A stretch of 64,000 nucleotides of DNA from Rufibacter tibetensis (lineage in GTDB: Bacteria; Bacteroidota; Bacteroidia; Cytophagales; Hymenobacteraceae), in NCBI RefSeq assembly GCF_001310085.1, contig NZ_CP012643.1, positions 1,581,001-1,645,000 on the forward strand. The letters are read 5' to 3'. The notes under the pieces were generated by a model. It did no database searches. It saw nothing but the letters and a program-made list of their open reading frames with translations, and had not been told where the DNA came from. The number at the start of each line of letters is the position of its first letter. Position 1 is the stretch's first letter. Made by a program: the position numbers and the translations under genes. Below, piece by piece: positions 1 through 64,000 of this stretch.

Positions 1-250
1 GAAGGTACGGTCTTCCTATAACTTGGCGGCCATGAGTTTCACCCCGCAGGAGATTGCGGCCAGTATCCAGCGGCACTACCCAGATTTCACCATTACCTAC
101 GACCCAGACAGCCGCCAGCAGATAGCAGATTCCTGGCCACAGAGCATCAATGACAGCGCTGCCCGCCAGGACTGGGGCTGGAACCCGCAGTATGACCTGC
201 ACACCATGACCGATGACATGCTCCGGCACCTGAAACGGATCAACAACTAA
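1..250 (+). CDS. tdh: NAD-dependent epimerase/dehydratase, C-terminal end (L-threonine 3-dehydrogenase type)
   Basis: Partial gene entering from the left edge; the open frame starts at base 2 and reads RSSYNLAAMSF before ending at TAA 248-250. The fragment (about 82 codons) carries the C-terminal substrate-domain signature of short-chain-dehydrogenase-type threonine dehydrogenases: SYNLAAMSFTP, then a YDPDSRQQIADSWPQSIND stretch and a DWGW motif. Enzymes of this family oxidise L-threonine to 2-amino-3-ketobutyrate with NAD+ in the cytoplasm. The Rossmann fold and active-site Tyr/Lys lie outside the window, so a different sugar-nucleotide epimerase of the same superfamily cannot be excluded. 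A strong hairpin terminator follows 36 bp after the stop. Confidence 0.75.
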   Translation, partial: KVRSSYNLAAMSFTPQEIAASIQRHYPDFTITYDPDSRQQIADSWPQSINDSAARQDWGWNPQYDLHTMTDDMLRHLKRINN

Positions 251-285
251 TCAGACAAAGCGAAACACCTTACCAAGATCTATTG

Positions 286-330
286 AAAGAAGTCCCTCCC
301 GGCTAAAACCGGGAGGGACTTCTTTTTTGT
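286..330 (+). terminator. Rho-independent terminator after tdh
   Basis: A perfect 17-bp stem (286-302 with 309-325) and a 6-nt loop, followed by a run of T. It closes the threonine dehydrogenase transcript. Confidence 0.9.
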
Positions 331-499
331 CCTATTTTCCAGAAATCAGGTTGAAAGCAAACCAGCGCCAAAATTTTATCTTCTTCACTTTTAACAGCTT
401 GCTTTAGAAACGTGCTTCCTGCTGCGGTTTGGCTACCACAAATACATTCTGCTTCCTTAATATTGCCCCTCTATATACCTTTTATTAATTCTTAAAAAC

Positions 500-1156
500 A
501 TGTTTCAAAAATTTCTCTTTGCCGCCACTTGCTGCCTTTCGTTAGGTTTCGTCGCTGCGGCCCAGGACATTAAACCTGCTGCTGGTGACGTAACCGCCGA
601 GGTTCAGTTAAATTTAACCGAAGGCAGCACCGTTGGACTGGGAGCAAGCCAGTTGCGCGGTCGTTACTTCCTGAGCCCTACCACGGCTGTTAGAACGTCT
701 TTCTCGCTGCAGGTGCAGAATGACGATTTCAATGATGATTACAACCGCACCTCCACCCGCATAGAGTTTGCCCCTGGCATCGAAAAGCACTTTGCTGGTA
801 CTGAACGCCTTTCTCCTTATGTAGGGGGCGAGATCAGATTCTCTAAGCTTTTTGCTAGCGAGGAAAACCCAAATGCTGACATAGAAGGTGCCTGGAGCAA
901 CAACGGAAACAACTTCAACATCACTAACCGCAACTACTTTGGTTTAGGATTGGGTGTTGTAGCCGGTGCTGATTATTACTTTGCCAAGCACGTGTACCTG
1001 GGTGTTGAGTTCGGATTGGGCTTTCAATACATAACTGAAGGCGATGTGGAAGTAAACCCGTCTAACGGGTCTTCCAGAACGTTTGACGGTGAGGCCGGAA
1101 GCTTTTACTTTGGTCCTAGCGTGACCAGCGGTCTGCGTCTAGGCTTTGTGTTCTAG
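500..1156 (+). CDS. Outer membrane beta-barrel protein, unknown function
   Basis: 218-aa protein with a signal peptide (hydrophobic residues 3-20, cleavage likely after AAA before Gln22). The mature part has alternating hydrophobic/polar strands, Gly- and aromatic-rich turns, and a C-terminus ending in an aromatic residue (GLRLGFVF), as in OmpA/OmpW-like beta-barrel porin domains. It fits the broad outer-membrane-beta-barrel domain group common in Bacteroidota, but no specific family is recognised. Start ATG 500 follows an AT-rich leader. Flanked by terminators at 286-330 and 1178-1210, so probably a single-gene transcript. Role in the outer membrane is inferred from architecture only. Confidence 0.75.
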   Translation: MFQKFLFAATCCLSLGFVAAAQDIKPAAGDVTAEVQLNLTEGSTVGLGASQLRGRYFLSPTTAVRTSFSLQVQNDDFNDDYNRTSTRIEFAPGIEKHFAGTERLSPYVGGEIRFSKLFASEENPNADIEGAWSNNGNNFNITNRNYFGLGLGVVAGADYYFAKHVYLGVEFGLGFQYITEGDVEVNPSNGSSRTFDGEAGSFYFGPSVTSGLRLGFVF

Positions 1157-1177
1157 TCCCCACATAATACCTTTTAC

Positions 1178-1210
1178 AGCCCGGCATTGATTCCAGTGCC
1201 GGGCTTTTTA
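1178..1210 (+). terminator. Rho-independent terminator
   Basis: Stem AGCCCGGCA (1178-1186) pairs with TGCCGGGCT (1197-1205) around a 10-nt loop and runs into TTTTT. It lies 22 bp after the stop of the beta-barrel gene. Confidence 0.9.
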
Positions 1211-1359
1211 TGCTCATTTTCTAAAAAGAGCATATAAAAGGCTTCTAAGCAGAAACGGTACAGGAGATAGTTATCCTTCTATGGTGTTTTCAGTACGTTT
1301 TCAGAAAAACTCAGTAAAAACCACAAAGCTTATTTTGCGCATACACCGTACAATCTTTC

Positions 1360-1393
1360 GTTGCTTACGCCAGCCCAAACTGGCGTAAGCAAC
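1360..1393 (+). promoter_or_regulatory. Perfect 14-bp palindrome just upstream of the DUF3891 gene
   Basis: GTTGCTTACGCCAG (1360-1373) and its exact reverse complement (1380-1393) flank a 6-nt loop CCCAAA. No T-run follows, so it does not look like a terminator. It ends 19 bp before the ATG at 1413, where it could be an operator or a 5'-leader hairpin. Confidence 0.6.
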
Positions 1394-1412
1394 AATGGCT
1401 TAAAGACGCGCT

Positions 1413-2141
1413 ATGATTGTAAATCCGCATGAAAAAGGTTGGGAGATCATCTACCAGCAGGCACACGCCCTGTTGGCGTCAGAGATAGCCTTTGCGTGGC
1501 AGGCCGAGAAACGCCCACTCCATTTCATGCAGACCCTGGCCGCCATCGCGCAGCATGATGATGGGCAGCGGGACTTGACCGGCCGCTACGCCCTTACTCC
1601 CGCCGGGGCACCAGCCAATTTCACCCAATTACCTTTTTGCCTGGAACAGGCGCAGCAGGTCTTGAAGGAGGCAAACTTCCAGGGCCGGTGGCGAAGCCTG
1701 CTCACTAGCATGCACCTCTCCTTTTTATATGAGGAATTGCGCGGCCAGAAAAAACTATGGGATGACTTTCTGGATGAACAACTCGCCTCCCAGAAAAAGT
1801 GGCGGCAAGGCTTGAAAGTCAGCAAAGCCCAGGCCCAATATGCTTATGACTTCATGCAGTGGTGCGACCGCTTTTCCCTCATCCTCTGCCGGAATGAACT
1901 ACCTGAAATGGAACGGGCACTGGAAATCAGCAATGGGCCAGATCAAATCCGGTATGAAGTTACGCTCCTGAAAACCGGAACGGTTAGAGTATCCCCGTGG
2001 CCTTTCCAGGAGAAACAATTTACGTTAAGCGTGGAGTCCCGCTGCCTCACCCAACTGCAGTTTTCCTCAGACCAAGAACTGGGGCAGGCGCTGGGGCAAG
2101 CGGCAATTTGCAAAAAAGAGTGGGTGCTGGAAAAGGAGTAA
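1413..2141 (+). CDS. DUF3891 family protein
   Basis: 242-aa soluble protein without signal peptide. The N-terminal half has the features I associate with DUF3891: an early QAHALLASEIAFAW stretch, then an AIAQHDDGQRD motif (about residues 46-56) whose His-Asp-Asp suggests a metal-binding helical fold, and a long alpha-helical middle with a conserved SLL/MHLSFLY segment. Biochemical function is unknown to me. The start is the ATG right after the palindrome at 1360-1393, which suggests some leader-level or operator control. Stands alone between a terminator and the thioredoxin-like gene. Confidence 0.75.
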   Translation: MIVNPHEKGWEIIYQQAHALLASEIAFAWQAEKRPLHFMQTLAAIAQHDDGQRDLTGRYALTPAGAPANFTQLPFCLEQAQQVLKEANFQGRWRSLLTSMHLSFLYEELRGQKKLWDDFLDEQLASQKKWRQGLKVSKAQAQYAYDFMQWCDRFSLILCRNELPEMERALEISNGPDQIRYEVTLLKTGTVRVSPWPFQEKQFTLSVESRCLTQLQFSSDQELGQALGQAAICKKEWVLEKE

Positions 2142-2299
2142 ATACCTTAGACCCGGCAGGTTAAGTGCAATCAAAACCACTATTTGTGGTTTCTAAATCA
2201 TTTCTTCTCCCTGCGTAGTACTATTTGAACAAAAGCATAGTTTTTCAACTTATGTCTGTTTATCCTCGTTATCTGTAGTTCAGACCAATATTATCCAAC

Positions 2300-2632
2300 A
2301 TGATGGCTATCCAGACCTCCTCTGATAAAGAATTAAGAAACATTATTTTCCAACGGGAGCGGGTAATTGTGAAGTTTATAGATGAAGACTGCCTTATCTG
2401 CAAGGCACTGGCTCCTTCTTTCAAGACGTTTTCTGAAGATCCTACTTATAAAGAGGTCACTTTCCTGCAAATGGAAGCCTCTGAAAACCCTGTTTCCAGC
2501 AAGGAAGTGAAGCTTACGGGCACTCCGTTCTTTGCCATTTACTTCAGGGGCACCTTACGTGACTGCGCCCTGCTTTCTTCTGAGGCAGAGGTTAAGAAAT
2601 TCCTTGACCGGTTAGTTGCCTGCAAAGAGTAG
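2300..2632 (+). CDS. Thioredoxin-fold protein (TrxA-like)
   Basis: 110 residues, no signal peptide, so presumably cytoplasmic. Secondary-structure pattern and motifs match thioredoxin: strand VIVKFID, redox motif Cys31-Leu-Ile-Cys34, a following helix, strand TFLQMEA, and the cis-proline region LTGTPFFAIY. The active site is CLIC instead of the classical WCGPC, with an acidic residue (D30) where Trp usually sits, so the redox potential and partners may differ from housekeeping thioredoxin. Two adjacent ATG codons (2300 and 2303) can serve as start. A copy of the short palindromic repeat follows directly after the stop. Confidence 0.8.
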   Translation: MMAIQTSSDKELRNIIFQRERVIVKFIDEDCLICKALAPSFKTFSEDPTYKEVTFLQMEASENPVSSKEVKLTGTPFFAIYFRGTLRDCALLSSEAEVKKFLDRLVACKE

Positions 2633-2633
2633 C

Positions 2634-2668
2634 CGTTTTAGAGCTGTTTACTCAAAAGGGCCTTCAAA
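2634..2668. repeat. Short palindromic repeat (TTTTAGGnnTGTTTTC family)
   Basis: Imperfect inverted repeat GTTTTAGAGCTGTTTACTC / AAAAGGGCCTTCAAAC immediately after the stop of the thioredoxin-like gene. One of about twenty related intergenic copies in the window. Confidence 0.5.
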
Positions 2669-2707
2669 CTACCTCCTGCCTTTAAAAAGGATTATTAACT
2701 TTACGGC

Positions 2708-4147
2708 ATGCTAAGGCGGCGCTTTCTCTTCTTCTTTCTTTTTGTGGTAGGCCTCTTTTCTCATATGGCCTGCCAAAAGTCAACCACCCTCACAGATACG
2801 ACAGGTAATGAGGCAAAAGTGGCAGCCCCGCCCCTGCCAGAACTCCAACTTTCTACCATTACGTTGCCGGTTTCTATTCCGGTGAAGGTGCTGGAGGACC
2901 GCCTGAACCAGGAACTCACGGGCGTTTTGTACCAGGACAACAACCTGGAAGACGATGAACTTATGGTCAAAGTCACCAAGTTGGGCGCCATTAACCTGCG
3001 TACTGAGTTCAGCAAGCTGTACATGGAAGTTCCTCTCAGAATCTGGGCCAAAGGCCGATGGCAGTGGAACGCCTGCGAGTTGTGCAAAAAGATTCAGAAA
3101 ACAGAAGAAACCGAATTTGAGGTAACCGTACGTACCGAGAGCCGGATGCAAATCCTGCCCGGGTACACTTTAAAAAGCTATACGACCGGAGATTTCTCCT
3201 GGGGTGCACGCAAGCCTACTCTCTCATTAGGTCCTTTAAACATCAACCTGGCTCCCTTTATTGAATCCAGACTCAAAGCCCAACTCAACCCCATGCTCCT
3301 GCTCCTGGATCAGGAATTGCAGAAGCGTATTCCGCTGCAGACGTATCTGGGGCAGGCATGGCAACAGCTTCAGGCACCGGTTCAGTTGAGCACGCAATAC
3401 AATACCTGGCTTTCCATTGTACCACAGGCCGTGCGGCTGGCCCCTTTGGAGCTTCAACAAGATCAACTGAGCCTGCAGATTGGGATTGATGCGTTTGTCA
3501 ACGTAGTCTCAGGGCAGAAACCTGCTTTGGCCAAAGCGGCTACCTTGCCCAACTTCATTCCATCGCGCAACCTTCCGCCGCAGGCGCAACTCAATGTGGC
3601 CAGCGACATCTCTTATGAGTACCTCACCCAGGTGCTCCAGCAGGAAGTTAAAAACAAGTCGTTCAGTTTTGAAGAAGGCAGGCACCAACTTACGGTGCAT
3701 GATGTAGCCCTCAGCGGGAAAGGCACTCAGCTTCTCCTGAATTTAAATGTGAGCGGGGCTACTAAAGCGGCGTTCCTCACGAAGAAGTTCCAGGGCAATG
3801 TGCGGTTACAGGCCACGCCCTACTATGACGCGGCCTCCCAAAGCATTAAAGTAAGAGAACTGGAGTACACTATCCAGACCCGGGACCAACTGGTGAACAC
3901 GGCGCAATGGCTTTTGCAGAACAGATTCAGAGCGCAAATGGAAAAGGAAATGACGTTCCCGGTGAAAGCTCAGCTCGCCAACATCAGAACCTCGCTAAAC
4001 CAAGGTCTTAAGGAAAACTACCTACAGGATAAAGTTCTCCTGCAGGGTGCTAACTTCTCCCTTGAACCAGATACCCTTTACGTGACACCCTCTGGGGTAC
4101 GCACGCACTTCCTGGCCTCCGGCAAACTCACGCTTTCTTTCCAATGA
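2708..4147 (+). CDS. DUF4403 family lipoprotein
   Basis: 479-aa protein with an N-terminal lipoprotein signal (RRR, hydrophobic core, lipobox SHMAC with Cys22). The mature part matches my memory of DUF4403: a repeated pair of lipid/tubular-type domains with conserved LNxxL and FxxGARKPTLSLGPLNINLAPFIE-like blocks near residue 160-185. Such proteins are predicted to sit on the periplasmic face of a membrane; the function is unknown, although the fold suggests hydrophobic ligand or lipid binding (inference). Its stop codon TGA (4145-4147) is the first three bases of the left arm of a 12-bp inverted repeat. Confidence 0.75.
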   Translation: MLRRRFLFFFLFVVGLFSHMACQKSTTLTDTTGNEAKVAAPPLPELQLSTITLPVSIPVKVLEDRLNQELTGVLYQDNNLEDDELMVKVTKLGAINLRTEFSKLYMEVPLRIWAKGRWQWNACELCKKIQKTEETEFEVTVRTESRMQILPGYTLKSYTTGDFSWGARKPTLSLGPLNINLAPFIESRLKAQLNPMLLLLDQELQKRIPLQTYLGQAWQQLQAPVQLSTQYNTWLSIVPQAVRLAPLELQQDQLSLQIGIDAFVNVVSGQKPALAKAATLPNFIPSRNLPPQAQLNVASDISYEYLTQVLQQEVKNKSFSFEEGRHQLTVHDVALSGKGTQLLLNLNVSGATKAAFLTKKFQGNVRLQATPYYDAASQSIKVRELEYTIQTRDQLVNTAQWLLQNRFRAQMEKEMTFPVKAQLANIRTSLNQGLKENYLQDKVLLQGANFSLEPDTLYVTPSGVRTHFLASGKLTLSFQ

Positions 4148-4318
4148 GTGAATGGAAGATTGCGTGAATGAGTGAATGCTAACTTAATAGAATTGTTGAG
4201 TGATTGCAGATGGCCTCTATAGGAGTGCGGCCATCTGCTTGCAGAAAATATTATATTTTCTAGCTAAATTCTGAAAAGCGCAGCAGAAGCAATCCATTCA
4301 CTCACTCACTCACTCACT
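4145..4318. repeat. Convergent gene end bounded by 12-bp inverted repeats with a CACT tandem run
   Basis: TGAGTGAATGGA at 4145-4156 recurs as its exact reverse complement at 4293-4304. A central hairpin, GCAGATGGCC 4206-4215 with GGCCATCTGC 4229-4238, probably acts as terminator for both converging genes. The right arm runs into a 4-bp tandem repeat (CACT units, about 4298-4318) that also forms the stop codon region of the minus-strand gene. Confidence 0.55.
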
Positions 4319-5078
4319 TAATCTGGCTTCTGTTAATTGGGGTAGAGCTGTTGAACAGTTCAGGCGCTACCGAGGCAGGGGCGGCTATGTCCCGGATGTT
4401 CAGGCGATCTGCTGTATCTGTGCTGCGGCCCGAAGAGAGCATGATGTCTCCGTAGCGTTGATAGTTTGTCCAGGGGCGGGTGAAAGCGGGCTTTTCATCG
4501 GTGAATTTGGCAAAGTAGTTCCATTCTGTGATTAAGCGGCTCTGCTTGTCCACGGCCAGCAGGTATTTGTTGTCTGGTGTGACGCCCACTTTGTTGAAGG
4601 TCATTTGCAGGATGTCGGCAGAGGCGCCGGCTTGGGTTTTTCCCTCTCCTACGTACGTCAAGGTAACGCCTGCGTCCTGCAGTTTGTAAGGCATGATAAA
4701 CCAGTAGGAATTGTTGGCCCAGGTGGGGTACATGCGCCGAAGCTGCGGATTGGCTTTGGTCGTGTCGGTGACCTGGGTTCCGCGTAGAAACACCTTGCCT
4801 TGCTTTGTATCCAGGTTACTGATCACCACCAGAGAGTCGCCCCTTTCGTATCGCAGATCGTTCGTTTTCTTGTCCCAGAGGTGGTACTGGTTATTAAAGG
4901 TCCAGGCCAGGTAGCGGGTATTGTCCCAAGCTTTTTTGCCACCCAAGGCTTGCATCACTTCCTGCGCAATGGCCGCAGCCTTGGCATCGGCCGAACCTTG
5001 GGCTGCCGGGGCGCTGGTTTGGCACTTCATAGACAACAGACTGCAACTCAACAGAAACAGGATCAGGAACGCTCTCAT
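4314..5078 (-). CDS. Secreted lipoprotein-like protein, DUF6503-like
   Basis: 254-aa protein starting MRAFLILFLLSCSLLSMKCQ, a lipoprotein-type signal with Cys after SMK (an imperfect lipobox). The body begins with VMQALGGKKAWDNTRYLAW and has a central NSYWFIMPYKLQDAGV block; both recur in diverged form in the protein at 61401-62189, so the two are paralogues of a LolA/LppX-like fold family (assignment as DUF6503 from memory). Start at 5078 is preferred because a TACCTTTG -7 element at 5103-5110 overlaps the upstream alternative TTG start. Function unknown; probably outer-membrane associated. Confidence 0.65.
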   Translation of the reverse strand: MRAFLILFLLSCSLLSMKCQTSAPAAQGSADAKAAAIAQEVMQALGGKKAWDNTRYLAWTFNNQYHLWDKKTNDLRYERGDSLVVISNLDTKQGKVFLRGTQVTDTTKANPQLRRMYPTWANNSYWFIMPYKLQDAGVTLTYVGEGKTQAGASADILQMTFNKVGVTPDNKYLLAVDKQSRLITEWNYFAKFTDEKPAFTRPWTNYQRYGDIMLSSGRSTDTADRLNIRDIAAPASVAPELFNSSTPINRSQIK

Positions 5079-5102
5079 AGAACAAGGACTGGTATATACC
5101 TC

Positions 5103-5110
5103 CAAAGGTA
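5103..5110 (-). promoter_or_regulatory. -7 promoter element TACCTTTG
   Basis: Matches the Bacteroidota primary-sigma -7 consensus TAnnTTTG, 24 bp upstream of the start at 5078. No clear -33 TTG at standard spacing. Confidence 0.55.
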
Positions 5111-5232
5111 CAAAAATAGACCTGATTTCATGCTTTCCTGGCCAGAACTCTTTCTTTAACGAGCAGTTCTACATCAACAATTGCTTACATCTTCCCGTAG
5201 GTTCATGTAATCACTACCTGACTTAAACGCGA

Positions 5233-6201
5233 ATGGCTAAGTATACAGCAAGAGGCATTTTTGCTATTCTAACAAATTCCGCCTCGGAGTTCATGAAAAA
5301 CAACTCCCTACGGTTGGCGGCGGCCCTTTCCTATAACACTATTTTCTCTTTACCCCCGCTGCTGTTTATTGTGGTGCGCTCTGCTAGTTTCTTTTTTGGC
5401 GAGAAAGCAGTCACCGGGCAGTTGGACACTCAGATCAGCAGTTTGGTAGGAAGAGAGGCCGCCACCGAGATAGAGTCCATGATGGCGAAACTGCACTTGG
5501 AAGGCCCTAGCCCGCTGGCTACCTGGATAGGGATAGGAACGTTGGTTTTTGCCAGCACCACCATTTTTGTGACTCTGCAGGAGTCTTTGAATAATGTCTG
5601 GAACCTAAAAACCAAAGCTAAAAACGGCATCCTGAAGCTGATAATGGATCGGGTGCTTTCCTTCGGGATGATTTTGAGCATTTCTTTTCTGCTGCTGGTG
5701 AGTTTGGTGGTAAGTGCTGCCATTGGAGTTCTCACAGACTATCTGCAACGCCTGCTACCGGGAATAGCCGTTATTTTCATCTACCTGCTGGATGTGATCG
5801 TTTCCATGGGGCTCATCACGCTACTTTTCGCCTTGATCTTCAAATACCTGCCAGACGCTATTATTCGCTGGCGTGATGTGTGGGTAGGTGCCGCGGCAAC
5901 GGCCTTCCTGTTCTTGTTGGGAAAATACCTGATTGGCTGGTACCTGGGCCAAAGTGATTTTGACAGCTCCTATGGAGCTGCCGGCTCCTTGGTCATCCTG
6001 CTTTCCTGGGTGTATTATTCTTCGCTTATTATCTTCTTCGGGGCAGAAGTCACCCAGGAATTTGCCGATACTTACGGACAGACGGTGACCCCCAACCACA
6101 ACTCTGTAAGAATTGAAGTACGGGAAATACCTCATGAAGAATCAGTAGATGCGCAGGCATCTGGCCGTCCGCCTTCACAGGGCCGTTTCAGAAAACCTTA
6201 G
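5233..6201 (+). CDS. YihY/BrkB-family inner membrane protein
   Basis: 322 aa with about six hydrophobic segments. N-terminal FMKNNSLRLAAALSYNTIFSL is the family hallmark (ALAYYxxFSLxP pattern), followed by membrane spans near residues 35-50, 95-115, 140-165, 180-205, 215-240 and 250-275, the ARxxPDA-like KYLPDAIIRWRDVWVGA loop and the end motif GSLVILLSWVYYSSLIIFFGAE. The family was once called ribonuclease BN, an assignment since withdrawn; the true function is unresolved. The 50-residue tail is charged and cytoplasmic. Divergent from the gene at 4314-5078, with both promoters in about 150 bp. Confidence 0.9.
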   Translation: MAKYTARGIFAILTNSASEFMKNNSLRLAAALSYNTIFSLPPLLFIVVRSASFFFGEKAVTGQLDTQISSLVGREAATEIESMMAKLHLEGPSPLATWIGIGTLVFASTTIFVTLQESLNNVWNLKTKAKNGILKLIMDRVLSFGMILSISFLLLVSLVVSAAIGVLTDYLQRLLPGIAVIFIYLLDVIVSMGLITLLFALIFKYLPDAIIRWRDVWVGAAATAFLFLLGKYLIGWYLGQSDFDSSYGAAGSLVILLSWVYYSSLIIFFGAEVTQEFADTYGQTVTPNHNSVRIEVREIPHEESVDAQASGRPPSQGRFRKP

Positions 6202-6285
6202 TCTCTTTTAAAGGTAATTTCTAAAAATCTGCCCCAAAACAAAAGTTAGTTCTGGCATACCTGAATTGTACAAAAGCATTGATAT

Positions 6286-6340
6286 AGCGGCTGAGGTGAT
6301 AAACTGGTTATAACCCATTTTGTTACCTCAGCCGCTTTTT
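6286..6340 (+). terminator. Hairpin terminator after the YihY-family gene
   Basis: Perfect 12-bp stem AGCGGCTGAGGT (6286-6297) with ACCTCAGCCGCT (6325-6336), then TTTTT. An inner GGTTATAACC palindrome sits in the loop. Confidence 0.85.
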
Positions 6341-6578
6341 GCGTCTGCCACAGCCTTAAAATGATTTAAAATTCACAGGCCAATAATTAGAAGACCCTTA
6401 TCTACTTATAAACAAAGAAAAACCAAGTGATAGCAAAAAAGCTTCTTCAGAGCAAACACTATTTGCCAGAAAATTTATTTTAATTATAAGAAATATTATG
6501 TAACTTATAATTCGCTACCCGTGGGGTATCCATAAGGATACCAGTCTTAATAAAATATAAAAATCTGTGTCTTCTACG
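6341..6578. other. AT-rich intergenic region
   Basis: Between terminator and next promoter. Strongly A/T-rich, no coding potential or RNA structure that I can support. Confidence 0.5.
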
Positions 6579-6586
6579 TAGCTTTG
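6579..6586 (+). promoter_or_regulatory. -7 promoter element TAGCTTTG
   Basis: Exact TAnnTTTG match 65 bp upstream of the lipoprotein start at 6652; preceded by very A/T-rich DNA. Confidence 0.45.
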
Positions 6587-6651
6587 CAGAGTGGTTTACC
6601 GTATACAGCATACCAATCTTGCAAAACTCTTCTTTTATTTCTGAAACTGGT

Positions 6652-7308
6652 ATGCGGCGGCTGATCGTGCTTTTATTTTTGCTCCCTCTTTGGGCGTATG
6701 GTGGCTGTCAAGAAAAACAGGAACCTGATACTCCGCAGGTGGCAGCTGTGGGCGCAAGGCCTAAGAGCACCGGCACTAAACGGGTATATCAACCTAATTA
6801 CAACAACACTGCCAGTATTAAGGCCTTCTACCAACGGGTAGAAATGCTTTCTGAAGAACACCCAGAGGTAACTAAGGCCTCAGCGTTCATCAACAACCCT
6901 TTCCTGCCCGTAGCAGAGCCAGTATTAAAGCATTATACAGAGCAAGTGCGTACTGCATGCAAGATTGTGAAAGACACCGTCACAAACCTGCATAACGCCC
7001 GCTACATTGATACGCTCGTTATGCTCAACTTTGACTCCAGTACGGTGGAGTTGTACTACCCTATCTACACCAAGCGCTTCCTGCTGTCTTACGCTGACAT
7101 TAAAAGCCCCAATCTAGCGTTGAAAAACGGCATCAAAGTAGGTATGTCCCGGCAAGACCTTTTAGAGAAGCTACAGGGCTACAAACTTTTCATAAAGGAG
7201 CAGAAGAACGTGATTGAAGTTTGTGACTGGGAACGTAACTCGTGGCTCAGGTTTAACCTGTCTAAAGGTAAGATCAGCGGTATACAGTACGAAGGGTATA
7301 TTGACTAA
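6652..7308 (+). CDS. Lipoprotein of unknown function
   Basis: 218 residues. Start MRRLIVLLFLLPLW gives a compact lipoprotein signal with lipobox YGGC; an upstream in-frame ATG at 6619 would bury it behind 11 polar residues, so 6652 is chosen. The mature protein begins with a charged linker, then mixed alpha/beta sequence. The last third has GIKVGMSRQDLLEKLQGYKL, which resembles the helical start of BamE/SmpA-like small domains, but this is only a hint. No family recognised. Single gene between a terminator and mnmD. Confidence 0.65.
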   Translation: MRRLIVLLFLLPLWAYGGCQEKQEPDTPQVAAVGARPKSTGTKRVYQPNYNNTASIKAFYQRVEMLSEEHPEVTKASAFINNPFLPVAEPVLKHYTEQVRTACKIVKDTVTNLHNARYIDTLVMLNFDSSTVELYYPIYTKRFLLSYADIKSPNLALKNGIKVGMSRQDLLEKLQGYKLFIKEQKNVIEVCDWERNSWLRFNLSKGKISGIQYEGYID

Positions 7309-7328
7309 GAGTTATTGATTTCTTTTCA

Positions 7329-7412
7329 AAAAAGGGGCGCTAAACGCCTTTCTTTCACCTAACCATAGATTAAAACAGAGGTCTACTTCACGGTAGCGCC
7401 ACCTCTGTCTTT
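7329..7412 (+). terminator. Probable terminator region between lipoprotein and mnmD
   Basis: Two hairpins: GGCG/CGCC at 7336-7348 flanked by A- and T-runs, and ACAGAGGT 7375-7382 with ACCTCTGT 7401-7408 followed by CTTTG. Confidence 0.5.
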
Positions 7413-7441
7413 GCCTGTTTCTGATTCTTGATTCATACCTC

Positions 7442-7449
7442 TACCTTTG
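7442..7449 (+). promoter_or_regulatory. -7 promoter element TACCTTTG directly before mnmD
   Basis: Exact TAnnTTTG match with only four bases (CTGT) between its last G and the ATG. If this is the promoter, the mRNA is leaderless or nearly so. Confidence 0.5.
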
Positions 7450-7453
7450 CTGT

Positions 7454-8128
7454 ATGAATCTTGAAGTAAGGCAAACCAAAGACGGCTCCACTACCCTATT
7501 TGTCCCAGAGTTGAACGAGCATTACCACTCGGTACACGGGGCGCTGCAGGAGTCTTTGCACGTGTTCATCAAAATGGGCTTACAGGCTGCTCTGGAACGC
7601 TTGACTACGGTGCGCCTGCTGGAGGTGGGCTTCGGTACCGGTTTGAATGCCCTACTCACCTTGCAGCATGTCCTCGCCTCCGGCGCTGATGTGTACTACG
7701 ACACCCTGGAGAAGTTCCCGCTTACGCCCGAGGTGGTAGCCCAACTGCAGTTTGACAAGTTCATCCTCAACCCTGAGTTGCTTGACTTCTTCAAGCCCCT
7801 TCACGATGCCCCGTGGGAGCAACCCGTTTCCATTTCCCCTCATTTCACCCTTCGTAAGCTGGAAACGGATTTGGAAGCCTTTGCTCCTGCCCCGGAAAGC
7901 TATGACCTCATCTACTTTGATGCCTTCGCCCCGGAGAAACAACCTCATTTGTGGACTGACGCCATCTTCCAAAAGATGTATGATTGCCTGGCTCCTGGCG
8001 GCACACTGGTCACCTACTGCGCCAAAGGAAGCTTCAAACGCAGCCTGAAAGCCGCCGGCTTTACCGTGGAAGCGCTGCCTGGCCCACCCGGCAAAAGGGA
8101 GATGACACGGGGGGTGAAATCTTTGTAA
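7454..8128 (+). CDS. mnmD: tRNA (mnm5s2U34) methyltransferase MnmD-like
   Basis: 224-aa cytoplasmic Rossmann-fold methyltransferase matching the methyltransferase half of MnmC, here as a stand-alone domain without the FAD-dependent oxidase half. Features: LEVGFGTGLNALLT SAM-binding loop near residue 59, the diagnostic YFDAFAPEKQPHLW motif near residue 156, and C-terminal APGGTLVTYCAKGSFKRSLKAAGF with PGKREMTRG. The family methylates 5-aminomethyl-2-thiouridine at the tRNA wobble position to mnm5s2U; stand-alone MnmD enzymes are known in other bacteria lacking fused MnmC. Whether the modification order applies here is inference. A palindromic repeat copy follows the stop. Confidence 0.88.
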   Translation: MNLEVRQTKDGSTTLFVPELNEHYHSVHGALQESLHVFIKMGLQAALERLTTVRLLEVGFGTGLNALLTLQHVLASGADVYYDTLEKFPLTPEVVAQLQFDKFILNPELLDFFKPLHDAPWEQPVSISPHFTLRKLETDLEAFAPAPESYDLIYFDAFAPEKQPHLWTDAIFQKMYDCLAPGGTLVTYCAKGSFKRSLKAAGFTVEALPGPPGKREMTRGVKSL

Positions 8129-8130
8129 CG

Positions 8131-8156
8131 CCTTTTAGGGCTGTTTTCAGCAAAAG
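8131..8156. repeat. Short palindromic repeat, half copy
   Basis: CCTTTTAGGGCTGTTTTCAG, the best match to the family core TTTTAGGnnTGTTTTC, three bases after the mnmD stop. The mirror half is missing. Confidence 0.5.
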
Positions 8157-8326
8157 AAGATAAAAGCGTCTCGTCCATCTGATTCTACAAAGGGGGAATT
8201 TTCCCAGGTGAAAGTAAACGCTTTATAAAGAAGTGAAAAGCGTAGATCAGCCTTCCTAATTCCATTAACAACAACCCTAAGTTTCGTATCTTCAAGCTTC
8301 CAAAACACACAAACAAAACCTCTTAC

Positions 8327-10834
8327 ATGAGAATTCTTTACTTTCTGGCTGCCTTTCTGTTGGTAAGCCTGGGAGGACAGGCGCAAACTACGTCGCCCAC
8401 GAAAGCCAATTACCGGCTGGCCTCCCGTTTCTCCCCTAAAAAACTAGAAAAGCTTATTTTCACCACCAGCCTTGATCCGCATTGGTTAAAGCATACAGAC
8501 CGGTTCTGGTACATGTATGAGACCACCAACGGCAAGAACTGGTACATTGTAGATCCGGCTAAGAAATCAAAGCAAGCCATCTTCAACACAGATCAACTGG
8601 CCGCCGACATTACCCTGGTGGTACGCGACCCGTTTGATGCGCAGCAACTTCCACTGGAGAACCTTAAGTTTACTGAAGACGAGAAGAACGTGCAGTTTGA
8701 GGTGAAAAGCACCATTGACCAGGTAAAGAAAGACCGCGTTGATAAAAAGGCCGCCGACTCACTGGAGAAGAAGGTCTTTTACTTCCAGTACAACCTGGCT
8801 ACCCGTAAACTCACCGAACTAAAGGAGTTCAACAAGCCGAAGCGTAAACCTACCTGGGCCTCTATCTCACCAGACCAGAAGTTTGTGGTGTTCGCCAAGG
8901 AGCACAACCTCTATTGGATGGACCGCGCCAACTACGAGAAAGCCCTTAAGAACGAGAAAGACTCTACCATTGTAGAAACTAAATTCACCACTGATGGTGT
9001 GGAGCACTACACGTACGGTGATACCAACGGGGAAACCAACGTGGAGCGGGAGAAAAACAAGAAGAACCGCAAGCCCGCTTTCATCATGTGGTCGCCGGAC
9101 TCTAAGCACTTCATCATGACCCGCACCGATGCTCGCAAGGTGAAAGACCTGTGGGTGTTGCACAACACCGCTGCTGGACGTCCGGCGCTGGAAACTTACA
9201 AGTACCAGATGCCTGGCGAGAAAGAGGCTCCTATCAGAGAGTTGCTGCTGTTTAACTTAGCTGACAAAACAGCTAAGAAAATTAACGCCACCGCCTTCAA
9301 AGACCAGGAAATCTCTGTGTGGCCGGCTCCCGCCAAGCAAAGCTCCCGTGATGATGAGTTCCGCGCTAACCTTTGGCACGGGGACAACAACACCATCTAC
9401 TTCACCCGCACCAGCCGTGACCTGAAAAGAATTGACGTGTTGTCAATAGATGTTCCATCAGGGACTGTGAAACCATTGATTGACGAGCGTTTCAACACGT
9501 ACGTGGAGGTAAGCCGCGTAGGCCTGGTGAACGGCGGCAACGAATTGATCCACTGGTCTGAGCGTGACGGTTGGGCGCATTTCTATCTGTATGACCGTAA
9601 CGGTAAACTGAAAAACCAAATTACCAAGGGCGCTTTCCACTGCGAAGAGATTGTAGGCATTGATGACAAAGCCCGTGTGCTTTATTTCACCGCCAACGGC
9701 CGAGAAGCCAAGGAAGATCCTTACTACCTGCACCTGTACCGCGTGAACTTTGACGGTTCTGGCCTGAAGCTGTTGAACCCCGGCAACTTTGACCACCAGT
9801 CCAGCATGAACGACAGCCGCACGTTCTTTGTGAATACCTCGTCGCGCGTGAACACCGTGCCTAAATCGGTGCTGTATAACAGCAACGGCAAGAAAGTAAT
9901 GGACCTGGAAACCGCTGATTTGTCTAGCTTAATGGCTGCCGGTTACAAATTCCCTGAGCCATTTAAAGTGAAAGCGGATGACGGTGTGACCGATCTATAC
10001 GGTGTCATGTACAAACCTTTTGACTTTGACTCTACCAAGAAATACCCCATCATAGAGTACATCTATCCGGGCCCACAAACTGAAGCCGTGAACAAAGCCT
10101 TCGGCCGGAGCATGGACCGTATGGACCGGTTGGCGCAAATGGGCTTCATTGTGATCACCGTTGGTAACCGTGGTGGTCACCCGGCCCGCTCCAAGTGGTA
10201 CCACACCTACGGCTACGGCAACCTGCGCGACTACGGCCTAGCCGATAAGAAAGCCACCGTGGAGCAACTGGCAGACAGACATGACTTCATTGATATTGAC
10301 AGAGTAGGCATTACCGGCCACTCTGGTGGAGGGTTCATGTCTACGGCTGCCATGTTGGTGTACCCAGACTTTTTTAAAGTGGCGGTTTCTGGCGCTGGTA
10401 ACCACGAGAACAACATTTACAACCGCTGGTGGTCTGAGAAACACCACGGCGTAAAAGAGGTGATCACCGCCAAAGGCGATACCACCTTCCAGTACTCCAT
10501 TGACAAGAACCCAGATTTGGCTAAGAACCTGAAAGGACACTTGCTGCTTACTCATGGTGACGTAGACAACAACGTGCACCCGGCCAACACCATCAGAATG
10601 GCAGACGCCCTGATCAAAGCCAACAAACGGTTTGACCTGGTAATCATGCCTGGCCAACGCCACGGCTACGGTGATATGACAGAGTACTCTTTCTGGATGA
10701 CCGCTGACTACTTCTCTAAACACCTGCTAGGTGACTTCTCCCAAACCGTAGACATCACGGAGATCAACAAAGAAACCGAGCAGAACAACAAGAAGCCTCA
10801 GGGCCGCACCGCCACTCCTGAAGACGAAGAATAG
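8327..10834 (+). CDS. S9 family prolyl oligopeptidase / dipeptidyl peptidase IV-like
   Basis: 835-aa secreted peptidase. Signal peptide MRILYFLAAFLLVSLGGQAQ, then an N-terminal beta-propeller (DPP IV N-like, about residues 40-550; ISPDQKFVVFAKEHNLYWMD and MWSPDSKHFIMTR are propeller strands), and an alpha/beta-hydrolase domain. The nucleophile elbow GHSGGGFMS places the catalytic serine near residue 666; the Asp is in THGDVDNNVHP and the His in GQRHGYGD. These enzymes cleave peptides after proline or alanine in the periplasm. A Lys/Glu-rich insert is followed by a hydrophilic C-terminal tail. Its own terminator follows. Confidence 0.92.
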   Translation: MRILYFLAAFLLVSLGGQAQTTSPTKANYRLASRFSPKKLEKLIFTTSLDPHWLKHTDRFWYMYETTNGKNWYIVDPAKKSKQAIFNTDQLAADITLVVRDPFDAQQLPLENLKFTEDEKNVQFEVKSTIDQVKKDRVDKKAADSLEKKVFYFQYNLATRKLTELKEFNKPKRKPTWASISPDQKFVVFAKEHNLYWMDRANYEKALKNEKDSTIVETKFTTDGVEHYTYGDTNGETNVEREKNKKNRKPAFIMWSPDSKHFIMTRTDARKVKDLWVLHNTAAGRPALETYKYQMPGEKEAPIRELLLFNLADKTAKKINATAFKDQEISVWPAPAKQSSRDDEFRANLWHGDNNTIYFTRTSRDLKRIDVLSIDVPSGTVKPLIDERFNTYVEVSRVGLVNGGNELIHWSERDGWAHFYLYDRNGKLKNQITKGAFHCEEIVGIDDKARVLYFTANGREAKEDPYYLHLYRVNFDGSGLKLLNPGNFDHQSSMNDSRTFFVNTSSRVNTVPKSVLYNSNGKKVMDLETADLSSLMAAGYKFPEPFKVKADDGVTDLYGVMYKPFDFDSTKKYPIIEYIYPGPQTEAVNKAFGRSMDRMDRLAQMGFIVITVGNRGGHPARSKWYHTYGYGNLRDYGLADKKATVEQLADRHDFIDIDRVGITGHSGGGFMSTAAMLVYPDFFKVAVSGAGNHENNIYNRWWSEKHHGVKEVITAKGDTTFQYSIDKNPDLAKNLKGHLLLTHGDVDNNVHPANTIRMADALIKANKRFDLVIMPGQRHGYGDMTEYSFWMTADYFSKHLLGDFSQTVDITEINKETEQNNKKPQGRTATPEDEE

Positions 10835-10856
10835 ATATTCTGTTATAGTTGTAAAT

Positions 10857-10895
10857 CAAAAGCCGCAGTCATTCACCTGACTGCGGCTTTTTTTC
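10857..10895 (+). terminator. Rho-independent terminator after S9 peptidase
   Basis: Stem AAAAGCCGCAGTC with GACTGCGGCTTTT (10879 on), 8-nt loop, and a T-run. Confidence 0.92.
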
Positions 10896-11066
10896 ATGCC
10901 TCTATCATGATACAGCGTCCAGCATTGTTCTTCGCTTCTATTTATGACCTCTTCTTCAGAAAACAAGCCCAAAAGCCCATTCAAGTTTGGCTGAAATTTC
11001 TCTGTGTGCAACCTCTTCCCTCTTTCGGTCAATTCTTTTATATATTCTTTTCCGTATACAGCGTCT

Positions 11067-11657
11067 ATGAAGAAACTTCTGCCCTGTTTGTGGCTTTCTC
11101 TGCTCTTTTGTGTATCCTGCTCCAGAGACAATACCGCCCAGTATGAGACCAATCCTTCGGTAGAAGCGGTGATAGATGCGCCACCTGCCGTTTCTTTTAG
11201 CAGCTTCGTTTCTGAACTGCCCGTCTTGTCTTTGCCTTTTAAAGCTACCTGCTCGTTTGAGTATGTTTTGGGCCCCAGGTTAGACACCACGGCTGCCAGC
11301 GCCTACTTAAAACCGCACGAGCTTCCTTATCGCCGGCTTGCCATCAGTGGGAATGTAAGCGCCCTGCTCCTGCTCTTCCCCGCCGATGAGACGGTACCCA
11401 GAATCAGGACGTACAATCAGAAAGGAGTTCAACTGGACGAGCAGAACCTTAAAGTCAATCCTTGCGGCGAGGAGCCCGGGTTCAAGCACAGCGAACAGTA
11501 CACCATCCAGAAAGACTTCACCATTGTCCACCTGGACAGCACCACCCGTTGGAAGTTTGATGCCGAATACAATGAAATACCCAATACCAGAAAGCTGACC
11601 GTTACCCGCAAACGATTCAAAATATCGCCCACGGGCGACATCACAGAAATAAAGTAG
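11067..11657 (+). CDS. Lipoprotein of unknown function
   Basis: 196 aa, starting MKKLLPCLWLSLLFCVSCSRD: a lipoprotein signal with lipobox CVSC (Cys18). The upstream in-frame ATG at 11004 would place the signal internally, so 11067 is chosen. The remainder is beta-rich with two well-spaced motifs (AISGNVSALLLLFPAD; DFTIVHLDSTTRWKFDAEYNE) that do not match a family I know. Separated from the START-fold gene downstream by 69 bp and possibly co-transcribed with it. Confidence 0.65.
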   Translation: MKKLLPCLWLSLLFCVSCSRDNTAQYETNPSVEAVIDAPPAVSFSSFVSELPVLSLPFKATCSFEYVLGPRLDTTAASAYLKPHELPYRRLAISGNVSALLLLFPADETVPRIRTYNQKGVQLDEQNLKVNPCGEEPGFKHSEQYTIQKDFTIVHLDSTTRWKFDAEYNEIPNTRKLTVTRKRFKISPTGDITEIK

Positions 11658-11726
11658 AAGCAGAAAGCACCAGCCTAACTGTACCCATTTTACCTTCTCT
11701 CTAACACCTCTACCACTACTATTATT

Positions 11727-12110
11727 ATGAAAGAATTCAAGAAGTATTACCTCCTGCCGGCTACCCCAGAGGAAGTATATATAGCCCTCACCAACCCCAT
11801 CACCATGGAAATCTGGACCGGTGAACCTGCCGAAATGTCTACAGAACCTGGTACTGAGTTCTCACTTTGGGGAGACAGCATTGTGGGTAAGAACCTGGAG
11901 TTTGAGGAAAACAAAAAGATAGTGCAGCAGTGGTATTTTGAAGGTGAACCCGAAGACTCCATTGTCACCATCAAGCTACACCCGCACAAGCAGGGCTGCT
12001 CCATGGAGGTCAAACAAACCAACATTCCAGACGAAGCTTATACAGATATCACCGAAGGCTGGGACGAAAGTTACGCCGGCGCTTTGCTGGCCTTTTTTGA
12101 AGAACAGTAG
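11727..12110 (+). CDS. SRPBCC / AHSA1-like START-fold protein
   Basis: 127-aa small cytoplasmic protein. N-terminal KKYYLLPATPEEVYIALTNP followed by MEIWTGEPAEM is the AHSA1 (Hsp90 ATPase activator homologue) pattern of the SRPBCC superfamily; it continues with GKNLEFEENKKIVQQWYFEG and ends with the long helix ITEGWDESYAGALLAFFEEQ. Members bind hydrophobic ligands in a helix-grip fold; the specific ligand is unknown. Length is typical. Converges on the SusD-like gene with a shared terminator between. Confidence 0.85.
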   Translation: MKEFKKYYLLPATPEEVYIALTNPITMEIWTGEPAEMSTEPGTEFSLWGDSIVGKNLEFEENKKIVQQWYFEGEPEDSIVTIKLHPHKQGCSMEVKQTNIPDEAYTDITEGWDESYAGALLAFFEEQ

Positions 12111-12156
12111 CAAACTACCCAGGAACGGGTCACCCTGCTTTGGAGGGTTTCTACAA

Positions 12157-12184
12157 AAAAGGCCGGTAAACAACCGGCCTTTTC
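12157..12184. terminator. Bidirectional terminator
   Basis: AAAAGGCCGGT (12157-12167) and ACCGGCCTTTT (12173-12183) with a 5-nt loop; A-run on the left and T-run on the right, so it can stop both converging transcripts. Confidence 0.88.
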
Positions 12185-12206
12185 TATTTATATGTGTTTG
12201 GGAAAA

Positions 12207-13625
12207 TTAGTCTACATCCCACCAAACTTTCCCGTACAGAGTGTCTCCTCCATTCAAACGCTGCACTGCGGCGCTGTAGCCGGTGGCGTTCAGGAAAGAC
12301 TCATCTGACGGGTACATCTGTCTTGTGGGCACGTTGTTTCCGCCCGAAGGAATCAGGTTGTTTGGATAACCCGTTCTCCTCCACTCCGCCCAGCCTTCAT
12401 AGCCGTGCATGAACAGGTGGATCCAACGTTGGGTCCCAATCTGCTGCAGGGCATTGGCTGGGTCATAGGCTATTCCGGGCTTCGTTAACAGTGTATTGGC
12501 ATTGGCCGTAGCAGCGGCAGTGGTCACCGTAGGGCTTACCGTCCATTGAATCACCGAGTTGCGTACGGCTGCTTCGTAGTTGGTTTTCGCTTCAACGTCT
12601 CCGCCCGGGATCCAGCCTAGTTTAGCAGCTTCCGCTCTCGCAAACAGGGCCTGCGGATAGGTCACCAGGTAGATGGTGGCGTTTTGCGCGTAGATGGCGG
12701 TTCCTAACAACGAGTAACCCGCCACGTTAGGCATTCCGACCGTGGTACCAAACGGCAAACCAATATAGTCCCCCGAAGTTCTTGTTGGCTGTCCGAAGAC
12801 AGGTAACCTTGGGTCAGCCACTGGTTTCAGGTAGTCTACCAACGTTTTGGTCAAGGCCCACCACTCACGGCCTCTGTTCACTTCCCCGTACCAGTAGTTT
12901 TGGTTGTTTGCATCGGCTAGGTGTCTAAACACGAAGCTATCTGCATTGCTGGCCATGATGCCATCTGTTAAGGCCGCGTTGAACTCCGTTCTTCCTTTGT
13001 TAGGGTCTACTTTGGAAATGCGTAGGGCCATCAACAACCTGATGGTGTTGGCCAGCTTCTTCCACTTGGTCATGTCACCGTTGTAGATGATGTCATTGGT
13101 GACATTGCCGGGCACAATCTGGTCATTGGCTTCTTTCAACAGCACGAACAAGCTGTTGTAGATAGACTCTTGCGTGTCATATTTAGGAGTGAACCCTTTG
13201 TTACCTTTTAAAGCTTCGGTGTATGGTACATCGCCCCATCTATCTGTGATATGCCAGAAATAATACGCTTTCAGAATTTTGGCAACAGCCAATTGGTTTA
13301 CAACCGGGCCCTGGAGAGCACTTAAGTCCTTTGAATTAAGCGCCTCTTCAATGTTCATCAATGGTCCCTGGTATAAGCCATAAAAGCTAGTACCTCCAGT
13401 AGGGTAAAGCGAAGCCGTTGGGTACTGGGTCTCGGCCAGGTACTGCGCCATGAACTCGCCCTGCGGTGAAGAACTTAATCCCGGAAGAGATAGCATGGCA
13501 TTGGCCAACAGCTGCATGCCAGATGCCGTGCTGGGTGAGTTTGGCGTGATGTTGAGATCTTCATCAAAATTGTTGCAACTCCCCAGAAGCAGCCCCGCCA
13601 AAAGAATGATATATAACTTCTTCAT
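12207..13625 (-). CDS. SusD/RagB-family nutrient-binding lipoprotein
   Basis: 472-aa lipoprotein, signal MKKLYIILLAGLLLGSC with Cys17 as lipidation site. Helical TPR-like SusD fold: opening FDEDLNITPNSPSTASG, then YYFWHITDRWGDVPYTEAL (the hallmark helix with WGD-P-Y), and a C-terminal MHGYEGWAEWRRTGYP block typical of the SusD-like_2 branch. It forms the surface-exposed lid of a SusCD transporter with the SusC protein encoded 11 bp upstream at 13637-16861. No glycoside hydrolase, sulfatase or peptidase gene lies beside the pair, so the substrate cannot be inferred; this branch is often linked to peptide or unknown substrates. Confidence 0.92.
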   Translation of the reverse strand: MKKLYIILLAGLLLGSCNNFDEDLNITPNSPSTASGMQLLANAMLSLPGLSSSPQGEFMAQYLAETQYPTASLYPTGGTSFYGLYQGPLMNIEEALNSKDLSALQGPVVNQLAVAKILKAYYFWHITDRWGDVPYTEALKGNKGFTPKYDTQESIYNSLFVLLKEANDQIVPGNVTNDIIYNGDMTKWKKLANTIRLLMALRISKVDPNKGRTEFNAALTDGIMASNADSFVFRHLADANNQNYWYGEVNRGREWWALTKTLVDYLKPVADPRLPVFGQPTRTSGDYIGLPFGTTVGMPNVAGYSLLGTAIYAQNATIYLVTYPQALFARAEAAKLGWIPGGDVEAKTNYEAAVRNSVIQWTVSPTVTTAAATANANTLLTKPGIAYDPANALQQIGTQRWIHLFMHGYEGWAEWRRTGYPNNLIPSGGNNVPTRQMYPSDESFLNATGYSAAVQRLNGGDTLYGKVWWDVD

Positions 13626-13636
13626 TGTGATTCAGA

Positions 13637-16600
13637 TTAAAAAGTGATGTTAAGATTAACCCCATAAGAACGCACCGTAGGCAACTGACCTGACTCATAC
13701 CAGCTAATGGCCTGGCCGCCGGAGGAGAGTTCTGCAGGATCTAATCCCTTAGGCGCTTTCTGCCATAGTTGGGCTACGTTACGGGAGATGAGCGCCAGCC
13801 CAACTCTTTCAAAAGGAAGCTTGCCCAGCATTGCTTTGTCCAGCGTGTAGCCAATGCGAACCTCTCTCAGTTTCACGTAAGAGGCATCATATAACCAATC
13901 ATCATAAATACGTCTGGCTACAGTTCCGTAGTAGGTTTGAGGGTTCACATAAAGGGTTACTTCCTGACCGGCCTTAGGCGTTCCTGGGCCATAGATGCCG
14001 TTTACTTTCACACCGCCGCCTTCAGAAACGGGGTCGCGTACGTTCTTGCCGTTGTCATTCAGCGCAGCGGTCTCTGCCGCCTGACCGGTTCTCATGGCCA
14101 GCATCTTAGATCTGCTGAAGAACTGTCCGCCCACCTGGTAATCAATCATGGCAGACACATCAAACTTCCATAAACGCACTGAATTCTGGAAACCACCCGT
14201 GAAATCTGGAAGCACGCTTCCAAAATTGTGGGTAGCTGCCGTAAAAAGAGGAATTCCGCTGGCATTCAACAGGATTTTACCGGTAGCCTCATCGCGCTGG
14301 TAGGTCTGGCCCACCAATGCTCCAAATTCCTGCCCAACATACGAGTTCAAATAACTGGTAGTGGCAGAGTAGGTAGTGGAGTAGTGGTTGTACACATTGA
14401 TGCCCGGCGCTAGTTCTACCACTTTGCTTCTGTTTCTGGCAATGTTGAAGGTAGAGTTCCAAGTGATAAAGCTCTTATCTATGGGTGTACCTGACAAAGC
14501 CAGCTCAAACCCTTTGTTCTCAATTAATCCGGCGTTAATAGTAGTGGAAGCATACCCGCTGGTACCAGAGACCTGCAGCGGAATGATCTGGTTCACGTTC
14601 TTCTGACGGTAGAAGGTCATATCCAACCCTAACCGGTTCTGGAAGAACTTCAGGTCCATACCCGCTTCATACGAATGGGCGAAAGACGGTTCAATCAATG
14701 GGTTGTTCAGGTTATCTGGTACGGCCAGTGTGTTCACATTGGTAGTACCAGCGTAAACGGTTCCTACGTTGTAGAAGGAAGTAGTTTGGTATGGAGCAAG
14801 ATCAGAACCGGCCTGGGCGTAACTCACTCTCAGTTTACCTAAAGAAAGCGGGTTCCAGTCCAATAACTCGCTGAATACGAAAGACCCAGAAAGAGACGGA
14901 TAATAGTAAGAATTATTCTCTGGCGGCAAGGCCGAGGAGTTATCGTTTCTCAAAGAGGCATCAAGGAAGTAGGTGTCTTTGTACCCCAGTGACACCATGG
15001 CGTAGGCACTGCGCACTTCTTTTCTATGCAAGTAAGAAGAGGTAGCCGGGCGGTCAATGGAGGCGTCAATGTTGTAGAAGCCCGGCGCTGAAAGACCACC
15101 TACGGTAGCCATGCTCAAGTAGGTGTATCGGTCGGTGAACAGGTTAGCTCCTAAGTTGGCATTGATAGAGAACTCACCCCACTCTTTGTCAAACTGGGCC
15201 AGGAACTCATAGTTCATCTGTTGCCCTTGGTACTTCCCTACGGAATAGGCAGGCACTGCTTCTTGTCCGCCAAAGCTAATTCTGGATTCAATGTTCTGGG
15301 TGTACATATCACCGCGCACAAAACCACTCAGTTTTAAAACGGGCAGCACCTGGTATGTAACTCCAATATCTCCGAATAGGCGGTCTCTGCTATCATCTAT
15401 CGGGTTTTCATAGGCTTCAAAGAAAGGGTTGTTCCAGTAAAGCGCTTTAAAGTTGGTCACCACCCCGGCGTTAGCCCCAGTTAACGGCACGGCTCTCAGG
15501 TTCCACTGCAGAAAGCTTCCGTCTTCATAGCGGTAGTTCCGCATGCGGTTCATGTCCACGCTCCGCTGGAACCACTGGTTGGTGTAGCGGGCGCCAAACT
15601 CAGAACCTTGGGTTGGCCGACGGGCGTTGTTGGTGGCAATGTTGAGGTTGGTAGAGACGTTCAGTTTCTTGCTGATGTCAATGCCGGCGCTTACCCCCAC
15701 GTTGTTTCTTCTCAGGAAGGTGTTAGGCTCTACGCCTTCAATTCTGGTGTCATTGAAGCTTAACCGGAAGTTGGTGTTCTCCCCGCCGCCAGAGATTGTA
15801 ACGCCATTGTTCAGGTTAGAACCGGTCTCATAGTAGTCTCTGATGTTATCTGGGTGCGGCAAAAAAGGCGTCTCTTTCCCAAAATCAGGGTCCTGGGGGT
15901 AGAAGCTGTAGAACTGCCGTACCGGGGTCCCGTCCATTTTAGGCCCCCAGCTTTCGTCCACCTCTAATTGCACCACTTTCTGGCCATTGGGCAACGTATT
16001 CCAAGTTTGCTTAGAGCCACCACCGTAGATATTCTGCAAGGGCATAAAGTTGCCCGTCTTCTCAATAGAATAAGCAGAGTTCAGCTGAACCGTTACTTTC
16101 TTAGCACCTTTCGCGCCTTTTTTGGTGGTAATCATTATCACCCCATACTGCCCGCGAATACCATACAAAGCCGAAGCAGCCGGACCTTTTAACACGTTGA
16201 TCGACTCAATGTCTTCCGGGTTGATGTCCTGGCCCAGGTTCCCGAAATCTGCTCCTGCGTCTCCGGCAAAGTTGGTGTTGGCAATAGGCGTACCATCCAC
16301 TACCAGCAAAGGAGGGCTTGAACCGTTGATGGAGTTCACGCCCCTGATCACCAGCTTTTGAGTTCCGCCCATGCTGGCACCGGAAGAACCTGTTACCTGC
16401 ACCCCCGCTACTTTACCAGCCAGAGAGCCTAACACGTTCTGTTCTTTGGTAAAGGTCAGGTTCTCTCCTTTCACTTCCTGGGTTGCATATCCTAAAGACC
16501 GCTCACTGCGCTGAATACCCAAGGCCGTCACCACTACCTCATCTAAGGACTTGGCATCTGGATCCAAAGAAATAGCATAAGCGCTTTGGCTCCCTACTGG

Positions 16601-16861
16601 CACTTCTTTGGCCAGGTACCCCAGGTAGCTCACCACCAAAACGGGGGCAGCACCGCTAGTACTGTTAGAAACATTTAATCTGAAGTTTCCATCTGCATCT
16701 GTGGAGATCCCGTTCGTGGTTCCTTTGACCACTACGCTAACGCCTGGCAAGGCGGTGCCATCGTCTGAGGCGGTTACCTTGCCGGTGATTTCTCGTTGCT
16801 GCGCAAAGGCCATGCTCAGCGAAGAAAGAAGCACCAGTAAGAGAAGTAAAGTTTTTTTCAT
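13637..16861 (-). CDS. SusC/RagA-family TonB-linked outer membrane transporter
   Basis: 1074 aa. Signal peptide (MKKTLLLLLVLLSSLSMAFA), an N-terminal carboxypeptidase-regulatory-like beta-sandwich (REITGKVTASDDGTALPGVSV to about residue 105), TonB-box-like SLDEVVVTALG, plug domain (GVNSINGSSPPLLVVDGTPI; GPAASALYGIRGQYGVIMITTKKG), and a 22-strand barrel to the C-terminal VNLNITF. The family imports large substrates across the outer membrane, energised by TonB-ExbBD. First gene of a two-gene operon with the SusD partner. The 700-bp A/T-rich region upstream holds its promoter, with no adjacent sigma/anti-sigma pair. Confidence 0.95.
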   Translation of the reverse strand: MKKTLLLLLVLLSSLSMAFAQQREITGKVTASDDGTALPGVSVVVKGTTNGISTDADGNFRLNVSNSTSGAAPVLVVSYLGYLAKEVPVGSQSAYAISLDPDAKSLDEVVVTALGIQRSERSLGYATQEVKGENLTFTKEQNVLGSLAGKVAGVQVTGSSGASMGGTQKLVIRGVNSINGSSPPLLVVDGTPIANTNFAGDAGADFGNLGQDINPEDIESINVLKGPAASALYGIRGQYGVIMITTKKGAKGAKKVTVQLNSAYSIEKTGNFMPLQNIYGGGSKQTWNTLPNGQKVVQLEVDESWGPKMDGTPVRQFYSFYPQDPDFGKETPFLPHPDNIRDYYETGSNLNNGVTISGGGENTNFRLSFNDTRIEGVEPNTFLRRNNVGVSAGIDISKKLNVSTNLNIATNNARRPTQGSEFGARYTNQWFQRSVDMNRMRNYRYEDGSFLQWNLRAVPLTGANAGVVTNFKALYWNNPFFEAYENPIDDSRDRLFGDIGVTYQVLPVLKLSGFVRGDMYTQNIESRISFGGQEAVPAYSVGKYQGQQMNYEFLAQFDKEWGEFSINANLGANLFTDRYTYLSMATVGGLSAPGFYNIDASIDRPATSSYLHRKEVRSAYAMVSLGYKDTYFLDASLRNDNSSALPPENNSYYYPSLSGSFVFSELLDWNPLSLGKLRVSYAQAGSDLAPYQTTSFYNVGTVYAGTTNVNTLAVPDNLNNPLIEPSFAHSYEAGMDLKFFQNRLGLDMTFYRQKNVNQIIPLQVSGTSGYASTTINAGLIENKGFELALSGTPIDKSFITWNSTFNIARNRSKVVELAPGINVYNHYSTTYSATTSYLNSYVGQEFGALVGQTYQRDEATGKILLNASGIPLFTAATHNFGSVLPDFTGGFQNSVRLWKFDVSAMIDYQVGGQFFSRSKMLAMRTGQAAETAALNDNGKNVRDPVSEGGGVKVNGIYGPGTPKAGQEVTLYVNPQTYYGTVARRIYDDWLYDASYVKLREVRIGYTLDKAMLGKLPFERVGLALISRNVAQLWQKAPKGLDPAELSSGGQAISWYESGQLPTVRSYGVNLNITF

Positions 16862-17158
16862 GCTTTGATAAGATTTAGGGGTTAGATGATAGATAATGAA
16901 GGGGTTAAAAGAGGGATGTCAAATTTCTTAGTTGATTATATTCAAAAAATTAAATATCTCCTAAAAACAGACTAATAATTCTTAACATTCTTTTAACCTT
17001 ATAAAACTTCTATAAAAACATCTACCAGAATAGAAGCTCTTTTGCTAAAAATATAATTCTGACACTTTGAGACGCATCCGCTCTTTAAGTCAAGGCTTGA
17101 GAACTGAGAACTTAATTCTATTAAGTGATACTGCTTCTGTTAATAGATTCGAACTCTC

Positions 17159-17194
17159 CTTTTAAGCCCATTTTTCTAAAAACTGACCTAAAAG
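17159..17194. repeat. Short palindromic repeat
   Basis: TTTTAAGCCCATTTTTC / AAAAACTGACCTAAAA: both halves of the TTTTAGGnnTGTTTTC family are recognisable. Confidence 0.5.
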
Positions 17195-17466
17195 AGAGAT
17201 TCCAGCTAACTCAATGCAAACAGAAAATATGACCTTATGGAAGGCAGTATTTGTAGAGTTCGGATAAAGAGGCGCCTCTTAATGAAAGAGATCTTACCCT
17301 ACCCCGTAGGGAGCGTGGACGTTTTTTGCTTAAATGCTGTTAGTAAACCAAGAATGCTCGTGGCTTATATCAGAGGAAAAGCCGGAAAGAGAGTGAGCGT
17401 GTGCAAATGTTCTGACACAAAGTAATTCAAGGAACAGCTCACGTTTATGCTTGCTGCTTAAAAAGG

Positions 17467-17501
17467 GTCATTCTGAACAATAACCGAACTGAGAGGATCT
17501 C
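17467..17501. repeat. REP-like GTCATTCTGA element
   Basis: GTCATTCTGAACAATAACC continues to GAGAGGATCTC, the general form of the GTCATyCTGA...GGATCT extragenic repeats known in many bacteria. Related copies occur at 44987-45078 and 58622-58700. Confidence 0.45.
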
Positions 17502-17574
17502 CTACTTGAAGAAAATGCTTTCTTCCTAGGCATAGATTTACGCCATTCCTCTTTATTCATTCAAGAGGACACCA

Positions 17575-18183
17575 TTACTGATTGCCAGAAGCATCTGTGT
17601 GAGGCTTTGCAACTGGAAACCTGTAAACCTTTGTGGGAGTGACTACCGCATCAAGAGGTAAATCATGAGGATGCACGTCATCAATAATCTCAACCGGAGG
17701 CTCCAGAGAAAGCCCCACTTTTATGGTTGTTTTAGGCAAAAGAGAAAGAAAACGATCATAGAAACCTTTGCCGTAACCAGCTCGGTGGCCTTTCAGATCA
17801 AAGGCTAGCAACGGCACCAAGGCCAAATCAATCTCAGCCTCCGGAATGGGCAGCGCATTGATAGGTTCGGGAATGCCCCATCTACCTTCCATAAACCGAG
17901 TTTCAGGAAAAATCAGGAAGTGAGACATAGAAATGTCCTCGGCATGAGAGATGGGAACGGCCACCTGCACCTGCAACTGCCACAAATGTTGCACAATAGG
18001 CCAGGTGTTGATTTCCTGCTGTTGCTTAATGGGCAAAAACGTATGCACCGTTTGACCCGGTCTAAGGTCGAATTGGGAGAAGAATAGGTCTGCAATTTTG
18101 TAACTGCAGGCTTCCATCTCCTCAGGCGCAATTTCCCGGCGGCGGCGCAAGTATTCTCTCCGAAGATCTGCTTTCAAGGCCAT
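17575..18183 (-). CDS. 5-formyltetrahydrofolate cyclo-ligase
   Basis: 202-aa cytoplasmic enzyme converting 5-formyl-THF to 5,10-methenyl-THF with ATP. N-terminal MALKADLRREYLRRRREI contains the conserved K-LR-R phosphate-binding pattern; the C-terminal LVPLLAFDLKGHRAGYGKGFYDRFL is the family signature (VPGLAFD-RLGYGGGYYDR). Start 18183 (MALKADL) is chosen over 18228 because it lies immediately after the bshC stop (18185) and matches the family N-terminus. Likely translated from the bshC transcript. No odd features. Confidence 0.92.
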   Translation of the reverse strand: MALKADLRREYLRRRREIAPEEMEACSYKIADLFFSQFDLRPGQTVHTFLPIKQQQEINTWPIVQHLWQLQVQVAVPISHAEDISMSHFLIFPETRFMEGRWGIPEPINALPIPEAEIDLALVPLLAFDLKGHRAGYGKGFYDRFLSLLPKTTIKVGLSLEPPVEIIDDVHPHDLPLDAVVTPTKVYRFPVAKPHTDASGNQ

Positions 18184-18184
18184 C

Positions 18185-19741
18185 TTATTCTTCCTGAAGA
18201 ACGGTGAAACAATACGCAAAAGGCTCAAAGGCTGCCACTAATTCCTTTATAAAGTTCGGGTTATTGGTCTGGTAGGTAAGCAGGTTGTCTACACGCTCCT
18301 GCAAAACACCCGTAGGGAACAGCTTCTCCTTTAAATTAGCCAACTGGTTATAAGCAGTGTCGTTTTTGCTTTCCACGGCCTTGTTCAGTTTCTTCTCCAA
18401 TATCTGCAGGCTGTTCTGGGCTTTCTGGGACTCGGCTCCCACCGCTTTCACCAGAGTAGGGTCAATGGACTGGGCCAAAGCTTCTACCTGCTGGAAGGCT
18501 TCCTCCAACGCAGCACGCTGGGATTCTAAACTTACTTCTTTCTGGTTCAGGAGTTCAGCCAGGCGCTTTTTCAGGCTTGGCAGTTCCAAGAACATTTCTT
18601 CTATAGTGAGGCACAACTTCTCCATGCGCTGGGCATTGGCTTTGGTAACATACATGGCAGAGTTACGCAACATTACCGCTGGGTACGGTACCCCGAAGGC
18701 CTCAAACATGTCCTTTAACTGGAACCAGTACGCCACCTCAGCTCCCCCGCCAATATAGGCCAGGTTAGGCAACACCATTTCCTGGTACAAAGGTCGAAGC
18801 ACTACGTTCGGGCTGAACTTCTCAGGTTGCTCTTCCACCAACTGCAGCATCTGCTCCTTTGTAAAAACCAGTTCTGTGTTGAGCACTTTGTAGGTGTCTC
18901 CTTCCTGCACAATGCGCTCCCGCAGGTTGTTGTCCAAGTAAAACAGGTTAATTTCCCGCACCATGACCTGCGGTTTGTAATGTTTTTCCAGGGCAGCATT
19001 GGTCTCGGTAACGGCTGAATATCCCACCTGCTCTGTTAGTTCTTTCAAAATAACAGGGCTGAAGATGCGTTTCAGGGCAGGATTGTCTCCGTCTACACAG
19101 ACTACCCCGTATTCACCAAACAAGCCGTTCACTATGTGGCGCATGGCCTCAGCCAAGGTAGCACTTTCTGTGTACGCCTGCTCAAACAGCGGATAGCTTT
19201 CAGGCATCTCGTCCAAAAGCTCGTTCAGACCATCGGTAGAGAACCTGCCTACGGCTCCTTTTGCATCACTCTCCCAGGTGTATTTCTTCCCGAAAAGGGT
19301 GAAATGGTTTACCTCGGCAAAGTCATGGTCTTCGGTGGCCATCCAGTACACCGGCACAAACTTCTGGTCTGGATAGGCCTTCTGCAGTTCCTGCGCTGAC
19401 TTGATGGCTGTTACTATCTTATAAATAAAGTAAAGCGGACCTGTAAAAAGATTTAACTGGTGCCCTGTGGTAATGGTAAAGGTCTGCTCATGGGCTAGCG
19501 TTAAAATATTTGCCTGCACTGCCTCTGACGCTTCTACGCCATGGTACTGGCGGTTTAGTTCGTCTACCAACACCTGACGCTGTTCCGCAGGGAAATGACG
19601 CTCTTTGATGAGGGTTGAAAAAGAGCTGATTTGGGGAAAATGAGCGTAAAACGGCTGGAGTTTGGCATCTTTTTGCAGATAATCCAGCACAAGAGAGGAA
19701 AAGGCACCGGTGGCGCTATAGTCAATACAGGAAACTTTCAT
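18185..19741 (-). CDS. bshC: Bacillithiol biosynthesis cysteine-adding enzyme BshC
   Basis: 518 aa. Catalyses or assists the last step of bacillithiol synthesis, adding cysteine to glucosaminyl-malate. Family motifs: N-terminal YSATGAFSSLVLDYL, the nucleotide-binding-like TITTGHQLNLFTGPLYFIYK (about residue 94), VYWMATEDHDFAEV, and later NLAYIGGGAEVAYWFQLK; the C-terminal third holds a coiled coil (about residues 370-460). Start at 19741 is chosen because the TACCTTTG -7 element (19778-19785) overlaps the upstream TTG alternative. BshA and BshB are not in this window. Downstream cyclo-ligase is 1 bp away, so the two probably form an operon. Confidence 0.93.
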   Translation of the reverse strand: MKVSCIDYSATGAFSSLVLDYLQKDAKLQPFYAHFPQISSFSTLIKERHFPAEQRQVLVDELNRQYHGVEASEAVQANILTLAHEQTFTITTGHQLNLFTGPLYFIYKIVTAIKSAQELQKAYPDQKFVPVYWMATEDHDFAEVNHFTLFGKKYTWESDAKGAVGRFSTDGLNELLDEMPESYPLFEQAYTESATLAEAMRHIVNGLFGEYGVVCVDGDNPALKRIFSPVILKELTEQVGYSAVTETNAALEKHYKPQVMVREINLFYLDNNLRERIVQEGDTYKVLNTELVFTKEQMLQLVEEQPEKFSPNVVLRPLYQEMVLPNLAYIGGGAEVAYWFQLKDMFEAFGVPYPAVMLRNSAMYVTKANAQRMEKLCLTIEEMFLELPSLKKRLAELLNQKEVSLESQRAALEEAFQQVEALAQSIDPTLVKAVGAESQKAQNSLQILEKKLNKAVESKNDTAYNQLANLKEKLFPTGVLQERVDNLLTYQTNNPNFIKELVAAFEPFAYCFTVLQEE

Positions 19742-19777
19742 AGCTGAGGTAGGGCGGCATTGAGCACGCTTACCGTG

Positions 19778-19785
19778 CAAAGGTA
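19778..19785 (-). promoter_or_regulatory. -7 promoter element TACCTTTG for bshC
   Basis: TAnnTTTG match 36 bp before the bshC ATG; supports the shorter start. Confidence 0.55.
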
Positions 19786-19975
19786 AAATCTATTTTTAGA
19801 ATAATACCCGTAGTACGTTTCTATGTAGGTGATGGATGGTGTCTTGCAGGAAACCTTTTGCTAAAGTTTCTGCATCATGCCTTTCTTTTTCAAGCGTTCT
19901 GCTTTTCTTAGGCTGCTCCCTTGTAAATTCCGCTGCATCGGTGAGTGCAGGTACGGCTCTTTTCATTGTTGCCGC

Positions 19976-20232
19976 TAAGCGCTCACGGCCGCGAGGCCCC
20001 GTCTTCCCCTCTCGCACTGCCCTTTCGGCCTGGGCTGTCTGTACCTCTTAGCTAAAGTCTATCTATGGCCAAAAGCGAGGCGCTCAAGAGAAAGACTGGA
20101 ACAGGTGAAAGTAGAAATGGGTATTTTCCTCTCAATCTATCTCCATGGTTCAAGTCTGCGACTTGGACCTATCTTGACTTGAAGTTTGCAACTTCAGTGG
20201 GGCGATAGCCCCAATAGGGATATTGCCAGAAC
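19976..20232. repeat. Two-block dispersed repeat, copy 1
   Basis: Block A (19976-20114) starts TAAGCGCTCACGGCC and contains the hairpin GGCC-GCGA-GGCC. Block B (20144-20232) has three consecutive mini-hairpins: CAAGTC-TGC-GACTTG (20150-20164), GAAGTT-TGC-AACTTC (20181-20195) and GGGGC-GATA-GCCCC (20199-20212). The same two blocks recur in the same order and orientation at 58168-58487, with an unrelated spacer between. No protein can be supported in any frame. Confidence 0.75.
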
Positions 20233-20349
20233 ATCTAAACACTTTCTAAGCAGGGCATATCCCGTCTATCCACGCAATACCGCCAAATGAAACTACCGCT
20301 TAGTGTCCTAAGGTCCTACGAGTGTCTACGCCATCTGCCATTGATTGCT

Positions 20350-20394
20350 GAAAACAAATAGGTCCCACAGGGTAAAACTTGCGGGACCTATTAA
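20350..20394 (-). terminator. Terminator of the rimO transcript
   Basis: Read on the minus strand: AATAGGTCCC stem (10 bp, 20357-20366 with 20385-20394) with an extended inner helix, then TTTGTTTTC. Confidence 0.75.
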
Positions 20395-20410
20395 TATGGT
20401 ATCACTCTGT

Positions 20411-20446
20411 TTTAGAGTTGTTTTCTAATTTAGAGTTGTTTTCTAA
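20411..20446. repeat. Perfect tandem duplication of an 18-bp palindromic-repeat half
   Basis: TTTAGAGTTGTTTTCTAA occurs twice head to tail (20411-20428, 20429-20446), directly abutting the end of rimO; the unit is a variant of the intergenic TTTTAGGnnTGTTTTC family. Confidence 0.85.
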
Positions 20447-20454
20447 AAAACAGT

Positions 20455-21813
20455 CTATAAATGAAGAGAGGAAGATTCTTTCTCTGCGGGAGCGTAGTTG
20501 TTGGTAACTACTTCGCCGTAAAGGTCGAAGTCTGAGGAATCAGTGATTTTTACGTTAGCGAAGTCTCCTAAGCGTACGTAGGTGCTATCGGCTGGTACCA
20601 GAACCTCGTTGTCTACTTCCGGGGAATCGTACTGAGTACGTCCCACAAAGTAGCCACTCTCTTTACGGTCGAACAATACTTTATAGGTGTTGCCTACTTT
20701 CTCTTCGTTCATCTCCATGGAAATACCTTGCTGCAGCTCCATAATGGCATCGGCACGCTCTTGCTTCACCTCATCCGGCACATTGTCTTCCAAAGTGTGC
20801 GAGTGTGTGTTTTCTTCGTGTGAGTACGTGAAGATGCCCAAACGGTCAAAACGGGTTTCCTCCACCCAGCAGTACATTTCCTCAAAGTCCTGCTGTGTTT
20901 CACCAGGGTGACCAGCAATTAAGGTAGTGCGTAAAGCGATGTTCGGTACGCGCTGACGGATGGTGTCCACCAGCTCCAGCGTACGGCGCTTGGAGATACC
21001 GCGGCGCATGGTTTTGAGCATGTTGTCTGAGATGTGCTGCAATGGCATGTCTAGGTACTTGCAGATGTTCTCGCGCTCTACCATCACGTCCAGGGCATCC
21101 ATCGGGAACTGGCTTGGGTAGGCGTACTGCATTCTGATCCACTCAATGCCATTCACGTCTGAGAGACGCTGTAACAGCTCGGCTAGTTTGCGCTCACCGT
21201 AGTGCTGCAAACCGTAATACGTCAAGTCTTGGGCAATTAAAATAAGTTCTTTGGTGCCCATATTGGCCAGACGGGTGGCTTCCTTCACCAAACTGTCTAT
21301 AGGACGATCTACGTGCTTGCCACGCATTAAAGGAATAGCGCAAAATGAACAAGGACGGTTACAGCCCTCAGCAATCTTGAAGTAAGCGTAATGCTTTGGC
21401 GTGGTGATCAGACGCTCGCCAATGAGTTCGTGCTTGTAATCAGCCTCCAGGGTTTTCAGCAACTGAGGCAACTCCAGGGTTCCGAAGTAGGCATCTACCT
21501 GCGGGATCTCCGCCTCCAAAGAGTCTTTGTAGCGCTGAGAAAGGCAACCGGTTACGTAAAGTTTATCAATAGCGCCCGCTTCTTTGGCATCGGCGTAGCG
21601 CAGAATGGTATCAATGGATTCCTGCTTGGCATTGTCAATGAAGCCGCAGGTATTCACAATAATAATGTTAGCGTCGTCTTTCTCTGAGTCGTGCACCACC
21701 TGGCGATCATTGGCTTTCAATTGGCCCATGAGCACCTCAGAGTCTACCAGGTTTTTGGAGCAACCCAGTGTGATAACGTTGTATTTGTCTTGTTTAAGGG
21801 ATCTTACTTTCAC
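20455..21813 (-). CDS. rimO: Ribosomal protein S12 methylthiotransferase RimO
   Basis: 452-aa radical-SAM enzyme that methylthiolates the conserved aspartate of ribosomal protein S12. N-terminal MTTase domain with the second-cluster cysteines in LGCSKNLVDSE, VNTCGFID and VTGCLSQRY; radical-SAM motif CNRPCSFC near residues 151-158; C-terminal TRAM domain (RTQYDSPEVDNEVLV to FANVKIT) for substrate binding. The CSKN and CSFCAIP signatures favour RimO over the tRNA enzyme MiaB. Last gene of the conserved ribosomal-protein/ftsY neighbourhood. Confidence 0.96.
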   Translation of the reverse strand: MKVRSLKQDKYNVITLGCSKNLVDSEVLMGQLKANDRQVVHDSEKDDANIIIVNTCGFIDNAKQESIDTILRYADAKEAGAIDKLYVTGCLSQRYKDSLEAEIPQVDAYFGTLELPQLLKTLEADYKHELIGERLITTPKHYAYFKIAEGCNRPCSFCAIPLMRGKHVDRPIDSLVKEATRLANMGTKELILIAQDLTYYGLQHYGERKLAELLQRLSDVNGIEWIRMQYAYPSQFPMDALDVMVERENICKYLDMPLQHISDNMLKTMRRGISKRRTLELVDTIRQRVPNIALRTTLIAGHPGETQQDFEEMYCWVEETRFDRLGIFTYSHEENTHSHTLEDNVPDEVKQERADAIMELQQGISMEMNEEKVGNTYKVLFDRKESGYFVGRTQYDSPEVDNEVLVPADSTYVRLGDFANVKITDSSDFDLYGEVVTNNYAPAEKESSSLHL

Positions 21814-21891
21814 GTGCCTGTCTTAGGTAATCTGTGTTATGGTAGGCAACAACCAAAGCGGGGCGTTTGGTTTACTTTGCGCCTTATATTT

Positions 21892-22027
21892 CTGGTTCAA
21901 GTATTCAACCTGGACCTATCATGATCTGAATTTTCAATTTCAGCGTGGCATCAGCCTCTTAGTTCTTATTTCTTAGATCAAGCAAGTTGAAAACTTGTGA
22001 CAAAGGTGGCTCCAAGTTGAATATTTG
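21892..22027. repeat. Degenerate block-B repeat and mini-hairpin cluster
   Basis: 21892-21958 aligns to block B of the dispersed repeat (GGTTCAAGT, CTGGACCTATCATGA, then a TTTCAG-ended hairpin and GGC-ATCA-GCC). It is followed by CAAGTT-GAA-AACTTG (21983-21997, perfect) and a decayed version of that hairpin (22013-22027). Confidence 0.6.
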
Positions 22028-22042
22028 AAGCAGGGAACTTCA

Positions 22043-22082
22043 CCTGTTTTTAGCCTATTTCATTTAAAACAGATTCAAAACA
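22043..22082. repeat. Short palindromic repeat at the ftsY end
   Basis: CTGTTTTTAGCCTATTT paired imperfectly with AAAACAGATTCAAAACAG, 7 bp beyond the ftsY stop; may double as terminator. Confidence 0.55.
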
Positions 22083-22089
22083 GCATTTA

Positions 22090-23049
22090 CTATTTTTTGG
22101 AGAATAGGGAATCTACAAACTCGCGTTTGTCAAACACCTGCAAATCTTCTACGCGCTCACCAACGCCAATGTACTTCACCGGAATCTTAAACTCGTCTGA
22201 GATGCCAATGATTACACCACCTTTGGCAGTTCCGTCCAGTTTGGTCACCGCTAAGGCAGTTACCTCAGTAGCTTTGGTGAACTCACGGGCTTGGATAACG
22301 GCATTTTGGCCGGTACTACCGTCCAATACCAATAGTACTTCGTGAGGAGCTGCATCAATCACTTTCTGCATCACGCGCTTGATCTTGGTAAGCTCGTTCA
22401 TTAAACCAACTTTGGTATGCAGACGACCGGCGGTGTCAATGATCACCACATCAGCCCCCATCTCTACGCCTTTCTTCACGGCATCATACGCCACTGAAGC
22501 AGGGTCTGTGTTCATGCCATGGTCAATCACTGGTATGCCTACGCGGTCGCCCCAAATCTTAAGCTGATCCACGGCGGCAGCTCTAAACGTATCACCAGCG
22601 CCCAGAACTACCTTTTTGCCGGCTTTATGGAACTGGGAGGCTAATTTACCAATGGTGGTGGTTTTACCTACTCCGTTCACGCCCACTACCATGATCACGT
22701 ACGGGTTTCCACCGGTGTCTGGAAGGGTGAAATCGGCGGCTACGCCTCCTGTGTTTTCCTCCATTAGGTCCATGATCTCTTCCCGCAGGATGCGGTCCAG
22801 ATCTGAGGTACCCACGTATTTGTCACGGGCTACGCGTTTCTCAATGCGGTCAATGATTTTGACAGTAGTTCCAATTCCCACATCAGCGTGCACCAAAACA
22901 GTCTCCAGTTCATCCAATACCTCTTCATCCACCTTAGACTTGCCCACTACGGCTTTGCTAAGTTGGTCAAAGAAGCTGGTCTTGGTTTTCTCCAGACCTT
23001 TGTCCAGAGATTCTTTTTTGTCTTTGCTGAAGAAACCGAAAAGCGCCAT
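22090..23049 (-). CDS. ftsY: Signal recognition particle receptor FtsY
   Basis: 319-aa SRP-family GTPase that receives SRP-ribosome complexes at the inner membrane. Helical N domain (residues 15-95), then G domain with P-loop GVNGVGKTT (123-131), DTFRAAAVDQL, DTAGR, and TKLDGTAKGG. There is only a very short N-terminal stretch (MALFGFFSKDKKESLDKG) and no long acidic A domain, as usual in Bacteroidota. Located downstream of rpmG and DUF4295, separated from them by a minus-strand hairpin at 23104-23130. Confidence 0.96.
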   Translation of the reverse strand: MALFGFFSKDKKESLDKGLEKTKTSFFDQLSKAVVGKSKVDEEVLDELETVLVHADVGIGTTVKIIDRIEKRVARDKYVGTSDLDRILREEIMDLMEENTGGVAADFTLPDTGGNPYVIMVVGVNGVGKTTTIGKLASQFHKAGKKVVLGAGDTFRAAAVDQLKIWGDRVGIPVIDHGMNTDPASVAYDAVKKGVEMGADVVIIDTAGRLHTKVGLMNELTKIKRVMQKVIDAAPHEVLLVLDGSTGQNAVIQAREFTKATEVTALAVTKLDGTAKGGVIIGISDEFKIPVKYIGVGERVEDLQVFDKREFVDSLFSKK

Positions 23050-23103
23050 AGTGTTCTAAGGTACTATTGGATGTAAGAATTATTAAAAATCAAGATATAC
23101 CAA

Positions 23104-23130
23104 AAAAGTCCCGCGTATGGAGGGACTTTT
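23104..23130 (-). terminator. Hairpin between DUF4295 gene and ftsY
   Basis: AAAAGTCCC/GGGACTTTT perfect 9-bp stem followed by TTTTTTGG on the minus strand; would attenuate or end the rpmG-DUF4295 transcript before ftsY. Confidence 0.75.
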
Positions 23131-23160
23131 ACAGGTATATCTTCAATGCGATATCGGCAA

Positions 23161-23313
23161 TTATTTTTTCAGGGCGTCCTGTACTTGATCTACAGGTACC
23201 ATTTCTTCTCTGAAGGTATACGCACCAGTCTTAGGAGACTTTACCGCTTTGATTACCTTCGCCCAGTCCTTACCAGTTGCGGTCTTCAGGGTTGCTACTA
23301 CTTTCTTAGCCAT
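23161..23313 (-). CDS. DUF4295 family small protein
   Basis: 50-residue basic protein, MAKKVVATLKTATGKDWAK to VDQVQDALKK. DUF4295 is a Bacteroidota-specific small protein encoded next to rpmG and ftsY. Its stop-start spacing to rpmG is 2 bp (rpmG ends at 23316), showing tight coupling. High Lys content and the location suggest a ribosome-associated role, but no function is established to my knowledge. Confidence 0.88.
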   Translation of the reverse strand: MAKKVVATLKTATGKDWAKVIKAVKSPKTGAYTFREEMVPVDQVQDALKK

Positions 23314-23315
23314 GG

Positions 23316-23504
23316 TTATTTAATTTCTTTATGTACGGTAACTTTCTTCATGAAAGGATTGAACTTCTTCATCTCCAAACGCTCAGGAGTGTTCTTTCTG
23401 TTTTTGGTAGTGATATACCGAGACATGCCAGGTACGCCGGAGTTTTTCTGCTCAGTGCACTCCAAAATCACCTGAACTCTATTGCCTTTAGCTTTCTTTG
23501 CCAT
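23316..23504 (-). CDS. rpmG: 50S ribosomal protein L33
   Basis: 62 aa. [18 protein letters not shown], then [20 protein letters not shown] and [10 protein letters not shown] are the L33 signature. Only one cysteine (ECTE) is present and no CxxC pairs, so this is the zinc-independent form. A -7 element (23532-23539) lies 28 bp upstream. Confidence 0.96.
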
Positions 23505-23531
23505 CGCGAAGTTGATTTTTATTTAGGACTG

Positions 23532-23539
23532 CAAATATA
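23532..23539 (-). promoter_or_regulatory. -7 promoter element TATATTTG for rpmG
   Basis: Exact TAnnTTTG match, 28 bp before the rpmG start; indicates that rpmG-DUF4295 is transcribed independently of the aminopeptidase gene upstream. Confidence 0.55.
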
Positions 23540-23713
23540 CGAGCTTAGTCCTTTATTAACAAATGGTTTTCTACAATTTTCTATTTACAACATGCATTCT
23601 GAGCAAGATACCTTACTCAAAGCCGTGCTGCTATCTTTTTCATGCCCGATTTACAAAATCAGGCGTTAATCCCTCCCTAAAATTTACACTACAACTCACG
23701 AACTTTAGGCTGC

Positions 23714-25333
23714 TTATTTCAGTACCGGCAGCTTGAAATTATCCAGCGGGCTTGGCTTGCCCATGGTAGCCTCTATCTCCTTCACGGTACGCGGGGCACC
23801 AACCGAAAGGTTTTCCCAGCCTTTATCCGTAATCAGGACATCGTCTTCAATTCTTACGCCAATGCCCCACCACTTCTTATCACAGGGGCTGCCCTCCGGA
23901 ATGTAAATACCGGGCTCTACTGTAATGACCGTGTTTGGCTTAAAAGGACCATAGGTACCAGGATCATGCACATCTAAACCAAGATAGTGCGAAACACCGT
24001 GCATGGTGTAGCGGCGGGCTTCTTCCGGTTTCTGAATGATGCCCAGTTTCACCAACCCCTCTGCCATTAGTTTTTGGGCAGCAGCGTTAGGCGCCCCAAA
24101 CGCGTTTCCTACCTTACATTCCCTAAAACCAGCTTCCTGTGCGGCGTACACTAGTTCATAGATTTGCTTTTGCTCTGGTGTGAATTTTCCGTTTGCCGGA
24201 ATGGTACGGGTCACATCAGCGGTGTAGCCGTGGTATTCCGCTCCCAAGTCCATCAAGACTAAGTCGTTACCTAGGCGGGGCTTCTCATTCTCGATGTAGT
24301 GCAGAATGCAGCCATTGTTGCCCGCGCCCACAATAGACGGATAGCCTTCGTACTCTGCGCCGTATTTTTTGTAGACAAACTCATGGATTCCCTGCACCTC
24401 GGTCTCTGACATACCCGGGTGCATGGCTTTCATTACCTCCAACTGCCCGATGGCTGACATGGCAATGGCCTTACGCAGCAGTTTCAACTCTTCGGGAGAT
24501 TTCACCTCGCGCATGCCGGCTAAGATGTTTTCAAGAGTAGTCAGGTCAAACTTCTCTTTAGGCAGGCTGGCCACCACCGCGGCCCTTGCCTGAGCACCTT
24601 TCGCCGCTACATAGGCTTTCAGGAAGGAATTGCTATTGAGAGCTGGATTGGTATTCATTTGCGCCTGCACCTCCTGCTGCACCCGCTCTCCTCCCTGGGC
24701 ATCATACTGCTTAATGACTTGATATAGCTGCAGGTGCGCAAGATCCTGGCCTGACTGCAATCCTATCTTTTGCTTGAACTGCGCCACCAAATCATAGAGA
24801 TCGGCTCTGTCACCGGGGTCGTTGCGCAAGTCAGAGGGCGAGTCCAGAAATAAGATCTGCTGGAAAGCGGCAGTGTCTAGCTTGAAGTTGGCAAAGGCGG
24901 TAGCGGGCAGCGCATGCGACAACCCCAGGTGCTGCTTTACCCCTTCCTCGCCCAGACGCTTGCCGGTCCAGGACTCGCGTTGCGGATTGCGGGGTTGCGC
25001 GAAGAGCACTTCTTCAGTAGCCACGCCATTTATGACGTGTTGTTCCGAAAATAGGAGCAAAACAGCGTTCGGCTCGCGGTAGCCGGTGAGGTAATAAAAG
25101 TCTGGGTGCTGGTGGAAGTTAAAGTCCACGTCATTGGCCCGATTCCTCAAAGGATTAGAAAACAAAACGGCAACGGAGTTGGCCGGCAGCTGTTGCCGCA
25201 GGGCCTCTCTCCGTTGCCGGTGAAATTCTTTATCCAGGAAATCTGCAGGTTTGTCCGAGCCAGTATTTTGTGCGGTCACCCCTATCGGCAGCGACACAAG
25301 CAATGTTAAGCAAAGGTGTCGCAGAGCCTTCAT
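23714..25333 (-). CDS. Aminopeptidase P family protein (M24, Xaa-Pro)
   Basis: 539 aa with signal peptide (MKALRHLCLTLLVSLPIGVTAQ), so periplasmic. N-terminal creatinase-like domain with the aminopeptidase-P motif VLFSNPLRNRANDVDFNFHQ and YLTGYREPNAVLLL; C-terminal pita-bread domain with metal ligands in DLGAEYHGYTADVTR (two Asp), HGVSHYLGLDVHD (His), TVEPGIYIPEG (Glu) and GVRIEDDVLI (Glu). It removes N-terminal residues preceding proline. The gene starts 9 bp after rpmB and may be co-transcribed with it, interrupting the usual rpmB-rpmG order. Confidence 0.93.
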   Translation of the reverse strand: MKALRHLCLTLLVSLPIGVTAQNTGSDKPADFLDKEFHRQRREALRQQLPANSVAVLFSNPLRNRANDVDFNFHQHPDFYYLTGYREPNAVLLLFSEQHVINGVATEEVLFAQPRNPQRESWTGKRLGEEGVKQHLGLSHALPATAFANFKLDTAAFQQILFLDSPSDLRNDPGDRADLYDLVAQFKQKIGLQSGQDLAHLQLYQVIKQYDAQGGERVQQEVQAQMNTNPALNSNSFLKAYVAAKGAQARAAVVASLPKEKFDLTTLENILAGMREVKSPEELKLLRKAIAMSAIGQLEVMKAMHPGMSETEVQGIHEFVYKKYGAEYEGYPSIVGAGNNGCILHYIENEKPRLGNDLVLMDLGAEYHGYTADVTRTIPANGKFTPEQKQIYELVYAAQEAGFRECKVGNAFGAPNAAAQKLMAEGLVKLGIIQKPEEARRYTMHGVSHYLGLDVHDPGTYGPFKPNTVITVEPGIYIPEGSPCDKKWWGIGVRIEDDVLITDKGWENLSVGAPRTVKEIEATMGKPSPLDNFKLPVLK

Positions 25334-25342
25334 GGCAGCAGC

Positions 25343-25582
25343 TTAGTAAACGATATAACCGTCTTCTTTGGCTTTCTTTAAAACGGCAGAAATACCGTTT
25401 TTAGTAATGTTGCGCAGGGCAGACGTAGAAACTTTCAAAGTAACCCAAGCATCTTCTTCTGGGATGTAGAAACGTTTCTTCTGTAAGTTAGGGTAGAACT
25501 TACGCTTGGTTTTATTGTTGGCGTGCGAAACGCGGTTACCCACCTGCACTCTTTTACCGGTTAAATCACAAACTCGTGCCAT
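25343..25582 (-). CDS. rpmB: 50S ribosomal protein L28
   Basis: 79 aa. MARVCDLTGKRVQVGNRVSHANNKTKR is the L28 N-terminus; FYPNLQKKRFYIPEE and VSTSALRNITKNGI follow. A near-consensus GATATTTG element lies about 35 bp upstream (25617-25624). Confidence 0.97.
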   Translation of the reverse strand: MARVCDLTGKRVQVGNRVSHANNKTKRKFYPNLQKKRFYIPEEDAWVTLKVSTSALRNITKNGISAVLKKAKEDGYIVY

Positions 25583-25692
25583 TGTATCGTTAGTATCGTT
25601 TATTACAAAAGGGATGCAAATATCCGCATAAAATTATGTAATGTCAACCCTTGCCCCGCACTTTTTTCTTTAAGATGTTCTTAAAAAGTGTT

Positions 25693-25890
25693 TTACCCTG
25701 CGTCAGCGGCATTTTTGCTTCCATCAGAGGGGGAAGAATCAGCGTTTTTCCGGTACCCATAGGGACAATGTTTGCAGCCACTCTGGCAGCAGTAGCCGCG
25801 CCGGCGGTGGTACTGCTCTGTAAAAACCATGAGCCCCTGCTCGTTGAAATAGTAGTCGCCGGGCTCCAGCGGCAGCGGTTTTGGCTTCAT
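25693..25890 (-). CDS. DUF5522 family small protein
   Basis: 65 aa. Core LEPGDYYFNEQGLMVFTEQYH then RRGYCCQSGCKHCPYGY: a Cys-rich CC-x3-C-x2-C cluster likely to bind zinc or an iron-sulfur cluster (inference). Family assignment as DUF5522 from memory; function unknown. Start 25890 is preferred over 25908 because TACCTTTG (25895-25902) lies between them and would give a leaderless mRNA starting at or near this ATG. Confidence 0.75.
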   Translation of the reverse strand: MKPKPLPLEPGDYYFNEQGLMVFTEQYHRRRGYCCQSGCKHCPYGYRKNADSSPSDGSKNAADAG

Positions 25891-25894
25891 GGGG

Positions 25895-25902
25895 CAAAGG
25901 TA
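25895..25902 (-). promoter_or_regulatory. -7 promoter element TACCTTTG directly before the DUF5522 gene
   Basis: Four bases (CCCC) separate the element from the ATG, the same geometry as at mnmD. Confidence 0.5.
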
Positions 25903-26069
25903 CGCCATGCAGCGTTGCCGTAAAAGTGACTTTTCTATTCACCTAAATCCCTATTGATTCAGAATCATATCTCTAAACCAAGAAAAGCTTAATTGAGCAA
26001 TCTGACAAAATACTTTTCTTAACTATTCAGCAGAGCTTTAAATGGTTACTTACTCTATAAGTAATTTTG

Positions 26070-27110
26070 TTAATTGAGCACTTCATAAATCACAGAGGAA
26101 ACAGCCTTATTTTTAAATGAGACCTCTCCCACTTTCTGGCAGTTAAAAGATTGCTTGATTTTCTCGTAGCAACTTTCATTTACGACGATTTGGCCGGGCA
26201 AGGCTACACTTTGCAAGCGTTGGGCAGTGTTCACCACATCCCCAATGATGGTATAATCAAGCCGCCGAAGCGTCTCTGAGCCTATATTGCCGGAAATAAC
26301 TTCACCGCTATTGATCCCAATGGAGACTTTGGGTAGAAAATTTCCATGCTCGCCTTGGGCAGGCATATCGTCTATTTGCTTGCGCACCCCCAAGCAAGCT
26401 TCTACCGCCCTATCTAAGTGGAACTCTCCCTTGAAAACTGCCATGATAGCATCACCAATAAACTTGTCTATATAGCCTCCTTGGGCAATAATCTCTTTCA
26501 CCATTTCATCAAAATAAGTATTCAACAAGTGCACTACTACATTGGCGGGTTCATTTTCGCTGATAGAGGTGAAACTGCAAATATCAATGAACGCCACACT
26601 TACCTCTAAAGTCTCATTGGTCAGCAGGGAGGTTTCAAACTCGCGAGTGCTCATGAAGTTAAGAACGTTTTCGTCTACATACATGCGCAGGATGCTGTTT
26701 TCCTTTACAGCTTGCAAGGTTTTTTTGATTTGATTTACATGCTTCAGGGTTTTCTCAATGGTGAGTTCTAGGTCCTGAAAATTCACAGGCTTGCAGACGA
26801 AGTCAAACGCCCCGCGGTTCATGGCCGTTCGGATGTTCTCCATATCACCATAGGCCGACACCATCACTGCCTTGACCAATGGGTTAGATTCTGCCATTTT
26901 GCTCAACAAACTTAAGCCGTCCATCTCGGGCATGTTAATATCACTCAGCAAAATGGAGATATCGGGGTGTTGCTCTAGTTTCGCCAGGGCCTCTGTTCCG
27001 TTCAGCGCAAAAACGAATTCGTATTTCTGCTCCCTAATTTGTTTTCTGAATTTTTGCTTAATGAGCATCTCCAAGTCTACTTCATCATCGGCTACCAATA
27101 TTTTAGTCAT
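26070..27110 (-). CDS. Response regulator with class III adenylate/guanylate cyclase output domain
   Basis: 346 aa: receiver domain (residues 1-125; acidic pair D8/D9, phospho-acceptor D57 in LSDINMPEMDG, conserved Lys in CKPVN), a coiled linker (130-160), then a class III cyclase domain (165-346). Catalytic parts: metal Asp in FIDICSFTS, Lys plus second metal Asp in DKFIGDAIMAVF, and transition-state Asn/Arg in TIIGDVVNTAQRL. The purine-selecting pair reads Lys/Thr, as in the cyanobacterial adenylate cyclase CyaC, so cAMP is the likelier product. Start overlaps the upstream receiver gene by 8 bp, indicating coupled translation. Phosphorylation by the neighbouring kinases is inference. Confidence 0.92.
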   Translation of the reverse strand: MTKILVADDEVDLEMLIKQKFRKQIREQKYEFVFALNGTEALAKLEQHPDISILLSDINMPEMDGLSLLSKMAESNPLVKAVMVSAYGDMENIRTAMNRGAFDFVCKPVNFQDLELTIEKTLKHVNQIKKTLQAVKENSILRMYVDENVLNFMSTREFETSLLTNETLEVSVAFIDICSFTSISENEPANVVVHLLNTYFDEMVKEIIAQGGYIDKFIGDAIMAVFKGEFHLDRAVEACLGVRKQIDDMPAQGEHGNFLPKVSIGINSGEVISGNIGSETLRRLDYTIIGDVVNTAQRLQSVALPGQIVVNESCYEKIKQSFNCQKVGEVSFKNKAVSSVIYEVLN

Positions 27111-27483
27111 GGAGTTGCAAGTTTAGTTTGTCTTTAAGAAGAGCAAAATCTAAGGGCTTGGTCAAAAAGTCGTTTGCCCCTAAGGTCATGGCCTGGTTGT
27201 AGTTTTCCTCATCACCGTATGCCGTCACCATCATGACAACAGGCGGCGGAGAATCGTATTTCTGCTTGATGTGCTGCAACAGGTCCAGACCGCTCATGCC
27301 TGGCATGTTTATATCGGAGAGAATGAGCACGGCCTCATGGTGGTGTTCGCGCATGTAAGCCAAAGCCTCCTCACCGGAATTGGCAAAGGCGAACCGCATC
27401 TGCTTTTCCCGTATCTCCTTGCGGAAGCGCTGCTCAAAAAGAAGCTGCATGTCCTGTTCATCATCCACTACTAGTATGTTCAT
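27103..27483 (-). CDS. Stand-alone receiver-domain response regulator
   Basis: 126-aa CheY-like protein with no output domain. Acidic pair D7/D8, phospho-acceptor D57 (LSDINMPGM), Thr in MVTAYGD, and Lys in TKPLD. It resembles the receiver of the following cyclase protein in its unusual FRKEIREKQ helix, so the two receivers are probably duplicates. It could serve as a phosphate sink or shuttle between the kinases encoded upstream and the cyclase. Overlaps the next gene by 8 bp and follows the kinase gene by 35 bp. Confidence 0.92.
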   Translation of the reverse strand: MNILVVDDEQDMQLLFEQRFRKEIREKQMRFAFANSGEEALAYMREHHHEAVLILSDINMPGMSGLDLLQHIKQKYDSPPPVVMMVTAYGDEENYNQAMTLGANDFLTKPLDFALLKDKLNLQLHD

Positions 27484-27518
27484 GCGCCTGGTCTTTCTCT
27501 AGTCTAAGGTTATATTCG

Positions 27519-28850
27519 TTACGCGGGCAGTAAAATATCAAACTCGGCGTACTCTCCTTCTTTTGTGTGGGCCTTCATGGAGCCGCCGTGCCCTTTTGTG
27601 ACAATGTCATAGCTCATGGAAAGGCCCAGCCCCGTGCCCTCACCGGTGGGTTTGGTAGTGAAGAAAGGCTGGTAGATTTTAGCCAGCACTTCTTCAGGTA
27701 TGCCCATGCCATTGTCTTTCACTTTTATTTCTATGCCGCACTCTGTTTTCCTGGTGGCCACATAAAGGATAGGCTTAAATGCGGTGCCCAATACTCTTCT
27801 TTTCTCCACCACTGAGTAGAAGGCGTTGTTGAACAAATTGAGCAGCACGCGGCCCATCTCCTGCGGCAACATTTCTACTTTACCCACTGCCTCGTCAAAA
27901 TCGGTTTCCATAGTGGCATTGAAGCTTTTATCCTTGGCACGCAACCCATGGTAGCTGAGCCGTAGGTATTCATCTACCATGGCGTTCAGGTTGACAAACT
28001 CCTTCTCTCCACTGGGCTGCCGGGCGTGTTGCAGCATGTTTTTCACAATGCTGTCTGCCCGCTGGCCATGATGCACGACCTTGCCCATGTTCTGGTGTAT
28101 ATCCTCTACTAAGATAAGGGCTTCCGCAGCATTGCCTCCTATTATTTCTTCTTTTAATTCAAGTAATAGTTCAGAGTTGACTTCAGAGAAGTTATTGACG
28201 AAGTTGAGCGGGTTCTGAATCTCGTGCGCAATACCGGCGGTGAGCTCGCCCAGGGAAGCCAATTTTTCTGCCTGAATGAGTTGGGTCTGGGTGTTTTTCA
28301 GTTGTTCCAGTGAAGCCCGCAACTCTTCGGTTCGCTGAGCCACCTTTTCCTCCAATTCCTGGTTTCTAGCTTTTAGTGCATCAATGGGCCAGGATTCTCC
28401 TTCTGCCTGTTCAGAAGAAGGGAAAGACAAATGGAAATGAATTGCCTTCCAACTTTGCCCTTTGCGTTGATAAGCCGCCGTGAGCCGCACATGCATGTGC
28501 ACCCGTTCCTCTTCTGCCAAAGCAAAGCTTAATTCTGTGACCCCGTCCAGCAACGCCACCTCCCCAACGATTCTGATGTTCAGGTTTTCATAATGATACG
28601 CCAAATCTAGGGGTAACTGCGCCTTGGAGCGGGCGATCAGCCGCACATACTCCTCTACCGAGGAAAGGACCTCGTCTTTACCAGTGCCGTAAGCCGTTAT
28701 ATCTTCCGCCCCACATCTCCGGATCACTTCTTCAAAATTATCCGGCGCCAGCAAGGTGGCTTCCGTCAAAGCTAGGTGAACTTCTAGCAAATCAGCCTCC
28801 AGCACTGGGTCTGACGGATGATGCAGCAAGGTGATCTTTGTGTTCTCCAT
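27519..28850 (-). CDS. Sensor histidine kinase with N-terminal NTF2/SnoaL-like domain
   Basis: 443 aa, no membrane segment, so cytoplasmic. N-terminal region (about residues 10-140) reads as a SnoaL/NTF2-like cone fold (LLEVHLALTEATL, ITAYGTGKDEV, LAAAYQ-like pattern), then a coiled coil (150-190) and the kinase core: phospho-acceptor His209 in LGELTAGIAHEIQNPLNF, N-box LLNLFNNAFYSV, D-box KDNGMGIP and G-box GEGTGLGLS. The kinase core is nearly the same as that of the propeller kinase upstream. A SnoaL-like sensor is unusual; the ligand is unknown. Two palindromic repeats lie between the two kinase genes. Confidence 0.88.
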   Translation of the reverse strand: MENTKITLLHHPSDPVLEADLLEVHLALTEATLLAPDNFEEVIRRCGAEDITAYGTGKDEVLSSVEEYVRLIARSKAQLPLDLAYHYENLNIRIVGEVALLDGVTELSFALAEEERVHMHVRLTAAYQRKGQSWKAIHFHLSFPSSEQAEGESWPIDALKARNQELEEKVAQRTEELRASLEQLKNTQTQLIQAEKLASLGELTAGIAHEIQNPLNFVNNFSEVNSELLLELKEEIIGGNAAEALILVEDIHQNMGKVVHHGQRADSIVKNMLQHARQPSGEKEFVNLNAMVDEYLRLSYHGLRAKDKSFNATMETDFDEAVGKVEMLPQEMGRVLLNLFNNAFYSVVEKRRVLGTAFKPILYVATRKTECGIEIKVKDNGMGIPEEVLAKIYQPFFTTKPTGEGTGLGLSMSYDIVTKGHGGSMKAHTKEGEYAEFDILLPA

Positions 28851-28891
28851 AATTTACTCTTAAGGCTTCGCAAATCCTGAATCTTGATAAC

Positions 28892-28931
28892 CTGTTTTGA
28901 AGCCGTTTTTCGGAAATCAGCCTTGAAACAG
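28892..28931. repeat. Short palindromic repeat
   Basis: CTGTTTTGAAGCCGTTTTTC with GAAATCAGCCTTGAAACAG: a complete copy with both halves. Confidence 0.6.
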
Positions 28932-28962
28932 CTATTACTTGTGTAAAGAATTCTGCCTATAT

Positions 28963-29018
28963 AATTTTTGGTGTTTTAGGGCTGTTTAGCCGAGATCTGC
29001 CCTAAAACACCAAGAATT
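28963..29018 (-). repeat. Long palindromic repeat / terminator after the propeller kinase gene
   Basis: 20-bp stem with one mismatch (28963-28982 with 28999-29018) around a 16-nt loop; includes GTGTTTTAGGGC and its exact complement. On the minus strand it follows the propeller-kinase stop by 50 bp and ends in AAAAATTATA, so it may limit readthrough into the second kinase gene. Confidence 0.75.
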
Positions 29019-29067
29019 ACACGCAACTAGTCATTTTAATCTTGCCGAGTTGAATCTTAAGGCTTAC

Positions 29068-32000
29068 TCAGACAAGCGCATGCGTCATTTGGGTGACCTC
29101 CACTTTTTGGAATGGAAGCGTAACGGAGAATGTAGTGTACGCCCCTTCCTGGCTGTCAATTTTCAGACCGCCCCCGTGCCCTTTGACAATGATATCATAG
29201 CTAAGCGACAAGCCCAGACCTGTTCCCTCACCGGTAGGTTTGGTGGTAAAGAAGGGCTGCAGTATCTTGTTCTGGATGCCTACCGGAATACCGATGCCGT
29301 TGTCACTTACTTCAATCAGCACACCGTGCTCTGTTATTTTCGTTTTAACGCTCACCTGCGGATGAAACCCAGAACCTTCTGCTTTCTTCTTTTGCTGCAC
29401 AGCATAAAATGCGTTGTTGAAAAGGTTAAGGAATACCCTACCCAGGTCTTGCGCCACTACCTCTATCTTAGGAAGAGTACCATCAAAATCGGTGACCAAC
29501 TCAGCATTGAAGCTTTTATCCCTTGCCCGCAACCCATGGTAGCTGAGGCGCAGGTATTCGTCTACCAATGCATTAAGGTCTGTGGGAGCTTTCTGCCCGC
29601 TATTGTTCTGCGAGTGTTGGAGCATGCCTTTCACAATGCTGTCGGCACGTTTACCGTGGTGGCTTATTTTCTGCAGGTTTTCCTTTACGCCTGAAGCAAT
29701 AACCAGAGCCTCCTCGGTTTCGCCGCGCTGCAGTTCTTCCTGCATCTCCTCTAGTAGTTCCACACTTACCTCAGAGAAGTTGTTCACGAAGTTGAGCGGG
29801 TTCTGGATCTCATGCGCAATACCGGCGGTGAGTTCGCCTAGAGAAGCCATTTTTTCTGATTGGATGAGTTGGTTTTGGGTGACTTTCAGTTCTTCCAGGG
29901 AGGTTTGCAACTGCGCCGTTCTGTGCGTGACTTTTTCCTCCAGCACCTTATTTTCTCTAAGTAGGGCTTTAGACCGAACCCTGATATATCCCCACACCAC
30001 TGCCGCAAAGACCAAGACGTACAAGACGTACGCCCACCAGGTTTGCCACCAGGGTGACCGGATAACCACGGTAGCCGTGGCCGCTTTTTCGTTCCATACC
30101 CCATCACTGTTTGCCGCTTTCACGAAGAAGGTATAAGTGCCGGGCGAAAGGTTGGTGTAGGTAACCGTGCGCTGGTTCCCACCGTCCAGCCAGTGCTGGT
30201 CATATCCCTCCAGTTTATATTGATAGCGGTTTAGGGCCGGGTTGGTGTAATGGATACCGGTAAACTGGAACGTGACCCGGTTCTCATCATGTTTCAATCT
30301 CACTTCCTCTGTCCCCGGCCACAGGACACTCGTTTCCTCCTTACTGTCCTGTCCGGTTTTCAAGTAGCTTATTCCCTCGATTACTATTTGGGGCAGCGTA
30401 GCGTTGGAAACCAGTTGGTCCGGGTTAAAACGCAGGATTCCATCACCCGTACCCACCAACCAGTCTCCGTTGGGGGCGGTACTATTACCGCCTACAGCCA
30501 TATTTGTTGAGGGTAGCCCATTCTGGGAAGAGAGGGTAGTGACGGCAAAACTTTTAGGGTTGAAAATGGAGTACCCCCTGCCGCCGCCCAGCCAAAGGTT
30601 ACCGGCAGCGTCTTCCCTGATAGAATAAACTTGATCATATAATAACCCTTCCTTCTCCGTGAACCTTCTCAGAATCCCTTTCTCTCTGTCCACCAGAAAC
30701 AGGCCTCCAACATACGTTCCGGCCCAGAGCCTCCCTGCCCGGTCTTCATAGATACTCGTGACGGATTCAAACCCTTTTTCGTTGTTATGGAAGGAGGTAA
30801 ACTCCCCTGTTTTCTGATCCAGCTTGTTCAAGCCTCCGTTATTGGTACCCACCCACAGCGTTCCGCTCCGGTCTTCCAGCAATTTACTTACTTGGTCATC
30901 GTCTAACTCCCCGTTTTCAGGGATTGTGGTACCGGAATTGATAATGAAAGGGAAGCGCTCAAATTTGCCTGTTTTTTGGTCTAACCGGCATAGACCTCCT
31001 CCAAAAGTACCAACCCATAATCTGCCCTTGCTATCTTCAAAGACATTGACTACATGGTTGTGACTTAAAGAAGAGGAATCACCTTTGATATTCTGGTAGT
31101 TGATGACCTGCTTTGAAATAGGGTTATACCGGAACAACCCGTGTTGTCTGCTGCCTATCCAGGCAATGCCATCCTTGTCGATAGAAATCCTTGAAGGTAT
31201 AACCGGAGGGCCGTCCTGCCCGGGAAGCGCTACAGCCGTAAACTTCTTCAACGCTTGATCGCTTTCATACAGCCCCAGCGGGGTACAGACCAGGTAGCCC
31301 CCCGTCTTCAGGAGGGCGATGCTGGTGGCTGTTCTCCCCGGGTATCCCGTTTTGTCGCCGGTATGGTGAATGTACTCGAATTGAGACTGTACTTCGTTAA
31401 GCCTGTACACCCCAAAGCTTCTGATGCTCACCCATACTCCGCCGTTTCGGTCAATCAGGCTACCCCACAAGGCATTGGAGGGCAGTCCGTCGGGTAAAGA
31501 AAGGTCGGCGGTGTAGCGGTGCAACCTGCCCGCCGTTGAGGGCAGGTGCAACAGCCCTTTGCCCGACAAGATCCATAAGGCCCCGTTGCGCCCCTCCTTT
31601 ATATCAAAACAACTATCCGCCTTTGGCTCCAGGTTCTTATCGTTAACGGCGTAGGAGGCGAAGGTATTGGTGGCTCTGTCAAACCGGGAGATCCCCTTGT
31701 TAGTGCCTACCCAGAGCCTATGGCCGCTGTCCTCAAAGATGGTCTGCACACTCCCAGGGCCTTTAGATAATTCTTCGTTCTTGTAAAAAGTGGCCTTGTT
31801 GTTCTCCGTGTTGAACCGGACCAGAGCATTGCCCGCTTTGGTCTTCTGCGCCAGCCAGAGCACCCCTGGCTGGGAGGGTGCCTCATAGATTTTTAGTATT
31901 CCATTCTTCCTCGCCGTGTCCTGGCTGACCAGATACCCGGTAAACTTCTCCTGCTTTGCGTTGAATCTGTAAAGGCCGTTGTCTGTCCCCAACCAGACCT

Positions 32001-32580
32001 GCCCTTTTGAATCCTGAAAGAGGTCATTATAAGTGCCGGTGGGGAGGTTAAACTTTCCTTCTGAGAGCGAGTCATAGGTGGTAAAACTACCCGTTTTAAG
32101 GTTGATGCGGTCAACATGCCACTTTTTATCCCCATCTACATTTTTAGTCCAGAGATTGCCTTTTACATCTGTCAAAACAACCATTGTAATCTCATTCACC
32201 AGAGGCTTTCCTTCTTTAGAAGTATGGGGGAAATGGGTAAAGTCGTCAGTGTTACGGTTGTATCTGTATAAACCATTTGTTCTTGTTCCCACCCAAATGA
32301 CTCCTGCACTGTCTTCTTTTACAGTAGAGATAGACCTGTAGCTCTGCTCCTTTTTACCGGCGGTCTCCAGGTTGTACACCTTTACCTTATACCCATCATA
32401 GCGCACCAGCCCATTCTGGGTGCCAAACCACAGATAGCCGTATTTGTCTTGTAGAGAGCAATAGGCCCAATTTTCCGGCATCCCGTTTTCCACGGATAGC
32501 TTGGTGAAATTGAGTTCTCTAATTTGGCCTTTGGAGGCAAAGGCAGTAAGGAAGAATAAGAGAAGTAAAAGGTTTTTCAT
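29068..32580 (-). CDS. Two-component propeller sensor histidine kinase (HTCS-like, without regulator half)
   Basis: 1170 aa. Signal peptide (first 18 residues); about a dozen Reg_prop repeats with WVGT-NGL-RF motifs forming two periplasmic beta-propellers (residues 20-700); Y_Y_Y domain (about 715-800, ending SPGTYTFFVKAANSDGVW); one membrane helix (WWAYVLYVLVFAAVVWGYIRV, about 810-830); coiled coil; kinase core with His923 in LTAGIAHEIQNPLNF, LNLFNNAFYAV, SDNGIGIP and GEGTGLGLS. Classical hybrid two-component systems continue into receiver and AraC domains; this protein stops after the kinase, and receivers are encoded separately downstream. The ligand is probably an extracellular glycan or other polymer by analogy only. 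Confidence 0.93.
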   Translation of the reverse strand: MKNLLLLLFFLTAFASKGQIRELNFTKLSVENGMPENWAYCSLQDKYGYLWFGTQNGLVRYDGYKVKVYNLETAGKKEQSYRSISTVKEDSAGVIWVGTRTNGLYRYNRNTDDFTHFPHTSKEGKPLVNEITMVVLTDVKGNLWTKNVDGDKKWHVDRINLKTGSFTTYDSLSEGKFNLPTGTYNDLFQDSKGQVWLGTDNGLYRFNAKQEKFTGYLVSQDTARKNGILKIYEAPSQPGVLWLAQKTKAGNALVRFNTENNKATFYKNEELSKGPGSVQTIFEDSGHRLWVGTNKGISRFDRATNTFASYAVNDKNLEPKADSCFDIKEGRNGALWILSGKGLLHLPSTAGRLHRYTADLSLPDGLPSNALWGSLIDRNGGVWVSIRSFGVYRLNEVQSQFEYIHHTGDKTGYPGRTATSIALLKTGGYLVCTPLGLYESDQALKKFTAVALPGQDGPPVIPSRISIDKDGIAWIGSRQHGLFRYNPISKQVINYQNIKGDSSSLSHNHVVNVFEDSKGRLWVGTFGGGLCRLDQKTGKFERFPFIINSGTTIPENGELDDDQVSKLLEDRSGTLWVGTNNGGLNKLDQKTGEFTSFHNNEKGFESVTSIYEDRAGRLWAGTYVGGLFLVDREKGILRRFTEKEGLLYDQVYSIREDAAGNLWLGGGRGYSIFNPKSFAVTTLSSQNGLPSTNMAVGGNSTAPNGDWLVGTGDGILRFNPDQLVSNATLPQIVIEGISYLKTGQDSKEETSVLWPGTEEVRLKHDENRVTFQFTGIHYTNPALNRYQYKLEGYDQHWLDGGNQRTVTYTNLSPGTYTFFVKAANSDGVWNEKAATATVVIRSPWWQTWWAYVLYVLVFAAVVWGYIRVRSKALLRENKVLEEKVTHRTAQLQTSLEELKVTQNQLIQSEKMASLGELTAGIAHEIQNPLNFVNNFSEVSVELLEEMQEELQRGETEEALVIASGVKENLQKISHHGKRADSIVKGMLQHSQNNSGQKAPTDLNALVDEYLRLSYHGLRARDKSFNAELVTDFDGTLPKIEVVAQDLGRVFLNLFNNAFYAVQQKKKAEGSGFHPQVSVKTKITEHGVLIEVSDNGIGIPVGIQNKILQPFFTTKPTGEGTGLGLSLSYDIIVKGHGGGLKIDSQEGAYTTFSVTLPFQKVEVTQMTHALV

Positions 32581-32790
32581 ATCATGCGTTTAGAAGGCAC
32601 TTAGCTAATTTTCAATTCTGGCAACGATGCGCGACACCTTACTCCCACTCAATTTCTTCAGTACTACTCTCTAAAGATGTTTAGTCAAATCCTTCATCTG
32701 GACCCGCTGAATTCCAGTAAAGGAATGCTGTACAAGTATCTCTTCGATTGCACCGGCAGGGTTTCCATTTTGGAAAGCACCTTTTTAAGC

Positions 32791-32841
32791 AAATGTTGAG
32801 CGCACTAGCAAAAAGTATTTGAGGCATGAACCTCAACATTT
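32791..32841 (-). promoter_or_regulatory. Possible alternative-pairing leader hairpins
   Basis: AAATGTTGAG (32791-32800) is fully complementary to CTCAACATTT (32832-32841), and the same right segment can instead pair with TTGAGG (32819-32824) through CCTCAA (32831-32836). The two pairings exclude each other. Position is 210-260 bp upstream of the kinase operon start. Confidence 0.3.
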
Positions 32842-33307
32842 ATAGGGGGAGGGTAATAAAGATTGAATATCAGAAGTCAGAACCACCTGTATCTCAAGAT
32901 GAAGCTTTCAATCACGAGCTAAGGACAATCTTCTAAAAAACGTAAGCTACAGGTGAGAATTTACTGCTATTGCCAAGCGATTGCTTCTCTCTTGTACAGA
33001 GTTTAGCTAGCTTGTTTGAAAGAAGTTAGCCTTTTCTATCTCACTAACAACCATCCGTTTGCAAGACAAATTATGAGAGACACTAAAGAAACGGACTAGA
33101 CAAACAGGGCCTTTTTCTACCAAGTAAATCCTTCTTTCTATAAAGGAAAGGTAATGATATATGTATAAATATTAGTAGTTTAAATTGACTAATTTATAAA
33201 GATTCTACAAAAGTAAGTTATACATGCTACCTAAGATGCCTGAAGAGCACTCCACCTTTGTTTCCCTTGCTTTGTTTGAACTCTTATATCACTCCCTATA
33301 CAAACAA

Positions 33308-33346
33308 GTCCCTCTCTACTTACCAAGATGGTAAGTAGAGAGAGAC
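33308..33346 (-). terminator. Terminator of the SIMPL gene
   Basis: 17-bp stem with one mismatch (33308-33324 with 33330-33346), loop AAGAT, followed on the minus strand by TTGTTTGT; 95 bp past the SIMPL stop. Confidence 0.75.
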
Positions 33347-33440
33347 TGAGATTATTTGACTATATTCTTCTAAAATCTAGGATGTCTGGATTTGTCTAGA
33401 AGTTACAAGCTGACTTTGGGAGTTTACCTCTACTTGATTT

Positions 33441-34172
33441 TCAATCCACCGCGTACTCCACGCGCACGGTGATGGTGGCGGTTTTGTCTTTGTCTGAGGT
33501 GTTGAAGACGCCACCGTAGCTGTAGCTTTCGTTGCTGTTCTGGCCTACAATCTGGAAAACGCCCATGGTGGCTTTCCGGAGGCTTCCCAAGTCACCTCCG
33601 CTGTTTTCAGCGATGGCTTTGGCGCGCAGGCGTGCGTCTTCTGAGGCTTTGGCCAGTAGATTGTGCTTGAGGCCTTTCAGTTTGGTGTAGTAATACTGGG
33701 GCGGCGTGGAATTGAATTCCACCCCTTGTTCAATCAGTTCGGTTACTTCCCTGGACAGTCGCTCTACCCGGCCAATGTCCGTTGATTCTACTTTTACCTG
33801 CTGCGTGAGGTTGTACCCACCGAAATCCTGCCCCGTCTGCCGTCCCTCCAGATCGAACTTTGGCTGGTATTCTTTCATGATTTCCACCGAGGAAATCACC
33901 ACGCTGCTATCCTGTATCCCTTTCAATCTGAGGTAGCGCCGCACCAGGCTTTCATATTGCTTCAGGGCAGCATAAGCACTTCTCAGGTCCATGGATCTGC
34001 GGGAGTAAAAACCTGTCCAGACCACCTGGTTGCTGATGAAATCCACCTCGGCGGAGCCTGTCACACTGATAGACTCTGTAGCTTTGAATTTGTACTTGTA
34101 GGCACTTCCTACAATAAAGGCTGCTGCCACCAGGGCCACCGCAATGATGAGGTAAGCGGAAATCTGTTTCAT
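33441..34172 (-). CDS. SIMPL domain-containing protein (DUF541)
   Basis: 243-aa protein with an N-terminal membrane anchor (ISAYLIIAVALVAAAFIVGSAY). The SIMPL signature follows: ESISVTGSAEVDFISNQVVWTG, then alternating strand-helix repeats, SSVEIMKEYQP, and the C-terminal ASEDARLRAKAIAENSGGDLGSL, a typical family helix. The domain forms periplasmic oligomers in characterised relatives; the role here is unknown. The upstream in-frame start (34238) adds 22 charged residues before the anchor, so the ATG at 34172 is preferred. Divergent from rocD. Confidence 0.88.
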   Translation of the reverse strand: MKQISAYLIIAVALVAAAFIVGSAYKYKFKATESISVTGSAEVDFISNQVVWTGFYSRRSMDLRSAYAALKQYESLVRRYLRLKGIQDSSVVISSVEIMKEYQPKFDLEGRQTGQDFGGYNLTQQVKVESTDIGRVERLSREVTELIEQGVEFNSTPPQYYYTKLKGLKHNLLAKASEDARLRAKAIAENSGGDLGSLRKATMGVFQIVGQNSNESYSYGGVFNTSDKDKTATITVRVEYAVD

Positions 34173-34322
34173 ATCTTGATTATCACCTAGCTGTATCTCT
34201 CTAAATTCATGCCGCCATTGGGAGTAAAGACTTTTCATTACTTTTATCTCTGCAAGCGGTTCATCCGTATTTACCAGTAGGTGAAAGCAATTTGCTTACT
34301 TCGTTCTAATTTACAAAAACTG

Positions 34323-35570
34323 ATGACTATGAATACTTCCACCAGCACCTCCAGCCAAGAGGCCATAGCCTTAGAAGACAAATACGGAGCCCACAACTAC
34401 CACCCACTGCCGGTAGTCCTGAACCGCGGCGAAGGAGTCTTTCTCTGGGATGTGGAAGGCAAGCGATATTATGACTTCCTCTCGGCGTATAGCGCTGTAA
34501 ACCAAGGCCACTGCCATCCCCGCATTATTGGGGCGCTCACAGAGCAGGCCCAGCAGCTTACCCTTACCTCCCGGGCCTTCTACAACGACAAACTTGGCCC
34601 CACTGAGAAGTACATGGCTGAGCTCTTTGGCTATGACAAAGCCTTGCTCATGAACTCTGGTGCCGAAGCCGTGGAAACAGCCCTGAAACTTGCCCGCAAG
34701 TGGGGATATAAAGAAAAAGGCATTCCGCCGCACGAGGCTGAGATTCTAGTAGTTGAGCATAATTTTCATGGTCGTACCACCGGCATCATCTCCTTCTCAA
34801 CTGACCCAAGTAGCACCGCAGGTTTCGGTCCTTACATGCCAGGCTATAAAGTTCTGCCGTATGACAACCTGGAAGCACTGGAGCAAGCCCTACAAGAAAG
34901 TGCCCACATCTGCGCGTTCATGGTGGAGCCTATCCAGGGCGAGGCTGGTGTAGTAGTTCCATCAGACGGATACCTAAGCGGCGCCAAAGCCCTGTGCGAA
35001 AAATACAATGTGTTGCTCATCATTGACGAGATACAGACGGGCGTTGGCCGCACCGGCAAGCTGCTGGCCTCACATTATGACGGCGTCAAACCCGATATTT
35101 TAATTTTGGGCAAAGCCCTTTCTGGCGGAGTTTTACCAGTTTCTGCGGCGCTCGCCGATGACCATATCATGCTCTGCATTCAGCCAGGTGAACATGGCTC
35201 TACCTTTGGCGGTAACCCGCTGGCCTGCGCCGTAGCAGTAGCTGCTTTGGAGGTGATTCAGGATGAAAACCTGACGGAGAATGCCATGCGCTTGGGCGAG
35301 ATCTTCCGATCCAGAATGAATGAGCTGAAAGCCCGTCACCCGGAGCTGGTGAGCCTGGTACGTGGACGGGGCCTTTTGAATGCAGTGATCATCCAACCAA
35401 CGCCAGACGGCCGCACCGCTTGGGATGTTTGCGTGAAATTGATGGAAAACGGCCTCTTAGCCAAACCCACCCACGGCGACATCATCCGGTTTGCCCCACC
35501 ATTGGTAATCACCGAAGAGCAACTGCACGCCTGCTGCGATATAATTGAGAAGACGCTGGAGGAGTTTTAA
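34323..35570 (+). CDS. rocD: Ornithine--oxo-acid aminotransferase
   Basis: 415 aa (413 if the ATG at 34329 is used). Class III PLP aminotransferase converting ornithine and 2-oxoglutarate to glutamate semialdehyde and glutamate. Motifs: [21 protein letters not shown] at the N-terminus (ornithine aminotransferase hallmark), [33 protein letters not shown], and PLP-binding Lys264 in [17 protein letters not shown]-terminal [20 protein letters not shown] is also typical. An upstream in-frame ATG (34281) is judged too far from the family start. Links arginine/ornithine breakdown to proline and glutamate. Confidence 0.95.
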
Positions 35571-35590
35571 ACCCGTAAAAATTTAAAGCG

Positions 35591-35632
35591 AAAGCTGCAT
35601 CTACTATAAAGTAGGTGCAGCTTTTTGTTTTT
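35591..35632 (+). terminator. Rho-independent terminator after rocD
   Basis: 14-bp stem AAAGCTGCATCTAC (35591-35604) with GTAGGTGCAGCTTT (35611-35624), one T-G wobble, then TTGTTTTT. Confidence 0.88.
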
Positions 35633-35739
35633 ATGCTTGGTTTAAAGAAAGTCGCCCAAAGCTAAGGTATCCTATACAAGACAGCGGCACATGCTCCAGC
35701 CCAGTAATTGGAAACATAGCATCTGACCATCATGTACTG

Positions 35740-35747
35740 TACCTTTG
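35740..35747 (+). promoter_or_regulatory. -7 promoter element TACCTTTG upstream of hemB
   Basis: TAnnTTTG match 126 bp before the hemB ATG; the leader between (35748-35873) has a short spurious open frame. Confidence 0.45.
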
Positions 35748-35873
35748 CGCCCGAGCAGAAAAAGAACCGCCGAGAAATCAACTTCGGCTTAACACTTTTC
35801 CTGAAGCTCGTTTGTTGTATCAGCAGCAGGCTATTCAAATACTGGATTTGCTTGCTTAACCCCATTAGCTGCT

Positions 35874-36854
35874 ATGAACCATTTAACCCGCCGGCCCCGC
35901 CGGAACCGCAAATCAGATGTCATCCGGAATCTGGTACAGGAAAACCACCTCACCCTGCATGATTTAATCTTCCCCATATTTGTCACCGAAGGCGATAATG
36001 TGCAGCAAGGCATTCCGTCTATGCCGGGCATTTCACGTTTCAGCTTAGACCGCCTGGTAGACGAAGTAGGAGAATGCGTGGAGTTGGGCATCAAAGCCTT
36101 CGCGCCGTTCCCCAATATTTCTGAAGAAAAAAAAGACCGGTTTGCGCAGGAAAGCAAGAACCCTGAAGGCTTGTTTTTGAAGACTATTTCTGAGCTGAAG
36201 CGTCAGTTCCCGGGAATCACCCTGGCAACCGATGTAGCCATGGACCCCTACAGCACCGACGGCCATGACGGCATTGTAGACAACGGTGAGATCATCAATG
36301 ATGCCTCTCTGGAAGTTTTGGGTCAGATGGCCCTGGCGCAGGCCCAGGCCGGAGCCGACATTATAGCTCCTTCTGACATGATGGACGGGCGCGTGGCCCA
36401 TATCCGTCAGATTCTGGACAAGCACGCCTTCTCCAATGTGGCTATCATGAGCTACACTGCCAAGTACGCCAGCGGTTTCTATGGCCCTTTCCGTGATGCC
36501 TTGGAGTCTGCTCCTAAGCACGGTGACAAGAAAACCTACCAGATGAACCCTGCCAACAGCCGTGAAGCTTTGATTGAGGCGGAACTAGATACTTTGGAAG
36601 GTGCCGATTACCTTATGGTGAAGCCTGCCCTCTCCTATCTTGATGTCATTAAACTACTCCGTGACAACTCCAATCTGCCCATTGCCGCCTACAATGTGAG
36701 CGGTGAATACGCCATGGTGAAAGCTGCGGCTCAAAATGGCTGGCTGGATGGTGAAAAGATTATGCTGGAAACGTTGCTTAGCATGAAACGCGCTGGCGCC
36801 GACATCATCTTAACCTACTTCGCGAAGGAGTTTGCTCAGTACATTAAACGCTAA
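35874..36854 (+). CDS. hemB: Delta-aminolevulinic acid dehydratase (porphobilinogen synthase)
   Basis: 326-aa TIM-barrel enzyme condensing two 5-aminolevulinate molecules to porphobilinogen in haem synthesis. N-terminal RRPRRNRKSDVIRNLVQE arm; Schiff-base lysines K197 (YTAKYAS) and K250 (LMVKPALSYLD). The metal-site segment reads DVAMDPYSTDGHDG (residues 120-133): aspartates replace the three zinc-binding cysteines of the animal enzyme, so this is the Mg-type form. hemJ, acting later in the pathway, lies about 5 kb downstream on the same strand, but not in the same operon. Confidence 0.97.
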   Translation: MNHLTRRPRRNRKSDVIRNLVQENHLTLHDLIFPIFVTEGDNVQQGIPSMPGISRFSLDRLVDEVGECVELGIKAFAPFPNISEEKKDRFAQESKNPEGLFLKTISELKRQFPGITLATDVAMDPYSTDGHDGIVDNGEIINDASLEVLGQMALAQAQAGADIIAPSDMMDGRVAHIRQILDKHAFSNVAIMSYTAKYASGFYGPFRDALESAPKHGDKKTYQMNPANSREALIEAELDTLEGADYLMVKPALSYLDVIKLLRDNSNLPIAAYNVSGEYAMVKAAAQNGWLDGEKIMLETLLSMKRAGADIILTYFAKEFAQYIKR

Positions 36855-36925
36855 GTTGATTTGGAGCTGTTTTGTTAAAAATAAACCTAGAACGATTTAT
36901 AGCTCAGTTTGCTGAAAACACCCAT

Positions 36926-36960
36926 AAAAAAGCTACCAGATTCTTCCTGGTAGCTTTTTT
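36926..36960. terminator. Bidirectional terminator between hemB and the T9SS gene
   Basis: AAAAAAGCTACCAG (36926-36939) and CTGGTAGCTTTTTT (36947-36960) with a 7-nt loop; symmetrical A- and T-runs serve both converging genes. Confidence 0.92.
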
Positions 36961-36980
36961 AATTCATTCTAAAATTGATC

Positions 36981-39869
36981 TTATCGCAAGAAAGTAAGTC
37001 GCTTGGTGTATCGTTTTCCGTCAATGGTAAGTTGATACAGGTACGTGCCGGAAGCCTGAATTTGTCCGCCGGCGTCCCTGCCATCCCAGGAAATGCGGTG
37101 CTGCCCGGCTTGCTTTTTGCCACTAACCAAGGTAGCAATGACTTGTCCGGAGAGGTTGTATAGCACCAATTTTACTTCTGCCGGTTTCTCCAACGTGAAA
37201 GGAATTGTGGTAGCACCCCCTGCTCTGAAAGGGTTAGGATAGTTCTGCTTCAATCCAAATTGAGACGCATTGGCTATCTCTTCTTTAGAAGCCAGCGGAC
37301 CAGAGTACCGGCGACTGAACACGCCGTTTCCGTGGGTACCCACTACTACCAAATCATCAGTGGTACGGCTAAGCACCATATCAACCGGAACCTGGCCAAT
37401 GGTACTTGCTCCTTCCCTGATCCAGTTAGTGGCACTTCCTGTAAGGGTAGAGGCAGAGTAAAGTCCCGTGCTGGTTCCTACCAGGTATTTGGCCGTTCCG
37501 TCTGGGTTAGGCAAGATGGTAAGCCATCTGGTAGACGGGCCATTGCCTTGCACATTACCGTCTTCCTCCAATGTTCCTGAAACAGGTGTCCAGGAAGTAC
37601 CGCCGTCAGTGGTGTAAAAAAGGCTTTCTACCCTGTAATTGGTAAAAACGACAATAACTTTGTTTGCATCTCTGGGATCAATGGCAATACACTGGATATT
37701 ACCAGACGGGAAATTAGCCCCCGTCACATTCACCCGAGTTGGAGCAGCAGCAGCACCATTTTCAAACTTATACAGCTTTCCGGCCCTGGTACCAAAATAC
37801 ACCACATTGGCTGGTGACTTGCTCACCGACACAGAAGAGATGGCTTCGTTTGTGCCTAAATTGGCTACCACTTCCCAGCCCAAATTTGATTGATCGCCGC
37901 TTGTACTCAAAGGAATCTGGGCAATGTTTTTGTTTCGCCACAAGGTATCGCCGGCCGGCAAAAACATGGTGTACTCATTGTTAGGGTCAATGGTGTACGG
38001 GTTCACAAAAAGGTAACCCGTGGTTTGGGGTGGATCAATTCTGGCGTATCCAATTCTTCTGCCAGCATCATTGAAAGCGTACCTGTACACAGTACCACTC
38101 TGTGATGACACTAAAAGAGAGTGGGTAGTCACAGCTGTAAAAGCTCCGTCTCCACCTAATTGCTCTATCCAGGAGGTTTGCTCCTCTATGTCATTCACTG
38201 CCCAACAGCCATTGTCCTGCATACCGCCTACCACAAAGTCGTTTGTGGTGTTCAGGTCCATGGCAACGGTATAGAACTGGGTGGTCTGGTAGCCTCGGTT
38301 AAGGGACTCCCACACCACAGAAGACGCATTGTTGTTCTCAGTTCTGGAGAGGCCACCATCATGTGCAGAGATCATGCGGTTTGGGTTGCTCCGGTAAAAG
38401 GCCACTTCATGTTGGTCTGGATGATGCTTAGGGTACAGAGCGTAGCTGGCATTGGAAGCTACGTACCCACCAATCTTGGTAGTGGCAGTTGTGTTAGCGA
38501 ACCCGCTGGTAGAACGGTACAGGTTGGTACCCCCTAACACCACATAATCTGGGTTATTCGGTTTTACTTTCACTACCATATTATAACCTCCCTGCAAATC
38601 CAGGTCACCAGATTTATCGCCTAGCATAGGCAGGTTTTCTGAAAGGTTAGTCCAGGTTCCGCCGCTTCCGCTACCGTCACCAGATCTATACTCGTACTTC
38701 CAAAGGTTAGCCTGAGAGGTTTCGTTCGTTTCAGTGTACACCAGGAAATACACGATATTTTCATTAGACGGAGCAATGTCCAGCACAATCCGCTCGTAAG
38801 TAGCCGGGAAACCAGCAGGGGTAATGTCTGTCCAGCCAGTGCCATTAGTAGACCTGAAGATTCCTTTTTTTGCAGAACCCTCCCCGGTAGAAAATTGACT
38901 TAACGCGGCGTACATAGCCCCGTTTTCCCCTATGGCAATATCAGTAAAATAGGGGCTCGCATTGAAGTCTGTGATTCTATCAGCGCCTGTTCCTGCTCCA
39001 AAGCCCAACACGTACGTCCAGGTATTTCCGCCATTGGTAGATCGGCGGATAGAGCCGATAGTTGCTACAAAAACTTCATCCTGCGTTGTATTAGCCGGGT
39101 TAGTAGCTACACGGTAGGTAAGTTGAAACACATTGGTGAGTTGGGTAGTACCAACTGCCTGGGTAGAGGCAAGTGGGTTCCAGGTAACGCCGTTGTCAAT
39201 GGATTTGAAAACCCCGTTCCCTAAATAAGTGGCCCCTGGCTTGTTAGCCGAGTTTCCTAACACTTCTCCTGTACTGTAATACCAGATGTTTCCTTTACCG
39301 GGTCTTTTGTCCTGAGAGATAGAGGTTACACTTTGCAACATCTCCGGATCTGTAACTTTTACCCATGAGGTGCCCCCATTGGTGCTTCGCCACATACCTC
39401 CAGAAACACCTCCTGCCAGAATGATATTTTCATTGTTTCTGTCAATGGCCAACGCCCGGGTACGGCCGCCTATGTTGTAAGGCCCGCGTCTGTCCCAGGT
39501 ATAGGTGGCTAATTTGCTATAAGGATTCTTCTGGGAGAAGAGTTGCTCGGCCGTCATGATCCGGCTGGAGTAAGCCAGTTCCAGTTCCCTGATCCCTTCA
39601 GGAATTTTACCGGTAGCCGGATCTTTAAGCCGGTCAATTTCATATTGCAACCGGGCTTGTGGGTTTTCGGGGGTACCGATTGAGCCTTTTTTGTGCAGCC
39701 GGTGAACACGCGCATCCTGCCCAAACTCGATTAACGAGGCGGTTGAAAAACGAGGCTCCTGTTTCCCCCTGAAGAAAGGCTGCGTTGAAGCAAAATATAA
39801 GATTGCCCCAAAGAATAGAAGCAAAGCGCAGGACGTCCAAAACTGCCGCTGCTGGGTTACACGTTCCAT
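36981..39869 (-). CDS. T9SS type A sorting-domain protein with sialidase/VPS10-like propeller repeats
   Basis: 962-aa secreted protein. N-terminal hydrophobic segment (SCALLLFFGAILYFAST, about residues 13-30) as signal; a helical region; then many BNR/Asp-box-like repeats with STNGGTSWV, SIDNGVTWNP, STNGGNTWTYV and TTDGGTSWTPV (two propellers, about residues 110-860). The end is a T9SS type A domain: LKQNYPNPF, then VKLVLYNLSGQVIATLV and GTYLYQLTIDGKRYTKRLTFLR. Such domains direct export through the type IX system and attachment to or release from the surface. No catalytic residues recognised; adhesion or polymer binding is possible. Confidence 0.9.
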   Translation of the reverse strand: MERVTQQRQFWTSCALLLFFGAILYFASTQPFFRGKQEPRFSTASLIEFGQDARVHRLHKKGSIGTPENPQARLQYEIDRLKDPATGKIPEGIRELELAYSSRIMTAEQLFSQKNPYSKLATYTWDRRGPYNIGGRTRALAIDRNNENIILAGGVSGGMWRSTNGGTSWVKVTDPEMLQSVTSISQDKRPGKGNIWYYSTGEVLGNSANKPGATYLGNGVFKSIDNGVTWNPLASTQAVGTTQLTNVFQLTYRVATNPANTTQDEVFVATIGSIRRSTNGGNTWTYVLGFGAGTGADRITDFNASPYFTDIAIGENGAMYAALSQFSTGEGSAKKGIFRSTNGTGWTDITPAGFPATYERIVLDIAPSNENIVYFLVYTETNETSQANLWKYEYRSGDGSGSGGTWTNLSENLPMLGDKSGDLDLQGGYNMVVKVKPNNPDYVVLGGTNLYRSTSGFANTTATTKIGGYVASNASYALYPKHHPDQHEVAFYRSNPNRMISAHDGGLSRTENNNASSVVWESLNRGYQTTQFYTVAMDLNTTNDFVVGGMQDNGCWAVNDIEEQTSWIEQLGGDGAFTAVTTHSLLVSSQSGTVYRYAFNDAGRRIGYARIDPPQTTGYLFVNPYTIDPNNEYTMFLPAGDTLWRNKNIAQIPLSTSGDQSNLGWEVVANLGTNEAISSVSVSKSPANVVYFGTRAGKLYKFENGAAAAPTRVNVTGANFPSGNIQCIAIDPRDANKVIVVFTNYRVESLFYTTDGGTSWTPVSGTLEEDGNVQGNGPSTRWLTILPNPDGTAKYLVGTSTGLYSASTLTGSATNWIREGASTIGQVPVDMVLSRTTDDLVVVGTHGNGVFSRRYSGPLASKEEIANASQFGLKQNYPNPFRAGGATTIPFTLEKPAEVKLVLYNLSGQVIATLVSGKKQAGQHRISWDGRDAGGQIQASGTYLYQLTIDGKRYTKRLTFLR

Positions 39870-39947
39870 GAAATGGTTCTGGTTATTGGTAAGCAAGGAT
39901 TCTTTTAAAAAATAAAAAGTAACGGCTTCACCGCCGATACATAAACG

Positions 39948-40421
39948 TTAATCTAACAGAGAGTAGGAGCGCACCATCAAGGGATCATTCTCGCTTAAGG
40001 AACCTCTTACATCTGCGGTTATTTTCTTACCGGCTGTTATCTCAGGCCTACCCCCTCCTGCCTTCACTGACATTGGGAAGTGCGCCCGTACCTGCTTGCC
40101 TTCTTCTAGGGTTTGGTTAAAACCAGAGCCGTAGCCAATGACACGCGAGATAAGCACCTGGGTTTTGCAAGGGGCTTGGCTGCAGGGCCCGTTTCCGGCA
40201 GGGGCCAAATCAGGCAGAATCTTCACAACCTCCAACACTACCCGGGCATGACTAGGCGCAATAGGCTTCTGGTCTGGAAGTGGGGGGAGATCACCAGAAG
40301 AATCAATCTTGGAGGTAGACACAGGCGTTTCTTTTTCAGCTTTAACTTCTGACTCAGGCATGCGTTTACAGGCTAAACCAAGCAACAGAAAGATTGTTGG
40401 CAAGACCAGATATAAATTCAT
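39948..40421 (-). CDS. Lipoprotein of unknown function
   Basis: 157 aa, MNLYLVLPTIFLLLGLACKR with lipobox GLAC. A low-complexity Lys/Glu/Pro segment follows, then a small beta domain (ARVVLEVVKILPDLAPAGNGP, two Cys within SQAPCKTQVLI), ending in VRGSLSENDPLMVRSYSLLD. It may be an OB-like domain, but no family is recognised. Start 40421 agrees with the -7 element at 40447-40454; the upstream ATG at 40442 would begin inside the promoter. Confidence 0.65.
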   Translation of the reverse strand: MNLYLVLPTIFLLLGLACKRMPESEVKAEKETPVSTSKIDSSGDLPPLPDQKPIAPSHARVVLEVVKILPDLAPAGNGPCSQAPCKTQVLISRVIGYGSGFNQTLEEGKQVRAHFPMSVKAGGGRPEITAGKKITADVRGSLSENDPLMVRSYSLLD

Positions 40422-40446
40422 CCTGATGAGGGCTTTACACATAAAA

Positions 40447-40454
40447 CAAATATA
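40447..40454 (-). promoter_or_regulatory. -7 promoter element TATATTTG
   Basis: Exact TAnnTTTG match 25 bp before the lipoprotein start at 40421. Confidence 0.5.
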
Positions 40455-40465
40455 ATCATAATAAT

Positions 40466-40499
40466 CAGGTTTTTAGCCCTTTAAAACTGCTAATTTAGC
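40466..40499. repeat. Short palindromic repeat
   Basis: GGTTTTTAGCCCTTTAAAACTGCTAATTTAG in the divergent gap before the phosphoesterase gene; a diverged copy of the TTTTAGGnnTGTTTTC family. Confidence 0.4.
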
Positions 40500-40610
40500 G
40501 TCGAAGTCCTTCTAACGGCTTATTTTCTAAAATACCTCAAAACCTACAACCTTGGTCTCTGTTTTGGGTATAGGAAGACCATTAAGCTTTACCTATATTT
40601 CACTAGTTCC

Positions 40611-41423
40611 ATGAAAACCACAACCCTGCCACCACCTTACAAGTGGCTGGTATTTTCCTTACTTTTCTTACTGTCGGCGTGTGATCTTTTTGAGTACCAC
40701 CCATACGCCGGCAACCTGGAGTACAAAGACCTTACGGCCCAGAACGTAGCCAGAATCAAAGCCCTGGAAACGGCCTACAACCCACAGATTCCTTTAAAGT
40801 TTGCCCTTACCGGTGACACGCAGGGCTTCTTTGCCGAAACCGAAGACATGGTAAAAGACATGAACTCCCGTGACATTGCCTTTGTCCTGCACGCCGGAGA
40901 CCTGACCAATTACGCGTTCACCGATGAGTATGAGCGCATGCACGAGGTACTCTCCAAACTGAAGGCGCCGTACGTGACCGTAATCGGGAACCATGACTGC
41001 CTGGGCGATGGCGACAAGATCTACAAAGAGATGTATGGCCCACTCAACCACTCCTTCACTTTCGGGCAGAACAAATTTATTCTTCTCAACACCAACTTTC
41101 TGGAGTTTGACGAAAGCGTACCAGATATTAATTGGTTGGAAAAAGAGCTTCAGACCCCTACTTCCATTGTCAATAAATTTGTCGTTTCTCACATCATTCC
41201 AGATAACAGCGAGGCAAATCGCGCACAGGAGCAGGCTTACGCCGCATTGATGCAGAAATACGACGTGCGGCTTTCATTACACGGCCACACCCACAGCTTT
41301 GGAGTAAGGCAACTCTACAATGATGGCATCACCTATGTAACCACGGCTGCTTCTCTGAAGCGGAGCTATGTGCTGGTAACCGTACTGGGCAATAAGGCAA
41401 CGTTTGAAAAAATAGAATTCTAA
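40611..41423 (+). CDS. Calcineurin-like metallophosphoesterase lipoprotein
   Basis: 270 aa with lipoprotein signal (LLFLLSAC, Cys24). Binuclear-metal motifs in order: ALTGDTQG (Asp), LHAGDLTNY (Asp), VIGNHDCLGDG (Asn-His), VVSHIIP (His) and SLHGHTHSFG (two His). This is the full set for a purple-acid-phosphatase-like phosphoesterase of the cpdA/icc type, here anchored in the envelope. Substrate unknown. Followed after 4 bp by a gene for a predicted outer-membrane protein, probably in the same operon. Confidence 0.9.
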   Translation: MKTTTLPPPYKWLVFSLLFLLSACDLFEYHPYAGNLEYKDLTAQNVARIKALETAYNPQIPLKFALTGDTQGFFAETEDMVKDMNSRDIAFVLHAGDLTNYAFTDEYERMHEVLSKLKAPYVTVIGNHDCLGDGDKIYKEMYGPLNHSFTFGQNKFILLNTNFLEFDESVPDINWLEKELQTPTSIVNKFVVSHIIPDNSEANRAQEQAYAALMQKYDVRLSLHGHTHSFGVRQLYNDGITYVTTAASLKRSYVLVTVLGNKATFEKIEF

Positions 41424-41427
41424 GTTT

Positions 41428-42066
41428 ATGCGTCAGCTATACCTTCTTTGCCTGCTTTTGTGTCTTGCTTTCTCTTTATCTGTCAACGCCCAGAACGCCT
41501 CAGACTCAGCCTATCAAACAGCCTCTTCTGACAAGGTAGACCGACCTAAAAACAGTTGGTACGCTCCAGATTATGTAGTAGTGCAACACGCTGGTCTGAT
41601 TGGAATTCTGGCTGCGGGTTTTGGGTATGATTTCGGGAAACACGACAGAACCAACGCCGAACTCATGTACGGATTTACCCCCAACTACGGATTTAAAAAC
41701 ACCACCCACACCTTTACCACCAGAATCTACTACCAGTCAAACCCTAAGCCGCTGTTCAAGGATTTCCAAATTAGTTGGATCAAGGCGGGCACCGGCATCA
41801 GTATGACCATTGGGGAGCAGTTTGAAACGTTTTTCCCAAAAAAGTATCCTGAAGGCTATTACATCTGGCCCACCGCCACCCGCATTCTCCCCTTTGTGGG
41901 TTCTGCGGTGAGAAGGGAATTCAAGGGCAAAAACCGCCCGGTGTTTGGTGAATTCTATGGGGAGATAGGCACCTCTGATGTCATGATTGTAGACAAGTAC
42001 CGGAACAAGGGCATCTCTGTGCCAGATATACTTAACCTAGCCATAGGAGTGCGCGTCTCTCTCTGA
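41428..42066 (+). CDS. Predicted outer-membrane protein, unknown
   Basis: 212 aa with signal peptide (MRQLYLLCLLLCLAFSLSVNAQ). The mature part starts NASDSAYQTASSDKVDRPKNSWYAPDYVVVQHAG and then shows amphipathic strands with aromatic girdles (FGYDFGKHDRTNAELMYGF, THTFTTRIYYQ, RPVFGEFYGEIG), ending IGVRVSL, consistent with a small beta-barrel. No named family recognised. Start is 4 bp after the phosphoesterase stop, indicating translational coupling and possible joint function at the envelope. Confidence 0.75.
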   Translation: MRQLYLLCLLLCLAFSLSVNAQNASDSAYQTASSDKVDRPKNSWYAPDYVVVQHAGLIGILAAGFGYDFGKHDRTNAELMYGFTPNYGFKNTTHTFTTRIYYQSNPKPLFKDFQISWIKAGTGISMTIGEQFETFFPKKYPEGYYIWPTATRILPFVGSAVRREFKGKNRPVFGEFYGEIGTSDVMIVDKYRNKGISVPDILNLAIGVRVSL

Positions 42067-42067
42067 T

Positions 42068-42107
42068 CTGTTTCTAAGCCTGTTGTGAGAAAACAGACCT
42101 AAAGCTG
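42068..42107. repeat. Short palindromic repeat
   Basis: CTGTTTCTAAGCCTGTT with AAACAGACCTAAAGCTG directly after the preceding stop: a complete copy of the intergenic palindrome. Confidence 0.6.
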
Positions 42108-42215
42108 TTACCAGGCCAGCCCCTGTTCTTAACTTGGTGAAGTTGGTTTCTAACCCGCAAAGCCGCATTTTTGCATCCGCTTTGCTTTCAAAGCTATCGC
42201 TTCGCGGATATTCTT

Positions 42216-42743
42216 ATGGATTATAATTACCTGAAATCGCTGCACATCATTTTTGTAGTTACCTGGTTTGCGGGCCTGTTCTACATTGTGCGGTTGTTCG
42301 TGTATTACGCTGAAACGGCCCAGAAATCCGAGCCCGAGAAAAGCATTCTCCAGACCCAGTTTGCTTTGATGCAGAAAAGGCTGTGGTACGGAATCACGTG
42401 GCCTTCAGCAGTACTGACGGTCATCATGGGGTTGAGCTTGCTGCATTACTACTCTCCCATTCCCACCTGGCTCTGGATTAAGTTAGGCTTTGTAGTCGGG
42501 CTGTTGGCTTACCACCTGTATTGCCACCGTATTTTCAAACAACACCAGCGGGGCGAAATAAAACAAAGCTCCACCACCCTCCGCATCTGGAACGAAGTGG
42601 CCACCCTATTCCTGGTTAGCATTGTGTTCTTGGTAGTGCTCAAAAATGGGCTAAGCGCCACGTGGGGCGTGCTGGGTTTTATCGGCTTATCGGTCCTCCT
42701 GATGGCAGCCATTATGGTCTATAAAAAGCTCAGGAAAGCGTAA
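42216..42743 (+). CDS. hemJ: HemJ-type protoporphyrinogen oxidase / CopD-like membrane protein
   Basis: 175-aa protein with four membrane helices. Family motif LKSLHIIFVVTWFAGLFYIVRLFVYY at the N-terminus with a haem-ligand-type His, then WPSAVLTVIMG and KLGFVVGLLAYH; ends with VLGFIGLSVLLMAAIMVYKKL. HemJ (UPF0093) oxidises protoporphyrinogen IX in many bacteria lacking HemG/HemY. Start is set to the ATG at 42216; an upstream in-frame ATG (42171) adds residues not typical of the family. Near-consensus CATTTTTG lies 40 bp upstream. Confidence 0.88.
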   Translation: MDYNYLKSLHIIFVVTWFAGLFYIVRLFVYYAETAQKSEPEKSILQTQFALMQKRLWYGITWPSAVLTVIMGLSLLHYYSPIPTWLWIKLGFVVGLLAYHLYCHRIFKQHQRGEIKQSSTTLRIWNEVATLFLVSIVFLVVLKNGLSATWGVLGFIGLSVLLMAAIMVYKKLRKA

Positions 42744-42804
42744 CCGCCCCAATTAGGTTAGAAACAGAGAAGCATTCCTGAATCACTCCGCCTTAAAAAG
42801 GAAA

Positions 42805-42821
42805 CGGCCCCTAAGGGGCCG
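42805..42821. terminator. Hairpin between converging hemJ and repeat-protein gene
   Basis: CGGCCCC-TAA-GGGGCCG (7-bp GC stem). Followed by TTTCCTTTTT on the minus strand, so mainly the terminator of the minus gene. Confidence 0.7.
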
Positions 42822-42850
42822 GCTCACTACAAACAACCAACATGAAACGG

Positions 42851-44155
42851 CTAATAAGCCGCTATTACTTTTTCGTATTCATATTTAGAGCCAACAGTTT
42901 TGGCCGCCTGTGAATACGCTTCTTTTATCTTTTTGTCTTCTTTAGGCAGGTGTACCGCCATCTTGCGTAGCAGTTTAGACTTCTCGTAATCTGAGCTAAT
43001 GCTCTCACTTGCTTTGAGCAGCGGCACATACTGGTTAGCGCTCAGCTTAGAATTGGAAAGCAGGCTACTATAAGCTTTGGCTTTCTCATAGTCAGAACTG
43101 ATGCCGTTGATGAGGGGCAATACTGTGTCAAAATAAGCCACTACTTGCTGCTCATGGTGCATGAAAGCTCCCAAACCTTTGGTCCGCTCGTAGTCTGAAG
43201 ACACGTTTTGTAGGGCCTGCATAGACACTTCAAATTGCTTTCTGGATAATTCAGGACGAGCCGCCAGGGTGGAGAGCACCTTCACTTTCTCGTGATCTGA
43301 CGTAATGGTGCTGATGGCTTCAGCTACTTTATCCAGCGCTTTTTCTGATAGGTTTTCCTGCTTCAGCAGATGTTTGATGGTCTTGCCTTTCTCATAATCA
43401 GAAGAGAGGGTGGCACTGGCTTTGGCGTAGGCCTCAGCGGTTTCAGCGTTAGACAGGAGAGCTCCCGGAATCTTGGTCAGGATGGAGGAAGCTTCGTAAT
43501 CAGACGTTTTCCCTTTGCTTACCTGCTCAATTAATAGGCGGGCATCTGCCGGGCTCAGGCTTTCTTTGGCCATCAGGTGCCGGTACATTTTGGTTCGGCC
43601 GGCCCCTGGTTCCATAATAGCTGTATAATCCAGCACTTTCTGAATGCCACCCTCTTTGTAAAGGCGTTCGGCACGGGCTTCAGCGCCCAGCCCGGTTTTG
43701 GAAATCATCTCTGGCAGGTAGGTGGCCAACCAGGCTTGACCGGCGGTAGCATAGTCCTGGACTTTACCGTCTATCCAGTAGTTTGCCTCCAGTTTTCCCG
43801 AAACGTTCTTTAAAAGGACCTTATGCTCGGGGGCGTTCTTCTCCTGCCGGGAGAACTCAAACCGGCCACCCTCGCTGAGGCTGCTGATAGCGCGTTCATC
43901 TTCTGCTATCGTCACCGTTCCTTGGCTCACCAGTTTCAGGCGGAGGCCATTCTCATCAGTAGTGATGTAGACGGTTTCTCCTTTCTCTCCTTTGGTGGCA
44001 TAGGTGCCGTTGATCACTACATCCTGAGAACCTTTACCTGGGGTACTGGTAACGGTAATGACCTTTTTAGCCTGCTTAGCAGGCTGCGCAGTGGCTGGCA
44101 GTACTACATTCAAGCAGCCCAAGGCAATGAAGGAAGAAAGTAGAAATGAACGCAT
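42851..44155 (-). CDS. Secreted repeat protein with SSDYEK-type repeats
   Basis: 434 aa with signal peptide (MRSFLLSSFIALGCLNVVLPATAQ). Residues 25-150 form a beta-rich head. From about residue 205, a unit of 33-38 residues recurs six to seven times, each with a (S/T)SDYEK-like core: TSDYEASS, SSDYEKGK, TSDHEKVK, SSDYERTK, SSDYEKAK, SSDYEKSK, and a decayed GSKYEYEK. The units look like paired helices (a solenoid). Similar repeats are found in periplasmic parts of some BlaR/M56-type Bacteroidota proteins, from memory. Function unknown; protein-protein scaffold is plausible. Confidence 0.7.
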   Translation of the reverse strand: MRSFLLSSFIALGCLNVVLPATAQPAKQAKKVITVTSTPGKGSQDVVINGTYATKGEKGETVYITTDENGLRLKLVSQGTVTIAEDERAISSLSEGGRFEFSRQEKNAPEHKVLLKNVSGKLEANYWIDGKVQDYATAGQAWLATYLPEMISKTGLGAEARAERLYKEGGIQKVLDYTAIMEPGAGRTKMYRHLMAKESLSPADARLLIEQVSKGKTSDYEASSILTKIPGALLSNAETAEAYAKASATLSSDYEKGKTIKHLLKQENLSEKALDKVAEAISTITSDHEKVKVLSTLAARPELSRKQFEVSMQALQNVSSDYERTKGLGAFMHHEQQVVAYFDTVLPLINGISSDYEKAKAYSSLLSNSKLSANQYVPLLKASESISSDYEKSKLLRKMAVHLPKEDKKIKEAYSQAAKTVGSKYEYEKVIAAY

Positions 44156-44341
44156 GGCTGAGCTTCTTTAAGGTTGTCTTACAAGTGCTGTAGTTCAATC
44201 TCTTATGCTAAAGACACCCAATACAACGGGTGGTTGCACGGACTTTAAACTATTTCACTGCACCCTCTTTAAGACAAGCGCCATGCCAACGATTCAAATG
44301 ATTGACTATTAGTAATTTACCTAATTTAAATAAAATAAAAA

Positions 44342-44378
44342 TGTCCGCTTCCGAACAACAAATATTCAAAAGCGGACA
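44342..44378 (-). terminator. Terminator of the GroES-family gene
   Basis: TGTCCGCTT (44342-44350) pairs with AAGCGGACA (44370-44378); on the minus strand TTTTTATTTTATTT follows. Confidence 0.8.
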
Positions 44379-44451
44379 CCTAATCCTTTATATTTTATGC
44401 TTGATTTAGGGAAAACAGACCCGAAGCTGCAATGAAATCCCCTCTTTCTGC

Positions 44452-44829
44452 CTACTCCTCCCGCTCCAACAGCAGCACCGAAGATTGGGGAACAATAAAG
44501 TATTTGTCTCCCATGTAGTTGATCTCTACGGCATCGCGCTGGAGGTAAATAGCCAGGTCACCTTCGCGGGCCTGCAGCGGAAGGTAACGCACCTGTTCTT
44601 TCTCGTCCTGGTTCCAGATCTCGTCATCCAACCCATAATCTGCCGGAATGGGATAGCCCGGGCCAACCCGCATCACGTAGCCTTCCTGCACTTTTTCTTT
44701 CTCCTGCACACCAGGCGGCAGAAACAAGCCGCTTTTTGTCTGCTCCTTCGCTGACTTAGGCTTGATGAGCAGACGGTCTCCTACTACAATCAATTTCTGC
44801 AATTTGCTGGCGGGTGAGTCATGGCGCAT
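44452..44829 (-). CDS. Co-chaperone GroES-family protein (cpn10 fold)
   Basis: 125 residues, longer than GroES (about 95). Cpn10 motifs: VVGDRLLIKPKSAKEQTKSGLFLPP, the mobile-loop region GVQEKEKVQEGYVMRVGPGYPIP, and the C-terminal YFIVPQSSVLLLE. There is an insert of about 25 residues (DYGLDDEIWNQDEKEQVRYL) between the roof and last strands. No groEL is adjacent, so this is a second, orphan GroES-like protein. Role unclear. -7 element TATCTTTG (44859-44866) sits 30 bp upstream. Confidence 0.85.
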   Translation of the reverse strand: MRHDSPASKLQKLIVVGDRLLIKPKSAKEQTKSGLFLPPGVQEKEKVQEGYVMRVGPGYPIPADYGLDDEIWNQDEKEQVRYLPLQAREGDLAIYLQRDAVEINYMGDKYFIVPQSSVLLLEREE

Positions 44830-44858
44830 AACGGTACTTGTTAAAGGTAAATGGGCTG

Positions 44859-44866
44859 CAAAGATA
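44859..44866 (-). promoter_or_regulatory. -7 promoter element TATCTTTG
   Basis: Exact TAnnTTTG match 30 bp before the GroES-family start. Confidence 0.5.
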
Positions 44867-44986
44867 CAACAGCAGGTGTGTTTGGCGCTACTGGTAAGTG
44901 GATTTGACTATTGGAAGGAGAGATGATTTGGAGGTGTTTTTGGGAAAAGGAGGCTAAAAGCAGAAGCAAAACACTTCTTACCTCTC

Positions 44987-45078
44987 TTGTCATCCTGAAA
45001 GGGTCTTGTGGGCGAACTAGATAAGCATTGTAGTAAATGCGCTTACAGCTTGCTCACAAGATCTTTCCAAGATGACAG
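44987..45078. repeat. REP-like inverted-repeat element
   Basis: Left arm TTGTCATCCTGAAAGG to CTTGTGGGCGAACTAG (44987-45020); right arm 45047-45078 is its imperfect reverse complement (about 30 bp). The inner part TAAGCATT/AATGCGCTTA can extend the stem. Overall a ~92-nt hairpin resembling a small MITE. No transposase nearby. Confidence 0.7.
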
Positions 45079-45090
45079 AACAGGAAAAAA

Positions 45091-45122
45091 GCAAAGGCCT
45101 CTCCTTCCAGAGAAGCCTTTGC
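45091..45122 (-). terminator. Terminator of hmgA
   Basis: 13-bp stem GCAAAGGCcTCTC / GAGAaGCCTTTGC with one mismatch and 6-nt loop; TTTTTTCC follows on the minus strand. Confidence 0.8.
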
Positions 45123-45169
45123 TTGAACAATCGTTTTACTGCTGTTTTCTCAAATCAAACCCTTAAATG

Positions 45170-46369
45170 CTAATCCATCATATCTGCCGGACGAGGAGCT
45201 TGTGGGGCTGCGTCTGGATTCCAGCTCATGGGGTAGTTTTGGTCTACCAGTTCCAAGGCCTCTACGGTTAGGTACAGCGGTTTGAAGGTATCAATCATCA
45301 CCGCCAGTTCATGTGTTTCCTTCTTGCCAATGCTGGCTTCTACGGTGCCGGGGTGCGGCCCATGTGGAAGGCCGCTGGGGTGGATGGTGAACGAAGCAAT
45401 GTCAATGCCTTTGCGGGACATGAAGTTACCGGCCACGTAGTACAGAATCTCGTCTGAGTCTACGTTGGAGTGGTTGTACGGTGCTGGAATGGCTAATGGG
45501 TGGTAATCAAAAAGCCTCGGCACGAAGGAACACACCACAAAGCCCTGCGTCTCAAAGGTCTGGTGCACGGGCGGCGGCTGATGGATGCGGCCGGTAATAG
45601 GCTCAAAATCATGGATGGAGAAGGCATAGGGGTAGAAATAACCGTCCCAGCCTACCACGTCCAGCGGCGAAAAGTCATAATAATATTGGTGCAGGAACCC
45701 TTCCTTCTTGATCTGCACCAGGTACTCGCCGGGTTCGTTTTTCTGTATTAACTCATGAGGTGGCCTGATGTCACGCTCGCAGTAAGGCGAATGTTCCAGC
45801 AACTGTCCGAAGTGGTTTCTGTAGCGGCGTACTGTTTCTACCGGGCTAAAGCTTTCGGTGATGAGCAGGCGTACCGGACCTTCGTTCCATTTCCATTGGT
45901 GAATAATAGTGCGCGGGATCACCACATAGTCTCCTGCTTCCACTTCTAGCCGGCCCATCTGCGAGTGCAGTTCCCCGGAGCCTTCATGGATGAACACAAT
46001 CTCATCAGCCAGCGCATTCTTGTATAAGTACGTCATGCTGCGTTCACCCGGAAGGCAGATGGAGATGGTGCAATCCTTGTTCATCAGGAGCGTTTTGCGG
46101 GCGCTCAGGTAATCTTCGCCGGTAGACTCGCCTTTGAACGGACGGATGTGGTAGGGAGCCAGAGGCACGTCAGATTTTACTGGGCCGTAGGGCACCGGCT
46201 CACCAATTCTGGTGATTCTGGTAGGCGCATGCTGGTGGTAGAGCAACGAGGAAACCCCGGAAAACCCCAGTGTGCCTACTAACTGCTCATGGTACAGACT
46301 ACCGTCTGGTTGCCTGAACTGCGTGTGCCGTTTGCGGGGAATGGAACCTAACCTGTGATAATATGCCAT
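45170..46369 (-). CDS. hmgA: Homogentisate 1,2-dioxygenase
   Basis: 399-aa cupin-type Fe(II) dioxygenase opening the homogentisate ring in tyrosine degradation. Family elements: N-terminal MAYYHRLGSIPRKRHTQFRQ; GEYLVQIKKEG; DVVGWDGYFYPYAFSI; the iron-site region YNHSNVDSDEILYYVAGNF; and FTIHPSGLPHGPHPG. Slightly shorter than the ~430-aa proteobacterial enzyme, as in the short branch of the family. No fumarylacetoacetase, HPPD or regulator lies in the window, so the pathway genes are dispersed. Direct repeats GGAGTGAAT (46380-46388, 46396-46404) lie just upstream. Confidence 0.93.
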   Translation of the reverse strand: MAYYHRLGSIPRKRHTQFRQPDGSLYHEQLVGTLGFSGVSSLLYHQHAPTRITRIGEPVPYGPVKSDVPLAPYHIRPFKGESTGEDYLSARKTLLMNKDCTISICLPGERSMTYLYKNALADEIVFIHEGSGELHSQMGRLEVEAGDYVVIPRTIIHQWKWNEGPVRLLITESFSPVETVRRYRNHFGQLLEHSPYCERDIRPPHELIQKNEPGEYLVQIKKEGFLHQYYYDFSPLDVVGWDGYFYPYAFSIHDFEPITGRIHQPPPVHQTFETQGFVVCSFVPRLFDYHPLAIPAPYNHSNVDSDEILYYVAGNFMSRKGIDIASFTIHPSGLPHGPHPGTVEASIGKKETHELAVMIDTFKPLYLTVEALELVDQNYPMSWNPDAAPQAPRPADMMD

Positions 46370-46433
46370 GCCTTTTCAAGGAGTGAATGACTAAAGGAGT
46401 GAATAAGTTAGAACTTCCTCCCCCATAAAGCAA

Positions 46434-46464
46434 AAAGCGCAGCAGGAAAATCCGGCTGCGCTTT
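46434..46464 (-). terminator. Terminator of the CtpA-type protease gene
   Basis: AAAGCGCAGC (46434-46443) with GCTGCGCTTT (46455-46464); TTTTTGCTTT follows on the minus strand. Confidence 0.85.
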
Positions 46465-46485
46465 CACCTATTCTTTCAGGAAAGT

Positions 46486-48138
46486 CTATCTTCCTAAACT
46501 GATTTGTCTGGCCTGGTTGAAAAGGCCCATGGCCCGTTGGAAGTCAGGGTCAATCTCGTTCAGTACCGGGTAGAAACCTTCGGCCTCGTACCGGCTACGG
46601 GCTACAAACGCTTTCAAGTTGTTCCGGATGGTTCTCTCAGAACGCTTCAACTCTTTAGGGTCTACTTTGATGGCAGAGCGCTTTGCTTCTTTCAACAATC
46701 CCTGCATCATTGCATCAGTTACCTGGAACGATTCCTGGAACTGGGTCAGGGAAGTATTCTCCAACTGCTTGCGGTGTTCCCGGAAGTAGTTCATGGCATA
46801 CTCGCGCAGCACGTTCTTCTGATACAACTCTGTTAACAGGTTAGTGTTATCTGTAGTATCACGCGCCACAAACACGTCTGGCATGATACCGCCGCCGCCA
46901 TACACAGTGCGCCCACGGCTGGTTTTGTATCTGAGAGAATCATTGAACTTGATGCTGTCCTGGCTGAAGAACTCACCGTGCTTGTAGCGGTTGGCCAGCT
47001 CCATTTCATAATCTTCAGAAGACTCTGGGTCATACGGTTTTTGGATGGAACGTCCGCTTGGTGTGTAGTACCTGGAAATAGTCAGACGAAGCTCACTACC
47101 GTCAGACAACGGAATAGGCACCTGCACCAGCCCTTTCCCAAACGAACGGCGGCCCACAATCAGCGCACGGTCATGGTCTTGCAAGGCACCGGCCAGGATC
47201 TCAGAGGCAGAGGCGCTGCCTTCGTTGATCAGAACAATCAGCTCACCGGTCTCAAAATCACCTTTCACTTTGGCGTAGTAGTTGGCATCGTACTTAGAGC
47301 CTTTTCCATCTGTGTACACCAGTTTCTTGTTGCCAGCAATGAACTCATCGGCCATGCGGGTGGCGTGGTCTAAATACCCACCAGGGTTATCCCGTAAATC
47401 CAGGATCAGGCGCTGCAAACCTTGTTTCTTCAAGGCACTTAGTTTAGACTTGAACTCCTCATAAGTACCGTTAGAGAAGCGACTCACTTTGATATAACCG
47501 GTTTTGTTATCAACCATGTACCCGGCATCCACAGACACCGAAGGAATCTTACGGCGGGTTACGGTAAACTGCAAAGGCTTGGTCTCATTCGGACGCAACA
47601 CCGTTAATCTCACTTTAGAGCCTCTTGGCCCCCGCAGTTTGTTGAAGACCGTCTCATTAGAGATATTCACCCCGGCAATGTTTTCATCGTTCACTTTCAG
47701 GATTTTGTCACCGGCTTGAATGCCCACCTGCTCAGAAGGACCTCCGCTTAGCGGGGCAATCACATACAAAGTATCCCGGAAGATGTTGAACTCCACACCA
47801 ATGCCATCAAAATCACTCTCTAAATAAGAGCGGGCCATGGTCAGGTCTTTGGCCGGAATGTAGGAGGAGTGTGGGTCCAGCTTCTCCAGCATCTTGTTAA
47901 TGGCAAATTCAGAAAGCTTTTCAGTATTCACAGTGTCCACATACTCGCGGTCTATGTAGCTCAGAATTTCTCTGAACTTTAGATAGCCACGGGCCGTGCC
48001 CTGAGGATTAGTGGTGGAAGGCTGGAAGAAGGTAGCGCCTAATAGAATACCTACCGCAACTGCCAGACCTATAAACAAAGGTAATCGCACCTGGAAGAGA
48101 GTGTTCTCAATTTTCTTATGCTCAGTTTTCTCAGCCAT
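46486..48138 (-). CDS. S41 carboxy-terminal processing peptidase (CtpA-like)
   Basis: 550-aa periplasmic protease anchored by an N-terminal helix (LPLFIGLAVAVGILLGATFF). Order: cap helices (REILSYIDREYVDTVN), PDZ domain (about residues 95-180; VIAPLSGGPSEQVGIQAGDKILKVN), then the S41 core with LILDLRDNPGGYLDHA, the catalytic serine cluster NEGSASASEI, the lysine of RRSFGKGLVQ, and a 170-residue C-terminal extension rich in charged helices. Such enzymes cleave the C-termini of envelope proteins. Located upstream of hmgA on the same strand but separated from it by a terminator. Confidence 0.94.
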   Translation of the reverse strand: MAEKTEHKKIENTLFQVRLPLFIGLAVAVGILLGATFFQPSTTNPQGTARGYLKFREILSYIDREYVDTVNTEKLSEFAINKMLEKLDPHSSYIPAKDLTMARSYLESDFDGIGVEFNIFRDTLYVIAPLSGGPSEQVGIQAGDKILKVNDENIAGVNISNETVFNKLRGPRGSKVRLTVLRPNETKPLQFTVTRRKIPSVSVDAGYMVDNKTGYIKVSRFSNGTYEEFKSKLSALKKQGLQRLILDLRDNPGGYLDHATRMADEFIAGNKKLVYTDGKGSKYDANYYAKVKGDFETGELIVLINEGSASASEILAGALQDHDRALIVGRRSFGKGLVQVPIPLSDGSELRLTISRYYTPSGRSIQKPYDPESSEDYEMELANRYKHGEFFSQDSIKFNDSLRYKTSRGRTVYGGGGIMPDVFVARDTTDNTNLLTELYQKNVLREYAMNYFREHRKQLENTSLTQFQESFQVTDAMMQGLLKEAKRSAIKVDPKELKRSERTIRNNLKAFVARSRYEAEGFYPVLNEIDPDFQRAMGLFNQARQISLGR

Positions 48139-48272
48139 ATTATTTTAACCACATAATTTAAAGGAAACATCCTTTTACAAACCTCTGATTACTTACTATT
48201 TACAAAATAATCAAGCAAGAGAAGCCTCCCCTATAATACAAATTTTACACCAAATAAGTTGCCTTACATGGT

Positions 48273-49001
48273 TTAGCTATTTTCAGAAAGGCGATTGGCC
48301 ATTTTCTTAAGTTCACGGGCATACACCTGCCGGTAACTTCCATTCCGAGTGGTGGTATCTGCCGGAGAAGCAATGGGCCGGGCCTGTACGCGTTGGGCGG
48401 TTGTAAGGGCTGCTTTAGCGATCTGCTTTTCGCTCCAATGCCCCTTTAGCGCCCGAAGGCACTTATACATAAGCTCAGAATCTTCTGACTTGGCTTCCAG
48501 CAATTGCTCTGTGTAAAAGCCAATGGTGTTTAACACCGAGGCATTGTTCATGTCCTGGTAGTAATGCGGGAACAACTCACGCCGGAGCATTTCATTGGCT
48601 CCCTGCTGCTGCAAGACAAACAGGTAGTCTTTTTGAGAGTTCTGAAGCAACACCCCTTTGATATCGGCGTGCTTGTCGGCCCAGTTGGCTTTGTCTTTGT
48701 GCAGTTCTATGATTGCCGGAATTTCTTCAAAAGGGTTCTTCTTAGCTCCGGCGGGTGGTGTAAGGCCCGCGTATTTAGACCCCTTGGGGTAGGTAATCTC
48801 AAATTCTGGCTCTTTAGCCTTGGCCGAGGTACCGGAAAGGGTATCGGCGCTGGCCGTTGCGCTGGTTGAATCTGCTCTCTGCTGTTGACCAGAAGAACTC
48901 TTAGTGGCCATGTCACGGAGCATCTGCTCACAGGAGGACAAACCAAGCAAACCTACACAGGCCAGTGCCCATGCGGCACGTTTGGGGAAAGAATAAATCA
49001 T
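48273..49001 (-). CDS. Lipoprotein of unknown function, tandem paralogue A
   Basis: 242 aa. Start 49001 (MIYSFPKRAAWALACVGLLGLSSC) gives a lipoprotein signal with lipobox LSSC; an upstream TTG/ATG start at 49049 would hide it. A Ser/Thr/Gln-rich linker (residues 35-65) precedes a helical domain: YAGLTPPAGAKKNPFEEI, DYLFVLQQQGANEMLRRELF, YQDMNNASVLNTIGFYTEQLLEAKSEDSELMYKCLRAL, and RVQARP...YRQVYARELKKM. The last 180 residues are strongly similar to the neighbouring protein (49173-49886). No known family recognised. Confidence 0.75.
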   Translation of the reverse strand: MIYSFPKRAAWALACVGLLGLSSCEQMLRDMATKSSSGQQQRADSTSATASADTLSGTSAKAKEPEFEITYPKGSKYAGLTPPAGAKKNPFEEIPAIIELHKDKANWADKHADIKGVLLQNSQKDYLFVLQQQGANEMLRRELFPHYYQDMNNASVLNTIGFYTEQLLEAKSEDSELMYKCLRALKGHWSEKQIAKAALTTAQRVQARPIASPADTTTRNGSYRQVYARELKKMANRLSENS

Positions 49002-49172
49002 GTAACTTTTAAACGGTAAAACAACTCTTAGGAGACAAGCGTGCCGCACAAAATCCTACCTCTGGGGCCTAAAGTAATGCTTTAAGTCACTTACTTGAAG
49101 CAATTGGAAGAGAATCTTTGTCAACGCGTTTTCCACTTGGCTATACACCCGCTTATCCACAGGCTTATCCAC

Positions 49173-49886
49173 TTACGCCCTGTTTTTCAGCTTATGGCCT
49201 AACTTCTTCAACTCCCTGGCATACACTTGCCGGTGGTATCCTGTTACAGTGGCCGTGTCTTCCGCCGAGTGGATTTTACGGGCCTGTACCCGGGCAGCGG
49301 TAGCCAAGGCAACCTGAGATATCTTCTGTGCTGGCCAGTGCTCTTTCAGTGCCCGCAAGCACATATACATTAATTTGGCATCTTCGGATTTAGCCTCTAC
49401 CAATTGTTCTGTGTAAAACCCGATAACCTCCAGTACATTTGGCTGTGTAGGATCCTGGTAATAGTGCTGGAACAGTTCATGCCGCAGCATTTCATTGGCC
49501 GCTTGCTGCTGTAACACAAACAAATAGTCTTTGCCCGCGTGAGCTAGCAGCAATTGCCGCATGTCTGTGTCTTTGCCGGCATAATTGTTTTCCCCTTCAT
49601 TGGCTTTTGCAATACGCTGCACTTCTTGAAAAGGATTAGGCATGACGCCTTGAGGCGGCGTGAGGTCCTGGTAGGCAGACCCAGCCGGGAAAGTCAGGCT
49701 CCACTCCGGCTCCCGCACCACCTCAGCACGTACCGGCTCCTGGCCTACCTCTGCCCTCAACTGGCTTTGGGTATACATGTGGCTTTCTGCATCTGCTTCT
49801 TCAGGGTTCAGGAAGAACCGCTGCACAACTAACGTTGCCAAACCCAGTGCAATCAGGAATATGTCAGTTCTATAGATTTTCTTCAT
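49173..49886 (-). CDS. Membrane-anchored protein of unknown function, tandem paralogue B
   Basis: 237 aa. N-terminal MKKIYRTDIFLIALGLATLVVQRFF has no lipobox and reads as a membrane anchor, unlike paralogue A. The body shows the same order of motifs as A: YQDLTPPQGVMPNPFQEV, DYLFVLQQQAANEMLRHELF, VIGFYTEQLVEAKSEDAKLMYMCLRALKEHW, RVQARKI, and YHRQVYARELKKLGHKL. The pair clearly arose by tandem duplication followed by a change of anchoring. Three TTATCCACA-like words lie in the gap between them. No homologous family known to me. Confidence 0.75.
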   Translation of the reverse strand: MKKIYRTDIFLIALGLATLVVQRFFLNPEEADAESHMYTQSQLRAEVGQEPVRAEVVREPEWSLTFPAGSAYQDLTPPQGVMPNPFQEVQRIAKANEGENNYAGKDTDMRQLLLAHAGKDYLFVLQQQAANEMLRHELFQHYYQDPTQPNVLEVIGFYTEQLVEAKSEDAKLMYMCLRALKEHWPAQKISQVALATAARVQARKIHSAEDTATVTGYHRQVYARELKKLGHKLKNRA

Positions 49887-49997
49887 GTACAGGTCCTCCT
49901 GTTAGGGTGCACTCCTTCCTGAACGTCTTCGATCCTCCTCTTTTCACCAGATGCGCTGTAGGCCTGTTTTCCACAAATCGCTTCTTAAACGTATAGG

Positions 49998-50954
49998 CTA
50001 TGATTCACGTGCGTCATGCTCCCCGGTTTGGTACTGGGTTTTCTCCAGCTCCAGTTGCTGTTTCTGCTCTGGTGTAAGCGGGGTCAGGTTTCGGATGTCC
50101 GGCTGCCCTGCATCCACCCAGGCAGTGTACCAGTAACTGGCCACCAGGTGAACAGCCAATCGCATTTGTCGCTCCACCTGCCCGTGCAGTCCCAGATGAT
50201 ACGCCTGGCTGAACTCGCGGGAATACACTTTCACGGTGGTGGCGCCCCGCTCCTCCAAACTGTATTTCTTGTCTTCTGAAAAGGTCTGGGTGAGCTGTTT
50301 TTCCACCGAGAACACCGAGTCCAGCGCGGCATGCGCCCGGGCTACTATTTCCCAGGCGGTCTTACTGGGGTTCTGCAGATACTGAGCCGGCCCAATAAAG
50401 AAATCATATTCTGGTGCCCAAAGTTCCGGCAAACGGCTTTCCCACAACCCATGTATACCGCGCTGGTTTGTAAACTGCCCGTTATAGTTGCGGGTAGTGT
50501 GCAAAGGAACGCAGGCATCGGCCACGTAATGCCCCAACTCCGCTGACAGCCGAAGTATTCGTTGAAGATCATGGTGCTTGAAGGCTTTGGTGAGCTGGTA
50601 CTGCACCAACCCGATGTGCCAGGGAACAATGCCGTGCCGCTGCAGGGTATCCAAGGAAAACTGTTTTACGGCGGTTTCCCAAAAACGGGGCAGTTTCTGA
50701 GCGGCGCTGTCACCGTAGACGTCTAAGTCAATAAAGTGGCGGGCACCTTCTTCAGGTACGGCATACCGCCTTTTGTCTGGGGCTACGGCCTGCTCTGTGA
50801 TGTATGGAAGGTGTTGTTTGTAAAACCCGATCATTTCTGCGGGCAGGGTGTAGACCGCTTGCTGATTGATGCGCTGGTGCGCGTAAAAGCCCCAGGCCCA
50901 GACTTCATGGCAGCCTACCAGTAGCAGTAGCAGAAAGAGCACCCGTTTTCGCAT
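49998..50954 (-). CDS. Zinc-dependent phospholipase C / S1-P1 nuclease-like protein
   Basis: 318 aa with signal peptide (MRKRVLFLLLLLVGCHEVWA) cleaved so that a Trp (WGFYAHQRIN) becomes the N-terminal residue, a hallmark of the zinc-PLC/P1-nuclease superfamily where it ligates zinc. Further zinc-type residues: HFIDLD, PWHIGLVQYQL, GHYVADACVPLHTTRNYNG and HGLWESRLP. The fold is all-helical. The GHYVADACVPLH motif is shared by both zinc-PLC and P1 nuclease, so the substrate (phospholipid or nucleic acid) cannot be decided from sequence. Unlike the two paralogues upstream, no clear link to them is visible except proximity. Confidence 0.82.
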   Translation of the reverse strand: MRKRVLFLLLLLVGCHEVWAWGFYAHQRINQQAVYTLPAEMIGFYKQHLPYITEQAVAPDKRRYAVPEEGARHFIDLDVYGDSAAQKLPRFWETAVKQFSLDTLQRHGIVPWHIGLVQYQLTKAFKHHDLQRILRLSAELGHYVADACVPLHTTRNYNGQFTNQRGIHGLWESRLPELWAPEYDFFIGPAQYLQNPSKTAWEIVARAHAALDSVFSVEKQLTQTFSEDKKYSLEERGATTVKVYSREFSQAYHLGLHGQVERQMRLAVHLVASYWYTAWVDAGQPDIRNLTPLTPEQKQQLELEKTQYQTGEHDARES

Positions 50955-51105
50955 ATAGTTCTATACGAACAAGATACACGTGCGTGTTCCGCTATTTAAA
51001 GCACCATTTGAGGAAAACGCCTTTAAAAGGGAAAGCCTTGGGAATAGACGCAACAAAGCACCCGCCGTTTCCTGCTGGTTTAAGGAAAACAAGGCTTAAA
51101 CAATC

Positions 51106-51618
51106 TTACAATTTAGCGGTCTCCTTTGCCTTGTGGTAGTCTTCTTTGGTGAAGATTTTAATGCCGTAATAATTGATTTGCTTGTAGTCATACAGGCGCG
51201 CCACAAACTGGCTATCAGCGTAATCGGTGTAGGCGTCTACAAAGTCAAGGCCTTCTATCTGCTCTCCTTCTTCCAGCACCGCCATTTCGCGCTGCTTTAC
51301 GTGCTTCCTGATTTTGTCAAAGACTGGCCCGCCCTGGGTGTTGTAAAGAATGCGGTTGGGACTGGCGCCATTGTAGTAGAGAATGCACCAGGCATCGGCG
51401 CCCTCGCCTTCGGGGTTGAACGCCCAGACGGCTTTCCCCATTTTGGCATCAGAGGGCTCCACGTCTGATTTGGCCACCCAACCTTTTTCCTGTAGGAAGA
51501 GGGCTACCTCCTGTTTTCCCATACCCTGCAGCTTCAGAAGCTGACTCAAGTTCAGCCCTTGCCCCATGCTGGTAAAGGAGAGCAATACAAATAGTGGATA
51601 TAGGACGAGCTGCTTCAT
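51106..51618 (-). CDS. Secreted protein of unknown function
   Basis: 170 aa, signal peptide MKQLVLYPLFVLLSFTSMGQ. Mature sequence NLSQLLKLQGMGKQEVALFLQEKGWVAKSDV, then a small alpha/beta domain (AWCILYYNGASPNRILYNTQGGPVFDKIRKHV, VDAYTDYADSQFVARLYD, KQINYYGIKIFTKEDYHKAKE). The latter alternating pattern suggests a small globular periplasmic protein. No family recognised. Flanked by palindromic repeat copies near 50996-51029 and 51068-51103 and by its own AT-rich leader. Confidence 0.65.
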   Translation of the reverse strand: MKQLVLYPLFVLLSFTSMGQGLNLSQLLKLQGMGKQEVALFLQEKGWVAKSDVEPSDAKMGKAVWAFNPEGEGADAWCILYYNGASPNRILYNTQGGPVFDKIRKHVKQREMAVLEEGEQIEGLDFVDAYTDYADSQFVARLYDYKQINYYGIKIFTKEDYHKAKETAKL

Positions 51619-51853
51619 ACCATTTACCTGTTAATTACTGCTTTCCAGTAAGATACAACTCTATTTTTAAAAATAAAAGAAGAATTATACAATATACTTT
51701 AACAGTATACATGTGGTGATAAAGGTCTTTAGAATGAAGCAAAACTATTAAGCCTGCGCGTGTACTTACCTTTTAAGTTTAAAGAGAAACCGATGAGCTT
51801 AATATACTACAATTCCTTTCCAGCCTCTTTTCGCAAAAACTATCTGAAAACAG

Positions 51854-51887
51854 AAAAGCCTCACCTGATTGAACAGATGAGGCTTTT
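51854..51887 (-). terminator. Terminator of the ruvX-def operon
   Basis: AAAAGCCTCA (51854-51863) with TGAGGCTTTT (51878-51887), extended by CTG/CAG inside the loop; TTTTCTGTTTTC follows on the minus strand. Confidence 0.85.
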
Positions 51888-51906
51888 TCGTGTGTGTTCT
51901 ATATGC

Positions 51907-52473
51907 TTACCGTCTGCCTGCAGCGGGGAACTTCATGCGGTAATCGGCGTCCACGTCGCCTTTGGTAATTTTGGTGAGTTTGCCTTTCAGCAAGCGCTTT
52001 TTCAAAGCTGAAAGGTGATCCGTGAAAAGAATACCCTCAATGTGGTCGTACTCGTGCTGGATCACGCGGGCGGTCAGGTCGTCAAACTCTTCAATGTGTT
52101 CTTTGCCTTCCAGGTCATAGTACCGGATGCGGATGTTCTCCTGGCGCCACACTTCCTCGCGTACGCCGGGTATGCTGAGGCAGCCTTCGTCAAAGCCCCA
52201 CTCCTCGCCAGACTCTTCCAGAATGGTAGGGTTGATGAAGGCTTTCTTCACGCCTTTTTCTTCTTCGCCCTCTTCCATGAACGGCTTGGAGTCAATCACG
52301 AACAGCCGGATGCTTTTGCCAATCTGCGGGGCGGCCAGACCTACGCCGTGCGCGTGGTACATGGTCTCAAACATATCTTCTATGAGCTTCTCCAGCTCCG
52401 GGGAATTTAAAGGGATGTCTTGGGCTTTGGCACGCAGTACCGGATCGCCGTAGGCAACTATAGGGTAGATCAT
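51907..52473 (-). CDS. def: Peptide deformylase
   Basis: 188-aa metalloenzyme removing the N-formyl group from nascent proteins. All three motifs are intact: GVGLAAPQ (residues 43-50), EGCLS (96-100, Cys98 metal ligand) and HEYDH (140-144). A 10-residue acidic loop (EEGEEEKGVKKA, about 67-78) is inserted after the second strand, as in other Bacteroidota enzymes. Overlaps the ruvX stop by 4 bp (ATGA), so it is translated from the ruvX transcript. Confidence 0.97.
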   Translation of the reverse strand: MIYPIVAYGDPVLRAKAQDIPLNSPELEKLIEDMFETMYHAHGVGLAAPQIGKSIRLFVIDSKPFMEEGEEEKGVKKAFINPTILEESGEEWGFDEGCLSIPGVREEVWRQENIRIRYYDLEGKEHIEEFDDLTARVIQHEYDHIEGILFTDHLSALKKRLLKGKLTKITKGDVDADYRMKFPAAGRR

Positions 52474-52889
52474 AAATATTGTCTGCTCTCTAAATAACTC
52501 TGTAAAATAATGGTGGCGCTGATTTTGTCCACGGTGGCTTTGTCGGCGCGGGCTTTTTTGTTCAGGCCCATGTCTATCATGGTCTGGAACGCCATGCGCG
52601 AGGTAAAGCGTTCATCATGGGTAATTACTTTTTTATCAGGAAACTGTTTCTGCAATTTCCGCACAAAGCCTACCACGTGCTGGGTATTGTTGGTGTCTGA
52701 ACTGTCCAGGTGCTTGGGCATGCCTACCACAAACTCGTCTACTTCTTCCTGCTGGCAGTACTGGGCCAGAAACGGCAGCACATCTTTGCTATGCACGGTA
52801 TCCAACGCCGAGGCGATGATCTGCAACGGATCTGTGACGGCTATTCCCACCCTTTTCACGCCATAATCAATGGCCAGTATACGCCCCAT
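52470..52889 (-). CDS. ruvX: Putative pre-16S rRNA nuclease / Holliday junction resolvase RuvX (YqgF)
   Basis: 139 aa RNase-H-like fold. MGRILAIDYGVKRVGIAVTDP carries the first catalytic Asp; FVVGMPKHLDSSD, THDERFTSRMA, and KARADKATVDKISATIILQSYL complete the family pattern (E of DERFTS; D of DKISA). The in-frame reading upstream of this ATG is not homologous and the -7 element TACCTTTG (52978-52985) lies within it, so the start is 52889. Two-gene operon with def. Confidence 0.94.
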   Translation of the reverse strand: MGRILAIDYGVKRVGIAVTDPLQIIASALDTVHSKDVLPFLAQYCQQEEVDEFVVGMPKHLDSSDTNNTQHVVGFVRKLQKQFPDKKVITHDERFTSRMAFQTMIDMGLNKKARADKATVDKISATIILQSYLESRQYL

Positions 52890-52977
52890 GGTTCCGTTTT
52901 TACGTTGGTTTCCTGAAAAGGAAGGAGAAACAGGACGGGCATTCTGCCGCGTTCTTCCAACCTGTAAAGAAACAGGG

Positions 52978-52985
52978 CAAAGGTA
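52978..52985 (-). promoter_or_regulatory. -7 promoter element TACCTTTG for ruvX-def
   Basis: Exact TAnnTTTG match 88 bp before ruvX; faces a CACTTTTG near-match (53041-53048) for the divergent hydrolase gene. Confidence 0.5.
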
Positions 52986-53081
52986 GCGCATTATTCTGAA
53001 AACCCGTTCCTCTGGCTTAAGCCCTGGTTTCAACCAAGCGCACTTTTGCGTAACTTGGAAGTCGAAACGAAACTCTTATCC

Positions 53082-54647
53082 ATGTCTCTTCCTTCTTCTG
53101 GCCGGTCGCTCCGGCTCACTTTACTGGCTCTGCTCTTGTGGAGCTTTTCCCTCCCCTCTTTTGCCCAAGCCGATCTTCAGAAACTAGACGCTTACTACCA
53201 GAAGGCCCTCAAAGACTGGAACGTACCCGGCATGGCCATTGCCATTGTAAAGAATGACTCTGTGGTGTTCGCCAAAGGCTATGGCGTGCGCGACCAGCAG
53301 AAAGGCGGCGCGGTGGATGCAAACACCATCTTCGGGATTGCCTCCAACACAAAAGCCTATACCGCCGCGGCGCTGGCCATGCTGGTAGACGAGGGCAAAC
53401 TAAGCTGGGACGACCCTGTGACCAAATACCTGCCGTACCTGCAACTCTATGACCCGTATGTGACACAGCAACTCAACATCCGTGACCTGCTGAGCCACCG
53501 CGTAGGCCTGCAAACCTTCTCCGGCGATTTGCTCTGGTACAACACTACCTACAGCCGCAAAGAGATTCTGGAACGCGCCAAACACCTGAAACCTACGTAC
53601 CCGTTCAGGGGCGGTTATGGCTATTCTAACCTCATGTTCATCGCCGCTGGCGAAGTCATTGAAGCCATTAGCGGGAAACCTTGGGAGCAGTTTATCCAGG
53701 AGCGCATCTTCAAGCCGCTGGGCATGACCCGCTCGTTCACCTCGGTAAACCAATTGAAAGGACTGGAAAATGTAGCCACCCCGCACGGTAACCCAACCAC
53801 CGAAAACGGGAAACCCGTGCCTACGGTGCTTACCGCCTGGGACAACTGGAACCCGGCCGCCGGTATCTTCACCAGCGTGAACGAAGACGCCAAATGGCTC
53901 AAACTGCAATTAAACCGGGGTACCTACAAAGGCCAACGCCTGTTCTCAGAAACAGCCTCTCACACTATGTGGACCATGCACAACCCAACGGTAGTAGCCA
54001 AGGAGATGGAGAAAATCACTCCTTCCGTTCATTTCAGCGGAGCCGGTTTGGGCTGGATGCTGAACGACTACCAAGGCAAGAAAATAGTGGTGCACGGCGG
54101 CGGCCACGAGGGCATGAACAGCCGCACGGTGTTGGTGCCGGAAGAGAAACTAGGCATCGTGATTTTGACCAACAGCATGAGCAGCATCATGGCGCCAATC
54201 GCCAACTACACCATAGACCAGTTCCTGGGCATCCAGAACGGCCGCGACTGGAGTCAGTTCAACCTGCAGATGGCCGCCAAAGCCCAAGCAGCAGAAAAAT
54301 CCGCCGATGCCAAAGCCGCTAAACAGAAAGTCTCCAAAGCCAAACTCACCCGTGACCTGAATGCCTATGCGGGTACCTACGCCAGCCCAGTGTATGGAAA
54401 CGCAGTAGTAGCTGTGCAAAACGGAAAATTGATGCTGAGTTTAGTGGCTGCTCCGGCTTTAGGTGGAGAACTTTCGCTCTGGCAACCTGATATCTTTAAC
54501 CTGGCTTGGAAAAATAACTTCGCGCTGCTCACACCTACCAAGGCTCGGTTCCTGCCCGGCCCCGATGGCTCCATTGCTGAGCTGCGCCTGGACTCCAATA
54601 ACCCAGATTTCCACTTTTCAGAGTTGGAATTCAGCCGCGTGAAATAG
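53082..54647 (+). CDS. Serine hydrolase, class C beta-lactamase/penicillin-binding family with DUF3471 tail
   Basis: 521 aa, signal peptide (RLTLLALLLWSFSLPSFAQ). Beta-lactamase-like domain with nucleophile S88-N-T-K91 (FGIASNTKAYTAAAL), the Tyr of GYGYSNLMFIAAGEVIE, and the HGGGHEG box replacing KTG. A Lys/Ala-rich hinge (about residues 405-425) leads to a C-terminal DUF3471-like domain (LNAYAGTYASPVYGNAVVAVQNGKLMLSL). This architecture is common in D-aminopeptidase or esterase relatives; substrate unknown. Start 53082 is chosen because the TTG at 53046 overlaps the near-consensus promoter CACTTTTG. Confidence 0.9.
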   Translation: MSLPSSGRSLRLTLLALLLWSFSLPSFAQADLQKLDAYYQKALKDWNVPGMAIAIVKNDSVVFAKGYGVRDQQKGGAVDANTIFGIASNTKAYTAAALAMLVDEGKLSWDDPVTKYLPYLQLYDPYVTQQLNIRDLLSHRVGLQTFSGDLLWYNTTYSRKEILERAKHLKPTYPFRGGYGYSNLMFIAAGEVIEAISGKPWEQFIQERIFKPLGMTRSFTSVNQLKGLENVATPHGNPTTENGKPVPTVLTAWDNWNPAAGIFTSVNEDAKWLKLQLNRGTYKGQRLFSETASHTMWTMHNPTVVAKEMEKITPSVHFSGAGLGWMLNDYQGKKIVVHGGGHEGMNSRTVLVPEEKLGIVILTNSMSSIMAPIANYTIDQFLGIQNGRDWSQFNLQMAAKAQAAEKSADAKAAKQKVSKAKLTRDLNAYAGTYASPVYGNAVVAVQNGKLMLSLVAAPALGGELSLWQPDIFNLAWKNNFALLTPTKARFLPGPDGSIAELRLDSNNPDFHFSELEFSRVK

Positions 54648-54678
54648 TATAAGACAGCTTTTATTAAGCTCCAATTAT

Positions 54679-54722
54679 AACAGGGAGTCACTTGGTAGCA
54701 CAACCCATGACTCCCTGTTTAA
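54679..54722 (+). terminator. Hairpin terminator after the serine hydrolase
   Basis: Perfect 12-bp stem AACAGGGAGTCA (54679-54690) with TGACTCCCTGTT (54708-54719); short T-run only. Confidence 0.7.
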
Positions 54723-54752
54723 AGGCTCAATTTGAAAAATCACGCTTAAAAC
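54718..54752. repeat. Short palindromic repeat
   Basis: TTTAAAGGCTCAATTTGAAAAATCACGCTTAAAAC adjoining the terminator; both halves of the intergenic palindrome family are present. Confidence 0.5.
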
Positions 54753-54943
54753 AAAAGCCTCTGTAATATTTCGTCTGCTTCTGCGACTTACTTCATGTTA
54801 CAGTAACTGTTGCCATCTTGTATTCTCATCTCAGAACAGACCCTGCTTATTCAGCGATGAACCTTTTTTAGCTATAAATTGTGCAACTGTTTCCTTGGTA
54901 ACATCCACTACTCGCTTAAATTAAACCCAAACAAACTAAGTTC

Positions 54944-57925
54944 ATGTCAAAGAAGAGCACTCTGGCCATTTTGCTAGCCGCTGCCATGTTAACGCAGGCG
55001 CAAGCGCAGACTAAGCCTACCCCGGCCAAGAAGACCAGTACAACCGCTGCTAAATCTCAGCAAGGCACTCGCAAACTGGAGACCGTTACCCGCAAAAGCG
55101 GCGAACTGGTGATTCCATACGAGAAATACCAATTGCCGAATGGCTTAACCGTGATTGTGCACGAGGACCACTCTGACCCTATCGTACACGTAGACGTGAC
55201 CTATCACGTAGGCTCGGGCCGTGAAGAGGTGGGCAAGTCTGGTTTCGCGCACTTCTTTGAGCACATGATGTTCCAAGGATCAGACAACGTAGCCGACGAA
55301 GAGCACTTCAAGATTGTATCTGAAGCTGGCGGAACCCTGAACGGAACCACTAACCGCGACAGAACCAACTATTTTGAAACTGTTCCTTCTAACCAGTTAG
55401 AGACCGCGCTGTGGTTAGAGGCGGATCGCATGGGCTTCCTGCTGGATGCTGTGACCCAGAAGAAATTTGAGGTGCAGCGTGAAACTGTGAAAAACGAGCG
55501 CGGTCAGCGCGTAGACAATGCCCCTTACGGTTTGTCTTACGAGAAAGTAAGTGCCGCTTTGTATCCGTACGGCCACCCGTATTCCTGGACTACCATTGGG
55601 TACATTGAGGATTTGAACCGGGTAAACGTAGACGACCTGAAGAACTTCTTCCTGCGCTGGTACGGACCAAACAATGCTACCTTAACCGTAGGTGGTGACG
55701 TAACTCCGGCCCAGGTGGTGAAATTGGCTGAGAAATACTTGGGCTCTATCCAGCGTGGACCTGAGGTGAAGAACCAAAAGCTTCCGGCTCCGGTGCTCGC
55801 ACAGGACCGTTATATTTCTTACGAAGACAACGTGCGTTTCCCGTTGGTGCAAATGACGTTGCCTACTGTACAGGCCAATCACCCAGATGAAGCAGCGCTA
55901 GACGTGCTTTCCAACATAATTGGCGGTAGCAAAACGTCCATCATTTACCAAAACATGGTAAAAACGCAGAAAGCCAACCAAGCTGGCGCATACCACTCCG
56001 CTTCCGAACTGGCTGGTGAATTCACGCTTTCTGCGCGGGTGCTTCCAGACCAAAAACTTGCCGATGCCGAGAAGCAACTGCGCGATGCCATTGCGGAATT
56101 CGAGAAAAAAGGCGTGACCGATGAGGACATCGCCCGTTACAAAGCTTCTTATGAGGCGAGCATCATCAACAGACTGTCTAGCGTTTCTGGTAAAACCTCT
56201 ACCTTGGCTGCCTATCAATTCATGACGGGCAACGCCAACTTTATCACAAAGGAAAGACAAGCGGTGAACGCGGTAACCAAAGCCGATGTGATGCGCGTGT
56301 ACAACCAATACATCAAAGGCAAAAAAGCGGTAATCCTGAGCGTAGTGCCGAAAGGCAAATCTGAGCTGATCGCCAAAGCCGATAACTTCAAAGTAGACCC
56401 AAGTGGTTATAAAGCTCCGGCGGACCAATACTCTGGTCTGAAGTACGTGAAAGCCAAAGATTCTTTTGACCGCAGCAAACGTCCAGCCGCTGGTGCCGTT
56501 CCTGCTATCACGGTTCCTCCGTTCTGGAAAGAAAGCCTGGCCAACGGCATCAAGGTGATTGGCGCGAAGAGCGATGAAGTACCAACCGTTACGTTGCTGT
56601 TCACTCTGCAAGGCGGCCACAAACTAGAGGCGCATGATCCATCTAAAGCAGGTATCGCTTCCTTGACGGCCGCTATGCTAAATGAGTCTTCGCTGAAATA
56701 CACTGCTGAGCAGATCACTACTGAATTAGAGAAATTGGGTTCTTCCATTGGTGTAGGAAGCGGTGCTGAAAGCATGACCATATCAGTGCAGTCGCAGGTG
56801 AAAAACCTGGATGCTACCCTAGCCTTACTGGAAGAGCGCATGTTCCGTCCGCGCTTTGATGCAAATGAGTTTGACCGCATCAAAAAACAGCGCCTGGAAG
56901 CCATCAGAAACCAAAGCACCCAGCCTACCGTGGTAGCCGACAACGTGTACAACAAAATGCTGTACGGCGAAGGCAACATTCGTGCTATTCCGGTAGTGGG
57001 TACCGTAGCCACCGTGGAAAGTATTACGCTGGATGACGTGAAGAAATTCTACGCGAACTACTTCTCTCCAAGCGTGACTAACCTGGTAATAGTAGGCGAT
57101 ATGGACCAGAAGCAAATCATGCCGAAACTTGCCTTCCTGAACAAATGGACTCCAAAGCAGGTGACCATGCCGTCTGACTTCAAAGCGGCCAGCATTGACA
57201 AGACCAAGATCTTCATCGTGGATAAAGAGAAGGCTGCTCAGTCTGAGATCAGAATCGGGTACATGGCCCTTCCGTATGATGCCACCGGTGAGTATTACAA
57301 AGCTACCTTGATGAACTACGTGCTGGGCGGGGCCTTCAACAGCCGCATTAACCTTAACTTGCGCGAAGACAAAGGGTACACCTATGGCGCTCGTTCCGGC
57401 TTCTCCGGCACCGAGGAAGCAGGTCCGTTCACCGCTTCGGCCGGGGTTCGTTCCAATGCTTCTGATGCTTCAGTAGTGGAGTTCATGAAAGAAATCAAGC
57501 GTTTCCGGGAAGAAGGAATCACCGATGAGGAATTGGCCTTCATGAAGAAAGCCATCGGCCAGGGGGATGCCCGTAAGTACGAGACTTCGTTCCAGAAAGC
57601 CGCTTTCTTAAACACTATGCTCCGCTACAACCTGACGCTGGATTATGTGACCAAGCAGAACGAGATCCTGCAGAACATTACCAAGGAGGAAATCAACGCG
57701 CTGGCTAAAAAGTACCTACCGGTAGACAACATGAGCATCATGCTCGTGGGCGACAAAGCCTCCATCAAACCAGGCTTGGAGAAATTAGGCTATGAGGTGG
57801 TAGAGCTTGACCCAGACGGGGCCCCAGTGTTAGCGAAAGCGGATGCTCCGGCTACTCCGGAAGTAAAGAAAGAAGAGCCGGTGAAAAAAGGCCGCAAAGC
57901 CAAAGTGCAAGGCCGCGTGTTCTAA
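54944..57925 (+). CDS. M16 family metallopeptidase, two-domain pitrilysin-like
   Basis: 993 aa, signal peptide (LAILLAAAMLTQAQAQ), periplasmic. First M16 repeat has the inverted zinc motif HFFEH (near residue 102, in GFAHFFEHMMFQGS) and the distal Glu in ERGQRVDNAPYG; it continues to about residue 480. A second M16 repeat (about 520-960; GIASLTAAMLNESS, YNLRED-like LNLREDKGYTYGARSGF) lacks the zinc ligands and forms the second half of the chamber. C-terminal Lys/Pro-rich tail. Degrades small peptides in the envelope; exact substrates unknown. Confidence 0.94.
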   Translation: MSKKSTLAILLAAAMLTQAQAQTKPTPAKKTSTTAAKSQQGTRKLETVTRKSGELVIPYEKYQLPNGLTVIVHEDHSDPIVHVDVTYHVGSGREEVGKSGFAHFFEHMMFQGSDNVADEEHFKIVSEAGGTLNGTTNRDRTNYFETVPSNQLETALWLEADRMGFLLDAVTQKKFEVQRETVKNERGQRVDNAPYGLSYEKVSAALYPYGHPYSWTTIGYIEDLNRVNVDDLKNFFLRWYGPNNATLTVGGDVTPAQVVKLAEKYLGSIQRGPEVKNQKLPAPVLAQDRYISYEDNVRFPLVQMTLPTVQANHPDEAALDVLSNIIGGSKTSIIYQNMVKTQKANQAGAYHSASELAGEFTLSARVLPDQKLADAEKQLRDAIAEFEKKGVTDEDIARYKASYEASIINRLSSVSGKTSTLAAYQFMTGNANFITKERQAVNAVTKADVMRVYNQYIKGKKAVILSVVPKGKSELIAKADNFKVDPSGYKAPADQYSGLKYVKAKDSFDRSKRPAAGAVPAITVPPFWKESLANGIKVIGAKSDEVPTVTLLFTLQGGHKLEAHDPSKAGIASLTAAMLNESSLKYTAEQITTELEKLGSSIGVGSGAESMTISVQSQVKNLDATLALLEERMFRPRFDANEFDRIKKQRLEAIRNQSTQPTVVADNVYNKMLYGEGNIRAIPVVGTVATVESITLDDVKKFYANYFSPSVTNLVIVGDMDQKQIMPKLAFLNKWTPKQVTMPSDFKAASIDKTKIFIVDKEKAAQSEIRIGYMALPYDATGEYYKATLMNYVLGGAFNSRINLNLREDKGYTYGARSGFSGTEEAGPFTASAGVRSNASDASVVEFMKEIKRFREEGITDEELAFMKKAIGQGDARKYETSFQKAAFLNTMLRYNLTLDYVTKQNEILQNITKEEINALAKKYLPVDNMSIMLVGDKASIKPGLEKLGYEVVELDPDGAPVLAKADAPATPEVKKEEPVKKGRKAKVQGRVF

Positions 57926-57967
57926 GCTGAGTCTTATCGGTTTGCTTCGTTAAAGCAAACCTGTTTT

Positions 57968-58007
57968 AAAGGCGTTTTCGGGGAAAGAACCCGGAAACGC
58001 CTTTTTT
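57968..58007 (+). terminator. Terminator of the M16 peptidase gene
   Basis: 15-bp stem AAAGGCGTTTTCGGG / CCCGGAAACGCCTTT with one wobble, then TTTTTT. Confidence 0.88.
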
Positions 58008-58167
58008 CCTTAATAGCAAATAGTTAGCCTGAGATTACTACTGCGCTTTTCCAGAGCTAACCTGATTGGGGAATTGCTGCGGGTGCTAGGTGCATGCAGT
58101 TTGCGGTTGCTGGCGTAGTGGGGGATTGATTCGAGGCCCTTATACTTAGTTGTTTCATCTTCTGCGA

Positions 58168-58487
58168 TAAGCGCTCACGGCCGCAAGGCCCCGTCTTCCC
58201 CTCTCGCACTGCCCTTTCGGCCTGAACTGTCTGTTCCTCTTAGCTTCTACCTAACTAAGGCCAAAAGCGAGGCGCTCGATGGAAAGACTGGAACTGGGGG
58301 AAAGTAGCAGAAAAAGAATTGATACAAACCTGTAGAGATTAGGCACTGCCTTGTCTCTGCCACGCATTGCTGTACCCTGCAAAAGTGTATTCTTTTCATG
58401 GTTCAAGTCTTTGACTTGGACCCACCATGACCTGAAGTTTGCACCTTCAGTGGGGCGACAGCCCCAAAGGAGATACTGCAAAGAACA
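58168..58487. repeat. Two-block dispersed repeat, copy 2
   Basis: Block A (58168-58307) matches 19976-20114 closely, with the hairpin now GGCC-GCAA-GGCC: the tetraloop changed from GCGA to GCAA and stays a GNRA loop. Block B (58397-58487) matches 20144-20232, with CAAGTC-TTT-GACTTG and GGGGC-GACA-GCCCC. The spacer between A and B is about 90 bp, against 30 bp in copy 1. Confidence 0.75.
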
Positions 58488-58621
58488 ATAAAGGCAGTAG
58501 AAACAAATCTGCCTTTAACCAAAACTCCCCTCCATGGAGGGACAGGTTCGAACTCCTTCAAAGGCATTCCTGTCCGTCAACTAGCAGTATGAATGCGTAC
58601 TGGAACAGACCAAATCCCACT

Positions 58622-58700
58622 TTGTCATCATGAAAGGACCTTGTGGCAAACCAGAATTCCGTCTCTCAAGCGCTGCTTTAGCTCGGCGGCAAAACCTTTC
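58622..58700. repeat. REP-like element, degenerate
   Basis: TTGTCATCATGAAAGGACC then TTGTGGCAAACC on the left; GGCAAAACCTTTCCTGGA on the right as decayed inverted arm. Same family as 44987-45078. Confidence 0.5.
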
Positions 58701-58752
58701 CTGGATAATAGAAAATGTACAACTGCACTACTATGCGGGCCTTTGTGCCTTA

Positions 58753-58791
58753 AGCTGTTTCAGGGCCGCTTTCCAGAAATCAGGTTAAAAG
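58753..58791. repeat. Short palindromic repeat overlapping a gene end
   Basis: GCTGTTTCAGGGCCGCTTTC with GAAATCAGGTTAAAAGC, overlapping the last codons of the TonB receptor gene (stop at 58785). Confidence 0.55.
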
Positions 58792-61055
58792 CTCTTTTTC
58801 AACTGCACGCCGCCATAATAGCTACGACCAGGTGCAGCTTGAAAATAACGGCCTCCGAAACCATTCAGGTCATTGCCCAGGCTGTAGTCTCTATCAGTGG
58901 CGTTGTCTACGCCCGTGTAAACATCCAGTTCCCAGCTGCCCAGGAACGTGCGGCGGAAACCTAGTCGTCCGCCAAAGAGGTAGTACTCTGAGGCGTACAC
59001 GGTGTTGGCGTCATTCAAAGGAATGTCTGAGGTGTAGTTGGCGGTCGCGTGGAGGTAAAAGCCGGGCTTGGTATTGGCATCTAGGCCCAGGGTGAGAACG
59101 TGGCGGGGTGTACCGGTGAGCCTGTTGCCGGAGTAGTCATTCTCATCTGACTGGTACTCCTGAAAACGGAAATGGCTGAAAGCGTAAGTGCTCCAAAGAC
59201 GCACCTGCCGCAGGGTTTGGGTAGGGGCTTGTACCACCGCATAGCCCAGCGCGGCTTCCATACCCTGCTGCCTGGTGGCTCCGGCGTTCAGGAACTCGTC
59301 CTGGTCTTGCGCGTTCGTGCGCACCACAATCGTCTCCTTCAGTTTAAACCAGAAACCCACCACGTCATAGGTGAGGCGGCGGTTCAACGCATTTCCCCTG
59401 ATGCCTGCCTCGTAGTTCAGGCCTTTTTCGGGTTGCAGGGAGGTGTTAAAAGAACCGGTAGACGGACGGATCTCGGCATCTGTAGGCGGCGAGAAACCGG
59501 CGCTCACGCTGGCATGCGCGGAGAGCTGCGGCGTGATGACCTTGACCAGTCCGACACGCGGCGAAAACTGAGGATCCAGGTTTCGGCGTTGGGTGGGCAC
59601 TGAACTGGCCATGGCCGCATCATACACGCGGGTTAACTGGTACTGCACTGAGTTCAGGCTGGCGCCCAGCGTTAAGATGAAATTGGCGGGTAGATCCACT
59701 TCGGCCTGGCCGAACACAAATCCCTGCTTCTGGACGATCTCATCGTCGAAGCGGAGCGTATCGGTTTGGCCTGCCTTGTTGTTGTAATGGCGCGAGTTCA
59801 TGAAACTTCGGTAGCCCTCCACACCTAGCGTGAAGCGGGTGGGCAGACCGGCCAATGCGGTGCGGTACGTGGTTCGGCTACGGCCCCCAAAGGCTTGGTT
59901 TGTGTTGCGCTCATAGTCGGTGGGGAACGGATTGTCAAAAAAGCTGAAGACGCCAAAGACAGACGTGGTGTTGCTCCAGGCATCATTGAACCGGTAGGTG
60001 TGCACCAGTCCCAAATTCAGGGCACTTAAGTCAATGGAGGCTTGCTGGTCTTTGTTCAGTTGCCGGGCAGCGCGGGGATTCTGCTCAAATTGAGCTCGGG
60101 TAAGCGCTCCGGGCAGTTCATAGTACAAATCTGAATAATAACCGTGAAACGAGAAGGTCTGTTTCTCTGACGGATTCAGTTGGCCTGACACCAACAGGGT
60201 TTTCCGGTCCAGGGCACTGTGCTCACGATAGCCGTCTAGTTCCTGCCGATCATAGCGTACCAGGAAATTAGACTTCTCAGAACCTACTGCGGCAGAAACA
60301 AAAGCCCGGCGCAGCCCGAAAGAACCTACCAGCCCTCCGGCCGAAACACTGGTTTCGCCGGGAGCCGGACGAACTGTTTCCAGCAACACCGTTCCGCCTG
60401 TACCCGCGCCGTACGTATTTCCTGCTGGACCTTTAATAACTTCCACGCTGCCAATGGTGGCGGCATCCAGCAGGTTCAGGGGCAACGTGCTGTTGGCTTC
60501 CACCAGCGGGACCTCGTTGAGGTACACTTTCACATTGCGCACCCCAAACGGCGCGCGCAGGCTGCTGCCTCTAATGGAAAGCCGGTAACTTCCGGTGGCC
60601 CGCTCCTCCATGCGCACGCCCGGAATGGTGTTGAGCGCCGGCACTAGGGTAGTTTCACTGAATCGTTCCAGATCGCGCTTTTCCAACAAGCCAATGGACC
60701 CAGCGGTTTGCAACAGAGGTCTCCGGGTTTCATAGCCTCTTACGACTACTTCCTGTAGATTCACCGCCAGCGGCTGCAACAGAATCACCAGCTGTTTTCT
60801 GTTTTGAGGCACCACTAGCTTCTGTAACCGGTGGGTAGCGCGCTGCACCAACAAGGTATCAAACCGCGAAGCCAGCACTATCCTGAATTGCCCTGATGCA
60901 TTGGTTAACACCTGGGTGCCGGTTACAGCATCACCCACCACGGCTCCTTCCAGCGGTTGCTGTGAACGGGCATCCAGCACACGTCCGTTTATGGTAACTT
61001 GTGCAAAAACAGGGAGAAAACAAAAAGAGAAAAGGAGAAGGAATAGGTATCTCAT
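58785..61055 (-). CDS. TonB-dependent receptor, FecA-like
   Basis: 756 aa, signal peptide MRYLFLLLFSFCFLPVFAQ. N-terminal carboxypeptidase-regulatory-like domain (VTINGRVLDARSQQPLEGAVV, residues 20-105), TonB-box-like LQEVVVRGYE, plug (IRGSSLRAPFGVRNVKVYLNEVPL; VEVIKGPAGNTYGAGTGGTVLLE), then a 22-strand barrel closing with YYGGVQLKKSF. The plug is of the FecA/siderophore type, not SusC. Transport substrate not decidable. A structured leader lies 110-170 bp upstream (61155-61225). The last codons are part of a palindromic repeat. Confidence 0.93.
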   Translation of the reverse strand: MRYLFLLLFSFCFLPVFAQVTINGRVLDARSQQPLEGAVVGDAVTGTQVLTNASGQFRIVLASRFDTLLVQRATHRLQKLVVPQNRKQLVILLQPLAVNLQEVVVRGYETRRPLLQTAGSIGLLEKRDLERFSETTLVPALNTIPGVRMEERATGSYRLSIRGSSLRAPFGVRNVKVYLNEVPLVEANSTLPLNLLDAATIGSVEVIKGPAGNTYGAGTGGTVLLETVRPAPGETSVSAGGLVGSFGLRRAFVSAAVGSEKSNFLVRYDRQELDGYREHSALDRKTLLVSGQLNPSEKQTFSFHGYYSDLYYELPGALTRAQFEQNPRAARQLNKDQQASIDLSALNLGLVHTYRFNDAWSNTTSVFGVFSFFDNPFPTDYERNTNQAFGGRSRTTYRTALAGLPTRFTLGVEGYRSFMNSRHYNNKAGQTDTLRFDDEIVQKQGFVFGQAEVDLPANFILTLGASLNSVQYQLTRVYDAAMASSVPTQRRNLDPQFSPRVGLVKVITPQLSAHASVSAGFSPPTDAEIRPSTGSFNTSLQPEKGLNYEAGIRGNALNRRLTYDVVGFWFKLKETIVVRTNAQDQDEFLNAGATRQQGMEAALGYAVVQAPTQTLRQVRLWSTYAFSHFRFQEYQSDENDYSGNRLTGTPRHVLTLGLDANTKPGFYLHATANYTSDIPLNDANTVYASEYYLFGGRLGFRRTFLGSWELDVYTGVDNATDRDYSLGNDLNGFGGRYFQAAPGRSYYGGVQLKKSF

Positions 61056-61400
61056 GAGAAGTAATCGCAAGGGGGAACGACCGTGTTCACCCGGAAAGAG
61101 CATATATTTTTAAAGGTCAAAACCCGTGCTGTGTAGAATGGAAAAGGAACCTATTCTGTACCTACCACAGCTCCCCGGTTTGCTTACGGGATTTGGTGCC
61201 AACAGACGGTACAAACCTATGAAAAAATACTGCTTCTACGCCGCTGAGTTAAAGGTCATGTTTTACAGCATCTCCCAATTTTCTTAAGAATATGGCAGTG
61301 ATGGATTCGTAAATAGTAAAAAGTCAGCACGAAGGGAGAAAGAGCTGTCCTTTCGCCCATGACTTACCTCTTTTCGTACTAGGTATTCTAAGATCTAAAT
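61056..61400. other. Divergent control region between TonB receptor and lipoprotein genes
   Basis: Contains a possible structured leader for the receptor (61155-61225) and A/T-rich DNA before the lipoprotein ATG. No TAnnTTTG element found in either direction. Confidence 0.4.
61155..61225 (-). promoter_or_regulatory. Possible structured 5' leader of the TonB receptor gene
   Basis: On the minus strand a short hairpin CCCG-TAAGCAAAC-CGGG (61190-61174) is followed by GGAGCTGT and GGT, which can pair with ACC just before the hairpin. The order ACC...hairpin...AGCTGT...GGT recalls the cobalamin-riboswitch core, but other invariant parts (B12-box-like GCCACTG, GGGAA, end motif) were not found. Low confidence. 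Confidence 0.2.
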
Positions 61401-62189
61401 ATGAAAGAAACCCTAAATATCCTGCTCGTTGCTTTTGTCCTGTTAACCGGCTGCCAATCTGCCGGCAATAAGATGCCCCAGAAATCTGGGAAAGCACCAG
61501 AGCATCCGTCTTACTTCAAGAACGTGTTGCAGGCCCATGGCGGTTTTGAAAGGTGGAACAAGTTAGGCTCGATGCAATTCCAACTCATGAGCAATGGTAA
61601 AACAGAAACGCAACTCATTGACCTAAAGAACCGCAAAGACCTTATCAAAGCCGACAACTACACAATAGGGTACGACGGCAAACAGGTGTGGGTGAGCCCT
61701 AATAAAGCGGCCTACCCGGGAAACTCCGCCCATTTCTACCACAACCTGTATTTCTATTTCTTTGCCATACCTTTTGTGCTCGCAGACCCGGGGGTAAACT
61801 ACAGACAGTTATCAGACATCAGTTTAGCTGGACAGAATTACTCCGTAATTGAGGCCTCCTTCGGGCAGGGCATCGGCGATAGCCCCGAGGACAAATACCG
61901 GCTTCTGCTAGACCCCACCACCAACCGACTGGAGTGGCTGCTGTACACCGTGACGTACTTCAATGGGAAGCCGAGCGATAAATTCAATGCCTTGAAATAT
62001 GAAGACTACCAGGAACACCAGGGCCTGCTCTTCCCTCAGAAACTGACCGGGTACAAATATGAGAATGGACAGATAGGCGAGGCACGCTATACTGTTAGTT
62101 TTAGCAACCTCCAACTAAAAGAGAAGCAGCCTGACCAGCGTCTCTTTGAGATGCCCGAAAAAGCCGAAGTGGACGCTGCCAAGAAGTAA
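61401..62189 (+). CDS. Lipoprotein, DUF6503-like, paralogue of 4314-5078
   Basis: 262 aa with lipobox LLTGC (Cys18). LolA-like beta fold suggested by the pattern: SYFKNVLQAHGGFERWNKLGSMQF, then TIGYDGKQVWVSP, NLYFYFFAIPFVLADPGVNY, YRLLLDPTTNRLEWLLYTVTYFNG and PQKLTGYKYENGQIGEARYTVSF. These blocks match those of the minus-strand protein at 4314-5078 in order, which identifies both as members of one family. Function unknown; probable lipid or lipoprotein binding in the periplasm (inference). Confidence 0.75.
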   Translation: MKETLNILLVAFVLLTGCQSAGNKMPQKSGKAPEHPSYFKNVLQAHGGFERWNKLGSMQFQLMSNGKTETQLIDLKNRKDLIKADNYTIGYDGKQVWVSPNKAAYPGNSAHFYHNLYFYFFAIPFVLADPGVNYRQLSDISLAGQNYSVIEASFGQGIGDSPEDKYRLLLDPTTNRLEWLLYTVTYFNGKPSDKFNALKYEDYQEHQGLLFPQKLTGYKYENGQIGEARYTVSFSNLQLKEKQPDQRLFEMPEKAEVDAAKK

Positions 62190-62273
62190 CCCTGCTTTTT
62201 CTTGTTTGCATTTGGTAACGCCCGAGTGTTAATCACTGAGCACTCCTGAAAACTATTATCAAGAGGCTATAGC

Positions 62274-62326
62274 AAAACTCCTTCCTCCTTCCAGCTTTAA
62301 TGGCTCTGAAAGAGGAAGGAGTTTTT
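62274..62326. terminator. Bidirectional terminator
   Basis: 14-bp stem AAAACTCCTTCCTC (62274-62287) with GAGGAAGGAGTTTT (62312-62325), between converging genes, with T-runs on both strands. Confidence 0.88.
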
Positions 62327-62330
62327 GCGT

Positions 62331-62358
62331 TCGTTTTGAGAAAAAACGCCTAAAACAG
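62331..62358. repeat. Short palindromic repeat
   Basis: CGTTTTGAGAAAAAACGCCTAAAACAG, beside the terminator and 39 bp from the nitrilase stop. Confidence 0.45.
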
Positions 62359-62396
62359 AAACGCCCTTTCGCGCGCTACACATTTTGAAATAGCTG

Positions 62397-63347
62397 CTAT
62401 TCGTCTTTCATGTCCAAGATAGACTGGCGTTCCCTGTTTACCGTGAGCCGGGTGACATCGGGGCGGGAATAGTGGCCGGATACGTCAAAATTTTGCCGTT
62501 CCTCCAGTACCCGGTTAAAATCTAAGGTCTCTATGATGAGTCCTTCTTTCCCTGTTACGGGCTCAATGATCCACTCACCGTCTGGTCCGGCAATACAAGA
62601 GCCTCCATTAGCCAGCACCTCAGGGGAATTCTGAATAATCTTCTCCAGGTGCGGAGTGTCTGTTGGGAAGTCCTCAATCCGCATCAGCCCAGATACAGAA
62701 AGCACGAACGACCGGGACTCTTTTGCCATGAAGCGGGTGATGTCGATGGTGTTTCTGTCAGAACCAGGCCATACCGCCACGTGCAGGTTTTCACCTTGTC
62801 CATACAGCGCCGTTCTGGCCAGGGGCATCCAGTTTTCCCAGCAATTTAACCCGCCCACGCAGAACTGATTTAACGTGTGCACCCTCAGGCCGTTTCCGTC
62901 ACCAGGCGACCAGGTCAACCGCTCTTCATAGGTGGGCTGCAGCTTACGGTGCACCGACTGGATCTCCCCTTTTTCGCTGATGTAGACCAAAGAGCAATAC
63001 AGGCTATGTCCGCCCCTGTTTTTCCCGCGCTCAATGATCCCGAGGTAAACGGCGATGTTGTATTGTCTTGCCAGATCGCAGACCTCCTGCAGTTCTCCCG
63101 CCTCAATCTGCACTGCGTTTCTGACATAATGTGCGTGTATTTCCTTTTGCACCGAAGAGTTAAACTCCGCCCCGTTGGTCAGGGACAACCAAAAAGGATA
63201 GCCCGGTACAAGGCCTTCCCCAAAAACAACCAACCCACAGCCTTGCTCCCCTGCCTCTGTGACAGAAGCTTTCACTTTGTCCAGCGTTTTGGTTTTGTTT
63301 AACCACACTGGTGAAATCTGGGCTAGGGCTACTTTTAATGTGTTCAT
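62397..63347 (-). CDS. Nitrilase-type carbon-nitrogen hydrolase
   Basis: 316 aa, cytoplasmic. Catalytic residues: Glu44 (VFGEGLVPGYPFW), Lys135 (HRKLQPTYEERL) and Cys169 (GGLNCWENWMPLAR). The YPxW and GLNCWENW forms are those of true aliphatic/aromatic nitrilases (EC 3.5.5.1 branch), so a nitrile-to-acid reaction is more likely than amidase activity; substrate not decidable. Length and the end motif (ISxRPDV-like HYSRPDVTRL) fit the family. Monocistronic after the terminator at 62274-62326. Confidence 0.9.
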   Translation of the reverse strand: MNTLKVALAQISPVWLNKTKTLDKVKASVTEAGEQGCGLVVFGEGLVPGYPFWLSLTNGAEFNSSVQKEIHAHYVRNAVQIEAGELQEVCDLARQYNIAVYLGIIERGKNRGGHSLYCSLVYISEKGEIQSVHRKLQPTYEERLTWSPGDGNGLRVHTLNQFCVGGLNCWENWMPLARTALYGQGENLHVAVWPGSDRNTIDITRFMAKESRSFVLSVSGLMRIEDFPTDTPHLEKIIQNSPEVLANGGSCIAGPDGEWIIEPVTGKEGLIIETLDFNRVLEERQNFDVSGHYSRPDVTRLTVNRERQSILDMKDE

Positions 63348-63484
63348 ATTTTTGGTGTGTATTTTTTAAAACAGAGGTAAAGCATCTACAACAGAAAAGA
63401 AGCGGCCAGCTGTTCCAAATCTAAGGCTTTTGAGACCGCTTACCTGCTGCTAAAGCTCTTTATTTTTCAAGCTTGCAGAGCGTT

Positions 63485-63660
63485 TTATAAGGCCCTGATC
63501 AGGTCTACTGCATTTTCTATGTCCAAAGAAAGTCGTAACAGGTTATCCCTTGGGCCAATCGCTCCTGCTCAGGCAGATACGTATGAGCTGACCTGGCCGG
63601 CTGGCAGATGGTATTCTCCACCCCGTCCGGGTTGCTGGTGCCTGTTATGGACGCTACTAG
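63485..63660 (-). pseudogene. Decayed C-terminal fragment of a Cys/Met-metabolism PLP enzyme
   Basis: Minus-strand reading gives GVENTICQPARSAHTYLPEQ then ERLAQGI (about 63552-63627), which matches the conserved end of cystathionine synthase/lyase and methionine gamma-lyase enzymes (GxxESLICHPASxTHxxxPEEERLALGI). About 63545 the homology jumps to another frame: NLLRLSLDIENAVDLIRAL and a TAA at 63485. Only the last 50-60 residues remain, with no start and at least one frameshift. The PLP lysine part is absent. It lies directly after the RidA-family gene. Confidence 0.65.
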
Positions 63661-63713
63661 TTTTTGCTTAACATGCGATGGCTGGTTAGTCTCTAAAGGT
63701 ACGTTCTGCGGCG

Positions 63714-64000
63714 CTATTCTTCCACCTCTAACGTTACTTCTATTTCTACGGCTATTCCACCCGGCAAAGAGCCCATTCCTACGGCTGAGCGCACGTGCTT
63801 GCCTTTTTCGCCAAACACTTCCACCATCAAATCTGAAAAGCCATTGATCACCTTAGGATGATCAATGAAATCTGCGGTGGCGTTCACCATGCCCAGTACC
63901 CTTACAATCCGCTTCACTTTGCCTAGCTCGCCAAGGGCCTGCTTTATGGTAGCCAGAACGCATGTTCCCACCCGTTGGGCCGCCTGATATCCTTGCTCCA
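63714..64000 (-). CDS. RidA-family protein, C-terminal part
   Basis: Partial gene cut by the right edge; readable residues run from EQGYQAAQRVGTCVLA to VEIEVTLEVEE and a TAG at 63714. The motif GSLPGGIAVEIEVTLE and VLGMVNATADFIDHPKVINGFSDLMVEVFGEKGKHVRSAVG are the family C-terminus (the usual Arg is in HVRSAVG). RidA proteins deaminate reactive enamines released by PLP eliminases; the decayed PLP-enzyme remnant immediately downstream fits this link. The VEIEV ending suggests the YjgF/YoaB-like branch. Confidence 0.88.
   Translation of the reverse strand, partial: EQGYQAAQRVGTCVLATIKQALGELGKVKRIVRVLGMVNATADFIDHPKVINGFSDLMVEVFGEKGKHVRSAVGMGSLPGGIAVEIEVTLEVEE

Follow-up and report, generated by a model that had tools for sequence, protein, structure and literature searches.

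A widespread Bacteroidota gene cassette that joins sensor kinases, a lone receiver and a receiver-class III cyclase protein

The four genes at positions 26070-32580 of the window, the whole 64,000-nucleotide stretch of Rufibacter tibetensis DNA that was analysed, belong to a cassette type that is widespread in Bacteroidota, in which same-strand kinases are followed by a lone receiver and then by a receiver fused to a class III cyclase. We consider it likely that the block is a complete, transferable cassette, in which swappable sensor kinases feed a single receiver pair, and this pair controls a class III adenylyl cyclase. The features, with genes called as the longest open reading frames (ORFs) and domains assigned by Pfam, are the following.

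29068-32580, minus strand: kinase 1, 1170 amino acids (aa), with Reg_prop, Y_Y_Y, HisKA and HATPase_c domains (ORF list, Pfam)
27519-28850, minus strand: kinase 2, 443 aa, with a SnoaL_3/NTF2-like sensor, HisKA and HATPase_c (ORF list, Pfam)
27103-27483, minus strand: lone receiver, 126 aa, with one Response_reg domain (Pfam)
26070-27110, minus strand: receiver-class III cyclase, 346 aa, with Response_reg and Guanylate_cyc domains (Pfam)
28962-29019, no strand: inverted repeat in the 217-bp spacer between the kinases, with 21-nt arms that are 95% complementary and a 16-nt loop
25906-33439, no strand: insertion holding the four genes, between colinear flanks

The initial annotation had placed four genes with these domains on one strand, and the ORF list and Pfam confirm this. 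Kinase 1 begins with what appears by eye to be a signal-peptide-like N-terminus, continues with the propeller and Y_Y_Y up to about residue 840, then crosses one hydrophobic segment (here and below, transmembrane segments were counted by simple hydropathy), and ends with HisKA and HATPase_c, 12 residues past the Pfam match to the latter. Because it terminates just past the ATPase domain, kinase 1 is not a hybrid two-component protein, and the Pfam scan of the protein found neither a receiver nor an HTH domain in it. The hybrid two-component systems of Bacteroidetes provide the layout for comparison: kinase 1 shares with them the Reg_prop propeller, Y_Y_Y, HisKA and HATPase_c but lacks the fused receiver and the AraC-type HTH, its predicted output being a cyclase in trans. 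The proposal that a cyclic-nucleotide output replaces an AraC regulator thus fits the domain content, with no HTH in kinase 1 and a cyclase present. In kinase 2, SnoaL_3 matches residues 46-144, the HisKA score (26.1 bits) is slightly below the 26.9 cut-off, and simple hydropathy detected no hydrophobic segment; the predicted structure of the sensor (pLDDT 79.1, pTM 0.76) finds its top PDB matches among NTF2-like proteins and CaMKII hub domains. The two inputs accordingly differ, as had been suggested, the propeller kinase being extracytoplasmic and the other lacking a predicted transmembrane segment. No HPt domain was found by Pfam in any of the four proteins. The link between the two kinases measures 217 bp and that between kinase 2 and the lone receiver 35 bp, whereas the lone receiver and cyclase ORFs share an 8-base overlap; the links of 8-35 bp initially reported for the last three genes hold, therefore, for the 35 bp, the 8 being an overlap rather than a gap.

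The two receivers, which are 48% identical (59 of 123 aligned positions), both carry the residues of phospho-acceptor domains: D7, D8, the phospho-acceptor D57, T87 and K109 in the lone receiver, and D8, D9, D57 and K107 in the cyclase protein, where the receiver is followed by a helical linker and the catalytic domain. The latter contains D176 and D220 at the metal positions, the pair K216 and D285 at the adenine positions, and N294 and R298, all of which align with the corresponding residues of OaPAC; from class III enzymology, we take K216 and D285 to govern the choice of adenine, and likewise assume the roles of the metal Asp pair and of the Asn and Arg. Across 195 receiver-cyclase rows (183 distinct loci once 12 duplicates are removed), D176, D220, N294 and R298 are present in 195/195, duplicates included, position 216 is Lys in 191/195, position 285 is Asp in 190/195, and the receiver D57 is kept in 193/195, with gaps in the other 2; Glu/Lys replace the adenine pair in the four deep relatives L237-L240, and position 285 is Asn in L193. 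In the PDB, the sequence of the cyclase has its best matches in two adenylyl cyclases, OaPAC (top, over query residues 124-344) and CyaB, and a full-length structural model (pLDDT 82.5, pTM 0.58) matches CyaB, OaPAC and CyaC in Foldseek, guanylyl cyclases being matched as well. Given the adenine pair K216/D285, the predicted product is cAMP, not cGMP, which narrows the earlier alternative of cAMP or cGMP to its first member, as judged from the catalytic residues.

The arrangement is no accident, since the module repeats in more than 100 relatives. At 159 distinct loci with long flanks (L211-L240, with short flanks, were left out of the neighbourhood counts), the lone receiver lies directly upstream of the cyclase in 145, and its ORF overlaps that of the cyclase at 104 of these 145, in 73 cases by 4 or 1 bases. 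At least one same-strand kinase is present in 134/159 loci and between two and five in 65/159, with 33 runs extending to the end of the stretch; lone receiver and kinase occur together in 128/159. Against this count, no same-strand kinase is seen at 25/159 loci, at 4 of which the run stops at the stretch edge. For the lone receiver, tblastn recovered five additional copies that had no ORF call (L063, L076, L080, L087 and L095), two loci (L143 and L191) are cut by a contig end, the one at L195 is in pieces, and six (L061, L111, L159, L165, L177 and L193) apparently lack it. Such persistence of the lone receiver, at no fewer than 145/159 loci and with the phospho-site Asp in 174/174 rows, could be taken to mean that this receiver itself, as a CheY-like protein acting on a target of its own, is the real output and that the cyclase is secondary or inactive. 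This seems decidedly improbable, however, with the metal and Asn/Arg residues of the cyclase invariant over 195 rows and cyclases persisting at the six loci without a lone receiver.

Within the family, kinase core and cyclase co-segregate. In a sample of 150 family genomes, 81 match the receiver-cyclase, or 80 after one receiver-only match (G136) is dropped; such matches, of about 390 aa, the single one scanned being a REC-SpoIIE protein, were excluded from the cyclase counts. At E<=1e-125, cyclase-bearing family genomes have a kinase core of the cassette type in 79/80 cases, all but G107, and cyclase-less ones in 0/70; at E<=1e-70, the figures are 80/80 and 13/70. Within the genus, kinase core and cyclase are both present in 7/16 genomes and both absent in 9/16. 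Fisher p values for this co-segregation are overstated because the genomes are related and the counts, accordingly, non-independent. In the scan of named genomes, the best 80 of at least 572 relatives are all Bacteroidota by title (80/80), and in a phylum-wide sample, 77/395 genomes match at E<=1e-50, 30 at full length and 47 through the receiver only. The initial annotation had tied its case to co-conservation of the four genes, and the exact set recurs in a close relative (genome G037, locus L043) within a widespread module. Our search of one open literature library listed no paper that describes this cassette, which is consistent with the earlier remark that no described pathway has this order but does not prove absence.

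The kinase core of the cassette is nearly constant, whereas the sensors vary and include TPR, 7TMR-DISM, propeller and SnoaL forms. Around the phosphorylated His, in the motif HE-QNPLNF--NF, ten residues are identical across 18/18 aligned cores, and both window kinases retain intact His and ATP-site motifs. When 128 kinase N-termini from named loci (weak and giant ones excluded beforehand) were reduced by the 18 that bear a propeller and by 4 that were cut or fragmentary, the 106 remaining, scanned with Pfam, included 34 with TPR_12, 12 with 7TMR-DISM_7TM, 6 with SnoaL_3 and 4 with HAMP. On a tree of 201 of the 286 cores, the propeller label must have changed at least 20 times among 26 rows, with 7 changes forced by starred branches, against a shuffled mean of 24.8, with a number as low reached in 1/500 shuffles; hence, sensors have been swapped often, with some clustering. 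The pairing seen in the window recurs in a Chitinophagaceae metagenome-assembled genome (MAG; L134), where 10 bp separate a propeller kinase from the SnoaL kinase of 443 aa that comes next. The R. tibetensis genome encodes five kinases with this core, four of them within its two cassettes; the fifth, the orphan L042, together with 17 cassette-type cores found outside cassettes in G095, counts against an exclusive association. The two window cores, described initially as duplicates, are 62% identical in protein and 70-73% identical in DNA over three blocks, and join a third kinase in one small group (support 92, not starred) with long branches. A shared origin thus survives as, at best, an old duplication; recent tandem duplication is unsupported, given the 62% identity, the long branches and a grouping with the third kinase that itself has unstarred support.

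Kinase 1 is possibly transcribed apart from the rest, since the 217-bp spacer carries a hairpin, the inverted repeat having a folding z of -5.0. A T-tailed terminator was rejected for this hairpin, which has no T tract; Rfam gave no match reaching gathering scores in positions 25000-35000, and promoter and terminator scans stayed near shuffled levels (10 against 9.1 and 12 against 10.4, respectively). The one close relative has the spacer too. One could picture kinase 2 as the only kinase of the receiver/cyclase operon and the propeller kinase as a separate transcription unit serving other receivers, a rather improbable arrangement in our estimate: although a strong hairpin in 217 bp separates the kinases where 35 bp and an overlap join the downstream genes, and although a propeller kinase was counted at just 21/159 loci, the insertion carries both kinases, both window cores belong to the co-segregating subfamily, and in several relatives (for example, L135, L140, L142, L163, L171 and L175) a propeller kinase stands immediately before the receiver.

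The four genes form an insertion of 7.5 kb, the flanking genes of which lie next to each other in genus-mates, and the other ORFs of at least 100 aa inside 25906-33439 merely overlap the kinases on the opposite strand. The flanking genes, which we take to be a Xaa-Pro peptidase-like gene (23714-25333) and a SIMPL-like gene (33441-34238), adjoin in G057 and G032, whereas five further genus-mates (L267-L271) have colinear flanks with neither the block nor the SIMPL-like gene. Seven of the eight genus-mates examined, out of 15, lack the insertion at this site, G037 being the sole carrier. By eye, no signs of mobile elements were recognised at the insertion edges. A quick cyclase tree of 173 rows, with SH-aLRT as its sole support measure, places the window copy and that of G037 (88%) in an eight-member group (support 90, not starred) whose other six rows are four Chitinophagaceae and two MAGs named to phylum level; 82 other family cyclase rows, among them that of a second cassette in the same genome (L041), which has different sensors, lie beyond a starred branch (98). 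Because the insertion consists of just these four genes and the cyclase groups with those of Chitinophagaceae, we read the window cassette as having arrived by horizontal transfer as a working unit.

In the mechanism that we propose, the extracytoplasmic propeller kinase and the cytoplasmic SnoaL/NTF2 kinase would provide the inputs, and both would phosphorylate the lone receiver and the receiver of the cyclase, as expected because the His regions of the two kinases are nearly identical. Once phosphorylated, the cyclase receiver would most likely rearrange the dimer via the linker helices and switch cAMP synthesis; the lone receiver would most likely act as a competing acceptor or as a dimer partner that tunes the switch. 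The targets of the cAMP would be cyclic-nucleotide-binding proteins whose genes lie elsewhere in the genome, and an HD-domain protein is the candidate phosphodiesterase. A variant of this scheme would have the two kinases opposed, one acting mainly as a phosphatase, so that the block compares signals rather than sums them. The occurrence of unlike sensors on the same core, facing the same receivers, speaks for such an antagonism, as does the common bifunctionality of HisKA-type kinases; the sequence is silent either way, His and ATP-site motifs being intact in both kinases, and we regard the opposed arrangement as unlikely in comparison with two kinases that both feed the receiver pair.

Candidate readers of the signal emerge from the neighbourhoods of the cassette in relatives, although the window copy, the close relative L043 and the second cassette L041 have no candidate effector nearby. 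At 62 of 87 Hymenobacteraceae loci, the gene after the cyclase encodes a multi-TM protein roughly 900 aa long, and a C-terminal cyclic-nucleotide-binding domain is present in 54 of these 62 proteins; the other 8 end with the fetched stretch, so a separate gene past them would go unseen. At 72 loci from other families, this position is occupied by HD-YitT (10), PycTM (8), YitT (7), HD (5) or multi-TM (1) proteins, and by none of the HD, YitT, PycTM and multi-TM families in 41/72. When the eight upstream and three downstream genes are counted, one or more of the neighbour families occur at 114/159 loci (72/87 in Hymenobacteraceae and 42/72 in the others). An 'MFS' label for one neighbour, resting on a single match below the cut-off, was dropped. 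In R. tibetensis itself, genes for an HD protein, for a cNMP-binding protein (E 3.4e-17) and for a multi-TM HEAT protein cluster at 3.08 Mb, and a nearby gene encodes a receptor with a propeller and Y_Y_Y joined to a class III cyclase; with nine cNMP-binding matches and three PycTM matches in the genome, other readers are possible. The HD protein is a putative cAMP-degrading enzyme. A broader scheme, which we put forward tentatively and with somewhat more doubt than trust, makes the cassette the input half of an undescribed second-messenger system found across the Bacteroidota, in which the interchangeable kinases would pass many signals to the receiver pair, cAMP would carry their sum, and the signal would be read at the membrane by multi-TM HEAT proteins that bear a cyclic-nucleotide-binding domain or by PycTM or YitT proteins, with a dedicated HD phosphodiesterase.

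The PycTM neighbours raise the question of whether the unit could be a Pycsar-type defence system that makes cCMP or cUMP and kills the cell through a PycTM-like membrane effector. Pycsar shares with it a class III-fold cyclase and, in some relatives, a PycTM neighbour: PycTM comes right after the cyclase at 8/80 named loci and stands convergent beside it at 3 family loci, one of these being HD-PycTM, although next to the cyclase of the window, L041 and L043 it is absent. The PADLOC PycC models give the window cyclase 71.8 bits, two other cassette cyclases 80.5 and 83.9, and a deep relative 91.0, all above the receptor cyclase of the R. tibetensis genome (55.3 bits); yet, because these models match the receptor cyclase too, the match is unspecific. 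Likewise, PycTM is uninformative as a phyletic test because a PycTM-domain protein is present in 150/150 family genomes, with or without the cassette. The catalytic site points away from pyrimidines: Lys four positions before the second metal residue and Asp at 285 form, in 191/195 and 190/195 rows, the adenine pair, and the published pyrimidine-cyclase residues, Y50/D94/R97 of BcPycC and F100/R142/Q144 of EaPycC (PMC11224242), differ from those of the window cyclase, which has F174/K216/I218 against the EaPycC trio, positions being assigned by spacing from the metals and for EaPycC only. With its adenine-type residues, control by a phospho-receiver and no adjoining effector, the window unit departs from Pycsar, and membership is disfavoured even though PycC models prefer cassette cyclases; we consider it very improbable.

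Among the known systems that come closest is CyaC of Spirulina/Anabaena, a two-component-type adenylate cyclase in which, as proposed for the window, a histidine kinase acts through a receiver on a class III adenylyl cyclase, and the catalytic domain of which is matched by the window cyclase model. CyaC holds kinase and cyclase within one polypeptide and is reportedly activated by phosphotransfer; the window, in contrast, has kinase and cyclase in separate ORFs, several exchangeable kinases and a lone receiver. The REC-GGDEF cyclases (PleD, WspR and DgcR) similarly fuse a receiver to a cyclase and appear among the Foldseek matches (3bre, 6zxb, 3i5a and PleD), but the window catalytic domain is that of a class III adenylyl cyclase. 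OaPAC, whose sensor is a BLUF light domain, remains the best PDB sequence match, linker included, although the sensor in the window is a receiver. The window protein has the sequence features of a two-component-controlled class III adenylyl cyclase, namely, a fused receiver with a phospho-acceptor Asp and the catalytic residues. CyaC is controlled by AphC (PMC4284465), and an early census listed four Bacteroidetes genomes as having no adenylate cyclases (PMC1183210).

Taken together, these observations tie one kinase subfamily to one output by strong genomic evidence, in a phylum where, to our knowledge, the output is not known for many kinases, and this link makes a cAMP circuit in Bacteroidota testable. 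The cassette is also a natural system in which to study how one receiver pair serves several sensors. Its recurrent neighbours point to membrane proteins as possible readers of the cAMP and perhaps link the PycTM family with ordinary signalling; if the phylum-wide scheme is true, Pycsar-type effectors would have a non-defence relative in everyday signalling.

The gene directly downstream of the cyclase encodes recognizable proteins in several relatives of the cassette, as in these two loci:

L136, 10420-11874: a single fused protein with an HD domain, a YitT membrane domain and a DUF2179 domain
L203, 10436-11170: a DUF6090 protein, directly 3' of the cyclase

Proteins of the HD-YitT type, as in L136, are encoded by the next gene after the cyclase in 10 named loci, and in Algoriphagus a DUF6090 gene follows the cyclase immediately in 2 loci. 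In the deep relatives of the receiver-cyclase (L237-L240), the adenine pair Lys/Asp is replaced by Glu/Lys in the alignment.

Rufibacter tibetensis itself encodes further proteins with known or possible links to cyclic nucleotides:

L263, 5318-13429: a cluster for an HD protein, a cNMP-binding protein, a multi-TM HEAT protein and a receptor-cyclase
G000 (this genome), second contig, C2:161986-162534: an additional class III cyclase domain, inside a 1744-aa open frame
L250, 616-3100: an HD-PycTM fusion

Within the L263 cluster, the genes of the multi-TM HEAT and cNMP-binding proteins overlap, and the receptor joins propeller/Y_Y_Y straight to a class III cyclase in one protein. The PycTM domain is found in all 150 Hymenobacteraceae genomes searched. 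The convergent neighbor of the HD-PycTM gene encodes a DUF2652-like protein, perhaps with a cyclase-fold domain.

Two inverted repeats accompany the insertion that carries the cassette. The spacer between the two kinases contains a strong hairpin (window 28962-29019, z -5.0), with partial short matches, mostly weak, elsewhere in the genome; close to the upstream edge of the insertion lies a 19-nt inverted repeat, its arms 3 nt apart (window 33307-33347).

The receiver type of the cassette also occurs in other lineages, in longer proteins:

L127, 2298-3467: a receiver close to the cassette receivers, fused to further residues

In L127 and in the receiver-only matches of the phylum sample, cassette-like receivers are extended by about 260 residues, and the single receiver-only protein scanned for domains is a REC-SpoIIE phosphatase. 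Such a phosphatase is, perhaps, a second output of the receiver type found in the cassette.
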